Below, in pieces: positions 1 through 64,000 of a DNA stretch of 64,000 nt. This stretch comes from Candidatus Neomarinimicrobiota bacterium (lineage in GTDB: Bacteria; Fidelibacterota; UBA2242; B5-G15), in assembly GCA_017656425.1 (NCBI GenBank), contig JACDNV010000005.1, positions 62,001 to 126,000 of the forward strand, read 5' to 3'. Each line of letters starts with the position of its first letter. The first letter of the stretch is position 1. Both the position numbers and the translations under genes were made by a program. The notes beneath the pieces are model-generated. The model was not told the origin of the DNA and did not search any database. It saw nothing but the letters and a program-made list of their open reading frames with translations.

Positions 1-175
1 TTAGCATAAAAGTATTTAATTGGTTTTTAAGTCGAAAATTTTTAATTTTAACAAGATAATTTGGATTTTTGAATGTTGTTAAAATAATTTTTTATCGCAT
101 ATTTTCTTAATAAAATCTTTTATACTCGTGAAGGATTTGTTAATTAAAATTAAAAAATAATAAAGAGCTAAAATC

Positions 176-1009
176 ATGGTTGTAAGATTTTATTTTTTAA
201 CCTCTGAAATTGTGCCTTTCGCTGAAACGTATGAATTAGCGACCTTTTCAAAAGAATTCCCGAATGTTTTTATAGAAAGGAAGAACGATTTTCGTGTAAT
301 GATGCCAAAATATGAGTTTATTAGTGAAAGGCGTTATATTTTGCGAGAAGTTATAAGATTGAGGAGCATGAATGTTCAATTTATGGGGACAGAGTTGAAA
401 GCGGCTGTCAAGTCTGCTTTTATTCCAAATACCAAGGTGCAGGTATATTTCCTTGAAAACAAGGATTACTTTTCTCCAGAAGATCCCGAGAAGCTTTATG
501 AGGAAGGGGAGGGAGAGAATAATAAGAATTATAATAAATTCGGTTATTTTGCAGTGTCGTCCCTTACCACATTAGAATATCTAAGATGGAAGCCTGAGGT
601 AATTATCTGTAATGACTGGCAGATGGGACTTATACCTGTCTATTTAAGGATGGGGCTTATTGATAATAATTTTGCTAAAGATGCTAAAATAGTGCTTTTT
701 GTACATTCAAAAAGTGAGAAATCCTTATATCCTATCAGTTTTTTTGAAAGATTAGGTGTGAAGGATATTGATGAGAAGTGTATAGTTGAAGGATTTGTCG
801 ATGTTTCATTGTTGGCTATGAAATTAGTTGATGAGATAATATTTGTGGATATTGATGGAACAAATCCCTATGGTTTATATAATAAAGAATCGTCTTTTAA
901 AAAGGTGGTAAAAGGAAAGTGTGTCCATAAGTTTTCAATTAAAGATATGGAAGATCCTGATGAATGGCAGGAAATCGCAGATAACTTCATTAAAATTTTT
1001 GAAAAATAG
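176..1009 (+). CDS. Short GT5-like (glycogen/starch synthase N-domain) protein, probably non-catalytic
   Basis: This 277-residue protein matches only the N-terminal Rossmann half of glycogen synthases (full length about 480 residues). Visible landmarks are FLTSEIVPFAET at the N-terminus, RVMMPKYEF, VQVYFLENKDYF near residue 95 and VIICNDWQMGLIPVYL near residue 145. The family ADP-glucose-binding K-x-G-G-L motif is replaced by ETYEL, and the C-terminal catalytic domain is missing. Stand-alone proteins of this length with the ERR...L.EVIRL.GMN pattern are known in Bacteroidota, where they also precede a lipoprotein gene, so this looks like an ancestral short form rather than a truncation. Catalysis is unlikely and the role is unknown. 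It is the first gene of a same-strand run. The ATG has only a weak AGAG-type ribosome site. Confidence 0.75.
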   Translation: MVVRFYFLTSEIVPFAETYELATFSKEFPNVFIERKNDFRVMMPKYEFISERRYILREVIRLRSMNVQFMGTELKAAVKSAFIPNTKVQVYFLENKDYFSPEDPEKLYEEGEGENNKNYNKFGYFAVSSLTTLEYLRWKPEVIICNDWQMGLIPVYLRMGLIDNNFAKDAKIVLFVHSKSEKSLYPISFFERLGVKDIDEKCIVEGFVDVSLLAMKLVDEIIFVDIDGTNPYGLYNKESSFKKVVKGKCVHKFSIKDMEDPDEWQEIADNFIKIFEK

Positions 1010-2153
1010 ATTTTATATCTCAGTTATTCTCTCAGTTTTTTTTATCTTTAGCTGTGAAGAAAGAGTTCCTTTTTATAATTTGGATATATCTCCTGTAGAA
1101 TTTCATGACATAGATAGCAGCTCTATTTCGATAATAGATACATCAATTCAATATACTTCAAATTTTTCAGACAGTCCTTTACTCTTTGTTGGTGATAATG
1201 ATAAATTTTCAAGTTTTATACTATTAAAATTTGGTGGGTATTTGAAGAATATTGAAAGGGACTCAATAATTTCAATGAAAATAACATTGATTTCTTCTGT
1301 ATTAACCTCCGATACACTTAATAAAGATTCAGTTGGTATAAAGTTATTTTTAATTACTGATAAAACTGAAGACCTATGGCGCGAAGATAGTTCAAATATT
1401 ACAAATTTTGATTTGGAAAAGGTTGAAAGAAAATTTTTAGGTTCATATTATGTCAATTTTGATGATACTTTAGTTATAGATATACCAGATACTTTGTATA
1501 CATATTGGAGAGATGAAAATAATAATGGGCTTGCAATAATATGGGATAATGCAAATAGCCATGATTTTATTGCCTTCCACTCTCACGAATATGGAGATGA
1601 TACGCCGATCCTTTACATTAGTTATATTGATAATGGCGATACATTAGAATATTCGCATAAATGTTATGCTGATCTGTCGATTATTAATTTTAAGAATACT
1701 GAATTCCCGGCTGATAATATTTTGGTGTCCTGTGGATATGGCTACAAGTCATTTTTTAATGTTGTAATCCCAAAGGACAGTTTTAAGACGACTGATGTTG
1801 TAGCAAAGGCAGAATTGGTATTACATGTTGATAAAAACTACAGTTATTTCTACAATAACCCAATTGTACTATATTACTCATATATTGACACATCTGCCTG
1901 GCTTGATATTTCATATTCCCCAAGCTCAATCAACAGATATTCTGTTGCAATATATCCAACAGACAAGGTTGTAACATTGGATATTTCAAAAAGTTTACAA
2001 AGCGCAATTTCTAGTGGTGACCAGTTGAGAATGGTTTTCTGGCCTTCATCTTATTATACGCCTGATATTTCGATAGTCAGTTTTTACGGATATAAGTGCG
2101 ATGAATTAATGAAAAGACCGGTTTCGAGAATAGTTTTAATGAGAGAGAAGTGA
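960..2153 (+). CDS. Predicted outer-membrane lipoprotein, possible DUF4270-like
   Basis: The product is about 397 residues. A signal peptide with a hydrophobic stretch (YISVILSVFFIFS) runs into a lipobox cysteine followed by EERVPFYN, so a lipid-anchored envelope protein is predicted. The rest is rich in beta-type, Asp/Ser-rich segments with no motif I recognise. The reading frame is open further upstream; I chose the ATG at 960 because GGAAG lies eight bases before it, although a TTG at 999 would give a shorter, more standard signal peptide. Either start overlaps the end of the GT5-like gene. In Bacteroidota a DUF4270 lipoprotein often follows the short GT5-like gene, so this may be the positional counterpart; that is inference from order, not from a clear sequence match. 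Confidence 0.6.
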   Translation: MNGRKSQITSLKFLKNRFYISVILSVFFIFSCEERVPFYNLDISPVEFHDIDSSSISIIDTSIQYTSNFSDSPLLFVGDNDKFSSFILLKFGGYLKNIERDSIISMKITLISSVLTSDTLNKDSVGIKLFLITDKTEDLWREDSSNITNFDLEKVERKFLGSYYVNFDDTLVIDIPDTLYTYWRDENNNGLAIIWDNANSHDFIAFHSHEYGDDTPILYISYIDNGDTLEYSHKCYADLSIINFKNTEFPADNILVSCGYGYKSFFNVVIPKDSFKTTDVVAKAELVLHVDKNYSYFYNNPIVLYYSYIDTSAWLDISYSPSSINRYSVAIYPTDKVVTLDISKSLQSAISSGDQLRMVFWPSSYYTPDISIVSFYGYKCDELMKRPVSRIVLMREK

Positions 2154-3349
2154 TGATTAGGAGGTTGTTGCTTATACTCTGTTTTTCAAGGATTTTACTA
2201 ATGGCACAGGTGTCGCAATTCAGCGGTGACGGATTGGGTATATTGCTATATAATGAATCAGTAAGAGGTATTGGTATTGGTAAATCTGCTATTTCTTTAG
2301 CAGATTCTTTTTTCATTGAGAGTTATAATCCTGCTACATGGTCTAATTTTAAAAGGGTTTCGTTATGCGGGGCAATGAATATAAAGAATATTAGTGACCC
2401 CATAGGTTATAATACCACTTATTTCAAATTCATGGGTTTTTCATTTGGGTTCCCAGTGTCACGTAATGTCGGTATTGTAATGGGAATTAGACCAGAGGCG
2501 CGAGCAAAATTTACTTCAAACTTTAAAAGTTCTGTTGATTTAGGGGATACAATAAAATATAGTTCTAATGTGGATGTAGATGGAGGACTATCAAGATTTT
2601 ATCTGGGTACTGGTTATAGAAAAAGTGCAAACATGCATCTGGGATTTGGCCTGGGTTATGTAATTGGAAACTATAAACAAGTGGTGAGTACTGATATTGA
2701 AGATGACGGTAGTTATGATAGCTACCTTGAAAAATATAATGAGATTATAGGCAGATATTTTAATTTCGGGGCTATGTTCGAAATAGCGAATACCAGATTT
2801 TTAGTCTATACAGATATAAATATCGGCAGTAGAATGAGAAAAATCTATCACTACTTCTATTGTGATATAGATTCGACAGGTTCATATGAAGATATTAATC
2901 TATACAGCATCTATGGTTTTGGATTAAACAAGAAATTTGGCAAAAATCGTTTAATCAACTTCGAATTAAGATATACTGATGTCTCTGAGGATATCTTTAA
3001 GAAAGTTTACTTTATAAAAAAATCTAAAAGTAAAGATTCGTTCTTCTTATCGGGTGGTTATGAGAAAGCTTACAGGATCAAAGCGAAAGGGAAATATTAT
3101 AATAGACTCAGTTTGAGGACAGGCTTATTTTATCATAAATATCCAAATCTAACAGCCAATCTTAAGAATGAATATGGTATTACATTTGGTTTTGGCTATG
3201 AATTTAATTATAATAGTAGCAGAATTGATGTATCAATTGTTTATTCTAAAAGAAAGGGTTATTTTTTTAAGAATATCAATGAAAATATGATAACAATAAA
3301 CATTGGGGTGTCAACGGGAGAGGTGTGGTTTGTAAAAATAAGAAAGTAA
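2153..3349 (+). CDS. Predicted outer-membrane beta-barrel protein (PorV/FadL-like)
   Basis: This protein of about 398 residues has a cleavable signal peptide (MIRRLLLILCFSRILLMAQ) and then alternating amphipathic strands with many Gly and aromatic residues, typical of an outer-membrane barrel. The N-terminal segment SVRGIGIGKSAISLADS followed by SYNPATW resembles the hatch region of PorV/UPF0164-type barrels (G.G.A..A....A...NPA). The start used is the ATG at 2153, which shares one base with the stop of the preceding lipoprotein gene (TGATG); a GTG three bases earlier is also open. The overlap implies translational coupling with the lipoprotein, and the two may form a surface complex. Substrate is unknown. 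Confidence 0.6.
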   Translation: MIRRLLLILCFSRILLMAQVSQFSGDGLGILLYNESVRGIGIGKSAISLADSFFIESYNPATWSNFKRVSLCGAMNIKNISDPIGYNTTYFKFMGFSFGFPVSRNVGIVMGIRPEARAKFTSNFKSSVDLGDTIKYSSNVDVDGGLSRFYLGTGYRKSANMHLGFGLGYVIGNYKQVVSTDIEDDGSYDSYLEKYNEIIGRYFNFGAMFEIANTRFLVYTDINIGSRMRKIYHYFYCDIDSTGSYEDINLYSIYGFGLNKKFGKNRLINFELRYTDVSEDIFKKVYFIKKSKSKDSFFLSGGYEKAYRIKAKGKYYNRLSLRTGLFYHKYPNLTANLKNEYGITFGFGYEFNYNSSRIDVSIVYSKRKGYFFKNINENMITINIGVSTGEVWFVKIRK

Positions 3350-3364
3350 TATGCGGGGTAGAAA

Positions 3365-4654
3365 ATGAAAGCTAAATTATTATTTTTATTTTTTATAATG
3401 TTTATCATTCTGTTGAGTTATTGTGTTCCACCACCAGCAGAGGAACTTGGTGAAGAACAGGTAATTTCAGCGGAAGAAAGAGCAAAGCAGGATTCTATTA
3501 GAGATATGAAATGTAAATTGTATTTAAGTTTTGCTTATAGCTACTACCAAAATCAGGATTGGAGGAGTGCTATTAAAAATTATAATACCATGCTATCCTT
3601 AGGATGTGAGGATAAGTATGCAGAAGATATTTTCCCATATCTTGGTAGGTGTTACCAGATGTTGGCACAGGAGAACAAGGTATATCTTGATAGTGCACTG
3701 GAGGTATATATAAGAGGTGAAGAATACTTACCGAAAAACATGTTTATTCACAGGAATCTAGCCTATATCTATCATTTGAAAGGAAATATTGATATGGAAA
3801 TACGGGAATATGAAAAAATGGTAGAAATTGAACCGGAGAATATTGAAATATTACAGACACTTACAAAATTGTATTTTAGGGCGGAAAGGTATCGTGATGT
3901 ACTCTGGGCATGTGAACAGATACTAAAAATTGATCCCAATAATCAACAGGCTATTAATGATAAGCTTATGGCTAATCAGAAACTTGGTAGGGATGTTCTG
4001 GATGTTCTAAAAGATCAATGGATGAATAACAAAACGGATGTGGCAACTGGAATTGAGTATGCGAAAGCTCTGGTGGATAGGTTAAGATACGATGAGGCTG
4101 TTGCGGTTTTAAAAGAGGTAACGCAGGCAAATTTGAGAAATAGAGAGGCATGGGAATATATGGCAAAGCTCTATGCGTCCATAGGTAATTATGGGGACGC
4201 ATCTAAAACGTACGAATATATAGTTAAAAATATTTCACCTAGAGATTTATCCATTTATTACGAACTGGTAAAGTCTAATATTCAGATATTAAAGTTTAAA
4301 GAAGCATATAAATGGGCAGTTAGGGCAAGACAAATCAATCGTGAATCTGGGCTTGTCTATAGAATGCTGGGGGATATATACTATGCAACAGCAGAGTATT
4401 ATGTAAATAAAGAAAAATTAACCTTTGAAGACAAGCTTGTTTATAAACTTGCCTATGATAAATATAAAATGGCATATCAAAAAGGCGAGATAGATGTCAA
4501 ATCACGTCTTGATTACCTTGCCCAGTATCTAATACCAACTGAGGAAGACTGGTTTTTAAACCGACATGACTCTAAAGGTAATCTAAGAAAGAGCTTTAAG
4601 CCTATGGGTGAAAACTATAATTGGATAGAGGAAGAGCCGAGTAAAGAGAAATGA
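3365..4654 (+). CDS. TPR-repeat lipoprotein
   Basis: The 429-residue product begins with a lipoprotein signal (LLFLFFIMFIILLSYC followed by VPPPAEE), so the mature protein should be anchored to a membrane by Cys20. The remainder is helical, with several tetratricopeptide units: FAYSYYQNQDWRSAIKNYN near residue 60, LAYIYHLKGNIDMEIREYEKM near 130 and ALVDRLRYDEAVAVLKEV near 230. TPR proteins of this kind act as assembly platforms. The gene follows the barrel gene by 15 bases and its stop overlaps the rpiB start by four bases (ATGA), so it is co-transcribed with housekeeping metabolism genes. No specific partner can be named. Confidence 0.75.
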   Translation: MKAKLLFLFFIMFIILLSYCVPPPAEELGEEQVISAEERAKQDSIRDMKCKLYLSFAYSYYQNQDWRSAIKNYNTMLSLGCEDKYAEDIFPYLGRCYQMLAQENKVYLDSALEVYIRGEEYLPKNMFIHRNLAYIYHLKGNIDMEIREYEKMVEIEPENIEILQTLTKLYFRAERYRDVLWACEQILKIDPNNQQAINDKLMANQKLGRDVLDVLKDQWMNNKTDVATGIEYAKALVDRLRYDEAVAVLKEVTQANLRNREAWEYMAKLYASIGNYGDASKTYEYIVKNISPRDLSIYYELVKSNIQILKFKEAYKWAVRARQINRESGLVYRMLGDIYYATAEYYVNKEKLTFEDKLVYKLAYDKYKMAYQKGEIDVKSRLDYLAQYLIPTEEDWFLNRHDSKGNLRKSFKPMGENYNWIEEEPSKEK

Positions 4655-5088
4655 ATATAGCAATAGGTAGTGATCACGGTGGGTACGATTTAAAATGTGC
4701 CCTGAAAGAATATCTTGAAAGTAAAGGTATCGCAGTTCTTGATGTAGGAGTCGATAAAAAACTTTCCGCCGACTATCCTGACTATGCTAAAAGAGTAGGA
4801 TTATTAATAAATCATAAAAGGGCTGATTTTGGGATTTTAATATGCAGGACAGGATTGGGGATGTGCATCGCTGGGAATAAAGTAAAGGGTATACTAGCTG
4901 CAGTCTGCTATGATGAGAATTTTGCCGTCCTTGCCAGGTCTCATAATAATGCAAATGTGCTCTGCCTTGGTGCGGATTATACTGACAAGAAGAAAGCGGA
5001 AAAGATCGTTGATACTTTTTTAAATACAGAATTTCAAGGCGGTAGACATTTTAGAAGGGTCCGAAAAGTAAAGAAGATGGAGGTGTGA
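4651..5088 (+). CDS. rpiB: Ribose-5-phosphate isomerase B
   Basis: RpiB interconverts ribose-5-phosphate and ribulose-5-phosphate in the pentose phosphate pathway. The 145-residue length is normal for the LacAB/RpiB family. Diagnostic motifs are [13 protein letters not shown] at the N-terminus, the catalytic-cysteine loop [15 protein letters not shown] around residues 70-84, and [12 protein letters not shown] near 112-123. The usual CGTGIG loop reads CRTGLG here, which keeps the catalytic Cys. The start overlaps the previous stop by four bases and the 3' end abuts glyA. The rpiB-glyA-nrdR order recurs in many bacteria and links pentose, one-carbon and deoxynucleotide metabolism. Confidence 0.95.
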
Positions 5089-5090
5089 TT

Positions 5091-6395
5091 TTGGATTATA
5101 AATTTCTAAAAATTCAAGATTCGGATGTATTGGAATCCATTCAGCTTGAAATCAACCGTCAAAGGTATACCCTTGAAATGATAGCCTCAGAAAATTTTGT
5201 CAGTCCAGCTGTCCTTGAGGCTGCTGGTAGTGTAATGACCAATAAGTATGCGGAAGGGTATCCGAATAAAAGGTATTACGGTGGTTGTTTTGCTGTTGAT
5301 AAAGCTGAAGACCTTGCAAGAGATAGAGTCAAAAAATTATTTAATGCAGAGTACGCTAACGTACAACCCCATTCTGGGTCACAGGCAAATATGGCTGTTT
5401 ATTTCTCATTCCTAAATGTAGGGGATACCATACTCGGGATGGATTTGGCACATGGCGGTCATTTAACTCATGGTAGCCCAGTGAATTTTTCCGGTAAACT
5501 TTTTAATATTGTATCATATGGTGTTCATCCTGATACAGGTATGATAGATTATGATCAGGTTTTGGATCTTGCAAAAAAGCATAGACCAAAAATGATTGTA
5601 GCTGGGGGGAGTGCATATCCGAGGACGATAGATTTTAAAAAGTTTCGTGAGATTGCTGATATGGTAGGTGCTTTTCTGATGGCGGATATTGCCCATCCTG
5701 CTGGTCTTGTTGCAACTGGTTTTCATCCTACCCCATTACCATATTGTCATGCGGTCACATCGACGACACATAAGACATTGAGGGGCCCAAGAGGTGGTTT
5801 AATTCTTATCGGGAAAGATTATGAAAATCCCTTTGGAATTGTTGCCCCTAAGTCCGGTAGGGTAAAGATGATGTCCGAGATTATTGATTCCAATGTTATG
5901 CCGGGTATCCAGGGTGGACCTTTAATGCACATAATAGCGGCAAAGGCGGTTGCCTTTGGAGAAGCCTTAAAGCCATCATTTAAACTTTATTGTAAGCAGG
6001 TAATAGATAATGCAAAAACTCTTGCTGAGGAATTATTGAATCGCGGATATAAGCTCGTCTCTGGTGGAACTGATACTCATCTCGTACTTATTGACCTTTC
6101 GGATAGACCAATATCGGGAAAAGAGGCAGAGGTTGCGCTTGAAGAAGCAGGTATTACAACAAATAAAAATATGGTACCTTTTGATAAGAGAAGTCCTCTT
6201 ATTACAAGTGGATTGAGATTGGGTACGCCCGCTTTAACAACGAGGGGTATGAAAGAAATGGAAATGAGGATGATAGCTAAGTGGATTGATATGGTACTAT
6301 CGGATCATAAGAATGAAAATTTAAAAAAGAAAATAAGAAAAGAAGTGGAAGATCTATGCAGAAATTTTCCTCTCTATACTGAGATAAAAATTTAG
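5091..6395 (+). CDS. glyA: Serine hydroxymethyltransferase
   Basis: GlyA is the PLP enzyme that converts serine and tetrahydrofolate to glycine and methylene-THF. The length, about 434 residues, is typical. Seen motifs are [32 protein letters not shown], the [11 protein letters not shown] loop, the [11 protein letters not shown] segment and the PLP-lysine motif [16 protein letters not shown] at 5085 overlaps the rpiB stop by four bases, but the ribosome site GATGGAGG ends at 5083, one base from that GTG and seven bases from a TTG at 5091. I therefore prefer the TTG; both start before the conserved region. The gene is followed within eight bases by nrdR. Confidence 0.96.
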
Positions 6396-6402
6396 GTGAG
6401 AT

Positions 6403-6855
6403 ATGAGATGTCCCTATTGTAATGCAATGGATTCAAAGGTAGTTGATTCAAGACCTGCCCAAAAGAATAATGCAATAAGAAGACGAAGAGAGTGCATTGT
6501 ATGTGGGAAAAGATTCACCACTTATGAATACATTGTTGAATATCCCTTAATGGTAATAAAAAATGATGGTAGTCGTGAAGAGTACGATAGATCAAAGCTG
6601 TTGAAAAGCATTAAAATAGCCTGCAATAAAAGGCCGATTCCCTCTGAAAAAATTGAAAATATAGTTATGGATATTGAGAAAGAGATAGAAGAAAAGTCTA
6701 CTGGTGAAGTTAGGTCAAGCTTAATTGGTGAACTTGTTATGAAGCATCTGAGGGAGCTGGATGAGGTCGCATATATAAGATTCGCATCGGTTTATAAAAA
6801 GTTTAAAGACCTTGATGAATTCAGGAATCAGATAGATAAATTATCATTAAAATGA
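6403..6855 (+). CDS. nrdR: Transcriptional repressor NrdR
   Basis: NrdR senses ATP/dATP and represses ribonucleotide reductase genes by binding NrdR boxes. The 150-residue protein has the standard architecture: an N-terminal zinc ribbon (MRCPYCN ... ECIVCGKRFTTYE, four Cys) and an ATP-cone from about residue 47 (VIKNDGSREEYDRSKL, KRPIP, RSSLIGELVM) to about 138. The ATG is preceded by AGGTGAG. The gene lies eight bases after glyA, so it is probably in the same transcript. No ribonucleotide reductase gene is in this window, so its targets lie elsewhere. Confidence 0.95.
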   Translation: MRCPYCNAMDSKVVDSRPAQKNNAIRRRRECIVCGKRFTTYEYIVEYPLMVIKNDGSREEYDRSKLLKSIKIACNKRPIPSEKIENIVMDIEKEIEEKSTGEVRSSLIGELVMKHLRELDEVAYIRFASVYKKFKDLDEFRNQIDKLSLK

Positions 6856-6897
6856 AAAATTTTTGATTAAAGCTTCATACCTAAGAGGGGAAAAAGC

Positions 6898-7062
6898 ATG
6901 ATTTCAAAAGAATTGCTTGAAATACTGGCATGTCCAAAATGTAAAGGTGATCTTATATATGATCAGGAAAATGATAAACTAATATGCGAAAGTTGTCGAC
7001 TTAAGTACCCGATTAAAGACGATATCCCTATTATGTTAATCGATGAGGCAGAAAAATACTAA
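6898..7062 (+). CDS. Trm112/YcaR-like small zinc-ribbon protein
   Basis: This 54-residue gene starts at an ATG seven bases after a strong GAGGGG ribosome site. The product is a small zinc ribbon: [14 protein letters not shown] near the N-terminus, [19 protein letters not shown] in the second half. The C-x2-C ... C-x2-C spacing and the YPI.DDIPIML ending are the signature of the Trm112-like UPF0434 family. Eukaryotic Trm112 activates RNA and protein methyltransferases; the bacterial short forms are poorly characterised. It is the last intact gene of the run that begins at 176. Confidence 0.88.
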
Positions 7063-7575
7063 ACTGAAATCTGCAAAGATTCAATCCGAAAGATATGAAG
7101 AAAATTAGGTCGGAAAGTTTAAGAGTTGTTTGCCCTGCGAATATACTCAAAGAATTAGGTATAAGAAAGAAGTAAATTTTTATAAGAAAGGATATTTTTT
7201 TTCATCCCATATTTGATTGGGAAGAATAGGGATGGAATAATTATTGGATTTGATGTATCTTTTGAAGTGTTTAATGCCACTGAGGGTAAAAAATAAAATT
7301 TATTGGTGATTCAAAACAATAGTAAAGGTAATTCCAATAAAATCTGAAAAGATTGAATATGTATTCTTATCACAGGTTTTTATGATGTGAAGGATAAAAA
7401 GTTTACTTCGTGAGTTATATAGGCTTTTAAAAGGAAATGATATTCTTTCAATTATTTAGTGGCTGAATTACAAAGATACTAGTAACATCATCTTTCCGAT
7501 AGGATATCTTTCGATTACAGGTCAATTTTTAACAGTAATATTGGTGATAAGCAGCATATAGTTAAGGCTGTAAAA
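7063..7575 (+). pseudogene. Degraded, stop-riddled region; possible gene remnant
   Basis: About 510 bases between the Trm112-like gene and the terminator carry no intact gene. Short open pieces on the + strand look protein-like, for example SLRVVCPANILKELGIRKK near 7116, KVIPIKSEKIEYVFLS near 7325 and IFPIGYLSITGQF near 7490, but they are broken by stops and frame changes. The pattern fits a decayed gene that once followed the Trm112-like gene. I cannot assign a family. It could also be ordinary intergenic DNA. Confidence 0.3.
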
Positions 7576-7609
7576 ATGAAAAAGGGGAACGTCTGTCCCC
7601 CTTTTTCAT
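7576..7609. terminator. Bidirectional rho-independent terminator
   Basis: A perfect inverted repeat (about 12 bp, GAAAAAGGGG against CCCCTTTTTC, loop AACGTCTGTC) lies between the + strand run ending at 7062 and the - strand lipoprotein gene ending at 7623. The A/T tracts at the base of the stem give a U-run on either strand, so it can stop both converging transcripts. Confidence 0.85.
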
Positions 7610-7622
7610 CCGAGATAGGTGG

Positions 7623-8573
7623 TTAATGTCTCCTGACTCTATAAGGTAATCCCCAGAATGTGAAATTGACTGGGGCGTTTTTGTCGAAAATAGAAGCAAG
7701 ATCTATCAGGTCAAAATAGATACGGCACATATGGGAGTTATGACCATGCATTTTTATTTTACCTGTAAATGTATTATCATTTTCTGGATCCAGCAGGGGT
7801 TTTCTAATTTTTAGTAACCCGCGTCTTAACCCATAATGCACTAATGCTAACTCGCTAGGTTCATAGATAAATGGTGTTGGATTTTCCACTGTCATTAATA
7901 CATCAAATCTAACATTTGGTTTAAAATGAATAAAGGTATCCCTTCCGATATAAAAATCTAGCAAGGACTCATTCTGATCGTTTGAAATGTCCATTACTGT
8001 CGTATCAAGATAAAATAATTTAATATTAGTGATTTCTAAGTCGCAATTGTCAGATCTACCTAATATAGGGGTAAAGGCAACTACTTTCCAATCTTTTCTT
8101 GGATTGCCAGTGTTGCGAAACTTGGCAATTTTTAGATTCTGTTTTGTTGTGATTGTAAAATCCTTTTTCACTGAGTCGATAACAGTTACCGTGCTGTTTG
8201 TTGTGTCAAGAAGGTGGATTATGAATTTTGCATTGATAGTAGTAGTTATTAGGGCGATTGCTGTATCTCCATTTACCTCAATATGTACATCTTTATTCAA
8301 TGAACCTGAAAACTTTTTCCCGAATCTTACAAGGAAAAAGTCATAGGGGAAAGTATCGCCAACTGCCTTCTCCAGACCTTCTGAATATTCCAGATCGATG
8401 GCACCCTCGTCATCGAGTCCATCAATCATAATTACGCTGTCAGCCAGGACGATTTCCTCCAGCGCCTCAACTATTTCATTGATGTCTGGAGCGGTGGTAT
8501 TTTCGCATGCGATAAAAATTAGGAAGGTTGGAACGACTGTGATCAGAATCAGTGTTGTTATTAAATTTTTCAT
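7623..8573 (-). CDS. Predicted lipoprotein of unknown function
   Basis: The 316-residue product has a signal peptide (LITTLILITVVPTFLIFIA) ending at Cys23, followed by ENTTAPDINEIVE, typical of FCB-group lipoproteins. The body is beta-rich and Asp/Thr-rich without a recognised domain. Segments such as FLVRFGKKFSG and HIEVNGDTAIALITTTINAKF (about residues 80-115) look like an NTF2-like or lipocalin-like sheet, but this is weak. It is the last gene of the ECF-sigma operon. Its ATG overlaps the stop of the NadC-like gene by four bases, so translation is coupled, and the operon ends at the terminator just beyond. Confidence 0.65.
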   Translation of the reverse strand: MKNLITTLILITVVPTFLIFIACENTTAPDINEIVEALEEIVLADSVIMIDGLDDEGAIDLEYSEGLEKAVGDTFPYDFFLVRFGKKFSGSLNKDVHIEVNGDTAIALITTTINAKFIIHLLDTTNSTVTVIDSVKKDFTITTKQNLKIAKFRNTGNPRKDWKVVAFTPILGRSDNCDLEITNIKLFYLDTTVMDISNDQNESLLDFYIGRDTFIHFKPNVRFDVLMTVENPTPFIYEPSELALVHYGLRRGLLKIRKPLLDPENDNTFTGKIKMHGHNSHMCRIYFDLIDLASIFDKNAPVNFTFWGLPYRVRRH

Positions 8574-9421
8574 TTTTGTCCTCCAGTTATTTCAATTCGA
8601 TTCTTCATAGGGACTACGTTATAGTAAATATCCTCTATAGCTAAATAAATAAAAAATAGGTCTTTATATGTGTGATTCCAATCACTAATTGAAGATAGAT
8701 GTAATACAGGTTTCTTCTTTGGATTGGCTTTTTCAAAAATTTTTATTATTTCCTTTTCATTCATATTTACAAGATGTATCATATCAATATCCATGTCATT
8801 TATTTTAATAAAGTCATTGAAATTCTCCACCTCAATCTCAATTTTTATATTTTTCCGTGCCGGACCAAGCTCGGAGGTTATATTTTTAAGGATACTTTCA
8901 ATGTCACCGCCATATTTTACGTGTTCATTTGTAATATAAATTGAATCTTTGAGCCCTTCGCCTCTTAAAATACCACCACCTATCTGAAATGCATAGTTGT
9001 CAAAGGTCTCATAAAGGGGAACTATTTTATTTGGCGTTATAAGTTTTTTACTGTATTGTTCAAAAAATTTTACGTATTCTTCTGTCTTTGTTGCAATATA
9101 GCAAGTTCTTCCGATTAAATACTCGAGAATTCTCCTCCTTGATAATATATGCGGTATTTTCCCATTAAATGTAAAAATTTTCTGATTTTTTTTAATTTTG
9201 TCGCCATCTTTAATATGCCATTGTAGTTTTATCTCATCTTGGTAATCAGAAAATAATATGTCAACTAATTTTTTGCCTGCGAAAGTGCATTCGTCATCAG
9301 AGATAAGATGTGCCTGGCCAAATTTTGGATATGGGGTGACCACTTCTGTGGTCAGGTCCCCATCTCCAATCTCTGTCCTTTCTACAATTTTAATTATTTC
9401 TTTTACGAGAGTTTTATTCAT
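8570..9421 (-). CDS. Divergent NadC-fold protein (quinolinate phosphoribosyltransferase-like), catalytic residues replaced
   Basis: The 283-residue length and order of motifs follow nicotinate-nucleotide pyrophosphorylase: TEIGDGDLTTEVV at the N-terminus, EYLIGRTCYIATKT where NadC has NLLQR.SGIAT.T, and NYAFQIGGGILRGEGLKD where NadC has KYAV..GGG.NHR.GL.D. The residues that bind quinolinate and PRPP are mostly changed: the TRKTTPG loop reads LITPNKI, the His-Arg of NHR is gone, and the KDNH motif reads TNEH. Ordinary NadC activity is therefore unlikely. It sits in an ECF-sigma/Spy operon, overlapping both neighbours, with no NAD-biosynthesis gene nearby. It may be a pseudoenzyme or a sensor; that role is inference. 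Confidence 0.7.
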   Translation of the reverse strand: MNKTLVKEIIKIVERTEIGDGDLTTEVVTPYPKFGQAHLISDDECTFAGKKLVDILFSDYQDEIKLQWHIKDGDKIKKNQKIFTFNGKIPHILSRRRILEYLIGRTCYIATKTEEYVKFFEQYSKKLITPNKIVPLYETFDNYAFQIGGGILRGEGLKDSIYITNEHVKYGGDIESILKNITSELGPARKNIKIEIEVENFNDFIKINDMDIDMIHLVNMNEKEIIKIFEKANPKKKPVLHLSSISDWNHTYKDLFFIYLAIEDIYYNVVPMKNRIEITGGQK

Positions 9422-9968
9422 CTAATTCTATTACTTTGATATCTTCTATTTCCTTATTCGACATGTTTTCATCAAACCAGACCATATCATAACATGGTAT
9501 TATCTCATCGGTATCTACATTTATTTTTACCTTTCCAGACATCGGACAATAACCTCTTAGTAAGTGTCTGAATGGCATTGACTTTTTTAGCAATTTTTTT
9601 TGCTCATCAGTCAATACTTTTGCAATATCAAGTTTCTTCTGAATTTTTAGTTTCAAAAGTTTTCCACGAATAGTATTCACGTTATCAATTGCCTTCTGAA
9701 TTTCTTTTTCCGAAGCTTCTTTGTCAACAAGTTCTGAAAGTTCTAGTCTTGCTATTTTCAAATCAGCCATAAGTTTTATGCTCTCTTTTTTATATTTCCT
9801 TTGTATTTCTTTCAATTTTGCGATTTGATCGTCAGTTAATTGTAGCTTCTCAGTCATTTCTGGAGCTATTATCATTTTTTTGTGTATCATTCTTCTTTGC
9901 ATTTGTTGTCCAAAGATAGTACTTGCAAGAAGCAAGGTGATTGTTGAAAAAACTATTAATCTTTTCAT
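9414..9968 (-). CDS. Spy/CpxP-like periplasmic protein (LTxxQ repeats) with Cys-containing C-terminus
   Basis: The 184-residue protein starts with a signal peptide (LIVFSTITLLLASTIFGQQ). The mature part is a charged all-helical hairpin with two LTxxQ motifs, LQLTDDQIAKLKEI near residue 45 and VLTDEQKKLL near 118, the signature of the Spy/CpxP/ZraP family of ATP-independent periplasmic chaperones and metal-responsive regulators. A C-terminal extension of about 45 residues is unusual: it contains GYCPMSGKVKINV and IIPCYDMVWF, two cysteines in a compact segment that could bind metal or form a disulfide. It overlaps both neighbours by a few bases in the ECF-sigma operon. Confidence 0.78.
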   Translation of the reverse strand: MKRLIVFSTITLLLASTIFGQQMQRRMIHKKMIIAPEMTEKLQLTDDQIAKLKEIQRKYKKESIKLMADLKIARLELSELVDKEASEKEIQKAIDNVNTIRGKLLKLKIQKKLDIAKVLTDEQKKLLKKSMPFRHLLRGYCPMSGKVKINVDTDEIIPCYDMVWFDENMSNKEIEDIKVIELDE

Positions 9969-10498
9969 TTTTTATCCTCCTCTCTTTTTATCTCTTTTTC
10001 TTCCTTTATAAAAACTTTCATCATTTGCATTCTGAATTTGTCTTCAAAGATAAGGTACTTGAGTTGCTGCTCTGGAGTTAATATATCAGACAGCCCTCGT
10101 ATAAATTTTTCTTTTTCATTAATGATATCCTTGTCTATGCCATATAGCTTATCAATGTAGCTATTGACTTCTCTGCTTGTGATGGACCCATCTTTTTTGT
10201 CGATTTCTTCTTCAATTTTTTTGACTAGATACATCTTTTCTTTGTATTTATCTCTTATGATGTCTTCAAGATTATTAAACCTCGGGAAAAACCTGGTTGA
10301 TTGATCCTCAGTCAGGTCGAGATACTCTGTGAGTTTCCATATTTTAATTGTTCTTAATCTCTCTGCTTTTCCCATTCCGTGCATATTTCTTTCCCACGTA
10401 GGCACTGGTTTTATAGGCGGTCGTTTTGGAGGTTGTCCCTGTGCTATTACCATTGATATAAAAATTGTGGTAATAATTAAAAGTTTTAAGATTTTCAT
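9965..10498 (-). CDS. Spy/CpxP-like periplasmic protein
   Basis: The product is about 177 residues. The frame is open 21 codons further upstream, but the ATG at 10498 is chosen because AAGGAG sits at the right distance before it and it begins a clean signal peptide (MKILKLLIITTIFISMVIAQ). The mature protein has a Pro-rich linker (PPKRPPIKPVP) and then a long charged helical region with YLDLTEDQSTRFFPRF near residue 62 and LTPEQQLKYLIFEDKF near 140, both LTxxQ-type motifs. It is a paralogue-like partner of the next gene, overlapping it by four bases, and probably a periplasmic chaperone made when the ECF sigma factor is released. Confidence 0.75.
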   Translation of the reverse strand: MKILKLLIITTIFISMVIAQGQPPKRPPIKPVPTWERNMHGMGKAERLRTIKIWKLTEYLDLTEDQSTRFFPRFNNLEDIIRDKYKEKMYLVKKIEEEIDKKDGSITSREVNSYIDKLYGIDKDIINEKEKFIRGLSDILTPEQQLKYLIFEDKFRMQMMKVFIKEEKEIKREEDKK

Positions 10499-10511
10499 TG
10501 CATACTCCTTT

Positions 10512-11099
10512 TTATAATGAGCCAGCATATAATTGCTTTGCAAAATGCTCAAATTCCTCATCTTTCATTGCATTTATGATATTGCTTTCTTCATAGCCAG
10601 AAGGGTACGTTATGGTATAGAGTATAAATTCTTTCTTTATTTCATCTATATTGTTTATCTGATCCACAATTGATTCATCAGAATTGATAATCAAATTGTA
10701 GAAACTATAATCGTTTATTTCTTTTAGTATTTCGTATGTTGTATTCATATTACCTTTTTTAAATCCAATAAAGCTGAGATTATTAATAGTTAAAATTCCA
10801 ACTGTAAAGATTAAGGCAATCAATAGTGAAATTGAAGGTACAATTCTACCTATCATTTTTTTTCTCTTTTCAAGTTTATTGATTTTTGAATTGACGTTAA
10901 ATACTATCTCTGCTCCTATGTCAGGCAAATCCGGCTTTTCTTCAATTCTGATAGAGCTATAGATTTTTTTGATATCAGAGTAAAAGCTATTGCACTTGCT
11001 ACATGTTTTTATATGATCTAATACAATATTTTTATCCCTATCGCTACATTCTCCCAAAGCATATAATGGAATCAATATGCTCACTTTTTTGCAATTCAT
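10512..11099 (-). CDS. Zinc-finger anti-sigma factor, single-pass membrane protein
   Basis: The 195-residue protein has an N-terminal anti-sigma zinc-binding motif, DHIKTCSKCN (H-x3-C-x2-C, residues about 29-38), with an upstream Cys in ALGECS, then one transmembrane segment (IVPSISLLIALIFTVGIL, about residues 87-104) and a small periplasmic domain of about 90 residues. This is the classic layout for an anti-sigma factor that holds an ECF sigma factor at the membrane. Its start overlaps the sigma-factor stop by four bases, supporting a cognate pair. The signal sensed and the protease that would cleave it are unknown. Confidence 0.87.
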   Translation of the reverse strand: MNCKKVSILIPLYALGECSDRDKNIVLDHIKTCSKCNSFYSDIKKIYSSIRIEEKPDLPDIGAEIVFNVNSKINKLEKRKKMIGRIVPSISLLIALIFTVGILTINNLSFIGFKKGNMNTTYEILKEINDYSFYNLIINSDESIVDQINNIDEIKKEFILYTITYPSGYEESNIINAMKDEEFEHFAKQLYAGSL

Positions 11100-11632
11100 A
11101 GCTTATTTTTCCTCAATAGATAATTTCTCAAATTTTTAATAGCATGTGAAAAGTTTACTTTTGCGGCATTTTCGGTGCTATCAATAATACTTGCAATCTG
11201 TTTAAAAGGTAAATTGTGAAATACTCTGAGAATTACTATTGATTGCTGTTTCTTGGGTAGTTTTGATATTGCTTTCAATAAAATTCTACGATCGTATTTT
11301 GTCACAGAGATTTGGTCGTTGTTGTCTTCGTGAGTTGGCTCTTTTTCGTAGTTATTGACGTATCTTTTTCTTTTCTTTATATGATTTATTCCAGTGTTTA
11401 TGGCGATTCGATATAGCCATGTTGATATGCTTGAATTCCCTCTGAAAGTATTAATTTTTTTATATGCCTTTAAAAATGTATCCTGAGTCAAATCCTTAGC
11501 CTCCTCATAGTCCCTGAGCATTCTTAGAAAAAGCAGATATATCATTTTATAGTTTTCCAGTATTATACGGTTGAATTCTTCCTGATTCAAATACCTGTCC
11601 CGATTTTTCAAATTAACCACTTTTTTAGACAT
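11096..11632 (-). CDS. RNA polymerase ECF-type sigma factor
   Basis: This 178-residue sigma-70-family protein has only regions 2 and 4. Region 2 shows MLRDYEEAKDLTQDTFLKAYKKI and FRGNSSISTWLYRIAINTGIN (about residues 40-85); region 4 shows LPKKQQSIVILRVFHNLPFKQIASII and a helix-turn-helix ending in NAAKVNFSHAIKNLR (about 125-170). It heads a six-gene overlapping operon running to 7623. Auto-regulation is usual for such operons but no clear ECF promoter was identified in the 40 bases between it and addA. Confidence 0.94.
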   Translation of the reverse strand: MSKKVVNLKNRDRYLNQEEFNRIILENYKMIYLLFLRMLRDYEEAKDLTQDTFLKAYKKINTFRGNSSISTWLYRIAINTGINHIKKRKRYVNNYEKEPTHEDNNDQISVTKYDRRILLKAISKLPKKQQSIVILRVFHNLPFKQIASIIDSTENAAKVNFSHAIKNLRNYLLRKNKL

Positions 11633-11672
11633 AAAGAGCTACAATAGGTTAAAAGTTTATATTTTTAGAGAT

Positions 11673-14600
11673 TTATGGGGTTATATTTTTAAGGTTTTCT
11701 ATTACAGATAATATAAGTTCGTTATTAACGGTTGTTCGTATAGTTTTATTGTTTCTAAGAAAGTGGATTAAATATTCTCTTACTGGTAGATGGTAACATT
11801 CATAAAGTACTGTAGCGTACAGGTCTAATTGGGCTTTGTACTTTTTTATAACTGTGTCATTCTTGGATAATTCGCTATGGTCTGTTTTGTAATCTATTAT
11901 ATAATATGACTGTTCATTCTTTAAGAGCAGATCTATGGCCCCTTCTATGAATATGTTATTAATATATCCCATTACCTCTACTTCTGTTTTTATTTCTTGA
12001 GAGTTTCTGATTAGCTGGTAAACTGGATTTCCGGATGAAGCAAAATTTTCAATCCAGTTGAAGATTTCATTGATAAGTATTGACTTTTCCTTGCCAGTCA
12101 ATCTTTGTATATTGATTAAATCAACTATATAATTCTTTATATCATCTAAATTTTTGTAATCCCATAATGATAAAGCTTTATGAACTAAGTTTCCCAGTTC
12201 AACTGGATTAAGTGGAGTTGAGTCGGCGATCACATTATATGGAGTGATAGTTGAAATGGTTTTATCAGCGTATTCAGTTGGAGTTATTCTTGTAATTTTT
12301 TTCTCAATTGGAGAAGTTCTGGTCCTTATTTCATCTATTTTGTCTTTCGAAAATCTGGGTCTCTTGTAATTTTTTAGAGCAATTTCTTCATAGTGAACTT
12401 CCTCTTTTCCAATTCTTATATCCTCTGGGATTATTTCTTTGATTGTTATAGATGATTTAAGATTATTCTTTTGAAGGTATTGTCTTAAGGATTGCCAGTT
12501 TATATTGTATCTTGTTCTTTCTTTTTCGATACCTGTTATTATCAGGTGGGAACTTGCTCTTGTTACGCCAACATAAAATATTCTTTTTTCCTCTGCAGCA
12601 TCTTTCAATTGTTCTAGTTTTTTTAGAGCTTTTACGATTGCTGGTTCTTCTTTAGTTGCCTGATCTTTGATATTCAATACTGTTCCAGCATTTTCGTCAG
12701 TGAAGATTAGAGGTGATGATGTAGTTAGGCTATATGATAAGGGAATTATCACCACCGGGAAATCGAGCCCTTTTGAGGAATGTATTGTCATAATTTTTAC
12801 TGAATCTTCATCAGTGTCTTCCTTAAGTGCCTCACCTTCTTTTACGTTTATATTTTTGTAAGTGTTTATTTTTCTTACAAAATCAACTGGACTGAGACCA
12901 GAGATTGAATACCACTCGCGGGCTAAGTTTAGTAATTTTTTAACATTTGCTACTTTTCTTTTCCCCTCTTTTAAGTTTGCTAAAATTGATAGGTAGTTTG
13001 TTTCCTCTATAATATTTTCAAGAAGGTTGATAATATTGTCTTCATATAGCAGAGATTGGAGCTTTAAATAAAGATTTTTAAAAAATTCCAGTTTAGAGAT
13101 ATCGTTTTCGCTTAAATTAAACTTTTTATTGTTATATAAATACTTGTGTAATCCCTCGGTAATTGTACCCGCTGTCGCAAGCTCGTTGATAGCATCATCA
13201 CTGATAGCAAACATGCTTGACCTGATAGTTCCAATAAGAGCAGGTTCATCATAGAAATTTATAAGTGCTCTAATAAAATTGATGAGATCTTTTACTTCTG
13301 GTAGGTTATAGAATCCAAATCCTGTAAGTGTGTGATAAGGAATATTCATCTCCTTAAGTGCCTTTTCGTACTTTTCCTGATGGGTATAAGCTCTTAATAG
13401 AATTGCTATATCTTTGTATTTTACTTTGTCAAATTTATTATCTTTGACTTTGTATATGGTTAGATTATTTACCATATCTTTAATTTTATTGGCGATCAGG
13501 AATGCTTCCAGCTCTATATAATCGATGTTCTCTTCTGGAATTTTTTTATCGTGTTTTAATATTATGATTTCTACGGGTTTATTAGTAATCCTTGGTTTAT
13601 TTTGAGCTTTAATAGGCACTGATGGATAAGATGCTTCAAAGGGGTAAATGGTTTTGGAAGATTTAAACAGCTTTGGGAAAATTTCATTTTGAAAGTCGAC
13701 AAGCTTGTCTATACTTCGATAGTTTATCAAAAGCTCGTCTGTTTTGAGCTTATTTTTTTGCTGATTCATAATTTCGACTACTGCTCCTCTGAATCGATAT
13801 ATGGATTGTTTTTCATCACCAACAAAGAATACTTTGATTTTCGGATTATTGTTTAATATTTCTTGTATTATTTCATGTTGCACCGGATTTATATCCTGAA
13901 ACTCATCAACAAGTAAATATTTAAATCTTTTACAGAATTGAATTGCTCTTTCAGATTTCGAGTTTAAAAATTCTATTGCATATAATTCCATTCCTGTAAA
14001 ATCAAGTAAACCATTTAACTCAAGTTCCTGCCTATATTTATCCAGAAATTCATTTATCAAGTTATAAGCATGCGTGTTTACTTCGATAAATTTTTCATCA
14101 ATATCGGATAATGAAAGCCTCTTCAAAAAGTTTATTTCACTGTAATATTCATTTTTTAATTCCTGGTATAGTCGGTAACATTTTAGATCAATGTTTTTTA
14201 GTTTATCGGCTCTGTCGGAGAAGAAAGAAGTAAAGTCGTCTCTATCAATATTGTTTTTTTCAAAATTATTGAGGAATAGCAGTTGATTTTCATTAAGTTG
14301 ATCCTTAAATGGTAGAAGGGAGGTAATAAGGTTTTTGATTCTCTCGTCTCTTAAATAGGATTTTAACATAGAATTTACAATATTATTAATAATTGAAATA
14401 TAGGAATTTATATCAGTCAGTTTATTTTTATATTTTTTTATTAGGAAATATCTTTCCCAGCTGTTAAAGATAAGCTTTTTAATTTTATTAATAGACATGT
14501 ATTTTAATAAAATCTTTAATTCTTTGGAGTCATTTTCTATGTGATCGCTTAAAAACCTGTTTGTAAATCTTTCCCTTATTATATTTTCTTCTGCCTCGTC

Positions 14601-14948
14601 TATAATCGTATAGTTATATGGTAATTGAGTACTGTCTATGTTTTCCTGAATTATTCTTGCACAAAAACTATGTATGGTGGATATAAATGAGTTAGATATA
14701 GCATGCTGAAGTTCTATCAAATTATTAAATAATTTCTCCTTATATAGTTCTTCATAAACTCTTTCCTTCATTTCCGTGGCGGCTTTTTCTGTAAATGTAA
14801 TGGCGACAAGTTGGTCAATATCTGCTTTACCTGACCTGATTAGATCGACAAATCTGTCAACAAGCATTTTAGTTTTGCCTGTACCTGCAGATGCACATAT
14901 CATTATGGATTCATCATTTGTTAGCTTACTTTTACTGTTATATGACAT
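11673..14948 (-). CDS. addA: AddA-like UvrD-family helicase/nuclease (RecB-type recombination)
   Basis: The 1091-residue protein has a Walker A at the N-terminus (ICASAGTGKTKMLVDRF), the helicase motif LLVDEFQDINPVQ near residue 348, VFFVGDEKQSIYRFRGA near 376, motif V/VI regions (MTIHSSKGLDFPVVIIP near 717; RIFYVGVTRAS near 791) and a C-terminal RecB-like nuclease domain (EGAIDLLL ... YYIIDYKTD, about 1010-1035). This is the AddA/RecB plan: unwinding and resection of double-strand breaks before RecA loading. The usual Q-motif before Walker A is shortened here. The partner addB is nearby but separated by an opposite-strand gene. Not adjacent in transcription to the sigma operon in an obvious way, although only 40 bases separate them. 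Confidence 0.88.
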   Translation of the reverse strand: MSYNSKSKLTNDESIMICASAGTGKTKMLVDRFVDLIRSGKADIDQLVAITFTEKAATEMKERVYEELYKEKLFNNLIELQHAISNSFISTIHSFCARIIQENIDSTQLPYNYTIIDEAEENIIRERFTNRFLSDHIENDSKELKILLKYMSINKIKKLIFNSWERYFLIKKYKNKLTDINSYISIINNIVNSMLKSYLRDERIKNLITSLLPFKDQLNENQLLFLNNFEKNNIDRDDFTSFFSDRADKLKNIDLKCYRLYQELKNEYYSEINFLKRLSLSDIDEKFIEVNTHAYNLINEFLDKYRQELELNGLLDFTGMELYAIEFLNSKSERAIQFCKRFKYLLVDEFQDINPVQHEIIQEILNNNPKIKVFFVGDEKQSIYRFRGAVVEIMNQQKNKLKTDELLINYRSIDKLVDFQNEIFPKLFKSSKTIYPFEASYPSVPIKAQNKPRITNKPVEIIILKHDKKIPEENIDYIELEAFLIANKIKDMVNNLTIYKVKDNKFDKVKYKDIAILLRAYTHQEKYEKALKEMNIPYHTLTGFGFYNLPEVKDLINFIRALINFYDEPALIGTIRSSMFAISDDAINELATAGTITEGLHKYLYNNKKFNLSENDISKLEFFKNLYLKLQSLLYEDNIINLLENIIEETNYLSILANLKEGKRKVANVKKLLNLAREWYSISGLSPVDFVRKINTYKNINVKEGEALKEDTDEDSVKIMTIHSSKGLDFPVVIIPLSYSLTTSSPLIFTDENAGTVLNIKDQATKEEPAIVKALKKLEQLKDAAEEKRIFYVGVTRASSHLIITGIEKERTRYNINWQSLRQYLQKNNLKSSITIKEIIPEDIRIGKEEVHYEEIALKNYKRPRFSKDKIDEIRTRTSPIEKKITRITPTEYADKTISTITPYNVIADSTPLNPVELGNLVHKALSLWDYKNLDDIKNYIVDLINIQRLTGKEKSILINEIFNWIENFASSGNPVYQLIRNSQEIKTEVEVMGYINNIFIEGAIDLLLKNEQSYYIIDYKTDHSELSKNDTVIKKYKAQLDLYATVLYECYHLPVREYLIHFLRNNKTIRTTVNNELILSVIENLKNITP

Positions 14949-15030
14949 AATACCTGACAGAATATTGTTTATACAGATTAAATATAATAAAATTGGATGT
15001 GATATTGTAGTTGTATTTTGGGGAGTAAAG

Positions 15031-16530
15031 ATGCCTTTTTATAGCATATTTAGAAGTGATTGGATCGGGTTTATAGTATATTTTTTTCTTATCATTTCAA
15101 TGGTTGGAATAAGTAATATATTATTTAAAAGATTGAAAATACAACCGGAGGTAACCAGATATTTTGTTCATATAGGCGTTGGTATATTGGTAGTTACTTG
15201 TCCATTTACCATTAGATCTCCGCTTATACCTGCTATTCTTGCATCTATTTTTATAGTTTTAAATTCTATAAACATTATTATGAATAGGTGGAAGGGTATT
15301 CATGGGATTGAGAGATTTAGTTTGGGGACTGTATTTTTCCCGTTATCATTTTTAATACTGATATTGCTTTACTGGGATAGAGCATATATTTTGATAACTG
15401 GTATGCTGATAATGACGCTATCAGATCCTCTTGCATCAATTATTGGTAATAGGTTTATGAGCAAAAGGTTTAAGCCGTGGAAAGATGAAAAGAGCGTCCT
15501 TGGCAGTTTCATAGTTTTTATCTCATCTTTTTTTATCACAGTAATTGTTCTTTTTTTGGCTGGAAAATACATTGATTCTTTTGATGGGAATATTATTCGA
15601 ATAATTTTAATAAGCATTTATGTGGCTGTAATTTCGATGGTATTAGAGGCTGCTTCCTGGTCTGGCTCTGATAATATCACTCTACCTTTATTTTCAGCAC
15701 TTATGCTTGATATCTGCATAGGAGCCAATTGGAATAAATTGATTTTAATAGGAGGTTGGTTACTATTTAGCTTCTTCCTTGCTTTTGCGTCTCTAAAATT
15801 ACATTCCCTTGATCTAGGGGGATCATTTGGTGCTATGATTATTGGTTCGATTGTATTTTCTATTGGCGGTTTACCATGGGTTGTGCCAATGGTAGTTTTT
15901 TATATTTTGTCTTCCATTCTTTCAAAGATAGGGAAATCTAAGAAGAAAATTATAAGGGAGGTGGTCGAAAAAGATGATATACGGGATGTTTATCAGGTCT
16001 TGGCAAATGGCATAGTAGCTTTTATCTGTGCACTGTTATATTGGTACACAGGCGATGATATATTTTTTATTTTTTTCCTGGGTTCGATAGCAGCAGCAAC
16101 TGCAGACACATGGGGGACTGAGATCGGGGTTTTATCGAAGGCGAAACCAGTTAATATTATACGATTTTATCCTGTAGAAGCTGGCTCCTCAGGTGGGATA
16201 ACTGTCCTTGGAACATTTGGTGCTTTTCTCGGAGCATCAGCTCTTTCTATTTCTGGATTGCTGAGTACTATTGAGAAATCGAGGATTTTTATACCTATAA
16301 TAATTGGTGGATTTCTTGGTGCCCTGACAGATTCTATTCTGGGGGCAACAATCCAGGCTCAATATAGATGCCCATCATGCGGTAAACTCACTGAAAAACG
16401 TAAACATTGTAATGGCGCAGTGACTAAAATAGAGTCCGGTTTATCGTTTGTCAATAACGATTTTGTTAATCTTATATGTACTTTTTCGGGCGGGGTTTAT
16501 TCTGTTATTTTATATAAGCTTTTTAATTAA
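15031..16530 (+). CDS. Fused prenol kinase (SEC59/VTE5-like) and prenyl-phosphate kinase (DUF92/VTE6-like) membrane protein
   Basis: The frame is open upstream, but the ATG at 15031 follows GGGGAG at good spacing and lies outside addA, giving 499 residues. The N-terminal half (about 1-215) matches CTP-dependent dolichol/phytol kinases: EVTRYFVHIGVGI, LIMTLSDPLASIIGNRF and DEKSVLGSFIVF. The C-terminal half (about 235-499) is a DUF92/TMEM19 domain: LDLGGSFGAMIIGS, AAATADTWGTEIGVLS, EAGSSGGITVLGTFGA and a Cys pair in YRCPSCGKLTEKRKHCNG. In plants and cyanobacteria VTE5 and VTE6 act in sequence (phytol to phytyl-phosphate to phytyl-diphosphate), so a bifunctional isoprenol-salvage enzyme is likely. 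About 12 transmembrane helices. It diverges from addA and its last three bases overlap the addB stop. Confidence 0.8.
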   Translation: MPFYSIFRSDWIGFIVYFFLIISMVGISNILFKRLKIQPEVTRYFVHIGVGILVVTCPFTIRSPLIPAILASIFIVLNSINIIMNRWKGIHGIERFSLGTVFFPLSFLILILLYWDRAYILITGMLIMTLSDPLASIIGNRFMSKRFKPWKDEKSVLGSFIVFISSFFITVIVLFLAGKYIDSFDGNIIRIILISIYVAVISMVLEAASWSGSDNITLPLFSALMLDICIGANWNKLILIGGWLLFSFFLAFASLKLHSLDLGGSFGAMIIGSIVFSIGGLPWVVPMVVFYILSSILSKIGKSKKKIIREVVEKDDIRDVYQVLANGIVAFICALLYWYTGDDIFFIFFLGSIAAATADTWGTEIGVLSKAKPVNIIRFYPVEAGSSGGITVLGTFGAFLGASALSISGLLSTIEKSRIFIPIIIGGFLGALTDSILGATIQAQYRCPSCGKLTEKRKHCNGAVTKIESGLSFVNNDFVNLICTFSGGVYSVILYKLFN

Positions 16531-19500
16531 TAATATACATGGCAGACGTCACTGTATTCGCAGTTTTTACATTCATTTGAATCGAAAGGTTTGACAGAAA
16601 AGTCTCCCTGGTAGATTTTATTGATTATTTCAGATAAAATGTTCTTTGTTGTATTCAATTTTTCATCGAGATCTTCAATAAATTTATTTTGCCTTTTTAT
16701 AAGTTGTATTTTCGAAAAGGCATTTGATCTTGTCCCATCTTTAAATGAGAAGTATACACCACCTAAAATCGGTTTATCACTATATCCTCTGTTATATTTT
16801 AACATTAAAAGGTAAAATGGTATCTGAAGATATCTTTTCTCCTCTAAGCTTTTAAGGGTATTGGGAATACTACTTGAGCTCAATTTGTACTCGATGATTG
16901 TGTAACCATTGTAGTCTATATTATAGTCAATCCTATCTATTTTGCTTATAAAATTTACCTCTTTTAATCCGTCCGGCAATGATAGCTCATTTATTTTGGC
17001 TTTTACTTCCTTTTCGGCGAAAATAGGCTGATAATTTGATTTTTTTGATAAGGCGATTTCGTAATCTATAAAATTCTTTAAACCCAGTTTTAAAAATTCC
17101 AACTTTTGATTTCGTATCATGGGTGGCAATAGTGATATTTCATGGTTATATTCTTTTATTAAATTTTCAATCATCTCATCTTCGCATTCGGGATCGTATT
17201 GTTCAAGGTATTCAGCCCAGCTTAATTCAGGGTTTATTTCCTTCCTGAGTAAGAAATCCTTCACATACTCTTCGAGCAACTTGTGTATTATCAGTCCAAT
17301 CATCATCCTGTCAATTTCAAAGTAAGGTTCTTCAACTACCTCTATCTTCCAGATATTCTTACAAGCGAAATAAAAAGGGCACTTAGTGTATTCATGTAAA
17401 CGTGAAATCGAGATATTTTTTTTGAAAAACTCCATTATAAGAGAGTTGTTAGAAATTTTTCCGGTGAAGGAGTTATAGATTCGATTTATTCTCCAATTTT
17501 CGATTCTCGCTCTTTCAATTATAAATTTATATTTTTCCGGGGCTACAACAGATATAATTTCTTTATTGAGAGAGGAAGCATCAAGCAATTCTTGTTCGTT
17601 GTATGCTGTATCGATTGTTAATTCAATATTATTGCTGTTATAGGATTCAATATAAAAGGATTTTGAAAGGGATTTTAAAACATTTGCCACCTCATAAATG
17701 AATGGTGAAGTTTGAAGCTGTTTTCTTCTTAGGTCAAATTCAGGGTAGGTCAACATTAGTTTGCTTTTAGTAGATGAGATAAGGTAATATAGTAAAAACT
17801 GTTCCTCCACCAGATATTTTTTACCTATATCAAAAATTTGTTCATTAAAAAGTGTGTTCAATTCCTCTTTTAGTGATAATTCCCATTTTGAATCGTACCT
17901 ATAGAGTGGAAATTCTCCGTCTACAAAGCCCAGAATTACCATGCATTCTGGCTCCGCGCCTCTTATGTTCATAACATCAGAAATAGTAACGCCGTAGTCT
18001 TCACTTCTGTACTCAATTTTTTGATATAATAGATTTGTAAGAATATTAAGTAAAGTATTCAAGCTTATTCTGTGGGATGAATTATTAAACAAACTATGAA
18101 ATAAATTTAATAATTTTTTTGTATAGGGTGATTCGATTTCAGATCCAATCTGGCTTGTAATCTCTAACAATGATTTTATATAATTTTTTAGTGTAGCTTT
18201 TTTTTCAAGATGAAATATATTTAAGAATTTAGAAAGTAAAGCTCTTATCTCGTCGAGAATTTTTATTTCATTTTTGATGGATTCTTTTTCCTGTGTTGCC
18301 TCATCTTCTAAATAATTTTCTAGGATGAAATTAAGGTAAGCTTTTCTTTTATCGCATGCCTTTATCCATGCTTTTTCTCCGTATATTATTCCCCAGCGGG
18401 AAGAAATTTTCTCAAATTTTAAAACTATTTCTCTATCAAAATGTCTGTTTAGCAGGTTACATTTTAAGAAATCTAATAGTTTGTCTCGTTCAAAATTTGA
18501 GATGTTTAATTCAATAAGCTTTAGGATAAATTCAGATAAAGGTTCATAGCCTGTACAAGGTATTTTTTCTTTATAAGGTATTCTATATTTATTTAGATAA
18601 AATCTAAAAAGTTTTGAATAGTCATATCCTCCTCGATAGGTTACGCATATCTCCGATGGATTAATACCATTTAGTATCCAGTGCTTAATTGTTTTGCATG
18701 CTATCTCAACCTCTGATTCCCTGTCTGAACATTTGATTATTTTAATATCTTTACTGTCACAGTTGAGCTCATATTTTTTTGTTGAAAAGTTTAATTCGAT
18801 ATCTAAATAGTTCTCGTTGTTGAAAATTAGTCGTCTAATATCTGCTATAATATTATGCTTGTTGTATTCTTCGATGTATATGCTTTTCCCTGTTCCGAAG
18901 TAGGTATGGTCTACTGAGCAATATTCATATACGGGATTTGAGCCCTTGATTAATCTTATGTAGCAGTTTGTGACATTTTTTATAGCTTCTTGAAGGAAAA
19001 TTTTTTGCAATTTGGTTAATTCATAAAAACCATCGACTATTAGAATATTATTCATTCTATTGTTAATAAAATTTTTAATATAGTTGATTGATTTTAAAAT
19101 TTTATATGAGTTTGAGTATTTGCGTTCTGATTCTTCAAATCCCAGCTCTTGGAAGAATATTTTTAGTATAGTATTTTTTTCACTATCATCAATGTTCTTG
19201 TTTTTTAGATATCTATAAACATCCTCTTTTTTTATCGCCTGCTCTTTTAGTTTTAATAAAATATCATAGTAAGATGGGACTTTTGAGAGAGTTCGAATTT
19301 GCTCTATTTCATCTTTAGACTTTGATGAATCCATAATTAGCTTATAAATAAGGAGCTGTTCCTCAGCCGGTGATAGTGAGTTATAGAGGATTTTTTGATT
19401 ATCAAGAATTTTTTCCGCAAAATATAGTATTGTTCCAATCATGATTTGCCCGGGTGTGTATTTTATACCATTTTGAGATATCAATCGTTTATATTTTTCT

Positions 19501-19628
19501 GCATAAAGGTTTGAAGAGGTAATTATATAGACTTTTGAATCATTACCCATGTGGTTTGAAATGATCTGAATTATTTTTTCAGTGTAATTTGATCCAATTG
19601 GAGCGAAGAGATAGGTTATATTTCTCAT
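16527..19628 (-). CDS. addB: AddB-like nuclease/inactivated helicase subunit with Fe-S cysteines
   Basis: The product is about 1033 residues. A TTG at 19655 keeps the frame open but lies in the terminator hairpin, so the ATG at 19628 is taken as the start. The N-terminus (YLFAPIGSNYTEKIIQII) occupies the place of Walker A but lacks GKT/S, so ATPase activity is doubtful, as in many AddB proteins. The C-terminal RecB-type nuclease domain shows ISKIDRIDY and YTIIEYKLS (D ... E-x-K). A Cys in YTKCPFYFAC and the trailing CKNCEYSDVC (C-x2-C-x5-C) match the AddB 4Fe-4S latch. It pairs with AddA for break resection. Confidence 0.82.
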   Translation of the reverse strand: MRNITYLFAPIGSNYTEKIIQIISNHMGNDSKVYIITSSNLYAEKYKRLISQNGIKYTPGQIMIGTILYFAEKILDNQKILYNSLSPAEEQLLIYKLIMDSSKSKDEIEQIRTLSKVPSYYDILLKLKEQAIKKEDVYRYLKNKNIDDSEKNTILKIFFQELGFEESERKYSNSYKILKSINYIKNFINNRMNNILIVDGFYELTKLQKIFLQEAIKNVTNCYIRLIKGSNPVYEYCSVDHTYFGTGKSIYIEEYNKHNIIADIRRLIFNNENYLDIELNFSTKKYELNCDSKDIKIIKCSDRESEVEIACKTIKHWILNGINPSEICVTYRGGYDYSKLFRFYLNKYRIPYKEKIPCTGYEPLSEFILKLIELNISNFERDKLLDFLKCNLLNRHFDREIVLKFEKISSRWGIIYGEKAWIKACDKRKAYLNFILENYLEDEATQEKESIKNEIKILDEIRALLSKFLNIFHLEKKATLKNYIKSLLEITSQIGSEIESPYTKKLLNLFHSLFNNSSHRISLNTLLNILTNLLYQKIEYRSEDYGVTISDVMNIRGAEPECMVILGFVDGEFPLYRYDSKWELSLKEELNTLFNEQIFDIGKKYLVEEQFLLYYLISSTKSKLMLTYPEFDLRRKQLQTSPFIYEVANVLKSLSKSFYIESYNSNNIELTIDTAYNEQELLDASSLNKEIISVVAPEKYKFIIERARIENWRINRIYNSFTGKISNNSLIMEFFKKNISISRLHEYTKCPFYFACKNIWKIEVVEEPYFEIDRMMIGLIIHKLLEEYVKDFLLRKEINPELSWAEYLEQYDPECEDEMIENLIKEYNHEISLLPPMIRNQKLEFLKLGLKNFIDYEIALSKKSNYQPIFAEKEVKAKINELSLPDGLKEVNFISKIDRIDYNIDYNGYTIIEYKLSSSSIPNTLKSLEEKRYLQIPFYLLMLKYNRGYSDKPILGGVYFSFKDGTRSNAFSKIQLIKRQNKFIEDLDEKLNTTKNILSEIINKIYQGDFSVKPFDSNECKNCEYSDVCHVYY

Positions 19629-19642
19629 ATTTAAATTTAAAC

Positions 19643-19673
19643 AAAAAGGGGACAATAGCGTCCCCTAATTTTT
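19643..19673 (-). terminator. Rho-independent terminator after the Gld-type ABC operon
   Basis: A 7-bp perfect stem (AGGGGAC/GTCCCCT, six-base loop) followed by a T-run on the - strand lies between the DUF4340 gene and addB. It closes the eight-gene operon that starts at 27694 and rules out the TTG at 19655 as the addB start. A T-run also follows the stem on the + strand. Confidence 0.8.
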
Positions 19674-19697
19674 TTCATCAATAATAAAAGCCATTTT

Positions 19698-21074
19698 TTA
19701 CTTTTCTGACTTGCTATCTTTTTCCTCCGATTTCTTCAGGTCATTTATTTTCTTCAACAGTCTTTTGACTTTGTATTCTTTTATTTTATATACATATGGA
19801 TAGGATTCATTCTTTGTGTAATAATAGTCACCGTCTTTTTTGCCAACAAGAATTGATTCTACTTTTTTGCCTTTATTAAATAATGCTATCTTCACACTTG
19901 GATAGTCCAGACCATATGTTTTTAGCCCCTTAGGTTTATAAGTTACGAGTTTATCAACTATGAAGTCTCTGATGCCGTTTAACCAGTTATTTATTCTTGA
20001 TTTTTCAAGCTCTATAGTATCGGGTTTTACAATTATCCAGTGATTGTTAGTATCTCTTACACAGGCAAATTCTTCATCTTCTATCTTTGCAATAATGCTA
20101 TCGGCATTCTTCCCATCATAGCCGGATATTTTTTTCTCCTGGAAATAAAAAGCATCTTTGTTTAGGTTTCTGAATACATATTTTTGTATTGTGAAGACTG
20201 GTTTTCTTGACTCTTCTTTTGAATAGAATTTACTGGAACCATCCAGACTATCACCAATAATGAGGGTTGCCTTTGTCAATTCTTCCCCAACGTAACAATT
20301 GACTATAAGAAGTGGGTTTTTAAGACCATATTTTTTCAGGTCTTGTGGGTCTTCGTCAACAAATTCTTTTGCTTTATTGCCAGTTAATGAATTCAGATAT
20401 ATCCTAACGGTGCTTGATCTTGCAGGATATTTTATAGGTTCAGTGATTTGCCATTTGTCCTCTCCAATTTTTTCGATTATTATTTTACCATACTTTTTAG
20501 AAGATAAATCTATTTTCCTTACGTTGTCCTTATCAAAATGCAGTATTTGCTTGTCTCGCAGATCGTATATAGATTTATTCACATAACTCCATAGAGACTT
20601 TTTGGTAGTGTAAATATCGGGCTTTTCAGGATATTTTACATAAATAAAGGAACCCGTTGGATTTTCATCACCGATTAAAAGTCTTATTTTCGAAGAGTCA
20701 CTCTTTACTACAGTAACCTCTCCCCTTGGTTTATGAAGTCCATATGGCTCAAGATCAGTTAAGTTTTGCACTATAGTTCGTTCAATTTTACTTTCAAGTA
20801 TTGACTCAAGATTTGATTGAATTTTTTTATTATCTCCCCCAGCAAAAAATGGGGAAACTATGTCCCACTTACCATTTGATTTTCTTACTGTTAGAGTATC
20901 TTTTTCATTTTTAAGTGAATATTCTACCACGCTATCTTTATCAACTTTTAGCAAAAGTTTTTCGTATTCTTCTTTTGCTTCTCTTTTCTTTGTTCCTTGT
21001 ATTTCAAAAATATATATAATAGCTAGTAAAACAAGAAATACCGAGAAAAGTATCAGGGTATTCTTCCATTTCAT
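19698..21074 (-). CDS. DUF4340 membrane-anchored protein of the GldG-type ABC module
   Basis: The 458-residue protein has one N-terminal transmembrane anchor (TLILFSVFLVLLAIIYIFEI) and a large extracytoplasmic part made of repeated beta-rich units typical of DUF4340: DLEPYGLHKPRGEVTV near residue 107, DLKKYGLKNPLLIVNC near 253 and GLKTYGLDYPSVKIALF near 387, each an L.xYGL..P motif followed by a GDxxxG or GKKDGDYYY segment. DUF4340 genes regularly follow GldG-like genes in bacterial ABC operons, as here (gap of three bases). It probably works with the ABC complex in the envelope; substrate is unknown. Confidence 0.85.
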   Translation of the reverse strand: MKWKNTLILFSVFLVLLAIIYIFEIQGTKKREAKEEYEKLLLKVDKDSVVEYSLKNEKDTLTVRKSNGKWDIVSPFFAGGDNKKIQSNLESILESKIERTIVQNLTDLEPYGLHKPRGEVTVVKSDSSKIRLLIGDENPTGSFIYVKYPEKPDIYTTKKSLWSYVNKSIYDLRDKQILHFDKDNVRKIDLSSKKYGKIIIEKIGEDKWQITEPIKYPARSSTVRIYLNSLTGNKAKEFVDEDPQDLKKYGLKNPLLIVNCYVGEELTKATLIIGDSLDGSSKFYSKEESRKPVFTIQKYVFRNLNKDAFYFQEKKISGYDGKNADSIIAKIEDEEFACVRDTNNHWIIVKPDTIELEKSRINNWLNGIRDFIVDKLVTYKPKGLKTYGLDYPSVKIALFNKGKKVESILVGKKDGDYYYTKNESYPYVYKIKEYKVKRLLKKINDLKKSEEKDSKSEK

Positions 21075-21077
21075 TTT

Positions 21078-22607
21078 TTACCTCCTCCTTATATAAACCA
21101 AAACGCCGACTATAAAGGAGATAGCTGGTAGGATTATAACAGTTAACCAGAACACTGTTTTAACCTGTGCTGGAGTCATATTTACTGTTCTAACATCTGG
21201 AGATTTTGGTCTAATAGAAATCAGGTCTTCATCAGCCAGTAGCCAGTTAATCATATTCATAAATAGATCGCCATTTGCTTGATTTGAAAAATAGGCGTTA
21301 GTGGCAAAATCAGAATCTCCAACAACGACAAGTCTTGCTTTATCACGTATTTTATTTTCATCTTTTTCAACATTTTTGGTTACAGCTACTGCGATTGGAA
21401 TAGGACCTTTTTCATCGTCTTTACTGATTTTTATCTTTCCTGTTTTATACATTTCTTCGAAATTTTTTACTGCATAGCTCTGAGGACTTGTTTTGGCAAG
21501 TTCTACTATTTTAATCTTGGTATCGTTATTTTCTTCATCCTTTCTAACGGATCTTACACCTGGGAAAAAGGTCATATAGTTACCCATTTCGCTAACAATT
21601 GGGTGTGATCCGTAATTAGCCACAAGGGGTATATCAGGGCCAGCGCCAAATAGACGTCCCAGCCCACTTGCATCTATAACTATATCGTCACCAACTTGTA
21701 CACCGTAAGGTTTAAGGAACTCTATTAATCCAATTGATGGTCTTGGATCAAGCATTAATAGTACACTACCACCCCTATCAATGTAGTCTTTAAGCATTTC
21801 TTTTTCATGTTCGAATAATTCTTTCTTTGGACCGGGGAGAACGATTACTGAGGCATTATCTGGTATTGAATCTTTATCTGCAAGTAGTAAATCCTCCACC
21901 TCATAGTTTTGCTCTAATATAGCCTCTTTCGCTTTTGAAAACCCGTACCTTTCGTTGTCTGTTATACTTCCTTCTCCGTGTCCGGAAACAAAATATACCT
22001 TTTTTTTCTCCTCACGTGTTACTTTTATAATAGCGTTGGTTATTTTTTCTTCGGTTGCCTGATCGATCTGTTCCTCTCTATCGTTACAGATAATAACAAG
22101 ATTCCCGTAAGCTTTAACACGATGCCTTTTCGCAATAGCTGGTTTTTCATCCGGATCTATTAGTTCATATTTGAAATGTTTTGAAAGGTGAGCATATTCT
22201 TTTAAGAGGTCTTCTACCGACTCTTTGTTTATATCTTTTACAAAAGCAAGTACAGTTACATCTTTATCGAGATTTTTGAGAATTTTTCTTGTTTGATCAG
22301 ATAGGCTGAAGATCTTACTTGCAGTAGTATCTATTCTAATTGTATGTCTTGCAAGGAAAAAGTCCAGAAGGCCAACAATTGCTACAACCAGAAGAATTAC
22401 TATTATGGCATTAGATCCATATTGAAATCTGCGGTTCTTTATTATTTGCGTGAAATCGAGTTTTATTAGTGAAAAAATTGTCAATCCAAGACCAATTGCA
22501 AGTGGTATTATTGTTTTCAAATCCCATAGATTGGTTATAGAATAGATAATAAGCCCTATGAAAATCAGGCCGATTCCAGTAATTAATAACCATCTATAAA
22601 ACTTCAT
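21078..22607 (-). CDS. gldG: GldG-like ABC-transporter auxiliary protein
   Basis: The 509-residue product has three or four N-terminal transmembrane segments (within residues 5-90), then an extracytoplasmic domain with the GldG landmarks FFLARHTIRIDTTASKIFSLSDQT near residue 84, VYFVSGHGEGSI near 204, and LLMLDPRPSIGLIEFLKPYG near 290, followed by a C-terminal transmembrane segment (VFWLTVIILPAISFIVGVLV). This is the ABC_transp_aux (PF09822) family. In Bacteroidota GldG works with GldA and GldF in gliding motility; outside them the same trio has no proven substrate. It lies four bases after the permease gene in a tight operon. Confidence 0.87.
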   Translation of the reverse strand: MKFYRWLLITGIGLIFIGLIIYSITNLWDLKTIIPLAIGLGLTIFSLIKLDFTQIIKNRRFQYGSNAIIVILLVVAIVGLLDFFLARHTIRIDTTASKIFSLSDQTRKILKNLDKDVTVLAFVKDINKESVEDLLKEYAHLSKHFKYELIDPDEKPAIAKRHRVKAYGNLVIICNDREEQIDQATEEKITNAIIKVTREEKKKVYFVSGHGEGSITDNERYGFSKAKEAILEQNYEVEDLLLADKDSIPDNASVIVLPGPKKELFEHEKEMLKDYIDRGGSVLLMLDPRPSIGLIEFLKPYGVQVGDDIVIDASGLGRLFGAGPDIPLVANYGSHPIVSEMGNYMTFFPGVRSVRKDEENNDTKIKIVELAKTSPQSYAVKNFEEMYKTGKIKISKDDEKGPIPIAVAVTKNVEKDENKIRDKARLVVVGDSDFATNAYFSNQANGDLFMNMINWLLADEDLISIRPKSPDVRTVNMTPAQVKTVFWLTVIILPAISFIVGVLVYIRRR

Positions 22608-22610
22608 TTT

Positions 22611-23378
22611 TTATCCCCTCCATTTTGAAGATTCTATTGATTGATATGTTAGAAATAACATTATAAGCATCAATGAAAGATAGAATACCAGATGATTTGT
22701 ATCGAATATTCCCTTTGAGAAATCGTCAAAGTGCTCAATTATTGATAGATATTTCAAGATATTTCCAAAGACCTTTCCTGCAAAATCGCCGGCAAATCCG
22801 ATAACCCAAAGTAGCATTGTAGCGCCAAAGGTTCCGATAGCTGCCACAATCTGGTTTTCTGTCAGCGATGATATAAAATTCCCAGTTGCTACTAGAGCAG
22901 CACCTAAGAGTAGTATTCCTATATAACCAATAAAAATTGGCATAAATTGCGGTTTTCCCCATATAAAAAGAAAAATCATAAATATGAATGTCATTGAAAC
23001 CATCACAGTGTAAAGCAGATAGGATGCTATGAATTTACCAATTATAATCTGGGAATTTGTTATAGGGCTTGTTAGAAGTAATTCCATTGTGCCGCTTTTT
23101 TTATCCTCGGAGAATGACCTCATAGTGATTATAGGAACAATAAAGAGTATTATCACCGAGGTATTCAGAAGAAATGGTCTGATCAGCATGAGGTTAACGT
23201 TGATTGGGTACCCCGCTCTTTGCATCATTGCGGCGTAGCTATATTGCAGGAAGCTTCTTAACATTAAATAAAAGAAAATTCCCGAGACCACAAGAAACAA
23301 TCCAATGACGATATAAGCGATTGGAGATGTAAAGTATCCACGGGCATCCCTTTTGAATATAGCAATTATGTTACTCAT
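22611..23378 (-). CDS. gldF: ABC-2 type permease, GldF-like
   Basis: This 255-residue integral membrane protein has about six transmembrane helices, for example AYIVIGLFLVVSGIFFYLML near the N-terminus and HLVFYLSLMLIMLFLTYQ near the C-terminus. The motif IITMRSFSEDKKSGTMELLLTSPITNSQIIIGKF (about residues 83-116, described here in part) is the signature of ABC-2 permeases of the GldF/NosY type. It is sandwiched between the ATPase and GldG-like genes with gaps of only one to three bases, so they form one complex at the inner membrane. Confidence 0.88.
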   Translation of the reverse strand: MSNIIAIFKRDARGYFTSPIAYIVIGLFLVVSGIFFYLMLRSFLQYSYAAMMQRAGYPINVNLMLIRPFLLNTSVIILFIVPIITMRSFSEDKKSGTMELLLTSPITNSQIIIGKFIASYLLYTVMVSMTFIFMIFLFIWGKPQFMPIFIGYIGILLLGAALVATGNFISSLTENQIVAAIGTFGATMLLWVIGFAGDFAGKVFGNILKYLSIIEHFDDFSKGIFDTNHLVFYLSLMLIMLFLTYQSIESSKWRG

Positions 23379-23379
23379 T

Positions 23380-24327
23380 TTAATTTATCTCCTCCTCTTT
23401 TGTTGTTAGTTTAAGGAAGATTTCCTCAAGACTCAATCTTTCAGTTCTTAGTTCTAATAATCCCCAATTGTTGTTAACTATTGTGCTAGCAAGTTTTCTC
23501 TGAATATTTGAGCCAACCCTGGATTGTACCTTGTAGGTGGCAATGGCTTCATTTTTCTTCTGTTCAATCTGAGCGGAGATAACTTCTTCCATATTGTTAA
23601 TTGTATTTAATACCTGCTGGATTGGTCCGTCAACTTCAAGATACACAGTTTCTGAACCTTGCAGCCTTGTTGTAAGGTTATCAGGTGAGTCTATAGCTAC
23701 CAGTTTCCCCTCGTTTATTATTATCACACGGCTGCATGTCATACTTACCTCAGGTAGTATATGGGTGGACAGAATTATAGTGTGTTCGTTACCAAGACTT
23801 TTTATTAATTCTCTTACTTCTATTATCTGCTTCGGGTCGAGGCCAATTGTCGGCTCATCCAGGATCAAAACAGGTGGGTTGTTGATAAGTGCCTGTGCTA
23901 AACCAACTCTTTGCTTGTAACCCTTGGAGAGTTTTCCTGTGTATTTTTCAAGAACGTGTGTAATAGAAGTGAGTTCAGCTACACGTTCAACCTCTGCATT
24001 TATACCTTTTTTATCCACTCCCTTTATTTCCGCTACAAATTTCAAGTAGTCTCTGACTTTCATATCAAGATAAAGAGGTGGATTTTCAGGAAGGTAACCT
24101 ATTCTCTTTTTAACCTCAAGTGGATTCTTAAATATATCATATCCGGAAACAGTCACTGTACCACCGGTCGGTGGCATATAACCGGTGATAATTCGCATTG
24201 TTGTAGTTTTTCCTGCCGCATTTGGTCCCAGAAAACCAAGAACTTCTCCCTTTTCTACGGTGAATGATATGTCTTTTACAGCCGCAAGGTTTCCATAATA
24301 TTTTACTAAATTTCTTACTTCTATCAC
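23380..24327 (-). CDS. gldA: ABC transporter ATP-binding protein, GldA-like
   Basis: The 315-residue ATPase has Walker A GPNAAGKTTTMRII near residue 35, the Q-loop in IGYLPENPPLYLDM, the signature LSKGYKQRVGLAQAL near 133, Walker B PVLILDEPTIGLDP near 153 and the H-loop ILSTHILPEV near 186. A C-terminal extension of about 90 residues (EVISAQIEQKKNEA ... ERLSLEEIFLKLT) is usual in GldA/CcmA-type ATPases that energise ABC-2 permeases. It is followed at once by its permease and preceded by the BatD-like gene with two bases between. Confidence 0.92.
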   Translation of the reverse strand: MIEVRNLVKYYGNLAAVKDISFTVEKGEVLGFLGPNAAGKTTTMRIITGYMPPTGGTVTVSGYDIFKNPLEVKKRIGYLPENPPLYLDMKVRDYLKFVAEIKGVDKKGINAEVERVAELTSITHVLEKYTGKLSKGYKQRVGLAQALINNPPVLILDEPTIGLDPKQIIEVRELIKSLGNEHTIILSTHILPEVSMTCSRVIIINEGKLVAIDSPDNLTTRLQGSETVYLEVDGPIQQVLNTINNMEEVISAQIEQKKNEAIATYKVQSRVGSNIQRKLASTIVNNNWGLLELRTERLSLEEIFLKLTTKEEEIN

Positions 24328-24329
24328 CT

Positions 24330-25274
24330 TTATACCTCCTCAGTTTTGATTAAAGGTTCCTTTTTTGTATCATATATAAACTGTATTGCCTCATTAGCTA
24401 TGGATTCTATATTTTTTTCATCTATAGGCTTATTAGCGTATTTAACCTCGTCTAGCTGTTCGAGAACTTTTATTATCAATTTTTTACTAAAATCGTCTAC
24501 TTCTTGTAAACTAAGGGCTTCTGTTATTTCTTCTGTTGTCATCTCAAGAGCTCTCATAAAATATCTACGTTCAAGATATCTTCTCAATATGGAAGATAAT
24601 TGTTCACATCTTTTGTATGATGGAACGGAACCATCTTTTTTTATTTCTTCAATTTTTTCGATAGCTTCTATGTGGGGCGGAGTAAGAAATTTATCCATTA
24701 CTTTAAAATAATATAAGCTCCTTTTCCATTTCGTGTAATATATAATTCCTGCGATTATAAGTAGGATTACTACTAATGAAACAATGATATAGTCCCATTG
24801 GATTATTGATGGTAGAGGGAAAGGAGGCTTAATATCTTTTATATCTTGAGTATTTGGTGGTAGGGTTGAAATAAAATTAACACTACATTCTTTGGTTTTG
24901 AATGTATCAATTGATGTTGAATCGTTTTTATCAACAAATAGAATATTGAAAGAGGGAACTGTAGCCTTCCCCGTATCGAAGCTTGTGATTACAAATTTTG
25001 CTTTTTGTTTTATACAATCTCCTTCTATTTTTGGTTTAAAAAATTTATAATCAATGATTTCAAAATCACCTATTTTGTTGGTTGTTTTAGGTAAGATTGG
25101 GGTTTTATTGGTTGGGTACGAAAGTACTATATTTAAATTAATTCTATCGCCAATTGTTGCAATGGTGGTATCAATGCTTATTGAAACATTTATTGATTTA
25201 GTTAATGAATGAATATTTGTAAAGAATAAAATAATCAATATAACCGTATTCGGGAAAATCGTATTTCTTTTCAT
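24330..25274 (-). CDS. BatD-like membrane protein
   Basis: The 314-residue protein has a signal/anchor at the N-terminus, an extracytoplasmic beta-sandwich with VSISIDTTIATIGDRINLNIVLSYP near residue 30, a single central transmembrane segment (YIIVSLVVILLIIAGIIYYTKW, about 163-184) and a cytoplasmic helical tail with LSSILRRYLERRYFMRALEMTTEEI near 227, similar to the DUF4381-type tails found in such operons. The position between DUF58 and the ABC ATPase supports a BatD-type role with the MoxR/DUF58 pair, perhaps in envelope protein folding or stress tolerance. Exact function is unproven in any organism. Confidence 0.7.
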   Translation of the reverse strand: MKRNTIFPNTVILIILFFTNIHSLTKSINVSISIDTTIATIGDRINLNIVLSYPTNKTPILPKTTNKIGDFEIIDYKFFKPKIEGDCIKQKAKFVITSFDTGKATVPSFNILFVDKNDSTSIDTFKTKECSVNFISTLPPNTQDIKDIKPPFPLPSIIQWDYIIVSLVVILLIIAGIIYYTKWKRSLYYFKVMDKFLTPPHIEAIEKIEEIKKDGSVPSYKRCEQLSSILRRYLERRYFMRALEMTTEEITEALSLQEVDDFSKKLIIKVLEQLDEVKYANKPIDEKNIESIANEAIQFIYDTKKEPLIKTEEV

Positions 25275-25288
25275 AAAGCCAATATTCC

Positions 25289-26170
25289 TTATCTTTTGTA
25301 CTTGAGTTCCCTCAATTTGAAAAATCTCACTAGTGGTTCGATATAGCTTTTTCCTGTGTCAATCTCGATTAGATCAAGTTTCATTTTTTTCGCTTCTTTA
25401 ATGAATTCCTGTTCCCTTTGTTCAATATAGTCCTTATAAGTTTGAATTTTTTTTCTGTTGGATAGATCAATCCATACTTCTTCACCTGTTTCCGGATCAT
25501 ATATTCTCATCAATCCCATAGGTATCAATTCTTTTTCTCTATGATCTTTTAGTTTTATAGCAATAACATCGTGTTTTTTATTTAATATTTTCATTGAATG
25601 AATAAAACCATCATCAAGAAAATCTGAAATAATAAATATAATAGATTTTCTTTTTAAAATTCTGATAAGGTATTCTATAGCACTTGATATATTTGTTGCC
25701 TTTGATTCTGGATTAAAATAAAGAATTTCCCTTAGAACCCTCAATCCATTGCTTTTGCCTTTTTTGGGAGGTATAAATTTTTCTATTGTATCGGTAAAGA
25801 TTAACAGGCCTACTTTATCATTATTTTTTATAGCAGAAAAAGCAAGAAGAGCGCAAATTTCTGTTGCAATTTCATGTTTAAATTTTTTTATAGTACCAAA
25901 ATATTGGGATGCAGAAAGGTCGATGGCGAGTACAACGTTTAATTCTCTTTCCTCATTGAAAATTTTTACGAATGGTTTATTGTATCTTGCTGTAACATTC
26001 CAGTCAATCGTTCGGATATCATCTCCATACTGATACTCCCTGACTTCAGAGAATTCGATTCCAACTCCCTTGAATATAGAATGATATTCGCCACTAAATA
26101 CATCATTAACCAAGTTCCTTGTCTTTAGTTCTAATAGTTTTACTTTTTTTAATAATTCCTGTGGTAGCAT
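25289..26170 (-). CDS. DUF58 protein (von Willebrand A-like)
   Basis: The 293-residue protein shows the family core: KGVGIEFSEVREYQYGDDIRTIDWNVTARYN (residues about 34-64, quoted in pieces elsewhere) with RTIDWN as the most telling motif, followed by the metal-site-like VVLAIDLSASQYFG near residue 78 and IIFIISDFLDD near 175. DUF58 proteins are partners of MoxR AAA+ ATPases, whose gene is seven bases upstream. A C-terminal YIEPLVRFFKLR segment ends the domain. No transmembrane segment is evident, so it is probably cytoplasmic. Confidence 0.9.
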   Translation of the reverse strand: MLPQELLKKVKLLELKTRNLVNDVFSGEYHSIFKGVGIEFSEVREYQYGDDIRTIDWNVTARYNKPFVKIFNEERELNVVLAIDLSASQYFGTIKKFKHEIATEICALLAFSAIKNNDKVGLLIFTDTIEKFIPPKKGKSNGLRVLREILYFNPESKATNISSAIEYLIRILKRKSIIFIISDFLDDGFIHSMKILNKKHDVIAIKLKDHREKELIPMGLMRIYDPETGEEVWIDLSNRKKIQTYKDYIEQREQEFIKEAKKMKLDLIEIDTGKSYIEPLVRFFKLRELKYKR

Positions 26171-26176
26171 TGATTA

Positions 26177-27169
26177 TTACGGTACTTCGATCTTTTCAGC
26201 TATTCGATTGATTATGTTGTCTGATGTAATTTCTTCCGCTTCAGCTTCAAAAGTTAGTATAATACGATGTCTTAAGACATCATGGAGAATATCCTTTATA
26301 TCTTCAGGGATTACATATCCTCTTCCATTGATGAAGGCTTTTGCTTTTCCTGCGAGAGTAAGGTATATTGATGCCCTCGGTGAAGCACCGTATTCAATGA
26401 GACCAGCGATATCTTTTAAGCCGTAATTTTCAGGTTCCCTTGTAGCAAAGACAATATCTACGATGTATTTATTTATTTTTTCGTCAACATATATATCATT
26501 TAGAACTTTCCTTGCTTTCAAAATATTTTTTGGATCTACAATCGGGGTTACCTCAGGCAAGCCATCTGTTTTTGCCATCCTTTTTATAATTTTTATTTCC
26601 TCATCTTTGCTGGGATAACCTATCAGAACCTTTAACATGAATCGATCGATTTGTGCCTCGGGCAGAGGATATGTCCCTTCCTGTTCTATGGGATTTTGTG
26701 TGGCTAATACAAGGAACGGTTCTTCCAACTTATGTGTTTTTTCACCAATTGTTACCTGTTTTTCCTGCATCGCCTCTAAGAGGGCTGATTGAACTTTGGC
26801 AGGAGAACGGTTTATTTCATCTGCGAGGATTATATTTGCAAATATCGGTCCTTTTTTCGTTTCAAATTCTCCAGTCTTTTGATTATAAACCAGTGTTCCT
26901 ATTAAGTCAGCAGGAAGTAGATCCGGTGTGAATTGGATTCTTCTGAATGTTGTTTTAATTATTTTTGAGAGAGTGCTGATAGTTAGAGTTTTTGCCAGAC
27001 CAGGGACTCCCTCTATGAGAATATGCCCACGGCATAAGAGCCCTATTATCAATCTTTCAATAATTACGTCTTGTCCAACAATTACTTTTTTAATCTCGTC
27101 TTTTATTTTTTGTATGAATGTACTTTCATCTCGAATTCTTTCGTTTAGATCTGTTAGATCAAAAACCAT
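26177..27169 (-). CDS. MoxR-family AAA+ ATPase
   Basis: The 330-residue ATPase has the MoxR-type Walker A EGVPGLAKTLTIS near residue 54, PDLLPADLIGTLVYN near 82, Walker B IILADEINRSPAKVQSALLEAMQE near 112, sensor 1 LVLATQNPIEQEGTYPLPEAQIDRFML near 149 (cited in part) and a C-terminal lid with YGASPRASIYL. MoxR proteins act as chaperones that assemble or activate partners, commonly the DUF58/vWA proteins encoded beside them. A good AGAGGTAA ribosome site precedes the ATG. The gene follows the TPR lipoprotein with a three-base gap. Confidence 0.94.
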   Translation of the reverse strand: MVFDLTDLNERIRDESTFIQKIKDEIKKVIVGQDVIIERLIIGLLCRGHILIEGVPGLAKTLTISTLSKIIKTTFRRIQFTPDLLPADLIGTLVYNQKTGEFETKKGPIFANIILADEINRSPAKVQSALLEAMQEKQVTIGEKTHKLEEPFLVLATQNPIEQEGTYPLPEAQIDRFMLKVLIGYPSKDEEIKIIKRMAKTDGLPEVTPIVDPKNILKARKVLNDIYVDEKINKYIVDIVFATREPENYGLKDIAGLIEYGASPRASIYLTLAGKAKAFINGRGYVIPEDIKDILHDVLRHRIILTFEAEAEEITSDNIINRIAEKIEVP

Positions 27170-27172
27170 GAG

Positions 27173-27694
27173 TTACCTCTTGCTTCGATTTTCCTTTGTA
27201 AAAGTTTGTAGTTCCGGTATTTCATCGAGTGGTTTACCGAGATATTTTAGTTCCCACTTCGCTGATTGAGCTAAAATGTGGTGAGGATATTTATTAAGAA
27301 AAGCATTATAACTCTCCCTGGCTTTTTCATAGTCTTTGATTTCGTTGGCGTAGATATAACCAATCATAAACATAGCATTTGGAGCTTTTGGAGATTTCGG
27401 ATATTTCTGACAGATTCTATTATAAATAGCAAGGGCACTATCCATTTCCCTAAGGTTATTTTTATAAATTCCAGCCATTACAAAGAGTGCTTCAACAGTA
27501 AGTGAGTCTTCCGGATAGTATCTAACCATTTTCCGATAAAGATTGATGCTCTCTTCGTACTTCTTTTTCTCTAATAAGGATGTTGCCTGATCCCAATATC
27601 CCTTTGGATCCATTTTTGGTTCCTTTGAGCAATGAAATATTGAGAGTAGAGCAATCAATACTAAAATTGATAATATCAGATTTAAGCTTTTCAT
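27173..27694 (-). CDS. TPR lipoprotein (YfiO/BamD- or YbgF-like)
   Basis: The 173-residue protein has a lipoprotein signal ending at Cys23 (ILSILVLIALLSIFHC followed by SKEPKMDP) and then three to four TPR units: ATSLLEKKKYEESINLYRKMV near residue 37, AEALFVMAGIYKNN-type helices near 68 and FMIGYIYANEIKDYEKARESYNAFL near 110. The repeat style resembles BamD and YbgF, but it is shorter than BamD (about 240 residues) and is not next to bam genes. It is the first gene of the operon that continues with MoxR, DUF58, BatD and the Gld-type ABC genes. Confidence 0.75.
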   Translation of the reverse strand: MKSLNLILSILVLIALLSIFHCSKEPKMDPKGYWDQATSLLEKKKYEESINLYRKMVRYYPEDSLTVEALFVMAGIYKNNLREMDSALAIYNRICQKYPKSPKAPNAMFMIGYIYANEIKDYEKARESYNAFLNKYPHHILAQSAKWELKYLGKPLDEIPELQTFTKENRSKR

Positions 27695-27830
27695 AAGTCA
27701 CCTCGTGTAACTATTTTGTAATAATTCATAACCCCTCATAGGTATGGTAATTTATTCAATGGAAAGAAATGCTCAAAGACAAAAAATCAGGTATTATATT
27801 ACGATTTAGTTGATGATGTTCCAGAAAAAT

Positions 27831-30443
27831 TTATCTTTTAAAGACAATATTACCATTTTGAATATCAACTTTGATAGTATTTCCAGATTTAAATTTACCT
27901 TCTAGTATCTCGAGAGCCAGGGGATCAAGTATTCTCTTTTGTATCACTCTGCGTACAGGTCGAGCACCAAAGGCAGGGTCCCAGCTGGCTTTTGCGAGTA
28001 TTTCCCTTGCCTTTTGAGTTAACTGAACTTTAATGCCTTGACTCTCAAGTTGACTGGTTAGCCTGCTAAATTGTAGCTCAACAATTTTTTCCACATCTTT
28101 TGGCAGTAATGGTCTGAAAACAATGATCTCATCTATTCTATTTAAAAATTCTGGTTTCAGGTGACTCTTTAATTCTCTCATTACTGTTTCTTTTATATTT
28201 TCGTAAATGACTTCAAAATTATCCTCGTTTAGTGTTTCTGCTTGGCTCATTATATACTGACTTCCAAGATTTGATGTCATTATGATTATTGTGTTTTTGA
28301 AATTGGCAACTCGACCTTTATTATCGGTCAATCTACCTTCGTCAATAACTTGAAGCAGTATATTGAATACATCGGGGTGAGCTTTTTCAATCTCATCTAA
28401 TAGTATTACAGAATAAGGTTTTCTCCTTACTGCTTCAGTTAGTTGTCCGCCCTCTTCATATCCTACGTATCCCGGTGGGGCTCCAATTAATCTAGAAACA
28501 GAATGTTTTTCCATATATTCAGACATATCTATTCTAATAAGGGCATTTTCATCGTTGAATAGAAATTCAGCGAGTGCTTTTGCTAATTCTGTTTTACCTA
28601 TACCTGTGGAACCTGTAAATATGAACGTTGCGAGCGGTCTATTCTTATCTTGTAATCCAGCTCTGGCTCTTCTTATAGCATTGGACACTGCTTTTACGGC
28701 TTCATCCTGACCTACTACTCTCTGTTTGAGTCTTTCCTCCATATGTACGAGCTTTTCCTTTTCTGTCTCTACCAGTTTAGAAACAGGTATACCTGTCCAT
28801 TTAGATACAATTTCTGCCACATCTTCTGCGGTAACTTCTTCTTTAAGTAGAGGTTTCTGACTTTGAATCTTCTCTAATTTTTTCTTTTCTTCTTCTAGTG
28901 CTTTTTCTAATTCTATAATTTCAGCATACTTAATTTGTGCAGCTCTTTCCCAATTGCCCTCTCTTTCAGCTTGTTCTGCTTCATATCTTTTATCTTCAAT
29001 TTTCTTTTTAAGTTCATTTATATTATTCAAAAGTCCCTTTTCTTCTTGCCATCTACTTTCGAGAACCTTTTCCTTTTCCCTTAGTTCAGCAAGTTCACGT
29101 TGAATCTTTTCTATCTGTTTTTGAGATTCAGGATTGTCCTTTTCTTTGGATAATGCAAGGTTTTCGATTTCTAATTGAGCAATTTTTCTTTTTATCTCAT
29201 CCAGTTCGGCAGGCATGGAATCAATCTGCAACCTCAGTCTACTGGCTGCTTCATCAATTAGATCTATAGCTTTGTCAGGTAAAAATCTATCGGTTATGTA
29301 ACGATGAGATAACTCTACAGCAGCTACAATTGCACCATCTGTTATTCTAATACCGTGGTGTATTTCATATCTTTCTTTGATTCCTCTTAATATAGAGATT
29401 GAATCTTCTACGCTTGGCTCATCTATATATACAGGCTGGAATCTCCTCTCGAGAGCTTTATCCTTTTCTATATACTTTCTATATTCTTCGACAGTTGTAG
29501 CTCCTATACATCTCAATTCCCCTCTGGCAAGAGGAGGTTTTAAAATATTTGATGCATCTACAGCACCTTCTGCAGCTCCAGCACCGACGACTGTATGTAT
29601 TTCGTCGATAAATAGAATAATATTTCCATCGGATTCAACTATTTCTTTTATTACAGCTTTTAATCTGTCCTCAAATTCACCGCGGTATTTAGCTCCCGCA
29701 ATTAGAGCGCCCATATCCAATGCCATGACCCTTTTATCTTTCATAGGTTCGGGAACATCACCTGATACTATGCGGAGTGCTAAGCCCTCCACAATTGCTG
29801 TTTTCCCAACTCCTGGATCACCAATTAGTACTGGATTGTTTTTGGTTCTTCTAGATAGAACCTGTAGGACCCTTCTTATTTCATCTTCTCTCCCGATTAC
29901 AGGATCGAGTTTACCCCTTTTTGCAAGATCGTTCAGGTCACGACAGAATTTTTTTAATGCCTGATATTTGTCTTCTGGTGATTGATCTGTGACCCTCTGT
30001 GTACCTCTGAATTCTTTAATAGCTTTTTTGATTGAATCAGCAGTGATTCCATTATTTTTTAGAAATGCCCTTAGTCCTGCTTTTGCTACACTCTCTATAC
30101 CGATTAATAAATGTTCAGCGCTTATATACTCATCTCCAAATTTTCTTGCTTCTTCTTCTGCTATCTGGAAAAGTCTATTTGTGTCACTACTTAAGAATGG
30201 CTGTTCGGGTGTTCCTATTACTTTTGGTAGTTTCTGGATTAGATTTTCTGTTTCAGATTTTATTGGGTCAATGTTTCCAACAAGTTTCTTCAGCACAGAT
30301 AATCCAGCATTATCTGGGGTCGTTAACAATGAGAGAAAGACATGCTCTGGTTCGATCGCCTGATTATTATTTTTTAAGGCTATATCTATTGTATTCTTTA
30401 TTATTTCCTGTGCTTTTATTGTATAACGATCTAGATTTATCAT
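27831..30443 (-). CDS. clpB: ClpB disaggregase
   Basis: This 870-residue Hsp100 protein has an N-terminal Clp_N double repeat (residues 1-145), AAA-1 with [15 protein letters not shown] near 208 and [13 protein letters not shown] near 280, a long coiled-coil middle domain (about 410-530, for example [16 protein letters not shown]), and AAA-2 with [20 protein letters not shown] near 611 and a Walker B in [17 protein letters not shown]. The middle domain identifies it as ClpB rather than ClpA/C. ClpB works with DnaK to resolve aggregates. GGGAGGGT precedes the ATG. No CIRCE element or clear sigma-32 promoter is visible upstream; it may share the tam transcript. Confidence 0.97.
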
Positions 30444-30478
30444 TTGCTACCCTCCCTTTTTTGTTTTACCAATAGCAA

Positions 30479-32299
30479 TTAAAACGCATATTGTAAAGCA
30501 AATTGTATCAGGCTATTGGTTTTTGTCTCTACTCGCGATTTCAAAATTTTCGCATAGTCAATTCTTAACGGTCCTAAAGGGGTAGCAAATGTTAAGCCAA
30601 ATCCGGCATCTATACTTAGCTCTATCTTATTGACATCTTTTATGTCATATTGTAGATCTCCTATGTCAATAAATAATTCACCGCCCATAATCCAGACAAT
30701 CGGGAAACGTAATTCTGTATTAAAAATTACTTTAAGATTTCCTCCAACAGGTCTTTTATTGACTATTAAATATTCTCTATCTAACCATGCTCGTAGGCTT
30801 GTCGAACCACCAAGATAAAATATTTCATATTCCGGGGTTGCCTTTTTACCAAGATTATCCATGATTCCAATTTTTACCCTATTTGCCCAGATTATATTTT
30901 TATATATATCTGTATAGTGGTTAAAAGTTGTTTCGAGTTTGTAATATTTAGTGGTGCTAAAAGGAAATATTCCCGCTAGTTTTGCTGTAGTATTAAAAAA
31001 TGTTCCATTAGAAGGGTAAAGGAAGTTATCTCTATTGTCTTCATAAATAATTATATTTATGGAGTTTTCTACATCTCTTTGTCGTGATATCAAACTACCA
31101 TAGGAATAACTATATATAACCCTCCTAATCTCAAAAGCTGTTTTTATAAACTTTCTCTTGCTTTTTCGATAAGTTAGTGAATATTCTTGACCATAATTTG
31201 TGATTTCTTGATTCTGATAAATTTGGTTGTTAAAAAAAGTTTTAACAGATGTTAAAGACCTAAATTTGAATAACCAGGGTTCTGTATAAGTTATTTCAAA
31301 ATCTGTTTTTGGTCTTATATGAACGCTGGAAAGATTTAATGAACCGATTAATTTGACGTTTAGTTTAGTGCCACGATTTGTAAGATACCTATGGAGCCAT
31401 TCAGATGTTATATCAAATGATGTGTATGGTTCACTACCGGCTGAGATACCACGGTCTTGACCAAAACCAATACTAAGACCCAGATATCTTTTTTCCAATT
31501 CTCTTAATATAATGTTTAGATGTGCAATTTTGTTAACAGTATCTATGGAGCTTATTGTTATATTTACACTTGAGAAGAGGCCTGTTTCATAAATATATCT
31601 ACGGGATTTTTCTATTTTCTCTTTAGAATAAATATCACCGCTTTTTATTATCATTTCTCTCAAAACTATATTGGGTTTAACAGTTTTAAGTCCCTGAATA
31701 TCTATATTTCCAATTTTATACACACTGCCTTCATTGATCGACAGTTTAAATAGAATCTGATTATCTTCTTCGATCTGAATTTTATCCTTCATTTTTACGT
31801 TTAAATATCCTTTATCAAGGTAAAGTGATAAGATTTTGTTTAGACCTGTTCTAATAGCATGTTGGTTAAAAGGCTCTCCATTTTTCACGTCAAAATATTT
31901 CCTTAACTGCCTTTCTGAAAATTGTCTGGTACCAGTAATTTTTAAACTTTTCAAGTAGTATCTTTTACCCTCGACTATAAAGAAATATACATTCACAAGA
32001 TTATCTTCTATAGAAATAGAGTCATTTATTATGCATTCAAGAAATCCATTGTTTTTATAGAAATTTGTAAGATTTATTTTATCCAGCTCAAGAATTCTTC
32101 TGTTGAAGATAGATTTAGAAATCAATCCCTTTTCTTTCATAATCAGGTTTTTCTTAAGAATCTTGTCTTCAAAATTTTTATTACCATAAAAATAAATATA
32201 ATTGACATAATAATTTCTTTTTGAAGTTATTGTCGCTTGTGGAAAAACAAGACTGATAAATAAAAATATAGATATTAGTTTTGTTAGAATTTTTCTCAT
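30479..32299 (-). CDS. tamA: TamA-like Omp85 protein (POTRA domains plus barrel)
   Basis: The 606-residue protein has a signal peptide (ILTKLISIFLFISLVFPQ), about three POTRA domains (for example LKSLKITGTRQFSERQLRKYF near residue 116 and YKIGNIDIQGLKTVKPNIVLREM near 194) and a 16-strand-type Omp85 barrel from about 270, with the conserved FYLGGSTSLRAWLDREY near 480 and a C-terminal beta-signal ending QFALQYAF. With three rather than five POTRA repeats and a TamB gene six bases upstream, TamA is more likely than BamA. The pair helps insert outer-membrane proteins or moves lipids to the outer membrane. Confidence 0.83.
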   Translation of the reverse strand: MRKILTKLISIFLFISLVFPQATITSKRNYYVNYIYFYGNKNFEDKILKKNLIMKEKGLISKSIFNRRILELDKINLTNFYKNNGFLECIINDSISIEDNLVNVYFFIVEGKRYYLKSLKITGTRQFSERQLRKYFDVKNGEPFNQHAIRTGLNKILSLYLDKGYLNVKMKDKIQIEEDNQILFKLSINEGSVYKIGNIDIQGLKTVKPNIVLREMIIKSGDIYSKEKIEKSRRYIYETGLFSSVNITISSIDTVNKIAHLNIILRELEKRYLGLSIGFGQDRGISAGSEPYTSFDITSEWLHRYLTNRGTKLNVKLIGSLNLSSVHIRPKTDFEITYTEPWLFKFRSLTSVKTFFNNQIYQNQEITNYGQEYSLTYRKSKRKFIKTAFEIRRVIYSYSYGSLISRQRDVENSINIIIYEDNRDNFLYPSNGTFFNTTAKLAGIFPFSTTKYYKLETTFNHYTDIYKNIIWANRVKIGIMDNLGKKATPEYEIFYLGGSTSLRAWLDREYLIVNKRPVGGNLKVIFNTELRFPIVWIMGGELFIDIGDLQYDIKDVNKIELSIDAGFGLTFATPLGPLRIDYAKILKSRVETKTNSLIQFALQYAF

Positions 32300-32304
32300 A
32301 TTGA

Positions 32305-35300
32305 TTAGTACCTGTACTTATATTTATACCGAATGTGAATCAATCCTTGTGAGTCTACATTACCAACTATAGAAAAGTTAGGATTTATAAAATACTCAAT
32401 TTCAAATGTTTGAAATGGTTCTGTTAAGGAAAGACTTCGTTCATAGGTAAGAAATAAATTGGATCTTAATCTTCGACTGAGCATTATAGTCCATTGTTCA
32501 GGAGGAGTGGATGCTGTAAAGGAGCCTCCTGTTCTTACCTCGATATCGTCAACCAGTCCTAATTGCGTTATTTGATTCTTTAATAGTCTTTCAAAATAAA
32601 TTCCGAAAATGTTTACAGCCTCTCCAGTTAATTGTTGTCCTGTGAGTCCCGATTCAAGAGTTTGAACTTTTGCTAGATATTTAATGATATCGGCTTCGGA
32701 ATATTTATCAGATATAAAGTGAAGTGTTGGATTATTCAATTCTCCACTTATCTGTACAGTTACATATTCGCTTGTGTATTTCCCATCGCCAGTGACAGTA
32801 TCTGGAACAGCGATATTTACACCTGCTATTATATCAACCTGAGGGCTTGACAGTGAAGGATCAAAATATATATCTCCCTTTTCGATTACAAACTTATAGC
32901 CGAGATAATAGAAGTTACCTTTCCTTGTATGAAGTTCCCCTGAAATTTGGAGCGGCTCATTAATCTCTTTTGTAAGAAATAGTTCACCTTCCATCTGGCA
33001 GTCAAGCATACTGCTTTTGATATAGAGATTTGCGGGGAAGTTGATATGTATATTTATTGCAAGATTTTTCAAACTTTCGCTTCCTTCTGTCTCACTGGTT
33101 TTTAATAGCTCGCTTCTAATTATTAGTTCTTTGTTATTTACTTCACCTTCAATTTTTATAGTTTTATTGCCAGTGACTTTTAAGTTTCCGTCCATAATAC
33201 CCTCATATTCTCCGAGGAAGGTTCTGAAATAGAGGTCTTTGCCATTTAGATTTAAGTTTAAAACTGGTTTGAAAGGATTTGAGATATCAATATCACCCGA
33301 TATGGTAATATTTGGATATGAGGATTTTTTTGATGAAGGTTTAAAAATCTTTGATAAATATTTACCAATTCTATTAAATACACCCTTATATTGAGGCTTT
33401 TCTCTTTTTGTAAAACCGGATAATGAAATTATTTTTATTTTATTATTCTCTATAATTCCACTACCAACAAGGCTCGTTATAGGATTTTCGATGAAACTTA
33501 GGTATAGAACGTCAGTTTTCGCATTAATATTTCCACGATAAACAATAGAGTCTGGTGTGTTTGAAAGATTTAAAGCAATGGCATAATCTCCGATTATGTT
33601 TTGAAATATCTGACCATATTTTGTTAAAAATTCAAGAGTATTACTTTTGGCAGAAATATTCACATTTATTGTTGAATCTTTTAGCATTTTAATTTCTAAA
33701 GGATTGATGCTGACAGAATAGGGGATAAATCCATAAGCTTTATAATTTGAGCTATCCTCAGCAATAATTGCATCTGTTAATATTAGATTTTTCTCAGCAT
33801 ATCTCCCTTTTATATACATTGTATCCGCATCTAATTTATCGAAGACCGGATCTTTTATCCCAAGATTAATGTCAAGTTGGGGATTGTTAAGTATCCCTGT
33901 TACGTTTATAAAACCATTAATTTTACCCCTTTTGTTTATACCTTTGAAAAATACTGGATCAAGGTAAGTTATGTCGAAACTATCGGATTTAATAGATATT
34001 GAGATACTGTCATTTCGGGCAAGAATTCGGTCTATAATTGTTGTTGGTTGCCTCTTTCTGATATAACCTGATATTGATAAAATACCATTATATTTATCTA
34101 TAAGGTTTAATCTATTTATTAAAATTTTATTAACATTGTAGGATATTTCACCATATGCTGAATTATAACTATATCCATTGTATTTAAAATTGTCTATATA
34201 GAATAATGCTTTTGCATTTTTGTCCTTATTAAAATTTACTATTACTTTCGATTTTAGAGTTCCGTCAATGTCATTTTTAACTCCTAAAATGTCGGTAAGT
34301 TTTCCAATGTTAATGTTAGATATACGTGAATTTATGAAAAAATGCTTTCTTTTATATATTTCGGCATTTATTTCAAAATAGCCCGAGTCTATTGAGACTC
34401 TTGAGCTTTTGACTTTTATTGTATCATTATACAATCCGATATAAATTGGTGTTGAATTTTTAATAATTGCATCATGGTAGTTAGCATGTAAGTTATCAAC
34501 TATAAATTGTTTAAACGCTATGATTTTCCCTGATAGTGAAACAGATTTAGTTCTATCATATGATTGAAGATTATCTATAAATATTGTATCATTTTTAATA
34601 TGTGTAAAGATATTTGATGTTGGTATTTTTCTTCCCAATGGTTTTATTATTGCTTTGCTGAATTCTATGTCAATATTACCAAATCTTTTATTGGATGAAT
34701 ATACATAGCCAAATCTTGCCATAAAATCACTAAGGGTAAAGTGGTTTGAATCAAGAGAATCTATTTTGATCCATCCCTTTATATCAGGTTTATTTACATC
34801 ACCTGATACATTAAAATAGCAATTTCCCTTGCCTGTGAGTTTTGATGATTTAATCAAGTACGAGAAATTCGATAGTTTTTTCACCTGGGCATATGCTTCG
34901 GCATTGATATAATTAGAAGATAGATCATATTTACCTCTTATGTATATTTTATTTCCATAAACATTTAAAAAAAGTGTATCAGTAATCGATACTATATTGT
35001 TTTTAAATAGAAATTTCCCCTTTATATCAGTTACTTTTTGGTTTTTTACTTTTATAAAATCAAAGTCTGTTTTTATTTTAAATTCAATGGGAATATATTC
35101 CTTTACTTTTTTGCTGGTAATAAAGATACTACCTGTCGAGGATAGAGGGGTATTAAAGTTGTACAGTTGATTAATCGAGGCATCAGTAAATTGTATTTTT
35201 GCATATATTGTATCATCTCTTACTATGAAGAATTTACCCGAATATGAGCTGTTTTCTAGTCTTGCAGATAGATTATTTATTATTATTGTATCATTGTTAA

Positions 35301-36189
35301 CTATGCAATCCAGTACTCCATTGTTTAATGATTTGTTTAGCATTTTTCCGCTAAATATCCCGTAGAAATTTATCCTTGACTTTTCTATTGATGTTTTTCC
35401 TTTTATATTTAAGAAATCATCTTGATTTGGAAATTTGTATGATGTCTTGAACCTTTCAGAAAGAATAATATTTTGAACGTTTAAGTCTAGTTCTCCTTTT
35501 AAATTTAAAAAATCTATTATACCACTAAGCTTTATTATAGAACTCTTATTTTTTAGATTAAATTTTTCAACGTTTATAATATTTTTTGAATAGACAAATT
35601 GTGCATTGGTAAGGTTAAATGATTCCCGATAGGTAGGAATGTGTAGATATGAATCATTTAATTTAACGGTAACTTTATCATTCTGTATATTAATTTTTGA
35701 TCTAACGAATGCCGAATCAATAACAATATTGTCATTATTATAGATATTGAGATTATTTAATTCTACCTTTTTAATCGTTGTTACGGTGTTTTTTTCACCC
35801 TTTTTAGTTTTTTTTGTAGGAGTTTTATCTGTTTTAAATTTAAATGGTAAATATATGTTTGTGTTTTTTAATTTGATTTTTGATATCGTAGGTGTTTTTG
35901 TAAGGAAAGATAAGAGGCTGAACCTTATTAAAAATGTATCAGTCTGGCAGATTAACTTGTTATTTGAAGCGTTAAAAATATCTACACCATAGAAATCGAA
36001 ACCTGAGATAAGGCTACCCTTTATACTTTTTGCCTTCAAGTTTATATTTAATGAAGTCAGCTGTTTATTGAAGTAGTCAAGGAAATATGAATCCCAGTAT
36101 TGAATATGATGCAAGAGGTATACACCCGATATGACAAGAAATATTGCTAATAATGTGATTATTACTAATATTTTAATAAGTGTATTCAT
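32305..36189 (-). CDS. tamB: TamB/AsmA-like inter-membrane bridge protein
   Basis: The 1294-residue protein has an N-terminal signal anchor (ILVIITLLAIFLVISGVYLLHH) and a very long, repetitive beta-rich region of short Asn/Asp/Ser-rich strands typical of AsmA/TamB beta-taco proteins. The C-terminal DUF490 domain (about 1080-1294) shows GELHTRKGNFYYLGYKFVIEKGDIYF, PTLHFISDKYSEADIIKYLA and MLSRRLRSNLFLTYERSLS, which are clear TamB landmarks. It lies six bases before tamA. TamB spans the periplasm as a hydrophobic groove for phospholipid flow or barrel assembly. It is the first gene of a long - strand run, so its promoter must lie in 36190-36893. Confidence 0.88.
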   Translation of the reverse strand: MNTLIKILVIITLLAIFLVISGVYLLHHIQYWDSYFLDYFNKQLTSLNINLKAKSIKGSLISGFDFYGVDIFNASNNKLICQTDTFLIRFSLLSFLTKTPTISKIKLKNTNIYLPFKFKTDKTPTKKTKKGEKNTVTTIKKVELNNLNIYNNDNIVIDSAFVRSKINIQNDKVTVKLNDSYLHIPTYRESFNLTNAQFVYSKNIINVEKFNLKNKSSIIKLSGIIDFLNLKGELDLNVQNIILSERFKTSYKFPNQDDFLNIKGKTSIEKSRINFYGIFSGKMLNKSLNNGVLDCIVNNDTIIINNLSARLENSSYSGKFFIVRDDTIYAKIQFTDASINQLYNFNTPLSSTGSIFITSKKVKEYIPIEFKIKTDFDFIKVKNQKVTDIKGKFLFKNNIVSITDTLFLNVYGNKIYIRGKYDLSSNYINAEAYAQVKKLSNFSYLIKSSKLTGKGNCYFNVSGDVNKPDIKGWIKIDSLDSNHFTLSDFMARFGYVYSSNKRFGNIDIEFSKAIIKPLGRKIPTSNIFTHIKNDTIFIDNLQSYDRTKSVSLSGKIIAFKQFIVDNLHANYHDAIIKNSTPIYIGLYNDTIKVKSSRVSIDSGYFEINAEIYKRKHFFINSRISNINIGKLTDILGVKNDIDGTLKSKVIVNFNKDKNAKALFYIDNFKYNGYSYNSAYGEISYNVNKILINRLNLIDKYNGILSISGYIRKRQPTTIIDRILARNDSISISIKSDSFDITYLDPVFFKGINKRGKINGFINVTGILNNPQLDINLGIKDPVFDKLDADTMYIKGRYAEKNLILTDAIIAEDSSNYKAYGFIPYSVSINPLEIKMLKDSTINVNISAKSNTLEFLTKYGQIFQNIIGDYAIALNLSNTPDSIVYRGNINAKTDVLYLSFIENPITSLVGSGIIENNKIKIISLSGFTKREKPQYKGVFNRIGKYLSKIFKPSSKKSSYPNITISGDIDISNPFKPVLNLNLNGKDLYFRTFLGEYEGIMDGNLKVTGNKTIKIEGEVNNKELIIRSELLKTSETEGSESLKNLAINIHINFPANLYIKSSMLDCQMEGELFLTKEINEPLQISGELHTRKGNFYYLGYKFVIEKGDIYFDPSLSSPQVDIIAGVNIAVPDTVTGDGKYTSEYVTVQISGELNNPTLHFISDKYSEADIIKYLAKVQTLESGLTGQQLTGEAVNIFGIYFERLLKNQITQLGLVDDIEVRTGGSFTASTPPEQWTIMLSRRLRSNLFLTYERSLSLTEPFQTFEIEYFINPNFSIVGNVDSQGLIHIRYKYKYRY

Positions 36190-36893
36190 ATCTATTCTAA
36201 ATATGCCCCTTTTGGGAAAATTGTATAATTAATTCTAATTTCCCGAATGCTAAGCCTTTCATCAAATTACAACCATAAAATTAATAAATTTTTGACAAAA
36301 TATGACATTTATGTTTGGATTCTGGTTAAGTGATTCCTATAAAGTTTTCTCTGTTTTTTAGGTTTTTATTGGTAATGTTTTCGATAATAAAAGTAATTGA
36401 TGGCTGAGCAAATTTAATTTTATTTGAATAGGTAAATATTTGAAAATAACCACCTATCTTATATGGAAGAGGAAAGGTAATGTATATTATACAAGGGGTT
36501 AGTATTGGAGACAGGGTAGTAATTCTAAATGATTCAAGACTATGGGGGATATATTTACATGAATAATTCAATTGGGATATTGATTAGAAAAACAAAAAGA
36601 AGACTCAAGAAATGGAGATGTTTCAAGGCAAAATACCTGTTTTTATTACTTATTCTTTGTATTTAAAGCGCAAAACAAGAAATATTTATCAAGGAAATTG
36701 AAAAGCTGGGAGTGCCATTTTAGCGCCCGTTTGAGTTATTTGAATTACACAGAGGGCGAGCCATTGGAAACGCAATTATATTATCTCTATAGGTTTCAAG
36801 AAAAGGCTTTTCTTAAATCAAAGACAATCAACTTGAATCTAACCCATTTCCTTTATTTTTGATACTATTATATGTATATTTTTTCTTAGCAGT
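36190..36893. other. 704-base intergenic region between divergent tamB and HTCS genes
   Basis: No convincing gene was found. It must contain the promoters of the divergent tamB and HTCS genes, but I see no strong consensus pair. Two short + strand frames run head to tail: one of 28 codons encoding VYIIQGVSIGDRVVIL near 36480, which resembles the end of an efflux adaptor domain only faintly, and one of 35 codons at 36559-36666 ending in a hydrophobic YLFLLLILCI. A third frame near 36680-36860 is also open. These may be remnants of a lost gene. Confidence 0.4.
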
Positions 36894-39800
36894 ATGAGTT
36901 CTATGATGAAGTGGTTTAAATTAATTTTTATATATTGGTTGATAATAGTAAAAATAATTGCCAATAGTTTTCCGATTTATCGGTTTGAGCATATTTCAAC
37001 TCGACAAGGACTTTCACATAATACAGTTATTGAGATTATTCAGGACGAGCAGGGCTTTATGTGGTTTGGTACATTGAATGGATTAAATAGGTATGACGGG
37101 TATGAATTTAAAGTATACTTACCCATTCCACGTGATAGTACTACTCTAAGCAATAATATAATCAATGCTCTTTTTGAAGATCATAATGGAGTGTTATGGG
37201 TCGGAACATTAAATGGTCTAAATAGATACGACCGCGAGCGGGATCAATTCATAAGAATATATCATGATTCACAAAACCCTAATTCGCTTGTTGATAATAG
37301 AATAAGGTGTATTACTGAAGATCATCAAGGGATAATATGGATTGGTACTGAAGGTGGTTTAAGTGCTTACAATCCTGATAAAGGAATATTTCATAACTAT
37401 CTAATCGAATCGGATGAATTTGATGGATTCGAGGGTAACATAATCCATGATATATACGAAGATAGTCGAAAACAGTTGTGGATTGCAACAGAAAAGGGTA
37501 TTTTTAGATTCAACCGTGCTACTAAGTCATTTATCAGTTATAAACATGAACTATCTAACTCAGATTCATCAATAAGCGCTGTTATTACAATATGTGAGGA
37601 TCAATGGGCTAATTTATGGATTGGGACATGGGGCGATGGATTACAGCGATTTGATATTTATAATCAGTGTTTTAAGAGAGTTACTCTTTTTGACGATAGA
37701 GGAATTGAATACTTTCCAGATATAATTACAAAGTTGATGATTGATAAATCTGGTAGATTATGGATTTGTACTTACAACGATGGTTTGTTTATTCTTCCTC
37801 AAATATCAGGTAACTTAATACTGAATCATTTTTATAATGTTCAGCATTATTATTATGATCCCTTAAAGGATGAAGGGATTCATTCCAATTCTATATGGAC
37901 GGTTTATGAAGACAGGGGCAGGGTTGTATGGTTAGGTAACGAAAATGGTGGTATTGATAAATGCGATACAAAACAAGGATATATACAGCACTTTCGCTCT
38001 GTCATCCCGGAAAAAGGCGGTCTTTCTGATAATCATGTTACATCATTTTATGAGGGTAAAAATGGAATTATATGGATAGGGACCCGATTTGGTGGTCTAA
38101 ACAGATTTGACCCGATTCAAAATAAATTTCAAGTTTATAAACATGTTCGTGGTCAGAATATCAATCTGGATGCGATAGTGTGTCTGGAAGGTGATGGCGA
38201 ATGTTTATGGATAGGGACGGATGGTAACGGACTGGTTCGATATGATTTTAAGAACGGTTCCTTTACCAATTTTAAACACGATGTCAGCGATAGATCTTCA
38301 ATAGGTGAAAATGCAATATATTCGCTTTACCTTGATTATAATAACACATTGTGGATTGGGACATGGGGTGGTGGATTATCGAAGCTTAATCCTGATGGAC
38401 GTACATTCACAAACTACTCGGTAGACAAGGTAAATGTAAGAACAAATGTAGTTACAGATATTGTTGAGGATAAATCTGGGAAACTATGGTTAGGCACTTA
38501 TGGGAAAGGGTTAGTTTGTTTTGATCCTGAAACTGAACAAATGATTTATTTCATGAATAATGAAAATGATACGAATAGTATAGCACATAACAATATAAGC
38601 GCACTCTATTTTACCCATGATAGTAAATTGTGGATTGGGACAATGGGAGGAGGACTGTGTTATCTTAAATCGTTTAACCCTGATTCGGGTAGTGCTCGTT
38701 TTGGCAGAATCACGAGGAAAAATGGCTTGCCTGACAATATGATAGAAAGTATAATTGAAGATGATAATGGAATTTTATGGCTTGGTACAAACCATGGAAT
38801 TGTTCGACTGAATCCTCTTACTAAAGAAATTCGAACTTTTGACAGTGGAGATGGTTTCGGTCAGGATATTTTTTATCGTTGTGCAGTTTTGAAGTCCAGG
38901 CAGGGATTGCTTTATTTTGGTGGAATAAATGGATTTAATGTATTTCATCCTGCCAATATAACTGAGAATCCATATGTTCCTCCCATCGCTATAACAAAGT
39001 TTAAGCTATTTGGTAAGAAGGTCATTCCTGGAAATTCTCCCAAGTGCAAGCTAAAACGGTCAATCATAACCGCGGATAATATAGTACTTTCATATAAGGA
39101 TAATTTCTTCTCTTTTGAGTTTTCAGCTCTTGATTATAGCTGTCCGAGGAAAAATAAGTATGCTTACATGCTTGAAGGTTTTGACCAGCAATGGCATAAA
39201 ACAGACGCAAGTCACAGAATTGCTTCTTATACTAATATACCTCCAGGTAAATATACCTTTTTAGTAAAGGGTTCTAATAATTCCGGGGTATGGAATGAGG
39301 TTGGTTCCTCGATAAAAATTATCATAACTCCTCCTTTCTGGAAGACAAATTGGATGTTAGCCATATATATCGTTATGATTCTACTGGCGTTGTTTTTAAT
39401 TCGAATGGCGGTACAAATTCGAGAGCGTAATCGTGCCAGGAACCAAATGAAGTTAATGGAAGCAGAGAAAATGCATGCGATAGATCAGGTAAAACTGAGA
39501 TTTTTTACTCATATTTCTCACGAGTTCAGAACTCCTTTAACACTTATCATTGATCCTATTGAACATTTGTTGCGTGTTGAGAACAGAATTACCGGTAAAA
39601 AGCGCCGTTTGTATTACAATTTGATCTTACAAAATGCTCGAAGACTGTTAAGGCTGGTAGATCAGATAATGGATGCCCGAAAGTTGGATACAGGTAGCAT
39701 GACTTTAGAATTAAAGAGAAGAGAATTTATTTCTTTTGTAAAAGCTATTTTTTCTGTTTTCCGTATTCAGGCTGAGCAGCGACGAATCACGTATTCTTTA

Positions 39801-41099
39801 AAAACAGAAGTGTATAGCCTTTATTTTTGGTTTGACCCTGATAAAATAGAGAAAGCTATCTATAATGTTATTAATAATGCTTTTAAATTTACCCCATCTG
39901 GGGGCAGAATAAATGTTTTACTTTCATATACTCCTCATAATGAATTTGAATGTGAAAATGGCGATATGAGAATAGTTGGTGATATGAAAGTAGAAGTAAA
40001 AGATACGGGAATTGGTATATCACCAGAACATATTAAAAATATATTTGATCCATTTTATCAAGTGCAGAGCAAGCCAGAATGGAAATTTCAAGGAAGTGGT
40101 ATTGGGTTATCTTTATGCAAGGAATTCATTGAAATGCATGGTGGTAGAGTGTTTGTTGAAAGTACGCCCGGTCAAGGTAGCACATTCGCTTTATTAATTC
40201 CTGTTAGAATGAAAGTAGAGGAGATAAAAAATTTGAATATCATTCACATTCATTCCACCAAAGAGAATGAATTGGTAGATAAGGTGTGCTCAGATACATT
40301 AAAAGGTGGATATGACTATAATTCTGGACAAAATAACAATAAACCTTTGATCCTAGTTATAGAAGATGATGAGGATTTACGCAGGTACCTTGTTATGGAG
40401 CTTGAGAATCAATATTCTATAATTCAAGCCACAGAGGGTTTGAGCGGTTATGAAATAGCAGTGGATAAAATTCCTGATTTGATCGTTTGCGATATTATAA
40501 TGCCAGTGATGGACGGTCTGGAATTTTGTAATAAATGTAAGAGAGATCAGCGTACTAGTCATATACCAATAATTTTGTTAACAGCAGACCCTTCGCATGA
40601 AAGACTGAGAGAGGGATTATTATCAGGAGCAGATGATTACATAGTTAAACCATTTAACTCAGAACTTTTAAAAATACGTATTGAAAATTTATTAGCCACG
40701 CGAAAAAAGATTCAGGAAAAATATTTAAAAATGATTTATCTTAATCCTAAGGAGATAGATGTTAAATCACCAGATTTGGAGTTTATTAAGAAAATAATAG
40801 AAATTATTGAACATAATATTTCAGATCCGGGATTTTCAGTAGATGATTTGAGTTATAATGTTTGTTTAAGTCGTGCTCAATTATACCGTAAGGTAAGAGC
40901 ATTGATAGATCAAACACCCAGTGATTTTATAAAGAATTATCGATTGCAAAGAGCGATGCAGCTTCTTAAAAAGGGTTATTCTTCATCTGAGGTGTGTTAT
41001 AAAGTAGGTTTTAGGGACCCATCATATTTTTCTAAGTGTTTCAAAAAACAGTTTGGTAAGACACCTCAAGAAATAAAAAAAGAATTCCCAAGTGCATAG
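36894..41099 (+). CDS. Hybrid two-component system (HTCS) sensor-regulator
   Basis: The 1401-residue protein joins sensor and regulator in one chain. After a signal/anchor come about 14 two-component propeller repeats (each LWIGT..GGL.R.DP-like, from residue 50 to 660), forming two seven-bladed periplasmic propellers, then a Y_Y_Y domain (about 720-800), one transmembrane helix (MLAIYIVMILLALFLIRMAV), a HisKA domain with phosphoacceptor FFTHISHEFRTPL, HATPase_c (NAFKFTPSGG, KDTGIGI, GSGIGLSLC), a receiver (LVIEDDEDLRRYL; Asp in CDIIMPVMDG; VKPF) and an AraC-type HTH (LSRAQLYRKVRAL ... VGFRDPSYFSKCF). HTCS proteins sense oligosaccharides and switch on the adjacent glycan-use genes. It probably controls the locus 41437-58606. 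Confidence 0.93.
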   Translation: MSSMMKWFKLIFIYWLIIVKIIANSFPIYRFEHISTRQGLSHNTVIEIIQDEQGFMWFGTLNGLNRYDGYEFKVYLPIPRDSTTLSNNIINALFEDHNGVLWVGTLNGLNRYDRERDQFIRIYHDSQNPNSLVDNRIRCITEDHQGIIWIGTEGGLSAYNPDKGIFHNYLIESDEFDGFEGNIIHDIYEDSRKQLWIATEKGIFRFNRATKSFISYKHELSNSDSSISAVITICEDQWANLWIGTWGDGLQRFDIYNQCFKRVTLFDDRGIEYFPDIITKLMIDKSGRLWICTYNDGLFILPQISGNLILNHFYNVQHYYYDPLKDEGIHSNSIWTVYEDRGRVVWLGNENGGIDKCDTKQGYIQHFRSVIPEKGGLSDNHVTSFYEGKNGIIWIGTRFGGLNRFDPIQNKFQVYKHVRGQNINLDAIVCLEGDGECLWIGTDGNGLVRYDFKNGSFTNFKHDVSDRSSIGENAIYSLYLDYNNTLWIGTWGGGLSKLNPDGRTFTNYSVDKVNVRTNVVTDIVEDKSGKLWLGTYGKGLVCFDPETEQMIYFMNNENDTNSIAHNNISALYFTHDSKLWIGTMGGGLCYLKSFNPDSGSARFGRITRKNGLPDNMIESIIEDDNGILWLGTNHGIVRLNPLTKEIRTFDSGDGFGQDIFYRCAVLKSRQGLLYFGGINGFNVFHPANITENPYVPPIAITKFKLFGKKVIPGNSPKCKLKRSIITADNIVLSYKDNFFSFEFSALDYSCPRKNKYAYMLEGFDQQWHKTDASHRIASYTNIPPGKYTFLVKGSNNSGVWNEVGSSIKIIITPPFWKTNWMLAIYIVMILLALFLIRMAVQIRERNRARNQMKLMEAEKMHAIDQVKLRFFTHISHEFRTPLTLIIDPIEHLLRVENRITGKKRRLYYNLILQNARRLLRLVDQIMDARKLDTGSMTLELKRREFISFVKAIFSVFRIQAEQRRITYSLKTEVYSLYFWFDPDKIEKAIYNVINNAFKFTPSGGRINVLLSYTPHNEFECENGDMRIVGDMKVEVKDTGIGISPEHIKNIFDPFYQVQSKPEWKFQGSGIGLSLCKEFIEMHGGRVFVESTPGQGSTFALLIPVRMKVEEIKNLNIIHIHSTKENELVDKVCSDTLKGGYDYNSGQNNNKPLILVIEDDEDLRRYLVMELENQYSIIQATEGLSGYEIAVDKIPDLIVCDIIMPVMDGLEFCNKCKRDQRTSHIPIILLTADPSHERLREGLLSGADDYIVKPFNSELLKIRIENLLATRKKIQEKYLKMIYLNPKEIDVKSPDLEFIKKIIEIIEHNISDPGFSVDDLSYNVCLSRAQLYRKVRALIDQTPSDFIKNYRLQRAMQLLKKGYSSSEVCYKVGFRDPSYFSKCFKKQFGKTPQEIKKEFPSA

Positions 41100-41202
41100 C
41101 TAAATAAATTTAATCCTCGAGTAAAAATAATTACTTAAAAAATGCAACCTATTTACCAGACAATGAGATGATTTTCTATTTGTGGTATTTTACTTTCTTT
41201 TT

Positions 41203-41340
41203 GTGAAAGAGAAAAAGGGTAAATCAAGCTATAAGTCCAATGATAAAAAAAGTCGGAACTATTTAAAATGGATTCTAATTGAGGTTTTAAGCGTTATCTT
41301 TATCGTTTTACTTTTTATAATACTTTATAGGTATATTTAA
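41203..41340 (+). CDS. Possible 45-residue single-pass membrane protein
   Basis: Within the 337 bases between the HTCS gene and the T9SS repeat gene, a GTG-initiated frame encodes a Lys/Ser-rich N-terminus (MKEKKGKSSYKSNDKK) followed by one strong hydrophobic helix (LIEVLSVIFIVLLFIILY). That composition is typical of a real small membrane protein, but there is no good ribosome site and the start is uncertain. The remainder of the gap shows a TATAAT at 41316-41321 without a matching -35 and the GGAGG ribosome site of the next gene. Confidence 0.35.
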   Translation: MKEKKGKSSYKSNDKKSRNYLKWILIEVLSVIFIVLLFIILYRYI

Positions 41341-41436
41341 TGAATAGAGAATTTCTAAGCAAACTGTTTAAATATTTTTCCACCATGTTTTTCATAAGTT
41401 TGGGAAATAATTGGTGATTAAAAATGGAGGGAAATT

Positions 41437-43257
41437 ATGAGAATGAAAAGCTTTACTATGTTATTAACCTTAGTGATTTTAATTACTTCATTGGTGTTGG
41501 CACAGAGTGTCGTTAAGGAATCTTTCAGTTACCCTGCTAATACTCTGAATGGATTAGGTTCTTCAAGTGATGGATTTGGTGGATCATGGTTTACTGATTT
41601 GACGGATAATGGAGTAGAGGGATTGGTATCGATAGCGGGGACACGCTTTGCATATGGTGATTTGAATTATGAAATACCTCATGATACTGCGCATTTGCAG
41701 GTAGTAAAGAGCAATGCCTGGACTGATCACAATCGTTATATGCGACCTTTGGCGGAGGTATGGCCAAATGAGGCGGGTAAGAAGTACTGGGTTAGTTATT
41801 TATTGGATGTAAAGGAGCCGTTGCCTGTTGGTAATACCTATTTCATGGTGAAGTTGTATAAGGGTACTACTGAGTTATTGGCAATTGGTAAGTCGGGAGG
41901 TCAGAGTACGCCTGTATTTTCCTGTGGTAGTGGATGGACAGGAGATCCTCCTGATGTATCCACGACAGAGATTACAGCGGGACCTGTGTGGATAGTTACG
42001 ATGATCAAAATGTCAGGAGGAGAGGGACCAGATAGGACCTATATGTGGATTGATCCGGATCCGAGTGGAGGAGAGCCAGATACAAACGATGCAATTGTAA
42101 AGAGAAATTCCTCGATGCCTGATGGATTTGATCATATCGCTCTTGAGTTTGGTGGTGATGGAGAAAATGTCAGATTGGTATTTGATGAAATTACAATTGC
42201 TACATCTTTTGAAGATTTAACTGCCGAATCACCAACAGGGCCTGTAGTTCGTGAATCTTTCAATTATCCTGCTAATACTCTGAATGGATTAGGTTCTTCA
42301 AGTGACGGATTTGGTGGGTCATGGTTTACTGATGTTACGGATAATGGGGTAGAGGGATTGGTATCGATAGCGGGGACACGCTTTGCATATGGTGATTTGA
42401 ATTATGAAATACCTCATGATACTGCGCATTTGCAGGTAGTAAAGAGCAATGCCTGGACTGATCACAATCGTTATATGCGACCTTTGGCGGAGGTATGGCC
42501 AAATGAGGCGGGTAAGAAGTACTGGGTTAGTTATTTATTGGATGTAAAGGAGCCGTTGCCTGTTGGTAATACCTATTTCATGGTGAAGTTGTATAAGGGT
42601 ACTACTGAGTTATTGGCAATTGGTAAGTCGGGAGGTCAGAGTACGCCTGTATTTTCCTGTGGTAGTGGATGGACAGGAGATCCTCCTGATGTATCCACGA
42701 CAGAGATTACAGCGGGACCTGTGTGGATAGTTACGATGATCAAAATGTCAGGAGGAGAGGGACCAGATAGGACCTATATGTGGATTGATCCGGATCCGAG
42801 TGGAGGAGAGCCAGATACAAACGATGCAATTGTAAAGAGAAATTCCTCGATGCCTGATGGATTTGATCATATCGCTCTTGAGTTTGGTGGTGATGGAGAA
42901 AATGTCAGATTGGTATTTGATGAAATTACAATTGCTTCTTCATTTGAAGATCTGACTGTACCAACCTTTATTCGTGATAAAAGGACAACACCTTACAAGT
43001 TTGTTTTAAATCAAAATTATCCAAATCCATTTAACCCGATTACATTTATTTCCTATACACTCGAGCAACAAGGTAATGTTCGTCTGGCTGTGTATGATCT
43101 TTTAGGTAAGGAGGTGGCTATACTGATAAATGAAAAACAGAAAGCTGGTGAATACAGAGTACCATTTATGGGATTAGGACTCCCCTCTGGTGTATATTTC
43201 TATCGTCTACAGGTTGGTAATAATGCAGATACGAAGAAAATGATACTACTCAAATAA
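41437..43257 (+). CDS. Secreted T9SS-tail protein with two near-identical lectin-like repeats
   Basis: The 606-residue protein has a signal peptide (FTMLLTLVILITSLVLAQ), two tandem units of 245 residues (about 28-272 and 273-517) and a C-terminal type A sorting domain of about 80 residues (NQNYPNPFNPITFISYTL ... LPSGVYFYRLQVG ... KKMILLK). Each unit has ESF.YPANTLNGLGSSSDGFGGSW, many Gly/Trp and a final NVRLVFDEITIA strand, like concanavalin/LamG-type carbohydrate-binding modules, though I recognise no exact family. It should be exported, sorted by a type IX-like system and displayed on the surface, probably to bind the locus substrate. It directly follows the HTCS gene and has a strong GGAGG ribosome site and its own terminator. 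Base composition looks richer in G than the neighbours. Confidence 0.8.
   Translation: MRMKSFTMLLTLVILITSLVLAQSVVKESFSYPANTLNGLGSSSDGFGGSWFTDLTDNGVEGLVSIAGTRFAYGDLNYEIPHDTAHLQVVKSNAWTDHNRYMRPLAEVWPNEAGKKYWVSYLLDVKEPLPVGNTYFMVKLYKGTTELLAIGKSGGQSTPVFSCGSGWTGDPPDVSTTEITAGPVWIVTMIKMSGGEGPDRTYMWIDPDPSGGEPDTNDAIVKRNSSMPDGFDHIALEFGGDGENVRLVFDEITIATSFEDLTAESPTGPVVRESFNYPANTLNGLGSSSDGFGGSWFTDVTDNGVEGLVSIAGTRFAYGDLNYEIPHDTAHLQVVKSNAWTDHNRYMRPLAEVWPNEAGKKYWVSYLLDVKEPLPVGNTYFMVKLYKGTTELLAIGKSGGQSTPVFSCGSGWTGDPPDVSTTEITAGPVWIVTMIKMSGGEGPDRTYMWIDPDPSGGEPDTNDAIVKRNSSMPDGFDHIALEFGGDGENVRLVFDEITIASSFEDLTVPTFIRDKRTTPYKFVLNQNYPNPFNPITFISYTLEQQGNVRLAVYDLLGKEVAILINEKQKAGEYRVPFMGLGLPSGVYFYRLQVGNNADTKKMILLK
41518..42987 (+). 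repeat. Direct tandem repeat, two 735-bp units inside the T9SS gene
   Basis: Unit 1 begins at 41518 and unit 2 at 42253, an exact offset of 735 bases (245 codons). By eye, 41614-42201 and 42349-42936 are identical over 588 bases. The handful of differences are in the first 96 bases (for example CAGTTAC/CAATTAT and GATTTGACG/GATGTTACG) and after the ATTGCT near the end of each unit. Confidence 0.93.
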
Positions 43258-43288
43258 TTAATAATCGTTGGACAATTAGAGTAAAGTG

Positions 43289-43321
43289 ATACCCGCTATG
43301 CAAAATAGCGGGTGTTTTTTT
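43289..43321 (+). terminator. Rho-independent terminator of the T9SS repeat gene
   Basis: A 9-bp perfect stem (ACCCGCTAT/ATAGCGGGT) with loop GCAAA is followed by GTTTTTTT. It lies 31 bases after the stop of the repeat gene. The next 235 bases up to the converging GH13 gene hold nothing that I can support. Confidence 0.9.
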
Positions 43322-43556
43322 GTCAATAAATGAAAGTTTGCCTATAGTTTAGGAAATTCTATCAATATGAATTAATGTTCAGTTTGTTCTTAGAACTTAG
43401 ATTAGAAAAGACAGATTATTGAGTATCAGATTGTAATTAAATATCTGACTTAGATAACGCATATACAAAAATGTTGTTAAGTAATATACTAAAATATATT
43501 GTATTGTTAATCTTTGAAAATTAATATGTTTTTGTTTTGAGATGTAGAAAAATTAA

Positions 43557-45326
43557 TCAATTTCGGTTTACTTTATAAATAGAGTAAGATATGGGTTTTA
43601 CTTTTACTTCGTAATGATTCCCATTCACTTTAACGTTCGATTCTTTCCCGAAAATCAATTTTAAATTTTTGGCTTTAATATTTAGTTTAAAGTTTGCATT
43701 AACCTCTCTATTGGATGGATTGAATATTACCAGTATTATATCCTCTTTTACCGCACGTGCAAAAATGAATGGATAATCATTTTCTTTTGCGTATATGGGA
43801 ACAAATTCAGCATAAGCAGCCAATGCTGGCTCGCTGTGTTTCAATTTAATAAGTTGTCGTACCTTATTAAGTAATGAATTTGGATCCTGTTCCTGCTCCG
43901 CAACAGTTGGTGCATCGGGATCAGGATCAACAGGTAGATATATGTTTTCTGCAGGGGCTGTTGAAAACCCAAAATTTTTATCTTTTTTCCATTGCATTGG
44001 GGTACGGGCTCCTGCGCGTGGAGGATATGCTCCTTCTTTAATGGGCACATCATATAATTGTCTCATTCCAATTTCATTTCCGTAGTAAATAAATGGTATC
44101 CCGGGCATGGTAAATGCGAAAGCGAAAATCATTTCAAGTTCATCATAGCTTCTCTTAATATTAAGCCGTGACAGATCGTGATTACCAAGTGGTAGAATTA
44201 TATATCCTTTACCTTTTGTTTTTTTGTATTGATCCATATATTTTTCTAAAAAATATGTTATATTGCCCTTGCCGGCACTATCAAAAAAGCTATATCCTTC
44301 AGAATGCCCATTCAGTATCCTCCAGCTTTCTTTTTGATATAAATCATTGAAACCTGGAAACCAGTGGAAAAAATCAGCATGAAAACAATTATCCAGTGCA
44401 ACCTCAGGATATCCCCACTCAGCGACCATGAAAGCATCAGGATAATCATTGTCTATAATATTGCGAATTTTTCTCCAGAATTCTTTTGTTGCTTCATCTC
44501 GATTATTATACTCCGGGTCATTTTTTGTAACATTTGCATTTTTTACAAGAGCGCCAGCCATATCTGCACGAAATCCATCAGCGCCCATATCCATCCAGAA
44601 TCGTAAAACTTTTATCAGTTCTTCATGCAGAGCGAGTATATCAGGATGATTAGGTGGTAGCATCCATGGCCCTTCTGGCTTTACGAATCCAAAGTTAAGT
44701 GCTGGTTGACACCAGTAAAAATTGTACATATATTGTCCATTCCTATTACCGTAGCCCTTTATAAAGGAATGACGAAATGCCATGGGAGGGTCTATCCATA
44801 CATTGTCCGTCCATATATACCAGTTTGTATAGCGATTCTTTTTCTGTTTGGCAGACTCTTGAAACCAAGGATGTAAGATACTGGTATAGCTTATTACATA
44901 ATCGAAAATAATTTTCAATCCTCGTTTTTCAGCCTCCTCGAATAAAAGTTTGGCATCTTCGTTTGCTCCATAACGATTATCTACTTTATAGTAGTCTGTA
45001 ATATCATAACCACCGTCAAAAAAAGATGATTCAAAAAATGGATTAATCCAAATTCCATCTACACCAAGGCTTTTAATGTAGTCAAGCTTCTTTATAATTC
45101 CTTTTAGATCACCTATTCCGTCTCCATCGGAGTCGTAAAATGACTGTGGATAGACCTGATAAATAACGGCTATATGTAGCCAATCAGGGCAATCAGGAAC
45201 TGCATATTCGCCTGTAATTATACCTGAATTAATAAATGCATATTTAGTTGAAGTTGATTCAGCTTTGGAATTAATATGAAAAATACTTATTAGAATCAAT
45301 GATACAGTAAAATAATACCTTATCAT
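43557..45326 (-). CDS. Exported GH13 alpha-glucosidase (oligo-1,6-glucosidase-like)
   Basis: The frame opens at 45350, but the ATG at 45326 has GGAGG five bases before it and begins the signal peptide (MIRYYFTVSLILISIFHINS). The 589-residue protein has the GH13 (beta/alpha)8 core: VIYQVYPQSFYDSDGDGIGDL near residue 54, QPALNFG (region V), the nucleophile in DGFRADMAGAL, the acid/base Glu in VAEWGYP, and the third Asp in LPLGNHDLSRL. Region I is odd: FDYVISYTS replaces DxVxNHTS, so the usual subsite -1 His is Tyr. A C-terminal beta domain ends the protein. It has no T9SS tail, so it is likely periplasmic. Last gene of the TonB operon; expected to cut alpha-linked oligosaccharides. Confidence 0.88.
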   Translation of the reverse strand: MIRYYFTVSLILISIFHINSKAESTSTKYAFINSGIITGEYAVPDCPDWLHIAVIYQVYPQSFYDSDGDGIGDLKGIIKKLDYIKSLGVDGIWINPFFESSFFDGGYDITDYYKVDNRYGANEDAKLLFEEAEKRGLKIIFDYVISYTSILHPWFQESAKQKKNRYTNWYIWTDNVWIDPPMAFRHSFIKGYGNRNGQYMYNFYWCQPALNFGFVKPEGPWMLPPNHPDILALHEELIKVLRFWMDMGADGFRADMAGALVKNANVTKNDPEYNNRDEATKEFWRKIRNIIDNDYPDAFMVAEWGYPEVALDNCFHADFFHWFPGFNDLYQKESWRILNGHSEGYSFFDSAGKGNITYFLEKYMDQYKKTKGKGYIILPLGNHDLSRLNIKRSYDELEMIFAFAFTMPGIPFIYYGNEIGMRQLYDVPIKEGAYPPRAGARTPMQWKKDKNFGFSTAPAENIYLPVDPDPDAPTVAEQEQDPNSLLNKVRQLIKLKHSEPALAAYAEFVPIYAKENDYPFIFARAVKEDIILVIFNPSNREVNANFKLNIKAKNLKLIFGKESNVKVNGNHYEVKVKPISYSIYKVNRN

Positions 45327-45380
45327 TATTCCTCCAGTATTACATATCATTTTCCTCGTTGTTGTAAAAAGGGATAATCT

Positions 45381-47327
45381 TTATTTTAACAAGATCATCT
45401 TTTTTGTTATCGTCTGGTTTCCTATATATAGTTTGTAAAAATAAATACCGTTATTGAAGGCTGATGCGTCTAAGGTTATTGAATGTTTACCTGTATTGTA
45501 ATATTTATTGTTTATTAAAGAAGCGACTTCGACTCCTTTTATATTGAATATTTTCAGTGATACTTTTGAAGGCTGTTTTAATGTAAAAGGTATTATAGTA
45601 TTTGAGTTAAAGGGGTTTGGATAATTTTGAAAAAGTTGGAATCCATTGTTAATTGTGGATGGATCACATTTTCCTATATCGTTTCCCTCACTTGCCTTAA
45701 TCAATATATACTGAACTGAGCGAGGAGGTAGTTCAACTTTTATTTCATCAGAGGCAGGATATGCGAAAGCAGGAATCTCTTCTAAATTTTCGATAGGTCC
45801 CCAATATGATCCAGTAGGCCCGTATCCATTTACAAATACATGTTGGGAGTATTCACCTTCATCAGCTTTTCCTGTTAGTGAATAGACATAGTAAAGATTG
45901 CCAACTGAACGTGAATCTATCATTATCTTTGCTGTTAAATTAATTGTTGATTTATTGACTATTACAATTCCTATTTCACCATCTCTAAATGTTGATGCAT
46001 ATGCTAATACGTTTTTATTGTTGGAATTTGTTTTTAGAGCGTGATCACCGGTGAATTTTTTTAGATAATAAATATAAAAGAAATCAGGTCTGGGGTTCCA
46101 TAACGGATATGATGGATTGTCGTGGTAGTAAAACATACCGTCAGTATCCCAGTTTGCAACCAGCCAACGGCATGACATTCCATAACCATATTTTATTAAT
46201 TCACAGAATACTATTACTGCCTGTATACCATTAATTATTGAAATCTTAGCACTATCGTTACTGCCATCCATACTACGCATATTCCACTCGGTAAGAGCAA
46301 TCGGTTTTGGCACTGCGCCTTTATCATTTATATCTTTGTATATAAAATTTATCATATCTTTGACTGTTTTAGATGCTGCATCAAGAAGCTTTTGAGCTGT
46401 GGAATTATCATTTCCAAAGTAATTATGAATTACATAAAAATCTGCAGCATCTCCTACTTCCCTGAAAAAACCTTCATTCCAGTCTCTTTCAGCAACATTC
46501 CAGCTATTTGTAGCATCATAGTGAATTATCTGTCCTCCAATGTAAATTTTATTTCCTAATTCTACAGCGGCAGCGCGCATCGAATCAGCAAAGATCCTGA
46601 AGTGTTTTCCGTATAGGGAACCATTTATTATTTCTGGTTGACCATCTTTATTTAAATTAGTATCTATTTGCCAGCCTGCTTCCCATGGTCCTGCATTTTC
46701 ATTGCCAATTTCCCAGAATTTTGTTCTTCCATCATCATAGCGTACCCACTCTGCGGCGAGATGCGCAGCTTTTGCTACTGGATTCTCGCCTAGTCCATAG
46801 CGAGCATAACCATAGTTGACTGTAATTAGTCCTTCTATATCAAGATCCCATCTCATATTGTAATAGGTATCTACGTTTGTAGGTGACCATTCGCTTGTTC
46901 CATTTCCAGTCTGGGGATATAAATTAATCGGTTGTCCATTTTTTGTACCATCTGGAATAGTGTTTGGTATGTCATCAGGTATGCCATTCCAGAAGAAAAT
47001 ATCGGACCAGCTTCCTCCGGGATAGCGTAAGATTGTTACTTCGAGTTTTTCAAGATAATCCATAATAGTTGGATTATAAATTTTATTTCCAACCCAGGCA
47101 GCAATTGCGTTTCCAAATATATATTTTGAAATTTTTCCTAATGTATCCTTTGAAAAAACAGTTATCTCAACATTTGCTTCTTCGGTTGGTGGTGAAGCAT
47201 CTATTGATATCGGGATAGTAGCTTTTTTAGGTTTGAAATCCTCTAGAAAACAATTGGGAAATGTATCGCTAAAGATTTGAGATGAGAAGATAGCTAAAAA
47301 AAGAGCGGTTTTTAATTTTCTAGTCAT
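45381..47327 (-). CDS. Secreted clan GH-A glycoside hydrolase (GH51-like) with T9SS tail
   Basis: The 648-residue protein has a signal peptide (TALFLAIFSSQIFSD), a (beta/alpha)8 catalytic domain, a beta domain (about 430-550) and a type A sorting tail (LFQNYPNPFNSNTIIPFTL ... NNGIYFYKLYIG ... KKMILLK). Catalytic landmarks are RYPGGSWSDIFFWNG near residue 100, the acid/base Glu in KFWEIGNENAGPWEAGW near 200 and the nucleophile in IALTEWNM near 330. The GNE.xGPW and TEWN patterns are closest to GH51 alpha-L-arabinofuranosidases, but related families (GH39, GH44, agarases) share them, so the substrate is uncertain. It should be displayed on the cell surface. Confidence 0.75.
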   Translation of the reverse strand: MTRKLKTALFLAIFSSQIFSDTFPNCFLEDFKPKKATIPISIDASPPTEEANVEITVFSKDTLGKISKYIFGNAIAAWVGNKIYNPTIMDYLEKLEVTILRYPGGSWSDIFFWNGIPDDIPNTIPDGTKNGQPINLYPQTGNGTSEWSPTNVDTYYNMRWDLDIEGLITVNYGYARYGLGENPVAKAAHLAAEWVRYDDGRTKFWEIGNENAGPWEAGWQIDTNLNKDGQPEIINGSLYGKHFRIFADSMRAAAVELGNKIYIGGQIIHYDATNSWNVAERDWNEGFFREVGDAADFYVIHNYFGNDNSTAQKLLDAASKTVKDMINFIYKDINDKGAVPKPIALTEWNMRSMDGSNDSAKISIINGIQAVIVFCELIKYGYGMSCRWLVANWDTDGMFYYHDNPSYPLWNPRPDFFYIYYLKKFTGDHALKTNSNNKNVLAYASTFRDGEIGIVIVNKSTINLTAKIMIDSRSVGNLYYVYSLTGKADEGEYSQHVFVNGYGPTGSYWGPIENLEEIPAFAYPASDEIKVELPPRSVQYILIKASEGNDIGKCDPSTINNGFQLFQNYPNPFNSNTIIPFTLKQPSKVSLKIFNIKGVEVASLINNKYYNTGKHSITLDASAFNNGIYFYKLYIGNQTITKKMILLK

Positions 47328-47389
47328 AATTTATAGTCCTATGATTTGACACAGTTTGTTTAGTAAATTGTAAAAATAGGAAAACACTT

Positions 47390-48595
47390 TTATTTTGACC
47401 CCTTATTCATTCCAATATCAATTCTGTACATAGTCCATTCTTCTTCTAGATCGTTGTCACCGCGAATAAGATAAATATAAGACTGTGTGCCCCAGGCAAA
47501 ATATTTACAATAGGATGGAACTATGCCAAGGTAGAAAAAGTCCATAGTCTGCGTGTTGAAATCGTATACTAATAATGGATTTTCTGCACTCACGCCGATA
47601 AATAGCCTACCATCTTCGCTAAAATAGAAACTATTTATCTGATCTATATCTGTAAAGTATTGGTCTGTAAAGTTAGTCAAATTCAGTACCAGTTCTTTAT
47701 CACCTACATTGCCCTTGCTATCTATAGAATGACGCCATATTGCAAATTCAGGATTATTCTCATCTGGCTCATTACAAATAACATTAACATATACATAGCC
47801 GTTGTAAACTCTTATTCCGATAATCTCATCCTTAATATAGTAATCAGTATAAATTGGATTTTTATCCGGTGTAACTACCACTAGCCCTGATCTGCGTCCA
47901 CCAGTGACTAGGTAACCGTGGCTGGTAAAGTCTCCGTATTTAACAACTTTGCCGGATTTTAACTTTATCCATTGTGTCATTTCTTCTGTTTGTAAATTGA
48001 GGACATCTATTGCCCGATTATTCTCAAATAGATATAAGTTATTATCGAATCCAATAGTAATATCGTAAATAATACGATTCGCTGTACCAATAATCGTTTT
48101 ATCTCCAGAGGATGTAATTTTATATATATTTATTTTCTTTTCAACTACGTAAATATTTTCATCGTCGTCTACTGTTACCGCATTTAGTTGTTTGTTTTCA
48201 AGAAAATTGCCATATGGTTCAATTACTTTATGTATTTTATATGGACTATATTTTGCCACCACCATGGCGCTATCACATACAACTTTTACAACGCAAGAAT
48301 CTTTACTTATGGCTGGTCTGCGAACTACTATCGAATCATTAGATGCAGATACCACGTTGGCTTTAACATTGTCAAAATAAACGGATACTTTGCCAACGAA
48401 ATTTGACCCAAATATTTTTATATAATTACAACCTGGAGTAGCTTCCTCTGGTGGGTATATTTTAACAATTGAGGGGATTGGTAATTCGGGATAATCTTTA
48501 TACCATAATGGTTGTGTTACATCATATTCGCACTTGATAAACATTAATAGCATTAAATAAAAAGTTAATTTTATTAATATGTGTTTGATTTTCAT
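47390..48595 (-). CDS. IPT/TIG-domain surface lipoprotein with beta-propeller
   Basis: The 401-residue protein has a lipoprotein signal ending at Cys22 (LTFYLMLLMFIKC followed by EYDVTQP). Residues about 40-125 form an IPT/TIG Ig-like domain (IVKIYPPEEATPGCNYIKIFGSNF, quoted in part), and the rest is a beta-propeller-like repeat (LNAVTVDDDENIYVVEK, DITIGFDNNLYLFE, GRLFIGVS). IPT domains next to TonB receptors in carbohydrate loci are usual in SusE/SusF/SGBP glycan-binding lipoproteins, so a surface glycan-binding role is likely by context. It sits between the PorV-like and glycosidase genes. Confidence 0.72.
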   Translation of the reverse strand: MKIKHILIKLTFYLMLLMFIKCEYDVTQPLWYKDYPELPIPSIVKIYPPEEATPGCNYIKIFGSNFVGKVSVYFDNVKANVVSASNDSIVVRRPAISKDSCVVKVVCDSAMVVAKYSPYKIHKVIEPYGNFLENKQLNAVTVDDDENIYVVEKKINIYKITSSGDKTIIGTANRIIYDITIGFDNNLYLFENNRAIDVLNLQTEEMTQWIKLKSGKVVKYGDFTSHGYLVTGGRRSGLVVVTPDKNPIYTDYYIKDEIIGIRVYNGYVYVNVICNEPDENNPEFAIWRHSIDSKGNVGDKELVLNLTNFTDQYFTDIDQINSFYFSEDGRLFIGVSAENPLLVYDFNTQTMDFFYLGIVPSYCKYFAWGTQSYIYLIRGDNDLEEEWTMYRIDIGMNKGSK

Positions 48596-48622
48596 GATCT
48601 TTCTCTCCCTCTCTGTATTCTA

Positions 48623-49642
48623 TTAAAATGATATTCTTACAGTTATTCGCTTAACACTATTAAATACGCCATATGGGACGTATGCATAATCAATAGCATA
48701 TCTAAAACGAGAAATTCCAACTCCAAAAGAAAAATCGCTTTCATCACTGTTTGTAATATACCCTCCTCTTAAATAGAGAGTATTAAATATTTCCCACTCT
48801 AAACCTACTTTAAGTTGTTCTGGGCGTGATCGATAATGACTGGCATCTATACTTATATAAACAGCCTGGTCTTGTGGTTTATTATTTAACCATTCCAGTA
48901 TATCCATTGACACACCAAGATTGAAGACTAATGGTAACTGAAACAATTCCTGAACATATTTGATTTCTTTTGAAAAATTTCTAACAGACATTCCGAATAC
49001 AATGCCCTTAAAACCTGTTCTATATTGTGTCCCGAAATCAAAGGATAGGGGTGTTAAAACATTTTCTACCACTACAGCAGTAGTATCCGGAATTTTTGAA
49101 ATTTTGGGTATTACACTTTTACCTAGATCTTGTTTCACATAACGAATTTGACCACCGACGCTGAACCATTCTGTTAGCTTTTTTGCATAACCTACTCCAA
49201 TAGCATTGGCAGATAGATGAAAAATACCCGTATCATCGTATCCAGAAGGAATATTTTTATTTACCCTTGTTCCATAGAATTCTCCATAATTCACATTCTG
49301 GTAACTGAAACCTATGACACCAAATCTTCCTTTTGCAGGGGAGATTGCCAAGGAAAAAGTATTATGTACTATATCTGCGATCCATTGATTGTGGCTTGCT
49401 GTTATATCAATGAAACTTGTTAATCTCGCCATTCCAGCTGGGTTGAAAAATAAGGAGCTTGAACCGGTTTCCAGACTCGTTACAGCATCAGCCATAGCTG
49501 CAGCACGAGCATCTGATACGACTGATAGAAATTCGAAACCTGCCTGTGCCAGTTTGACATTTTTTGCGTTTAACATACTAATGCAAATTAGTAGTGCGAT
49601 TATTGTTTTTATAACATTAATTGAGTAATTAATTACTTTCAT
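48623..49642 (-). CDS. PorV/PorQ-family outer-membrane barrel
   Basis: The 339-residue protein has a signal peptide (INVIKTIIALLICISMLNA) and the PorV hallmark near the N-terminus: AGFEFLSVVSDARAAAMADAVTSLE followed by SSLFFNPAGMARL (quoted in pieces), then a 14-strand-type barrel. PorV shuttles T9SS substrates from the translocon to the attachment complex in Bacteroidota. Finding it inside the operon, between surface proteins, suggests a dedicated partner for the T9SS-tailed enzymes here. A strong AAGGAGG ribosome site precedes the ATG. Confidence 0.85.
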   Translation of the reverse strand: MKVINYSINVIKTIIALLICISMLNAKNVKLAQAGFEFLSVVSDARAAAMADAVTSLETGSSSLFFNPAGMARLTSFIDITASHNQWIADIVHNTFSLAISPAKGRFGVIGFSYQNVNYGEFYGTRVNKNIPSGYDDTGIFHLSANAIGVGYAKKLTEWFSVGGQIRYVKQDLGKSVIPKISKIPDTTAVVVENVLTPLSFDFGTQYRTGFKGIVFGMSVRNFSKEIKYVQELFQLPLVFNLGVSMDILEWLNNKPQDQAVYISIDASHYRSRPEQLKVGLEWEIFNTLYLRGGYITNSDESDFSFGVGISRFRYAIDYAYVPYGVFNSVKRITVRISF

Positions 49643-49655
49643 TATTCAATCCTCC

Positions 49656-51917
49656 TTATCTGATGACTACAAATTTGCGAAATACCGACTCGCCTTTTTT
49701 GAACATCAAATCTCCTGGCTCAAAAATTATATCACCCTTTTTTATTTCTAATTCTCCAGTTTTGGGATTGTAATAGTCACGACTTGCCACAATAGTTTCT
49801 GTAGCATATATATCTTCTGGGACTTCAACGTAGAGAATATAGATTCCACTCACAATGATCTGGCCTGAAGATGTCATAGAATCCCATAGTTCGTCACCTG
49901 TTCCATCATCGTGGTACTTTTCCCATATTAAATCACCTCTCTCTGTAAAAATTTTGAGTTTGCAAATAGGTGGTAATTCATAGAAAGCGATGCGGTCATA
50001 TTGATAATTTTCACCAAACTGCCACATCCGTGCACGAATATCATAGGGATTAGGTACTACTCTAACATGTTCAATTAGATTTCCAGGAGGTCTCCCTAAA
50101 TGTGCTGGGACAGTTGTTAGGGTCCAAAATAGGCTGCTATATAAAGGTTTGCCATTGTTTTCAAGACCATCGCTTTTTGTTTGGATATAATAGTAATAAT
50201 CATTTCCACGAGCTGCACTTGTATCGTTGAATTCATGTACGTAATTAGATTTGTCACATTCAAAGATTTTAGTGTAGACAGTTTTGTAGTGCTTTACATT
50301 TCCTTCACTCCGATAAATGACGTATCCATCGAAATGAGGATGAGTAGTAGCATTGTCACTCCAGGTTAATCGAATTTTATTGCCTCCAGATTTAACGGTA
50401 AATTCATTTGGTGGAGGAGGTGGTTGAGGAATATTGTATTCTGATCTGTAATTTTCAACTGCTTTTCTTAAAACTTTCATTATAGAATCCACCCCGGTTT
50501 CACACCATGCTCTCTTGTAGGCATTGTGAGGTGCATAGCCCCATGGATTATTCGATGTAGCAGGACTTCCATCAGGCATGTCCAATTCGGGTTTATTTTC
50601 CATGTCTTTAAAATAAGCAAACCAATTTGCCCCTACTTCCCTGCACTTTTCCCAACTAATTCCGTTAACGCCTTCCGCGAAAATAATTTTTATACTATCA
50701 CCAGGGCTCAGGGTATATGGTCCAAAGCCCCATCCCTGTGAACTACTCCCTGTTGTGTTCGTGTTTCTGTATACACTTCCTGACGTCCAGTCCTCTACAT
50801 AGCCGTTATGCCCTACGTTTTTAAAAACTTCTTCATCCTGGCTTGGAAGCCTTCCTTCAGTCATTATGTTCCAGCGTTGTTGCATAAAAGTTTCATCAAA
50901 CTGGCTAACAGAAGCTTCCATTGGTGCACCATCACTTCCAACATATGCGTCAGTTGCGGGCTGATTCGGGTCATCGACACTGGGATTGTCAGGATCGGGT
51001 GCAAAAAGAACTACAGCTCCCATATATTTTGCAGATCCTAACACCCCTGTTTCTAGATGATCTGGACAACCCCAGTCTTCCTCGGGAGTGAGCGGATGAT
51101 CGTATGAATTTGTTGGTCCATAGTATGCATAGAATCCTCTCAATCCTTCTTCAGAACCAGTGAATGTGTGTATTAAAGTGCTGGTTCCCCATTCTGAAGC
51201 AAAACTACCCCAGGTTGAACCCCATCCTGATGAAGTTATCCCGGCAAAAGCCGGTCTCCAAACGAAATAAATCCAGAAATCGTTTAGTGTCTGAGAATAT
51301 ACATCACCTTCTGCACTGTATATGCCTGTATTTTTAAATGTGTACTCATAAATAAAGTAATCATCATGTTCAGGATTAGTGAAACTCATAATTTTTCGTC
51401 TTATTGTTACGCCCATCGAAGTGTTTACTTCGTTAATAATCATACGGTCGCATGGAAGATTGGAGTCATAACCATCCACCTGGTCGTAAAGATGGTTCGT
51501 ATTTCCAATCTGGTCGTCTACGACTACTGTTGGAGCTTTAAATCGTCCTATAACTTTGATATATTGAGGAAAGATCATGGTTAATAGGTTATCTGATATA
51601 CGTGGTCCGATCCCAACAACTTTAACAGATTTTTGTCTTCTTTCAATTGGATCATAAAAATTTCTAGCACCAATCCAGAGCCCCTTTTGCCTCATAGTAT
51701 GTTGGTTTGTTCCATATTGAGTGGGCCATGTTAGAAAGTTTATGTTTGAGTAAAATAGCTCTGGTTCACACCCATAATCAATAAAACAACACTGAGTTTC
51801 TCCGTAGATTAACCATCGAATTTCCTGTGCGTAATTATGTGGGATGAGGAATAAAAATAACGTGTTCAGCATAAAATAGAGGAGAAATGATTTCATTTTT
51901 TTAATTTGTTTATTCAT
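49656..51917 (-). CDS. Large exported protein with fibronectin type III domain, function unknown
   Basis: The 753-residue protein has a signal peptide (SFLLYFMLNTLFLFLIPHNYAQ) and a long N-terminal part (to about 510) of unrecognised fold, rich in Trp, Tyr and Gly, with DYFIYEYTFKNTG and GPYTLSPGDSIKIIFAEGV. After a Pro-rich linker (PQPPPPPNEF) comes an Fn3 domain (about 515-610: KIRLTWSDNATTHPHFDGYVIYRS) and a FlgD-Ig-like end (VRVVPNPYDIRARM ... ISGIYILYVEVP). It lacks the KKMILLK-type T9SS ending. It takes the position that SusD holds after SusC in Bacteroidota loci, but I see no SusD-like TPR helices or lipobox, so a different surface partner of the TonB receptor is inferred. Confidence 0.6.
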   Translation of the reverse strand: MNKQIKKMKSFLLYFMLNTLFLFLIPHNYAQEIRWLIYGETQCCFIDYGCEPELFYSNINFLTWPTQYGTNQHTMRQKGLWIGARNFYDPIERRQKSVKVVGIGPRISDNLLTMIFPQYIKVIGRFKAPTVVVDDQIGNTNHLYDQVDGYDSNLPCDRMIINEVNTSMGVTIRRKIMSFTNPEHDDYFIYEYTFKNTGIYSAEGDVYSQTLNDFWIYFVWRPAFAGITSSGWGSTWGSFASEWGTSTLIHTFTGSEEGLRGFYAYYGPTNSYDHPLTPEEDWGCPDHLETGVLGSAKYMGAVVLFAPDPDNPSVDDPNQPATDAYVGSDGAPMEASVSQFDETFMQQRWNIMTEGRLPSQDEEVFKNVGHNGYVEDWTSGSVYRNTNTTGSSSQGWGFGPYTLSPGDSIKIIFAEGVNGISWEKCREVGANWFAYFKDMENKPELDMPDGSPATSNNPWGYAPHNAYKRAWCETGVDSIMKVLRKAVENYRSEYNIPQPPPPPNEFTVKSGGNKIRLTWSDNATTHPHFDGYVIYRSEGNVKHYKTVYTKIFECDKSNYVHEFNDTSAARGNDYYYYIQTKSDGLENNGKPLYSSLFWTLTTVPAHLGRPPGNLIEHVRVVPNPYDIRARMWQFGENYQYDRIAFYELPPICKLKIFTERGDLIWEKYHDDGTGDELWDSMTSSGQIIVSGIYILYVEVPEDIYATETIVASRDYYNPKTGELEIKKGDIIFEPGDLMFKKGESVFRKFVVIR

Positions 51918-51945
51918 AGTCTCTACCTCATTTTTTTAACTAATA

Positions 51946-54900
51946 TTAAAAAGAGATTCTGATGCCAAGGGTGACCCTTCTTGGATTTAGGAACCACCAT
52001 GTAGATGGTCCGGGATTATAAATGTATGCTTTATTTTCCAATATCCAGTCGAGTTTACTTTTTTCGACTTCTTGCCAATGTCCATCTACTATTTCCCAGT
52101 ATTTCCCGGTAGTACCCTCATAGTAAATAGGAACGGTATTATCAGGTGGTTGAGTTCCCTCAATTACAGCTCGATATTCGATTGGTTGCCAGGGTATTCC
52201 TGGTCTGCGATAATCACCGAACTTATCATTCCCTGGGATATTATCATACGCTTCACTCTTGGGTAAATGTAGGGATTGGCGATAAAGTTGGTTGCCTGTG
52301 TCGCGCAGTCGCATTTGGTTAAAAAGATTTGATATATCACAAAATAGATGAATCTTTATAGATTTTAAATTTAATGTTTTACTAACTCGTAAAGTACCAT
52401 CAAAGTAATCAACATATTGAACATTATTTACAACTCCGGAAGCGCCTTTAGGATTATAAGTTGTCCAGCCACCTTCGCTCCAGTTTAATAGGAGTGTTAC
52501 CATAAATTCACCGAGTGGATGGGAATTCATTAAATTGGGTCCAAAATCTTCAGGTGTGAATAAACTTAAATTTGCCCTTGCAAAGGGAGTTGGGATTGAT
52601 CGTTGCTGGTAGAAATTTTCTGTTTCCTCATTATATAGTTTCTGGCGAGCTGGATCTTCATAAAACCTCTCAGGACCAAAATGTCCACTGGAAGCCACCT
52701 GATATGTGTAATTTATCCAGCCTCTGAACCAGCGACCGGTGTTCTTTCTTATTGTAAGTTCAAATCCTCTTATATCTCGATATCCATTGCTCGTAGTTAC
52801 TATATAATTATCACCACTTATTGATTCATAGGTGGTTACATTCTGCTGATCAGATATGTCTTTATAGTAAGCAGCAAGCTGAATTAAAATTGAGTTGAAT
52901 ATTAGATGGTCGTAACCAAGTTCATATGCAATAGTTTTTGCTAAAGTAAGATTCGGATTACCAATAGCAGATAATGCGCTTGTAGAGCTACGTTGTATCC
53001 TGAATAAAGTCTCATATTGGGGTATCTGTTTGAAATGACCATAATTGAAAAATAATTTGGAGTTTACTGTAATGGGATGCGAAATACCTAGTCGAGGGCT
53101 TAGTTGCCACTGAGGTTTGGATTTAACCATTTCAAATTCGTAATCATCTTTATATTTAGCGTATTGAGATGAGATAAAGTAAGGATTATACGCATTTTTC
53201 TCTAAGTCCCACCAATCAGTTCTTGAGTGACTATAATCCAGTCTTAATCCGACATTCATAATAAAACCCTGTGTTTCTAGTTTATCCTGAATATATAAAG
53301 CAGCTCTAATGGGGAAATTATGCATCTGCACACGATTAGCGTAGGTTTGACCTTTACTCTGCATTTGAATAAAGCCATAGTCCATATTCAAGTCGTTATA
53401 CACAAATTCGAATCCAAACTTCATCAGGTTATTAAAATTGATCTGACTTGTAAAATCTCCTTTGATAGTTGTTGCTTTAACTTTTGAAAAATCTCGAGCT
53501 AAAGATGCCTGTATTCCATCTTTTATTTCGGGAGTTACTCCGACAATTTCATAGGGCCAATAACCAAAGGGGTATTCGTCAACCCAATAGCCGGGTAATA
53601 TTTCATGTTTCTTTGTTGTATCACGCAGTGACGTAGGATTAGTGTCATATTCTCTGTAAAAATGGTCTACAGAAATTTCATAATATGTTCTAGGGCTTAG
53701 TTGTTGGGTTAATTTCATGGAAAATGAACGGTGTCCTATATTTGCCCTTGACCACGCCCAATCACTGAACGTGTTAAACATTTGATAACCACCGGTACCT
53801 GCTGCTATTTCATGTGGCCAGTGGGGGTAAAAACCATAATTCCAGTTTTCAGCAAGTGTTCTAATGTGTCCTATGAGGCTTGAAAATCGCAGTTTGGTAT
53901 TTTTTGCTATATCAGATGTTAACTGAAATGTCCAATCCCAATCGATATAATCTGGATCTGCCTGAGGCCACAGCAATACATCTCTATGTCTGCGGTAAGA
54001 AGTAAAAAAGCGTAAATCTCCAAGCTTTTTAGATATCAATGGTACAGGTCCTCCAAAACCAGCGTCTATGTCATAATCAGCTAAATTATTTGGTTGCTTT
54101 TTTCTTGTTTCCCACATGAAAACTCTCTGTGCTCCACGAGGTGTCAAATCATTTGTTGGATCATCATCTGCAAGTAATTGGTCCGAAACAGCATTCCAAC
54201 CAACAAATGATGGATATTGCATCTGCATATATTTATCCCAGTAGGTTCTTATTCCATCCCCATTCAGGTCTTCAAAAGGTTCACCTTCATCCCATTTTCC
54301 GTTGCCATTTAGATCTGTATAGGGTTCCCCCTGTGTTGTCCCAGTCCAGCAAACAGCATCGTCAAGATATGGTCGCATCCAGTATGAATTAGGGTCATGA
54401 ACATCTGGTATTCCATCTGTACGAAAATATTTTGGAGCTGGTGGAACTATTTTGATTTCAATATTGCCGCTATATCTATCTCTATCACCTTCTACAGTTA
54501 CAACATTTATAATTCCAGATTGAACTTGTCCATATTCGGCATTAAAACCGCCTCTTTGGATTGATATTTCTTTTACTGCACTTAATGGAACTTTTGTGAC
54601 GGGTTCATTATTTCGAGGATCACGTAGTGCTATACCGTCTAATAGAAATAATATTTCCTGTGCATAGCCTCCTCTAATTGACATTCCACTTATGCCTGCT
54701 TCGAGACTAATTATATCATTGACATTTGAGACAGGAAGTACACTTATATCACTTGATGGTACCGCAACTGTGCTCGTAGCTACATCTGGCTTAATAATTT
54801 TGCGTTCAGCTACAACCACGATTTCTTCGCCTGGCAGTACCTCAGGTTCAAGAACAAAATCAATCCTCGTTGTCTGATCAATATGTACTATAACATCTGT

Positions 54901-55170
54901 TACTTTTACCTCTTTATATCCTATAACCGAAACCCTTACAGTATAATTACCAGGCGGTGCGTAGAGTACTGTAAATTGCCCATTCTGATCAGTAGCTGAA
55001 CCTAAGGTTGTACCCTCAACGATTATGTTTGCTCCTACAATTGGTGCACCTGTCTTTTGGTCTGTAACAGTTCCAGTGATTTTCCCGGTTGTTCCTGCGA
55101 CTATTAATTGCATAAAAACGAGTGCTATTATTAAAAGGAGTAGAATAAGTTTTAACTTGGTTCTAAGCAC
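51946..55170 (-). CDS. TonB-dependent receptor with carboxypeptidase-regulatory-like domain (SusC/CirA-type)
   Basis: A TTG at 55245 opens the frame, but the GTG at 55170 is preceded by GAAGGGGG at good spacing and starts a clean signal (TKLKLILLLLIIALVFMQLIVAG). The mature protein of about 1045 residues has a CarboxypepD_reg-like domain (KITGTVTDQKTGAPIVGANI, about 30-110), a plug (VNDIISLEAGISGMSIRGG; LLDGIALRDPRNN; GGFNAEYGQVQSGIINVVT), and a 22-strand barrel. Between plug and barrel lies a calcium-loop-like insert (DLNGNGKWDEGEPFEDLNGDG, about residues 286-306). It heads the six-gene - strand operon and probably imports the oligosaccharide released by the surface enzymes. Confidence 0.88.
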   Translation of the reverse strand: MLRTKLKLILLLLIIALVFMQLIVAGTTGKITGTVTDQKTGAPIVGANIIVEGTTLGSATDQNGQFTVLYAPPGNYTVRVSVIGYKEVKVTDVIVHIDQTTRIDFVLEPEVLPGEEIVVVAERKIIKPDVATSTVAVPSSDISVLPVSNVNDIISLEAGISGMSIRGGYAQEILFLLDGIALRDPRNNEPVTKVPLSAVKEISIQRGGFNAEYGQVQSGIINVVTVEGDRDRYSGNIEIKIVPPAPKYFRTDGIPDVHDPNSYWMRPYLDDAVCWTGTTQGEPYTDLNGNGKWDEGEPFEDLNGDGIRTYWDKYMQMQYPSFVGWNAVSDQLLADDDPTNDLTPRGAQRVFMWETRKKQPNNLADYDIDAGFGGPVPLISKKLGDLRFFTSYRRHRDVLLWPQADPDYIDWDWTFQLTSDIAKNTKLRFSSLIGHIRTLAENWNYGFYPHWPHEIAAGTGGYQMFNTFSDWAWSRANIGHRSFSMKLTQQLSPRTYYEISVDHFYREYDTNPTSLRDTTKKHEILPGYWVDEYPFGYWPYEIVGVTPEIKDGIQASLARDFSKVKATTIKGDFTSQINFNNLMKFGFEFVYNDLNMDYGFIQMQSKGQTYANRVQMHNFPIRAALYIQDKLETQGFIMNVGLRLDYSHSRTDWWDLEKNAYNPYFISSQYAKYKDDYEFEMVKSKPQWQLSPRLGISHPITVNSKLFFNYGHFKQIPQYETLFRIQRSSTSALSAIGNPNLTLAKTIAYELGYDHLIFNSILIQLAAYYKDISDQQNVTTYESISGDNYIVTTSNGYRDIRGFELTIRKNTGRWFRGWINYTYQVASSGHFGPERFYEDPARQKLYNEETENFYQQRSIPTPFARANLSLFTPEDFGPNLMNSHPLGEFMVTLLLNWSEGGWTTYNPKGASGVVNNVQYVDYFDGTLRVSKTLNLKSIKIHLFCDISNLFNQMRLRDTGNQLYRQSLHLPKSEAYDNIPGNDKFGDYRRPGIPWQPIEYRAVIEGTQPPDNTVPIYYEGTTGKYWEIVDGHWQEVEKSKLDWILENKAYIYNPGPSTWWFLNPRRVTLGIRISF

Positions 55171-55267
55171 TTTAGACCCCCTTCTATTAGATTTATGGCT
55201 TTTATCTTTTGATTCTTTAGTGGCATCTCGAAAAAATGTTTGCAAAAATGTCTATATTGATTGCATA

Positions 55268-55296
55268 ATTATTTTTCTATAATAATATTTCAACAA
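55268..55296 (-). promoter_or_regulatory. Candidate promoter of the TonB operon
   Basis: On the - strand TTGTTG is followed after 17 bases by AATAAT, about 100 bases before the GTG start of the receptor. The -35 element is weak. The divergent intergenic region 55171-55496 (326 bases) holds only this, the opposing promoter and unassigned AT-rich DNA in which an HTCS-binding site would be expected. Confidence 0.3.
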
Positions 55297-55426
55297 AACA
55301 CTCTGTCATTATTGTAAGACAGTGAAAAGTTAAAATCATCTCATATTTTGGTAATTATGTTGCATATATCGTTCATATGATTGTTATTATGGTTGAGTAT
55401 TGTGGTTGGTTTTGTATTTGACTTTA

Positions 55427-55455
55427 TTGACATTTATAGTTTTATTAAATAATAT
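55427..55455 (+). promoter_or_regulatory. Sigma-70-type promoter of the lipoprotein/trehalase pair
   Basis: TTGACA (55427-55432) is followed after 17 bases by TAATAT (55450-55455); an AATAAT alternative begins two bases earlier. The start of transcription would fall near 55462, giving a leader of about 35 bases to the GTG at 55497 with GGAGG in it. Confidence 0.6.
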
Positions 55456-55496
55456 TGATACAAGAACATTATTTTATAAGGAGTGGAGGAAACAAA

Positions 55497-56591
55497 GTGA
55501 AAAACTTAAAAATTTTTATAACAGTTGTTTTAGGTATATCATTTTACCTCTGCTCACAGATTTTTGGTCCTGATGAAGATAAAGAAAAAGAAAAGGTAAT
55601 TTTGGAAATTTACTCCCCTTCCGATACGACGCAAATGATTGATAAAGATAGTGTTTCCATAGGAGACACTTTTAAGGTTAACTACACTGAATATTTATAT
55701 TATTTCGTACTCGCAAAAAGTGATGGTTATTTCTCTCAACTTTTTAAATGCAGGAGCGGGGATTATATTGTTTTAAATCTTATACCCGTAGATAATTCAA
55801 AGTATTCAGGTACTATTATATTAAAAAGAGGAATTATTCCAGTGAATGTATTGGCAAACCAATGGGTTAAAATAGAAAAGAATGGGGAAATTGTAAGAGA
55901 ATTTAAAACTGATTCGTTAGGTCACTTTTCAACGGATAAGCTGGAATTCGGTTTATATAAATTTATAGGGGATGGAAATTTTACAAAATTCTCTGAAACA
56001 GTTATAGTCGATAAATATTACCAGGATATATTTATTTCGAATTGGGTTCAGTTTCGGAAACCAAATATATACATATATCCAGAAACGGATACCAATATTG
56101 AAATCTATTTAGATTTTCCTAGAGGTGGTTATATAACGGAGTCATTACCACCATATGATGATGGATGGAAGATAAATGTATCGAGCGAAGGTAAGATAAA
56201 TGGGACTTATGAGTGCCTTTATTATGAATTCAATGCTCCAGATTTATGTCAATATGACTATGGTTGGGTTGTTGAAAGGGAGAATTTAGAAAAATTTTTC
56301 AGACAGAATATGGAAGCCTATGGATTTAATGATAAAGAAATTGATGATTTTATAGGTTATTGGGTTCCGAAGTTGAATAAATTTAAAAGGTATATAATAT
56401 TTCCACAGCTGAATGAGGATATATCCAGGGTTATTCAAATTAGGTGTAGCCGAGAAATAGATACCCTTTTCAGGTTATACTATGCCATAATGGGTACAAA
56501 TTTCATCGGAGTAGAAATCACTCCGCCTGAAATTTATCCATTTGAAAGGAATGGCTTTACAATTGTTGAATGGGGTGTTATATTAAAGTGA
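55497..56591 (+). CDS. Lipoprotein of the uncharacterised KPxIYxYP family
   Basis: The GTG at 55497 is preceded by GGAGTGGAGG and starts a lipoprotein signal (IFITVVLGISFYLC, Cys18) in a product of 364 residues. From about residue 190 it matches a widespread but uncharacterised family: FRKPNIYIYPETDTNIEIYL, DDGWKINVSSEGKINGTYECLYYE, a GWVVERENLEKFF segment, and DFIGYWVPKLNKFKRYIIFPQL. The N-terminal 170 residues are an added beta-rich region. The stop overlaps the trehalase start (GTGA), so the two are translationally coupled, which is the best clue to a role in trehalose use or sensing. No enzyme activity can be predicted. Confidence 0.65.
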   Translation: MKNLKIFITVVLGISFYLCSQIFGPDEDKEKEKVILEIYSPSDTTQMIDKDSVSIGDTFKVNYTEYLYYFVLAKSDGYFSQLFKCRSGDYIVLNLIPVDNSKYSGTIILKRGIIPVNVLANQWVKIEKNGEIVREFKTDSLGHFSTDKLEFGLYKFIGDGNFTKFSETVIVDKYYQDIFISNWVQFRKPNIYIYPETDTNIEIYLDFPRGGYITESLPPYDDGWKINVSSEGKINGTYECLYYEFNAPDLCQYDYGWVVERENLEKFFRQNMEAYGFNDKEIDDFIGYWVPKLNKFKRYIIFPQLNEDISRVIQIRCSREIDTLFRLYYAIMGTNFIGVEITPPEIYPFERNGFTIVEWGVILK

Positions 56592-58606
56592 AATTAGTAC
56601 GGAGTTCGTTTTTAAAGTTATTTAATATTCCTTTTTATCCTTTAATTATCTTCCTTCTTCTTGCCAATCCATCGGCTGGTAGAAATACAAAAGACTGTTT
56701 TTATGTTGTAGTAGATGTAAAATACAATATACAAAGATTGCTTGAAGAAGAAGATGTTGATAAAGATAAGAAAATTACTATTAATGACCATTATGCTGGA
56801 GATGTGAGGGGGGATAAAAAATTCTGGTTGATTGATACAGCCGGTAATGAATATGAAGTTAGCGGGACTTATTATTTATCCAATCTTTTGCAGGAACTAA
56901 AACTACAAGAGAATGATGGTAAAAACATTGCCCCTCTTTCTTTTGATAAAATTTTTGAAAATCCGTCAGATAGGATATCAAGACTGATAAGTGAGGTCTA
57001 CTGGAATGGTCTGACAAGAAAGATAACCGATGAGACAATTAAAGATCTTATAATTGATACAAAAATTAAAACTATCAGTGGAGTAAATTATATTTACGTT
57101 CCTCGTAACGATACATTGGCTTTCAATTATTATAGTGGAATTGCCACAAAGCGTCCCGAGTTGAAAATCAAAGTTGTTTACTTACCTGAGGTTATTACGC
57201 CAGACTACGTACGCAATCTCGAAGGTTGTCATGGATTTCTGACTCTGGCATTGAGAAAAGGTGAAAACGGTGAGATTGAAGGGGTGCCCTATGTTGTACC
57301 TGGAGGCAGATTTAACGAGATGTATGGATGGGATAGCTATTTTATAGTGCTCGGTCTTCTTGTTGATGGGAAAGTTGAGCTTGCAAAATCGATAGTGGAT
57401 AATTTTGTATATGAGATAAAACATTATGGTAAGATATTAAATGCCAATAGAACTTATTATCTTACTCGGTCCCAGCCGCCGTTCCTTACATCTATGGCTC
57501 TGGCAGTATATGATAGTTTACCAGAAAATTCTAAGACAAAGGAATGGCTTAAAAATGTGATCGATGCGGCTATTATGGAGTACTATAATGTATGGATGGG
57601 TGAAAAGAGATTGACATGGACTGGGTTAAGTCGATATTATGGAGAGGGTATAGGACAGCCACCGGAAGTAGAGCCTGGACATTTTGATGAAGTGTATAGG
57701 AAGTTTGCGAAAAAGTATAATATGAATTTAGAAAGTTTTAAGGAAGCTTATAGAAGCGGGAAAATTGTTGATAGGGAGCTAGGTGAGTTTTTTATCCATG
57801 ATAGAAGTATGCGTGAATCAGGGCACGATAAGACATACAGATGGAATGATAAATGCGCTGATTTTGTAACAGTTGATTTAAACTCATTGTTATATAAAAT
57901 GGAGGTAGATATTGCGTGGGCAATTAAGAATGTTTTCAACGATTCTTTTGTTGTAAGTGGTAAGCTTGAAACAAGCAGGGATTGGTTAGAAAGGGCTAAA
58001 AAAAGGAAAAACTTAATAAATAAATATTTATGGGATAGGGAATACGGACTATTTTTTGATTATAATTTTATTGAAAGAAAAAGAAAGATGTATATATCAG
58101 CGACAATATTTTACCCATTATGGGCGGGTCTGGCTACGAAAGAACAAGCAAAGTCTATTGTAGAAAATGTCCTGCCCCAACTGGAAATGCCAGGTGGAAT
58201 AGCAGCTTCTAATGAAGAATCAAGAGGGAAGGTTTCAGATGAACGTCCCCAGAGGCAATGGGATTATCCATTTGGATGGGCACCACATCAAATGATTGCA
58301 TGGATGGGATTGAGAAATTATGGATTTAAATCAGAAGTAGTCAGATTGGTATACCGCTGGCTTTATACAATTACTAGGAATGCTGTCGATTACAATGGAA
58401 CGGTTACAGAAAAGTATGATGTGGTCAAAAGGTCTCATCAAGTTTTTGTCGAATATGGTAATATTGGAACTAAATTTAGCTATATAACAAAAGAAGGATT
58501 TGGCTGGACAAATGCCAGCTATCAGATAGGTGTCAAAATGTTACCTGAAGATTTAATTGATAAGTTAAATAGACTAATCCCGCCCGAGTGGATTTGGGGA
58601 CAATGA
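56588..58606 (+). CDS. Exported GH37 trehalase of the fungal neutral-trehalase type
   Basis: The 672-residue enzyme hydrolyses trehalose to two glucose. The GTG at 56588 overlaps the previous stop and begins a signal-like segment (FYPLIIFLLLANPSAG). Residues about 40-110 match the calcium-binding domain of fungal neutral trehalases: LLEEEDVDKDKKITINDH, then SGTYYLSNLLQEL. The GH37 core has both signatures, VPGGRFNEMYGWDSYF and QWDYPFGWAPHQM, plus TRSQPPFLT, the acid region ESGHDKTYRW and TEKYDV ... VEYGNIG. Text such as PPEVEPGHFDE, HDRSMRESGHDKTYR and VDLNSLLYKME is much closer to fungal NTH-type enzymes than to E. coli TreA (ESGWDFSSRW). Location is probably periplasmic. Confidence 0.9.
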   Translation: MKLVRSSFLKLFNIPFYPLIIFLLLANPSAGRNTKDCFYVVVDVKYNIQRLLEEEDVDKDKKITINDHYAGDVRGDKKFWLIDTAGNEYEVSGTYYLSNLLQELKLQENDGKNIAPLSFDKIFENPSDRISRLISEVYWNGLTRKITDETIKDLIIDTKIKTISGVNYIYVPRNDTLAFNYYSGIATKRPELKIKVVYLPEVITPDYVRNLEGCHGFLTLALRKGENGEIEGVPYVVPGGRFNEMYGWDSYFIVLGLLVDGKVELAKSIVDNFVYEIKHYGKILNANRTYYLTRSQPPFLTSMALAVYDSLPENSKTKEWLKNVIDAAIMEYYNVWMGEKRLTWTGLSRYYGEGIGQPPEVEPGHFDEVYRKFAKKYNMNLESFKEAYRSGKIVDRELGEFFIHDRSMRESGHDKTYRWNDKCADFVTVDLNSLLYKMEVDIAWAIKNVFNDSFVVSGKLETSRDWLERAKKRKNLINKYLWDREYGLFFDYNFIERKRKMYISATIFYPLWAGLATKEQAKSIVENVLPQLEMPGGIAASNEESRGKVSDERPQRQWDYPFGWAPHQMIAWMGLRNYGFKSEVVRLVYRWLYTITRNAVDYNGTVTEKYDVVKRSHQVFVEYGNIGTKFSYITKEGFGWTNASYQIGVKMLPEDLIDKLNRLIPPEWIWGQ

Positions 58607-58754
58607 GTGTAAAAACAATTGTTTGTTTTTCCCCGTATTTTATACATAAATAATTCCTGTAGTTTTATTATTAGGAGGTCATTTTTATACTATTTTATAC
58701 TCATTACTTTTAAATTTGCGGTGGGACAGTTCGGAATTTGTAGTTAGCTTTCAG

Positions 58755-60113
58755 ATGAAGAAAAAATTAGGTGAAGCGACTATAATATTCATAAGTGTGG
58801 TAAAATGGAGTGTCATCGCAGCTATCGCTGGTATTCTGGTTGGAGTTGTTGTAACATTTTTTCTAAAAATAATAAGTTGGAGTTTACATTTAACCACTCG
58901 ATTTCCTCATTATTATATTTTTCTGCCTGTTGCATTTTTCATTTCATCGATACTTACAAAATATATATCGCCCGAGGCTGAGGGGCATGGTACAGAAAAA
59001 GTAATTGAAGCTGTACATAAATACTCAGGTAAAATCAAGGCTAATGTAATACCAGTAAAGTTATTTACGACCGTGCTGACAATAGCTTTTGGTGGGTCGG
59101 TTGGAAAAGAGGGTCCCTCCGGTCAGATAGGTGGTGGTGTTACATCACTTATTTCTGATCTGTTAAAACTTGATGATACTGATCGAAGGAAGCTTGTAAT
59201 TTGTGGTATCAGTGCTGGTTTTGCATCTGTTTTTGGTACTCCTATAGCGGGTGCTATCTTTGGAGTTGAAGTTTTATTTGTTGGTGGCATTCTTTATGAA
59301 GTATTATTACCATCAATTATTTCCTCAATAATGGCTTATTATGTTTCATATACGTTGGGAGTAACACATATTTGTTTTAACATTGAATTTGCTTCCAGTT
59401 TTAATATTATTCTTGTCATTAAGATAATAATTGGTGGTATACTTTTTGGGCTCGTTTCATTTCTTTTAATTGAATTGATGGAATTAGCCAAGTATATTTC
59501 TTCAAAGATAAAAATCTGGTCGCCATTAAAAGGATTTATTGGGGGCTCGGTTTTGATTGTATTAACTATTGTTTTTTCATCGAGATACTTGAGATTAGGA
59601 TTAGATACTATCAATGATGCTCTTACTGGTAAAGATATTGTCTGGTATGCTTTTATCATAAAAATGATATTTACTGCGATTACGTTGAATTTTGGTGGGA
59701 GCGGAGGAGTAATAACCCCTATATTTTTCATTGGAGCATCTTCCGGAGCAATTTTTGCCAACTTGCTTCAGGTTGATAATGTAAAACTTGCTGCAATCGG
59801 TTTCGTCAGTGTGTTGGCTGGAGCTACAAATACGCCTATTGCATCCTGTATTCTTGCGATTGAACTCTTTGGAATTGAGATAGCTTCTTACGCAGCCTTA
59901 TCCACTATTGTGAGTTTTTATATAACAGGGCATAGAAGTATTTATCCTTCTCAAATATTAAAGATCAGGAAGTCTGAATCTGTTTATGTGAAAGATGGTG
60001 AAGAAGTTAGTAAGGTAAAGATGGAAATTAAACCTAGAAGAAAGAGCCTTACTAATTTTATTTTGAAAATTGGTAATAGAATTGGTAACAGGATATATAA
60101 ATGTAGTAAATAA
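58755..60113 (+). CDS. ClC-family chloride channel/antiporter
   Basis: The frame starts at a TTG at 58716, but the ATG at 58755 (452 residues) gives a more standard cytoplasmic N-terminus (MKKKLGEATIIF). About ten hydrophobic helices carry the ClC filter motifs: GGSVGKEGPSGQIGGG near residue 113 (with the gating Glu), GTPIAGAIFGVEVLF near 155, NFGGSGGVITPIFFIGASSG near 310 and AGATNTPIASCILAIELFG near 350. No CBS domains follow; a short basic tail ends the protein. The 148-base gap from the trehalase gene shows an AGGAGG at 58673 with no start codon near it. Confidence 0.92.
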   Translation: MKKKLGEATIIFISVVKWSVIAAIAGILVGVVVTFFLKIISWSLHLTTRFPHYYIFLPVAFFISSILTKYISPEAEGHGTEKVIEAVHKYSGKIKANVIPVKLFTTVLTIAFGGSVGKEGPSGQIGGGVTSLISDLLKLDDTDRRKLVICGISAGFASVFGTPIAGAIFGVEVLFVGGILYEVLLPSIISSIMAYYVSYTLGVTHICFNIEFASSFNIILVIKIIIGGILFGLVSFLLIELMELAKYISSKIKIWSPLKGFIGGSVLIVLTIVFSSRYLRLGLDTINDALTGKDIVWYAFIIKMIFTAITLNFGGSGGVITPIFFIGASSGAIFANLLQVDNVKLAAIGFVSVLAGATNTPIASCILAIELFGIEIASYAALSTIVSFYITGHRSIYPSQILKIRKSESVYVKDGEEVSKVKMEIKPRRKSLTNFILKIGNRIGNRIYKCSK

Positions 60114-60143
60114 ATATGAAATCTTTTGCAGAATGAGGTAAAA

Positions 60144-60632
60144 ATGAGTGAAATAATATATAATCCAATTGGTATAGTTCACTCTCCATTCAAAGAACCA
60201 AAAGGAGTGCCCATTCAGTCTGGTGTTGCAAAGGGTTTAAAAGGGAGGGTTGAAGTATTTCTCGAGTTTGTAGATGGGTTAGATAGTCTGGAAGGATTTT
60301 CTCATATTATTTTGATTTACCATTTTCATTTATCTAAAAAATTTTCCTTAAAGGTAAAGCCTTTTATGGATGATGAGGAGCATGGAGTATTTTCAACACG
60401 TGCACCAAGTAGACCAAACTCAATTGGATTATCAATTGTGAGACTTTTAAAGATTGAAGGGAATATTCTTCATATTCAGGGTGTTGATATTGTCGATGGG
60501 ACACCTCTTTTAGATATAAAGCCCTATGTGCCGGAATTTGATTCAAGAAAAGTAGAAAAAATAGGTTGGCTCGAAGGGAAAGTAGATAAGCTATCCCAGA
60601 TGAAAGATGATGGAAGATTTAAAATGGGGTAG
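60144..60632 (+). CDS. trmO: TrmO-like tRNA t6A37 methyltransferase (TsaA/YaeB family)
   Basis: The 162-residue protein has the TsaA-like landmarks: YNPIGIVHSPFKEPKGVPIQ at the N-terminus (partly quoted), LEGFSHIILIYHFHLS near residue 50, and the SAM-binding HGVFSTRAPSRPNSIGLSIVRLL near 80, with DIVDGTPLLDIKPYVPEFD near 120. TrmO uses SAM to methylate N6-threonylcarbamoyladenosine at tRNA position 37. TGAGGTAA lies before the ATG at 60144; the frame is open six codons further. Its 3' end overlaps the converging GIY-YIG gene by 42 bases. Two tRNA genes are close by. Confidence 0.92.
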   Translation: MSEIIYNPIGIVHSPFKEPKGVPIQSGVAKGLKGRVEVFLEFVDGLDSLEGFSHIILIYHFHLSKKFSLKVKPFMDDEEHGVFSTRAPSRPNSIGLSIVRLLKIEGNILHIQGVDIVDGTPLLDIKPYVPEFDSRKVEKIGWLEGKVDKLSQMKDDGRFKMG

Positions 60633-60884
60633 CTTTATCTTAAGATTTTTTAATTTTTTTCTAAGCCAGATGTTTCCAACAAAACTTTTAAGATACATTT
60701 CTCTTTTAAAAGCAGAAGATCTGTTATGGTATGATTCGGTATAGATAATTTTAAATGGTCTATGAGGTTTAGTTGATCTGACTTTACCTTTATTATGTTC
60801 TTTTAATCTTTTTTCTAGGTTTGCGGTATGTCCAATATAATGATAGTTATCTTTAAGACTTTTTAAGACATAAACTTTAAACAT
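60591..60884 (-). CDS. GIY-YIG nuclease-family protein (UPF0213/YhbQ-like)
   Basis: The 97-residue protein starts at the ATG at 60884, just three bases after the tRNA-Ser 3' end; a longer frame would read through the tRNA and is rejected. It shows KVYVLKSLKDNYHYIGHT (the G-Y-x10-11-Y-I-G core), LEKRLKEHNKG, TKPHRPFKIIYTESY and AFKREMYLKSF with the conserved Arg and Glu. Stand-alone GIY-YIG proteins of this size are suspected nucleases of unknown target. No ribosome site precedes the ATG, so translation may start on a processed, nearly leaderless transcript. Confidence 0.82.
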   Translation of the reverse strand: MFKVYVLKSLKDNYHYIGHTANLEKRLKEHNKGKVRSTKPHRPFKIIYTESYHNRSSAFKREMYLKSFVGNIWLRKKLKNLKIKLPHFKSSIIFHLG

Positions 60885-60887
60885 AAG

Positions 60888-60971
60888 CGGAGGCGGAGGG
60901 ACTCGAACCCCCAAGTCCTTACGGACGGCGGTTTTCAAGACCGCTGCCTTACCAATTAGGTCTACGCCTCC
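60888..60971 (-). tRNA. tRNA-Ser (anticodon UGA)
   Basis: On the - strand the 84-base gene folds into acceptor GGAGGCG/CGCCTCC, a D-arm, anticodon stem GCGGT/ACCGC with loop CTTGAAA (anticodon TGA), a long variable arm (CGTCCGTAAGGACTTGG region) typical of class II tRNA-Ser, and a T-arm with GGTTCGAGTCC. CCA is not encoded. Confidence 0.95.
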
Positions 60972-61217
60972 GTTTTAAAATACCATCAAAATTTATATTT
61001 TCAATAGATTTACAAGATTCACTGACTTTCTTCGAAAGTCCACTACGAGATACTTGATGCTTAATTTATAACGTAAAAACTACTACTCCGGTTTCAAAAT
61101 TGCGTGAAAATTTATTTAAAAAATATGATGCAAACAATATTGATTCATTATTAATTGTATTTGCTTTTCAAAATAATTAATTTTGCGGTGCTTATTGGGA
61201 TGTTTTGACTTATTGAT

Positions 61218-61309
61218 GGAGAGGTGGCCGAGTTGGCTTAAGGCGCTCGCCTGCTAAGCGAGTTTCCCGAGTAATGTCGGGAACCCGGGTTCGAATCCCG
61301 GCCTCTCCG
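61218..61309 (+). tRNA. tRNA-Ser (anticodon GCU)
   Basis: The 92-base gene has acceptor GGAGAGG/CCTCTCC, D-arm GGCCGAGTTGGCTTAAGGC, anticodon stem CTCGC/GCGAG with loop CTGCTAA (anticodon GCT), a long variable arm (TTTCCCGAGTAATGTCGGGAA) and T-arm CCGGGTTCGAATCCCGG. CCA is not encoded. It diverges from the other tRNA-Ser gene with 246 bases between them. Confidence 0.96.
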
Positions 61310-61414
61310 CAAAAATTTTTATCCACATTGCTTAAATCTAAATAAGAAAAATACTATTCTCAGATAAAATTTTTATAATGATAAAACGATAATCAGGTTG
61401 ATTGCAGGAAGTAT

Positions 61415-61885
61415 TTAGCTATTCAAAATCATTATACTAAAATTCAATATTGATGCAAAGGAAACCCACAATAAATACGGTAGGAGTAGATATGTTGTGA
61501 TAGTGCTGATTTTGTTAAAAATTACTATTGTAGCTATTATTGCTATCCAGAGAAGAACAATATCGATAAATGCTAACATCGGGTTTTTCAATATAAAGAA
61601 GAAAAAAGGCCAAAATAGATTTAGTATTAGTTGTATTGCATAAATCAGTAGCGCAGGTTTGAATAGTATTTCGGTTTTGTTTTGCCAGATTAAAAAGAAT
61701 GCAATTCCCATAAGGGTGTAAATAGTAGTCCAGGCGATTGGGAATGCCCAGGAGGGAGGATTAAATGATGGTTTGTTCAATGTCGTATACCATTCTCCAA
61801 GTCCTTTTGAGGTAAAAATACTACCGACTATCATTATAATGAATGGGATTGCCACTGAAACTAAAAATTTTAAATAAACTTTCAT
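61415..61885 (-). CDS. tspO: TspO/MBR-family membrane protein
   Basis: The 156-residue protein has five transmembrane helices and the TspO motifs WYTTLNKPSFNPPSWAFPIAWTTIYTLMGIA (about residues 32-62, shown in part: NKPSFNPPSW and WTTIYTLMG), and a LNLFWPFFFF helix near 88 matching the L N..W...F motif. TspO proteins bind tetrapyrroles and sterol-like ligands and act in stress or photosynthesis regulation in some bacteria. A GAGGAAAAG ribosome site precedes the ATG. It stands alone between a tRNA gene and the ABC remnant. Confidence 0.92.
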   Translation of the reverse strand: MKVYLKFLVSVAIPFIIMIVGSIFTSKGLGEWYTTLNKPSFNPPSWAFPIAWTTIYTLMGIAFFLIWQNKTEILFKPALLIYAIQLILNLFWPFFFFILKNPMLAFIDIVLLWIAIIATIVIFNKISTITTYLLLPYLLWVSFASILNFSIMILNS

Positions 61886-61989
61886 CTTTTCCTCAACTGA
61901 TTAATTGAATTTTAATAAGCCAGATATAATATATAAAAAATTTTGAAATATGTAATAAACTTAATTCCAATTCCGATTTATATCCTTAA

Positions 61990-62175
61990 TAGATTTTCTT
62001 AATTTTATAGGAATATCAGGGTCAAGACCAATTGTAGGTTCATCAAGAATAAGTAATTTTGGATCGTTCAGTAGCGACTTTTCAATAGGTAGTTTTTACT
62101 TATTTCTTATAGTGAGTTTATCAAAACGTGTATTGATATATTTCTCAAGCGGATATTTGATTTTCTTTCTGGTTT
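61990..62175 (-). pseudogene. Remnant of an ABC transporter ATP-binding gene
   Basis: On the - strand this reads KSLLNDPKLLILDEPTIGLDP, a textbook Walker B/D-loop, preceded across a TAA stop by YPLEKYINTRFDKLTIRNK, which corresponds to the stretch around the C-loop (normally ending in a G.KQKLA-type helix). No Walker A, start or downstream half survives. It is therefore a decayed ATPase. The rest of the 443-base gap 61886-62328 holds only AT-rich fragments, one of which (62190-62310) may be from the same or a neighbouring lost gene. Confidence 0.75.
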
Positions 62176-62328
62176 CATTATTATTTAATACGTATATCTA
62201 TGAATAAAGTTTAAAAATTTTATAAACAGTTTCTTATAAGTTTTTAATAACCCTTTTTTAGGAACATTACTATCTTTAAATTCAGAATATTTTTTATATT
62301 AAAACTACATATTTAAATTACTAAAACT

Positions 62329-62931
62329 CTAAGCTATACCTGTATTTCTTAATTTTTCTTCCCATGCGGAGAATTCTTCAGGAAATTTTTTATAATTATT
62401 ATCAAACCAGGTTAATATCTCTTCATCGTAATATCCACCTTTATTGAATCTTTTATCAAAATCTTCAAAGTCAATACCCATTCTAATAGCCAGTATATAG
62501 AATCGTGCTCCTATATTGTCGGAGAGATTTGAATTCAAGAGTTTTCTAAAAATATCAAGAGCTTCATCCTTGTACTGATCTCCCCACAATATTATTGCTT
62601 TTGTAAGGATTGCTCTGATAATGTGTCTGTTTAGAAGGTTTGCCCAGCTTAAAATATCAGGCCAATTTCCATTTTTATCGGTTATCAGGTCAATAGCGGT
62701 TGTGTATGCCTTATCCAGTAGATTGTCGGCATCGTCAAAATTTCCCTCGTGCAGATATATCTCAAATAATAACAGGTATGGGTCAAGAAATTGAGGATCG
62801 AGTTTTATCATATTTTTCAAGCTATCTTTGACTTTGGATATTTCAAGGTTATCAATGTTGTCTAAGAGATTGTAGTACTCCTCCATTAATTGATGTGGTT
62901 TATCCACATATTCTCTCTTTGTTTTGGGCAT
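62329..62931 (-). CDS. TPR-like cytoplasmic protein of unknown function
   Basis: The 200-residue protein has no signal or transmembrane segment. It is helical, with TPR-like pairs: LKNMIKLDPQFLDPYLLLFEIYLHEGNFDDADNLLDKAY (residues about 38-76, described in part; FEIYLHEGNFDDADNLL is the clearest) and ILWGDQYKDEALDIFRKLLNSN near 115. Proteins of this plan with the WANLLNRHIIRAI segment occur as conserved hypotheticals; I know of no function. AAGGAGG precedes the ATG. It lies 22 bases after the CPBP gene on the same strand, so it may be in the lepA transcript. Confidence 0.7.
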   Translation of the reverse strand: MPKTKREYVDKPHQLMEEYYNLLDNIDNLEISKVKDSLKNMIKLDPQFLDPYLLLFEIYLHEGNFDDADNLLDKAYTTAIDLITDKNGNWPDILSWANLLNRHIIRAILTKAIILWGDQYKDEALDIFRKLLNSNLSDNIGARFYILAIRMGIDFEDFDKRFNKGGYYDEEILTWFDNNYKKFPEEFSAWEEKLRNTGIA

Positions 62932-62953
62932 ATTATCCTCCTTTTAATGTAAA

Positions 62954-63661
62954 TTAAATGAAAATTAAAATAATGTCATAAAAAGCATGTGAGTAGGCGG
63001 CTACAGAATATCCACGCGATATGTATAGAATTGAAAGGTACAGCCCCGAGAAAAATCGTAAAGCAAATGTTTTTAACTGGAACGTATCACCATGAAAGCC
63101 GATATAATGAAAGCAGGAAAAGATAAAAGACGATAGAATAATCGAAAGTATAAGACTTATATATCTTTGGAATCTCAAAATCTGGTTAAAAAAAAATACA
63201 AATCCAGTAATGAAAACTACTCTAAATAGGAATTCCTCGTACACTCCTGCGCCAGCTGCGAGTATTAGGTTTAACCTTTTATTCAAATTAAGTGATATAT
63301 CGAATTGAGCAATTTTTGAGAAAATCAGGTATAAAAGGACAGCATAAATTGCTGACTCTAATAAAACAAGCGGAAAGTAATAAAATCTAAAATTCAATCT
63401 GGTATTTTCTTTGGAGTAGAAATAGTAGCTTATAACTAAAATAATTAGAATTAGAAGCCCTATTGAATAAAAACCGTATATGTTAAAAAGCGAAAATAAC
63501 TGTTTAAAAATTACATCAGCTCCATTTCTTAAACCAGTAATATCTGAGTGATTTAAAAAAATAATTGAAATTTCATAAAAAATGATTAGTGGTGTAGCAG
63601 TGAGAAAACTAAAAAATGGAATTCTTGTGGCTTTATTATATTCCGTAATTTTTTCTAACAA
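62954..63661 (-). CDS. CPBP-family intramembrane glutamic protease (CAAX/Rce1-like)
   Basis: The 235-residue membrane protein has about seven hydrophobic helices. The CPBP motifs are EEFLFRVVFITG near residue 142 (E-E-x3-R), FSCFHYIGFHG near 190 (F-x3-H) and SHAFYDI near 227, so the presumed catalytic Glu, Arg and His residues are all present. Bacterial members cleave membrane substrates or modify prenylated/bacteriocin peptides, but few are characterised. It starts with TTG at 63661, one base after the lepA stop, with AGGTAA from the lepA end as ribosome site, so it is likely co-translated with lepA. Confidence 0.87.
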   Translation of the reverse strand: MLEKITEYNKATRIPFFSFLTATPLIIFYEISIIFLNHSDITGLRNGADVIFKQLFSLFNIYGFYSIGLLILIILVISYYFYSKENTRLNFRFYYFPLVLLESAIYAVLLYLIFSKIAQFDISLNLNKRLNLILAAGAGVYEEFLFRVVFITGFVFFFNQILRFQRYISLILSIILSSFIFSCFHYIGFHGDTFQLKTFALRFFSGLYLSILYISRGYSVAAYSHAFYDIILIFI

Positions 63662-63662
63662 C

Positions 63663-64000
63663 TTATTTACCTACTTTTAAAAGGGCAAAAAAAGCTTCTT
63701 GAGGAACACTTACTTTGCCTATCTGTTTCAACCTTTTTTTGCCTTCTTTCTGTTTTTCCAGCAGTTTTTTTTTCCTTGTTATATCACCACCATAACATTT
63801 TGCGGTGACATTTTTTCTTAATGGTTTAACGGTTTCTCTTGCTATTATTTTACTACCGATAGCAGCTTGAATTACAACTTCGAATAGCTGTTTTGGAATC
63901 AATTCCTTCAATTTTTTACACAATTCCCTTCCCTGATAATAAGCTTTCTCTCTATGTGTGATTATCGATAGAGCATCTACTGGTTCACCGGCTATCAGAA
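63663..64000 (-). CDS. lepA: Elongation factor 4 (LepA), C-terminal part, cut by the window edge
   Basis: Only the last 112 or so residues are present; the frame runs off the right edge. It carries the LepA-specific C-terminal domain: [41 protein letters not shown], the [21 protein letters not shown] stretch (quoted in part as [16 protein letters not shown]) and [15 protein letters not shown] at the C-terminus. LepA is a translational GTPase that acts on stalled ribosomes or in initiation. The GTPase domains lie outside the window. Confidence 0.96.

Follow-up and report, generated by a model that had tools for sequence, protein, structure and literature searches.

The trehalase gene and its surroundings

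The window, i.e., the whole stretch of 64,000 nucleotides that was analysed, carries on its plus strand an open frame (56588..58606) for a GH37 trehalase of the yeast neutral (Nth1) type, which is read from a GTG start and has 672 aa. An alternative start, ATG 56570, lies 18 bases 5′ of GTG 56588 and would give a protein of 678 aa; GTG 56588 is the likelier start, since GGGGTG is present about 10 bases before it and its GTGA overlaps the stop codon of the upstream ORF. This upstream gene (55497..56591, plus strand, also from GTG) encodes an exported protein of 364 aa of no known family, in which a KPNIYIYPETDTNIEIYLDF stretch is contained and for which no match was found in Pfam or NCBIfam. 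Because of a 4-base overlap between its stop and the start of the trehalase, the two genes are probably co-transcribed. Downstream of the trehalase are a ClC channel and TrmO, which give no hint of a trehalose locus, and no trehalose import or catabolic gene was found at the locus besides the trehalase. The end of TrmO is overlapped by a 115-aa ORF (60591-60938, minus strand), which by eye has the look of a small GIY-YIG type nuclease. In addition, a series of genes for exported proteins lies on the minus strand (45381-55245). Among their products are a Por_Secre_tail protein, a CarboxypepD_reg/TonB-plug receptor and, below the threshold, a PorV-like protein, which is a hint that the host genome encodes a type IX-like secretion system.

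The genome of the host, most likely a member of Fidelibacterota/Marinimicrobia, contains one trehalase. Elsewhere in it (L178:1457-4882, contig 1 of G000), a fused TPS-TPP (NCBIfam PRK14501, 976 bits) adjoins a TreT-like glycosyltransferase, so that two routes of trehalose synthesis lie side by side.

The catalytic trehalase domain PF01204 covers residues 124-651 (56957..58540, plus strand) and was matched with 496 bits against a cut-off of 21 (hmmscan, 672-aa protein); with the catalytic Asp and Glu also present, the protein belongs to GH37. By homology, the catalytic acid is Asp414 in RESGHD (57827..57829, plus strand) and the catalytic base is Glu608 in TEKYDV (58409..58411, plus strand), both of which are invariant in 31 homologues. 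We take them to be the equivalents of Asp312 (acid) and Glu496 (base) of E. coli TreA, with the roles drawn from general knowledge of GH37. The substrate-site motifs RFNEMYGWDSYF, RSQPPF, QWDYPFGW and EKYDV are kept, and the motifs ESGHDKTYRW and LLYKME, which had been put forward as shared with fungal NTH1-like trehalases, are both found in the protein.

Calcium loop, signal peptide and likeness to Nth1

The EF-hand-like calcium loop DVDKDKKITIND corresponds to residues 56-67 (56753..56788, plus strand), and the match to PF07492 to residues 48-68, N-terminal to the catalytic domain. The match is marginal in hmmscan (21.7 bits, E 1.7e-4, just under the cut-off of 25), and in the genome-wide search it reaches 26.1 bits, above the same cut-off; in the relatives it ranges from 17 to 48 bits, with one protein having no match and two Flavobacteriaceae homologues reaching 46-48 bits. 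In EF-hand loops, positions 1, 3, 5 and 12 are the acidic ligand positions, and in DVDKDKKITIND all four are Asp. The loop aligns column for column with residues 114-125 of Nth1 (DTDKNYQITIED), with D56, D58, D60, K62 and D67 opposite D114, D116, N118, Q120 and D125, respectively. Moreover, D56, D60, I63, T64 and D67 are invariant in the 31 bacterial homologues, and D58 is conserved in at least 90%. Since the loop is both conserved across the homologues and aligned with that of Nth1, it is characteristic of the family rather than a coincidental likeness. The earlier note had proposed an N-terminal calcium loop as in the fungal enzymes, to be sought with PF07492; the alignment with D114-D125 bears this out, and the profile search found a family-level match in the bacterial proteins.

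As for the fold, the AlphaFold2 model (31 homologues) has a mean pLDDT of 89.6 and a pTM of 0.89, and is poor mainly in the region of the signal peptide and at residues 620-630. In the Foldseek comparison with the PDB, the top match is 5n6n_C (Nth1 bound to 14-3-3), with a TM of 0.89 over 691 columns, followed by the other Nth1 structures and then by TreA structures at much lower scores; at the level of the overall fold of this predicted model, the calcium domain is packed as in Nth1. The sequence search gives the same order: phmmer against the PDB matched yeast Nth1 with 622 bits over residues 39-666, and E. coli TreA with 161 bits over the catalytic core only. The NCBIfam TreA/TreF models score 188-210 bits against cut-offs of 512-941, so the protein is not a member of TreA/TreF. 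The bit scores, the tree described below and the fold all agree with the earlier claim of an Nth1-type enzyme unlike TreA, and together they rule out an ordinary TreA with a chance loop.

The Nth1 of S. cerevisiae (PDB 5n6n, 5jta, 5nis, 5m4a) and the window protein thus have in common the EF-hand-like calcium domain joined to a GH37 domain, the lid insertion and the catalytic residues, with an identity of 45-49% in structural alignments (about 49% over the aligned catalytic core). However, Nth1 is cytosolic and begins with a tail of about 95 residues, whose PKA/Cdk1 sites recruit 14-3-3, whereas in the window protein this place is taken by a signal peptide. Periplasmic TreA of E. coli (PDB 2jf4, 2jg0) shares the GH37 fold, export and the acid/base residues, but it is without the calcium domain, is only about 27% identical to the window protein in structural alignment, and falls in a separate clade.

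The signal peptide extends over residues 1 to about 31 (56588..56680, plus strand), ending in LIIFLLLANPSAG and followed by R; it was identified by direct reading, by a hydropathy scan over the homologues and from the model. By inspection and hydropathy, the N-terminus VKLVRSSFLKLFNIPFYPLIIFLLLANPSAG starts with basic residues, continues with a long hydrophobic core and has small residues in the cleavage region, in agreement with what had been claimed. In the AlphaFold model, residues 1-13 and 26-35 are of low confidence and residues 17-25 form a helix. Signal peptides are seen in this protein and in about 30 relatives. Judged from these features, the trehalase is apparently exported and probably periplasmic, which differs from the cytosolic location of the fungal 14-3-3-regulated trehalase.

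In yeast, the 14-3-3 sites Ser60 and Ser83 precede the calcium domain, in an N-terminal tail (PMC10847541), activation requires both of them in phosphorylated form (PMC7806596), and a review sets the control of Nth1 apart from that of prokaryotic trehalases (PMC10847541). In the window protein, 55 residues precede the loop, of which about 31 are signal peptide and the rest a short linker; the phosphorylated tail with 14-3-3 sites is absent, which rules out direct inheritance of 14-3-3 control. The earlier reading of the domain in terms of 14-3-3 therefore does not transfer, for the sites lie in precisely the tail that is missing here.

The bacterial family and the origin of the fungal enzyme

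When one genome per species was scanned, at least 561 related stretches were found. The best 80 of these (at least 561) relatives are 48-62% identical, and nearly all of them have the same calcium loop. The record labels of these 80 include Neomarinimicrobiota, Ignavibacteriota, Kryptoniota, Flavobacteriaceae and other Bacteroidota, and further Planctomycetota, Bdellovibrionota, Elusimicrobiota, Riflebacteria, Deferribacterota and Deltaproteobacteria; as the phylum labels come from metagenome-assembled genomes, those resting on a single bin may be wrong. When genomes were drawn evenly per phylum, the centre genome counted, and a match of more than 580 bits was taken as Nth1-type, such matches were present in 15 of 248 genomes in the phylum of L048, 2 of 199 in that of L049 and 4 of 192 in that of L056. 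Around the window's own genome, 3 of 41 genomes have an Nth1-type enzyme, namely its own, one of the same family (70%) and one of the same order (63%). With orthologues at these two levels, contamination of the assembly is unlikely. Among phages, plasmids and viral contigs there was no Nth1-type relative that would point to such an origin, only TreA/TreF-type matches and a Granulicella enzyme. That is to say, the bacterial Nth1-type enzyme pointed out earlier is real, but it is no oddity: the bacterial family around it is large and widespread.

The family occurs in two forms, one with a signal peptide or lipoprotein signal and the other beginning no more than a few residues from the calcium domain. 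The exported form mostly stands alone, whereas the cytosolic form lies beside an MFS sugar carrier: among members with readable flanks, an MFS carrier gene (identified by PF07690) adjoins on the same strand in 22 of 22 cytosolic and 2 of 31 exported members, where the count covers L056, L108 and L110 and leaves out L045. In a larger set with cruder localisation labels, the figures are 42 of 46 and 1 of 32. One gene further upstream are a TonB receptor (L091), a GH97 enzyme (L066) and a GH65 enzyme (L031). A tidy reading would be that only the cytosolic form, and not the exported one, depends on an importer. Part of the contrast is due to phylogeny; of five independent phylogenetic contrasts, four agree and none is opposed (p 0.125), which is too few for significance. 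These cytosolic trehalases of Flavobacteriaceae and Melioribacteraceae (L066, L091, L031) resemble the window protein as two-domain enzymes, with PF07492 at up to 48 bits, and differ from it in having no signal peptide and in adjoining the MFS carrier. Since several Bacteroidota members, mostly of Flavobacteriaceae, are lipoprotein-like (L059, L110, L053, L084, L086, L095, L099), export was apparently regained in Bacteroidota on one or more occasions.

For the phylogeny, one tree of the catalytic domain was built from 82 GH37 proteins and two further trees from full-length sequences, in which the fungi are represented by yeast Nth1 alone, as one long branch. In the 82-protein tree, the bacterial Nth1-type enzymes, yeast Nth1 and the window sequence form one clade (100/99) far from TreA/TreF; the window sequence is located deep in the bacterial Nth1-type clade and does not group inside the TreA clade. 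The closest outgroups, the L117-type enzymes and that of Granulicella, are bacterial, exported and without PF07492. Among them, the exported Bacteroidota trehalases without the calcium domain (L117-L121, L183-L195) share the signal peptide and catalytic core with the window protein (core identity 45-48% for L117-L121), but they lack PF07492 (L118 and L119 tested) and are a sister group rather than members. This uncharacterised subfamily would make a good outgroup.

In all three trees, yeast Nth1 is nested inside the bacteria (99/99, 98/91 and 85/89). In the full-length trees it is placed with L053/L108 (91/84), or with L053/L108, L180/L182 and L049 (80/84), that is, in a mostly cytosolic branch of Bacteroidota/Melioribacteraceae. 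The candidate donors of the L108/L180 kind have no signal peptide, and L108 lies beside an MFS carrier. The earlier note had left a choice between a bacterial origin and a transfer from fungi. On account of the exported bacterial outgroups without the calcium domain and of the nesting of yeast Nth1, a bacterial origin of the fungal neutral trehalase is favoured, though not shown, as a placement of yeast outside the bacterial clade is not rejected by AU tests (p 0.0695, 0.145 and 0.303). The chances appear about even that the fungal enzyme came from a bacterium, likeliest of the cytosolic branch of Bacteroidota/Ignavibacteriota, with the calcium domain being at first the metal brace of an exported bacterial enzyme and 14-3-3 control being added in fungi.

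The main alternative is that bacteria and the fungal stem already had the family in common at an early time, or that it passed from fungi to bacteria, the eukaryotic enzyme gaining signal peptides. This would suit the patchy presence of the gene in several bacterial lineages and the trees in which the bacterial forms are held together without yeast, which are not rejected (p-AU 0.07 and 0.30). However, the next relatives are bacterial and without the calcium domain, the bacteria span some ten phyla with basal lineages outside yeast in all three trees, and long-branch attraction would draw yeast outwards, not inwards; we regard early sharing or a fungal donor as rather unlikely.

Proposed function and significance

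By homology, the enzyme would use the inverting GH37 mechanism to hydrolyse trehalose into two glucose molecules, Asp414 acting as the acid and Glu608 as the base. In the calcium-rich periplasm, the EF-hand-like loop would most likely keep one Ca2+ bound at all times and brace the N-terminal domain against the catalytic domain's flexible lid, filling in the bacterium the structural role that calcium plus 14-3-3 fill in yeast. With Ca2+ held permanently and the lid propped, the bacterial enzyme may be unswitched, i.e., always on. Exported TreA recycles leaked trehalose or uses trehalose from outside (PMC10969515). The window enzyme may likewise scavenge outside trehalose or recycle what has leaked, as suggested by the fact that the host itself makes trehalose (TPS-TPP, TreT-like). 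On balance, we consider it probable that this is an exported Nth1-type trehalase, stabilised by calcium and unswitched, which scavenges or recycles trehalose, and that its calcium domain is bacterial and the fungal tail later.

It might be objected that the loop is a folding relic on which calcium has no effect, in an otherwise ordinary exported trehalase; to our knowledge, bacteria have no 14-3-3, and the sister enzymes of the L117 group are exported without any calcium domain. However, the ligand positions are invariant or nearly so although the homologues have diverged to 49-68% overall identity, which argues for selection on metal binding and makes a relic improbable. It is very doubtful that the main substrate is another alpha-glucoside (e.g., glucosylglycerate, a trehalose analogue), as a weak MGH1-like GH domain match (47.8 bits) and the want of trehalose import or catabolic genes nearby might suggest, given the near 49% identity with Nth1 over the aligned catalytic core and the conserved substrate-site motifs.

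The enzyme class is already known and many such bacterial sequences are already in databases; in the open-access literature, no description was found of a bacterial, exported Nth1-type version with an intact calcium loop and without 14-3-3. If the bacterial rooting is right, the calcium domain would be a bacterial invention older than 14-3-3 control, the latter being an addition; fungi would most likely have obtained such an enzyme from a bacterium and then added the phosphorylated tail. Yeast Nth1 serves as a model for how 14-3-3 and calcium activate an enzyme, and the bacterial family, with the calcium domain and without the 14-3-3 tail, is a natural "before" state of it, which opens the questions of what the loop does alone, whether the enzyme is always active and where the fungal enzyme came from.
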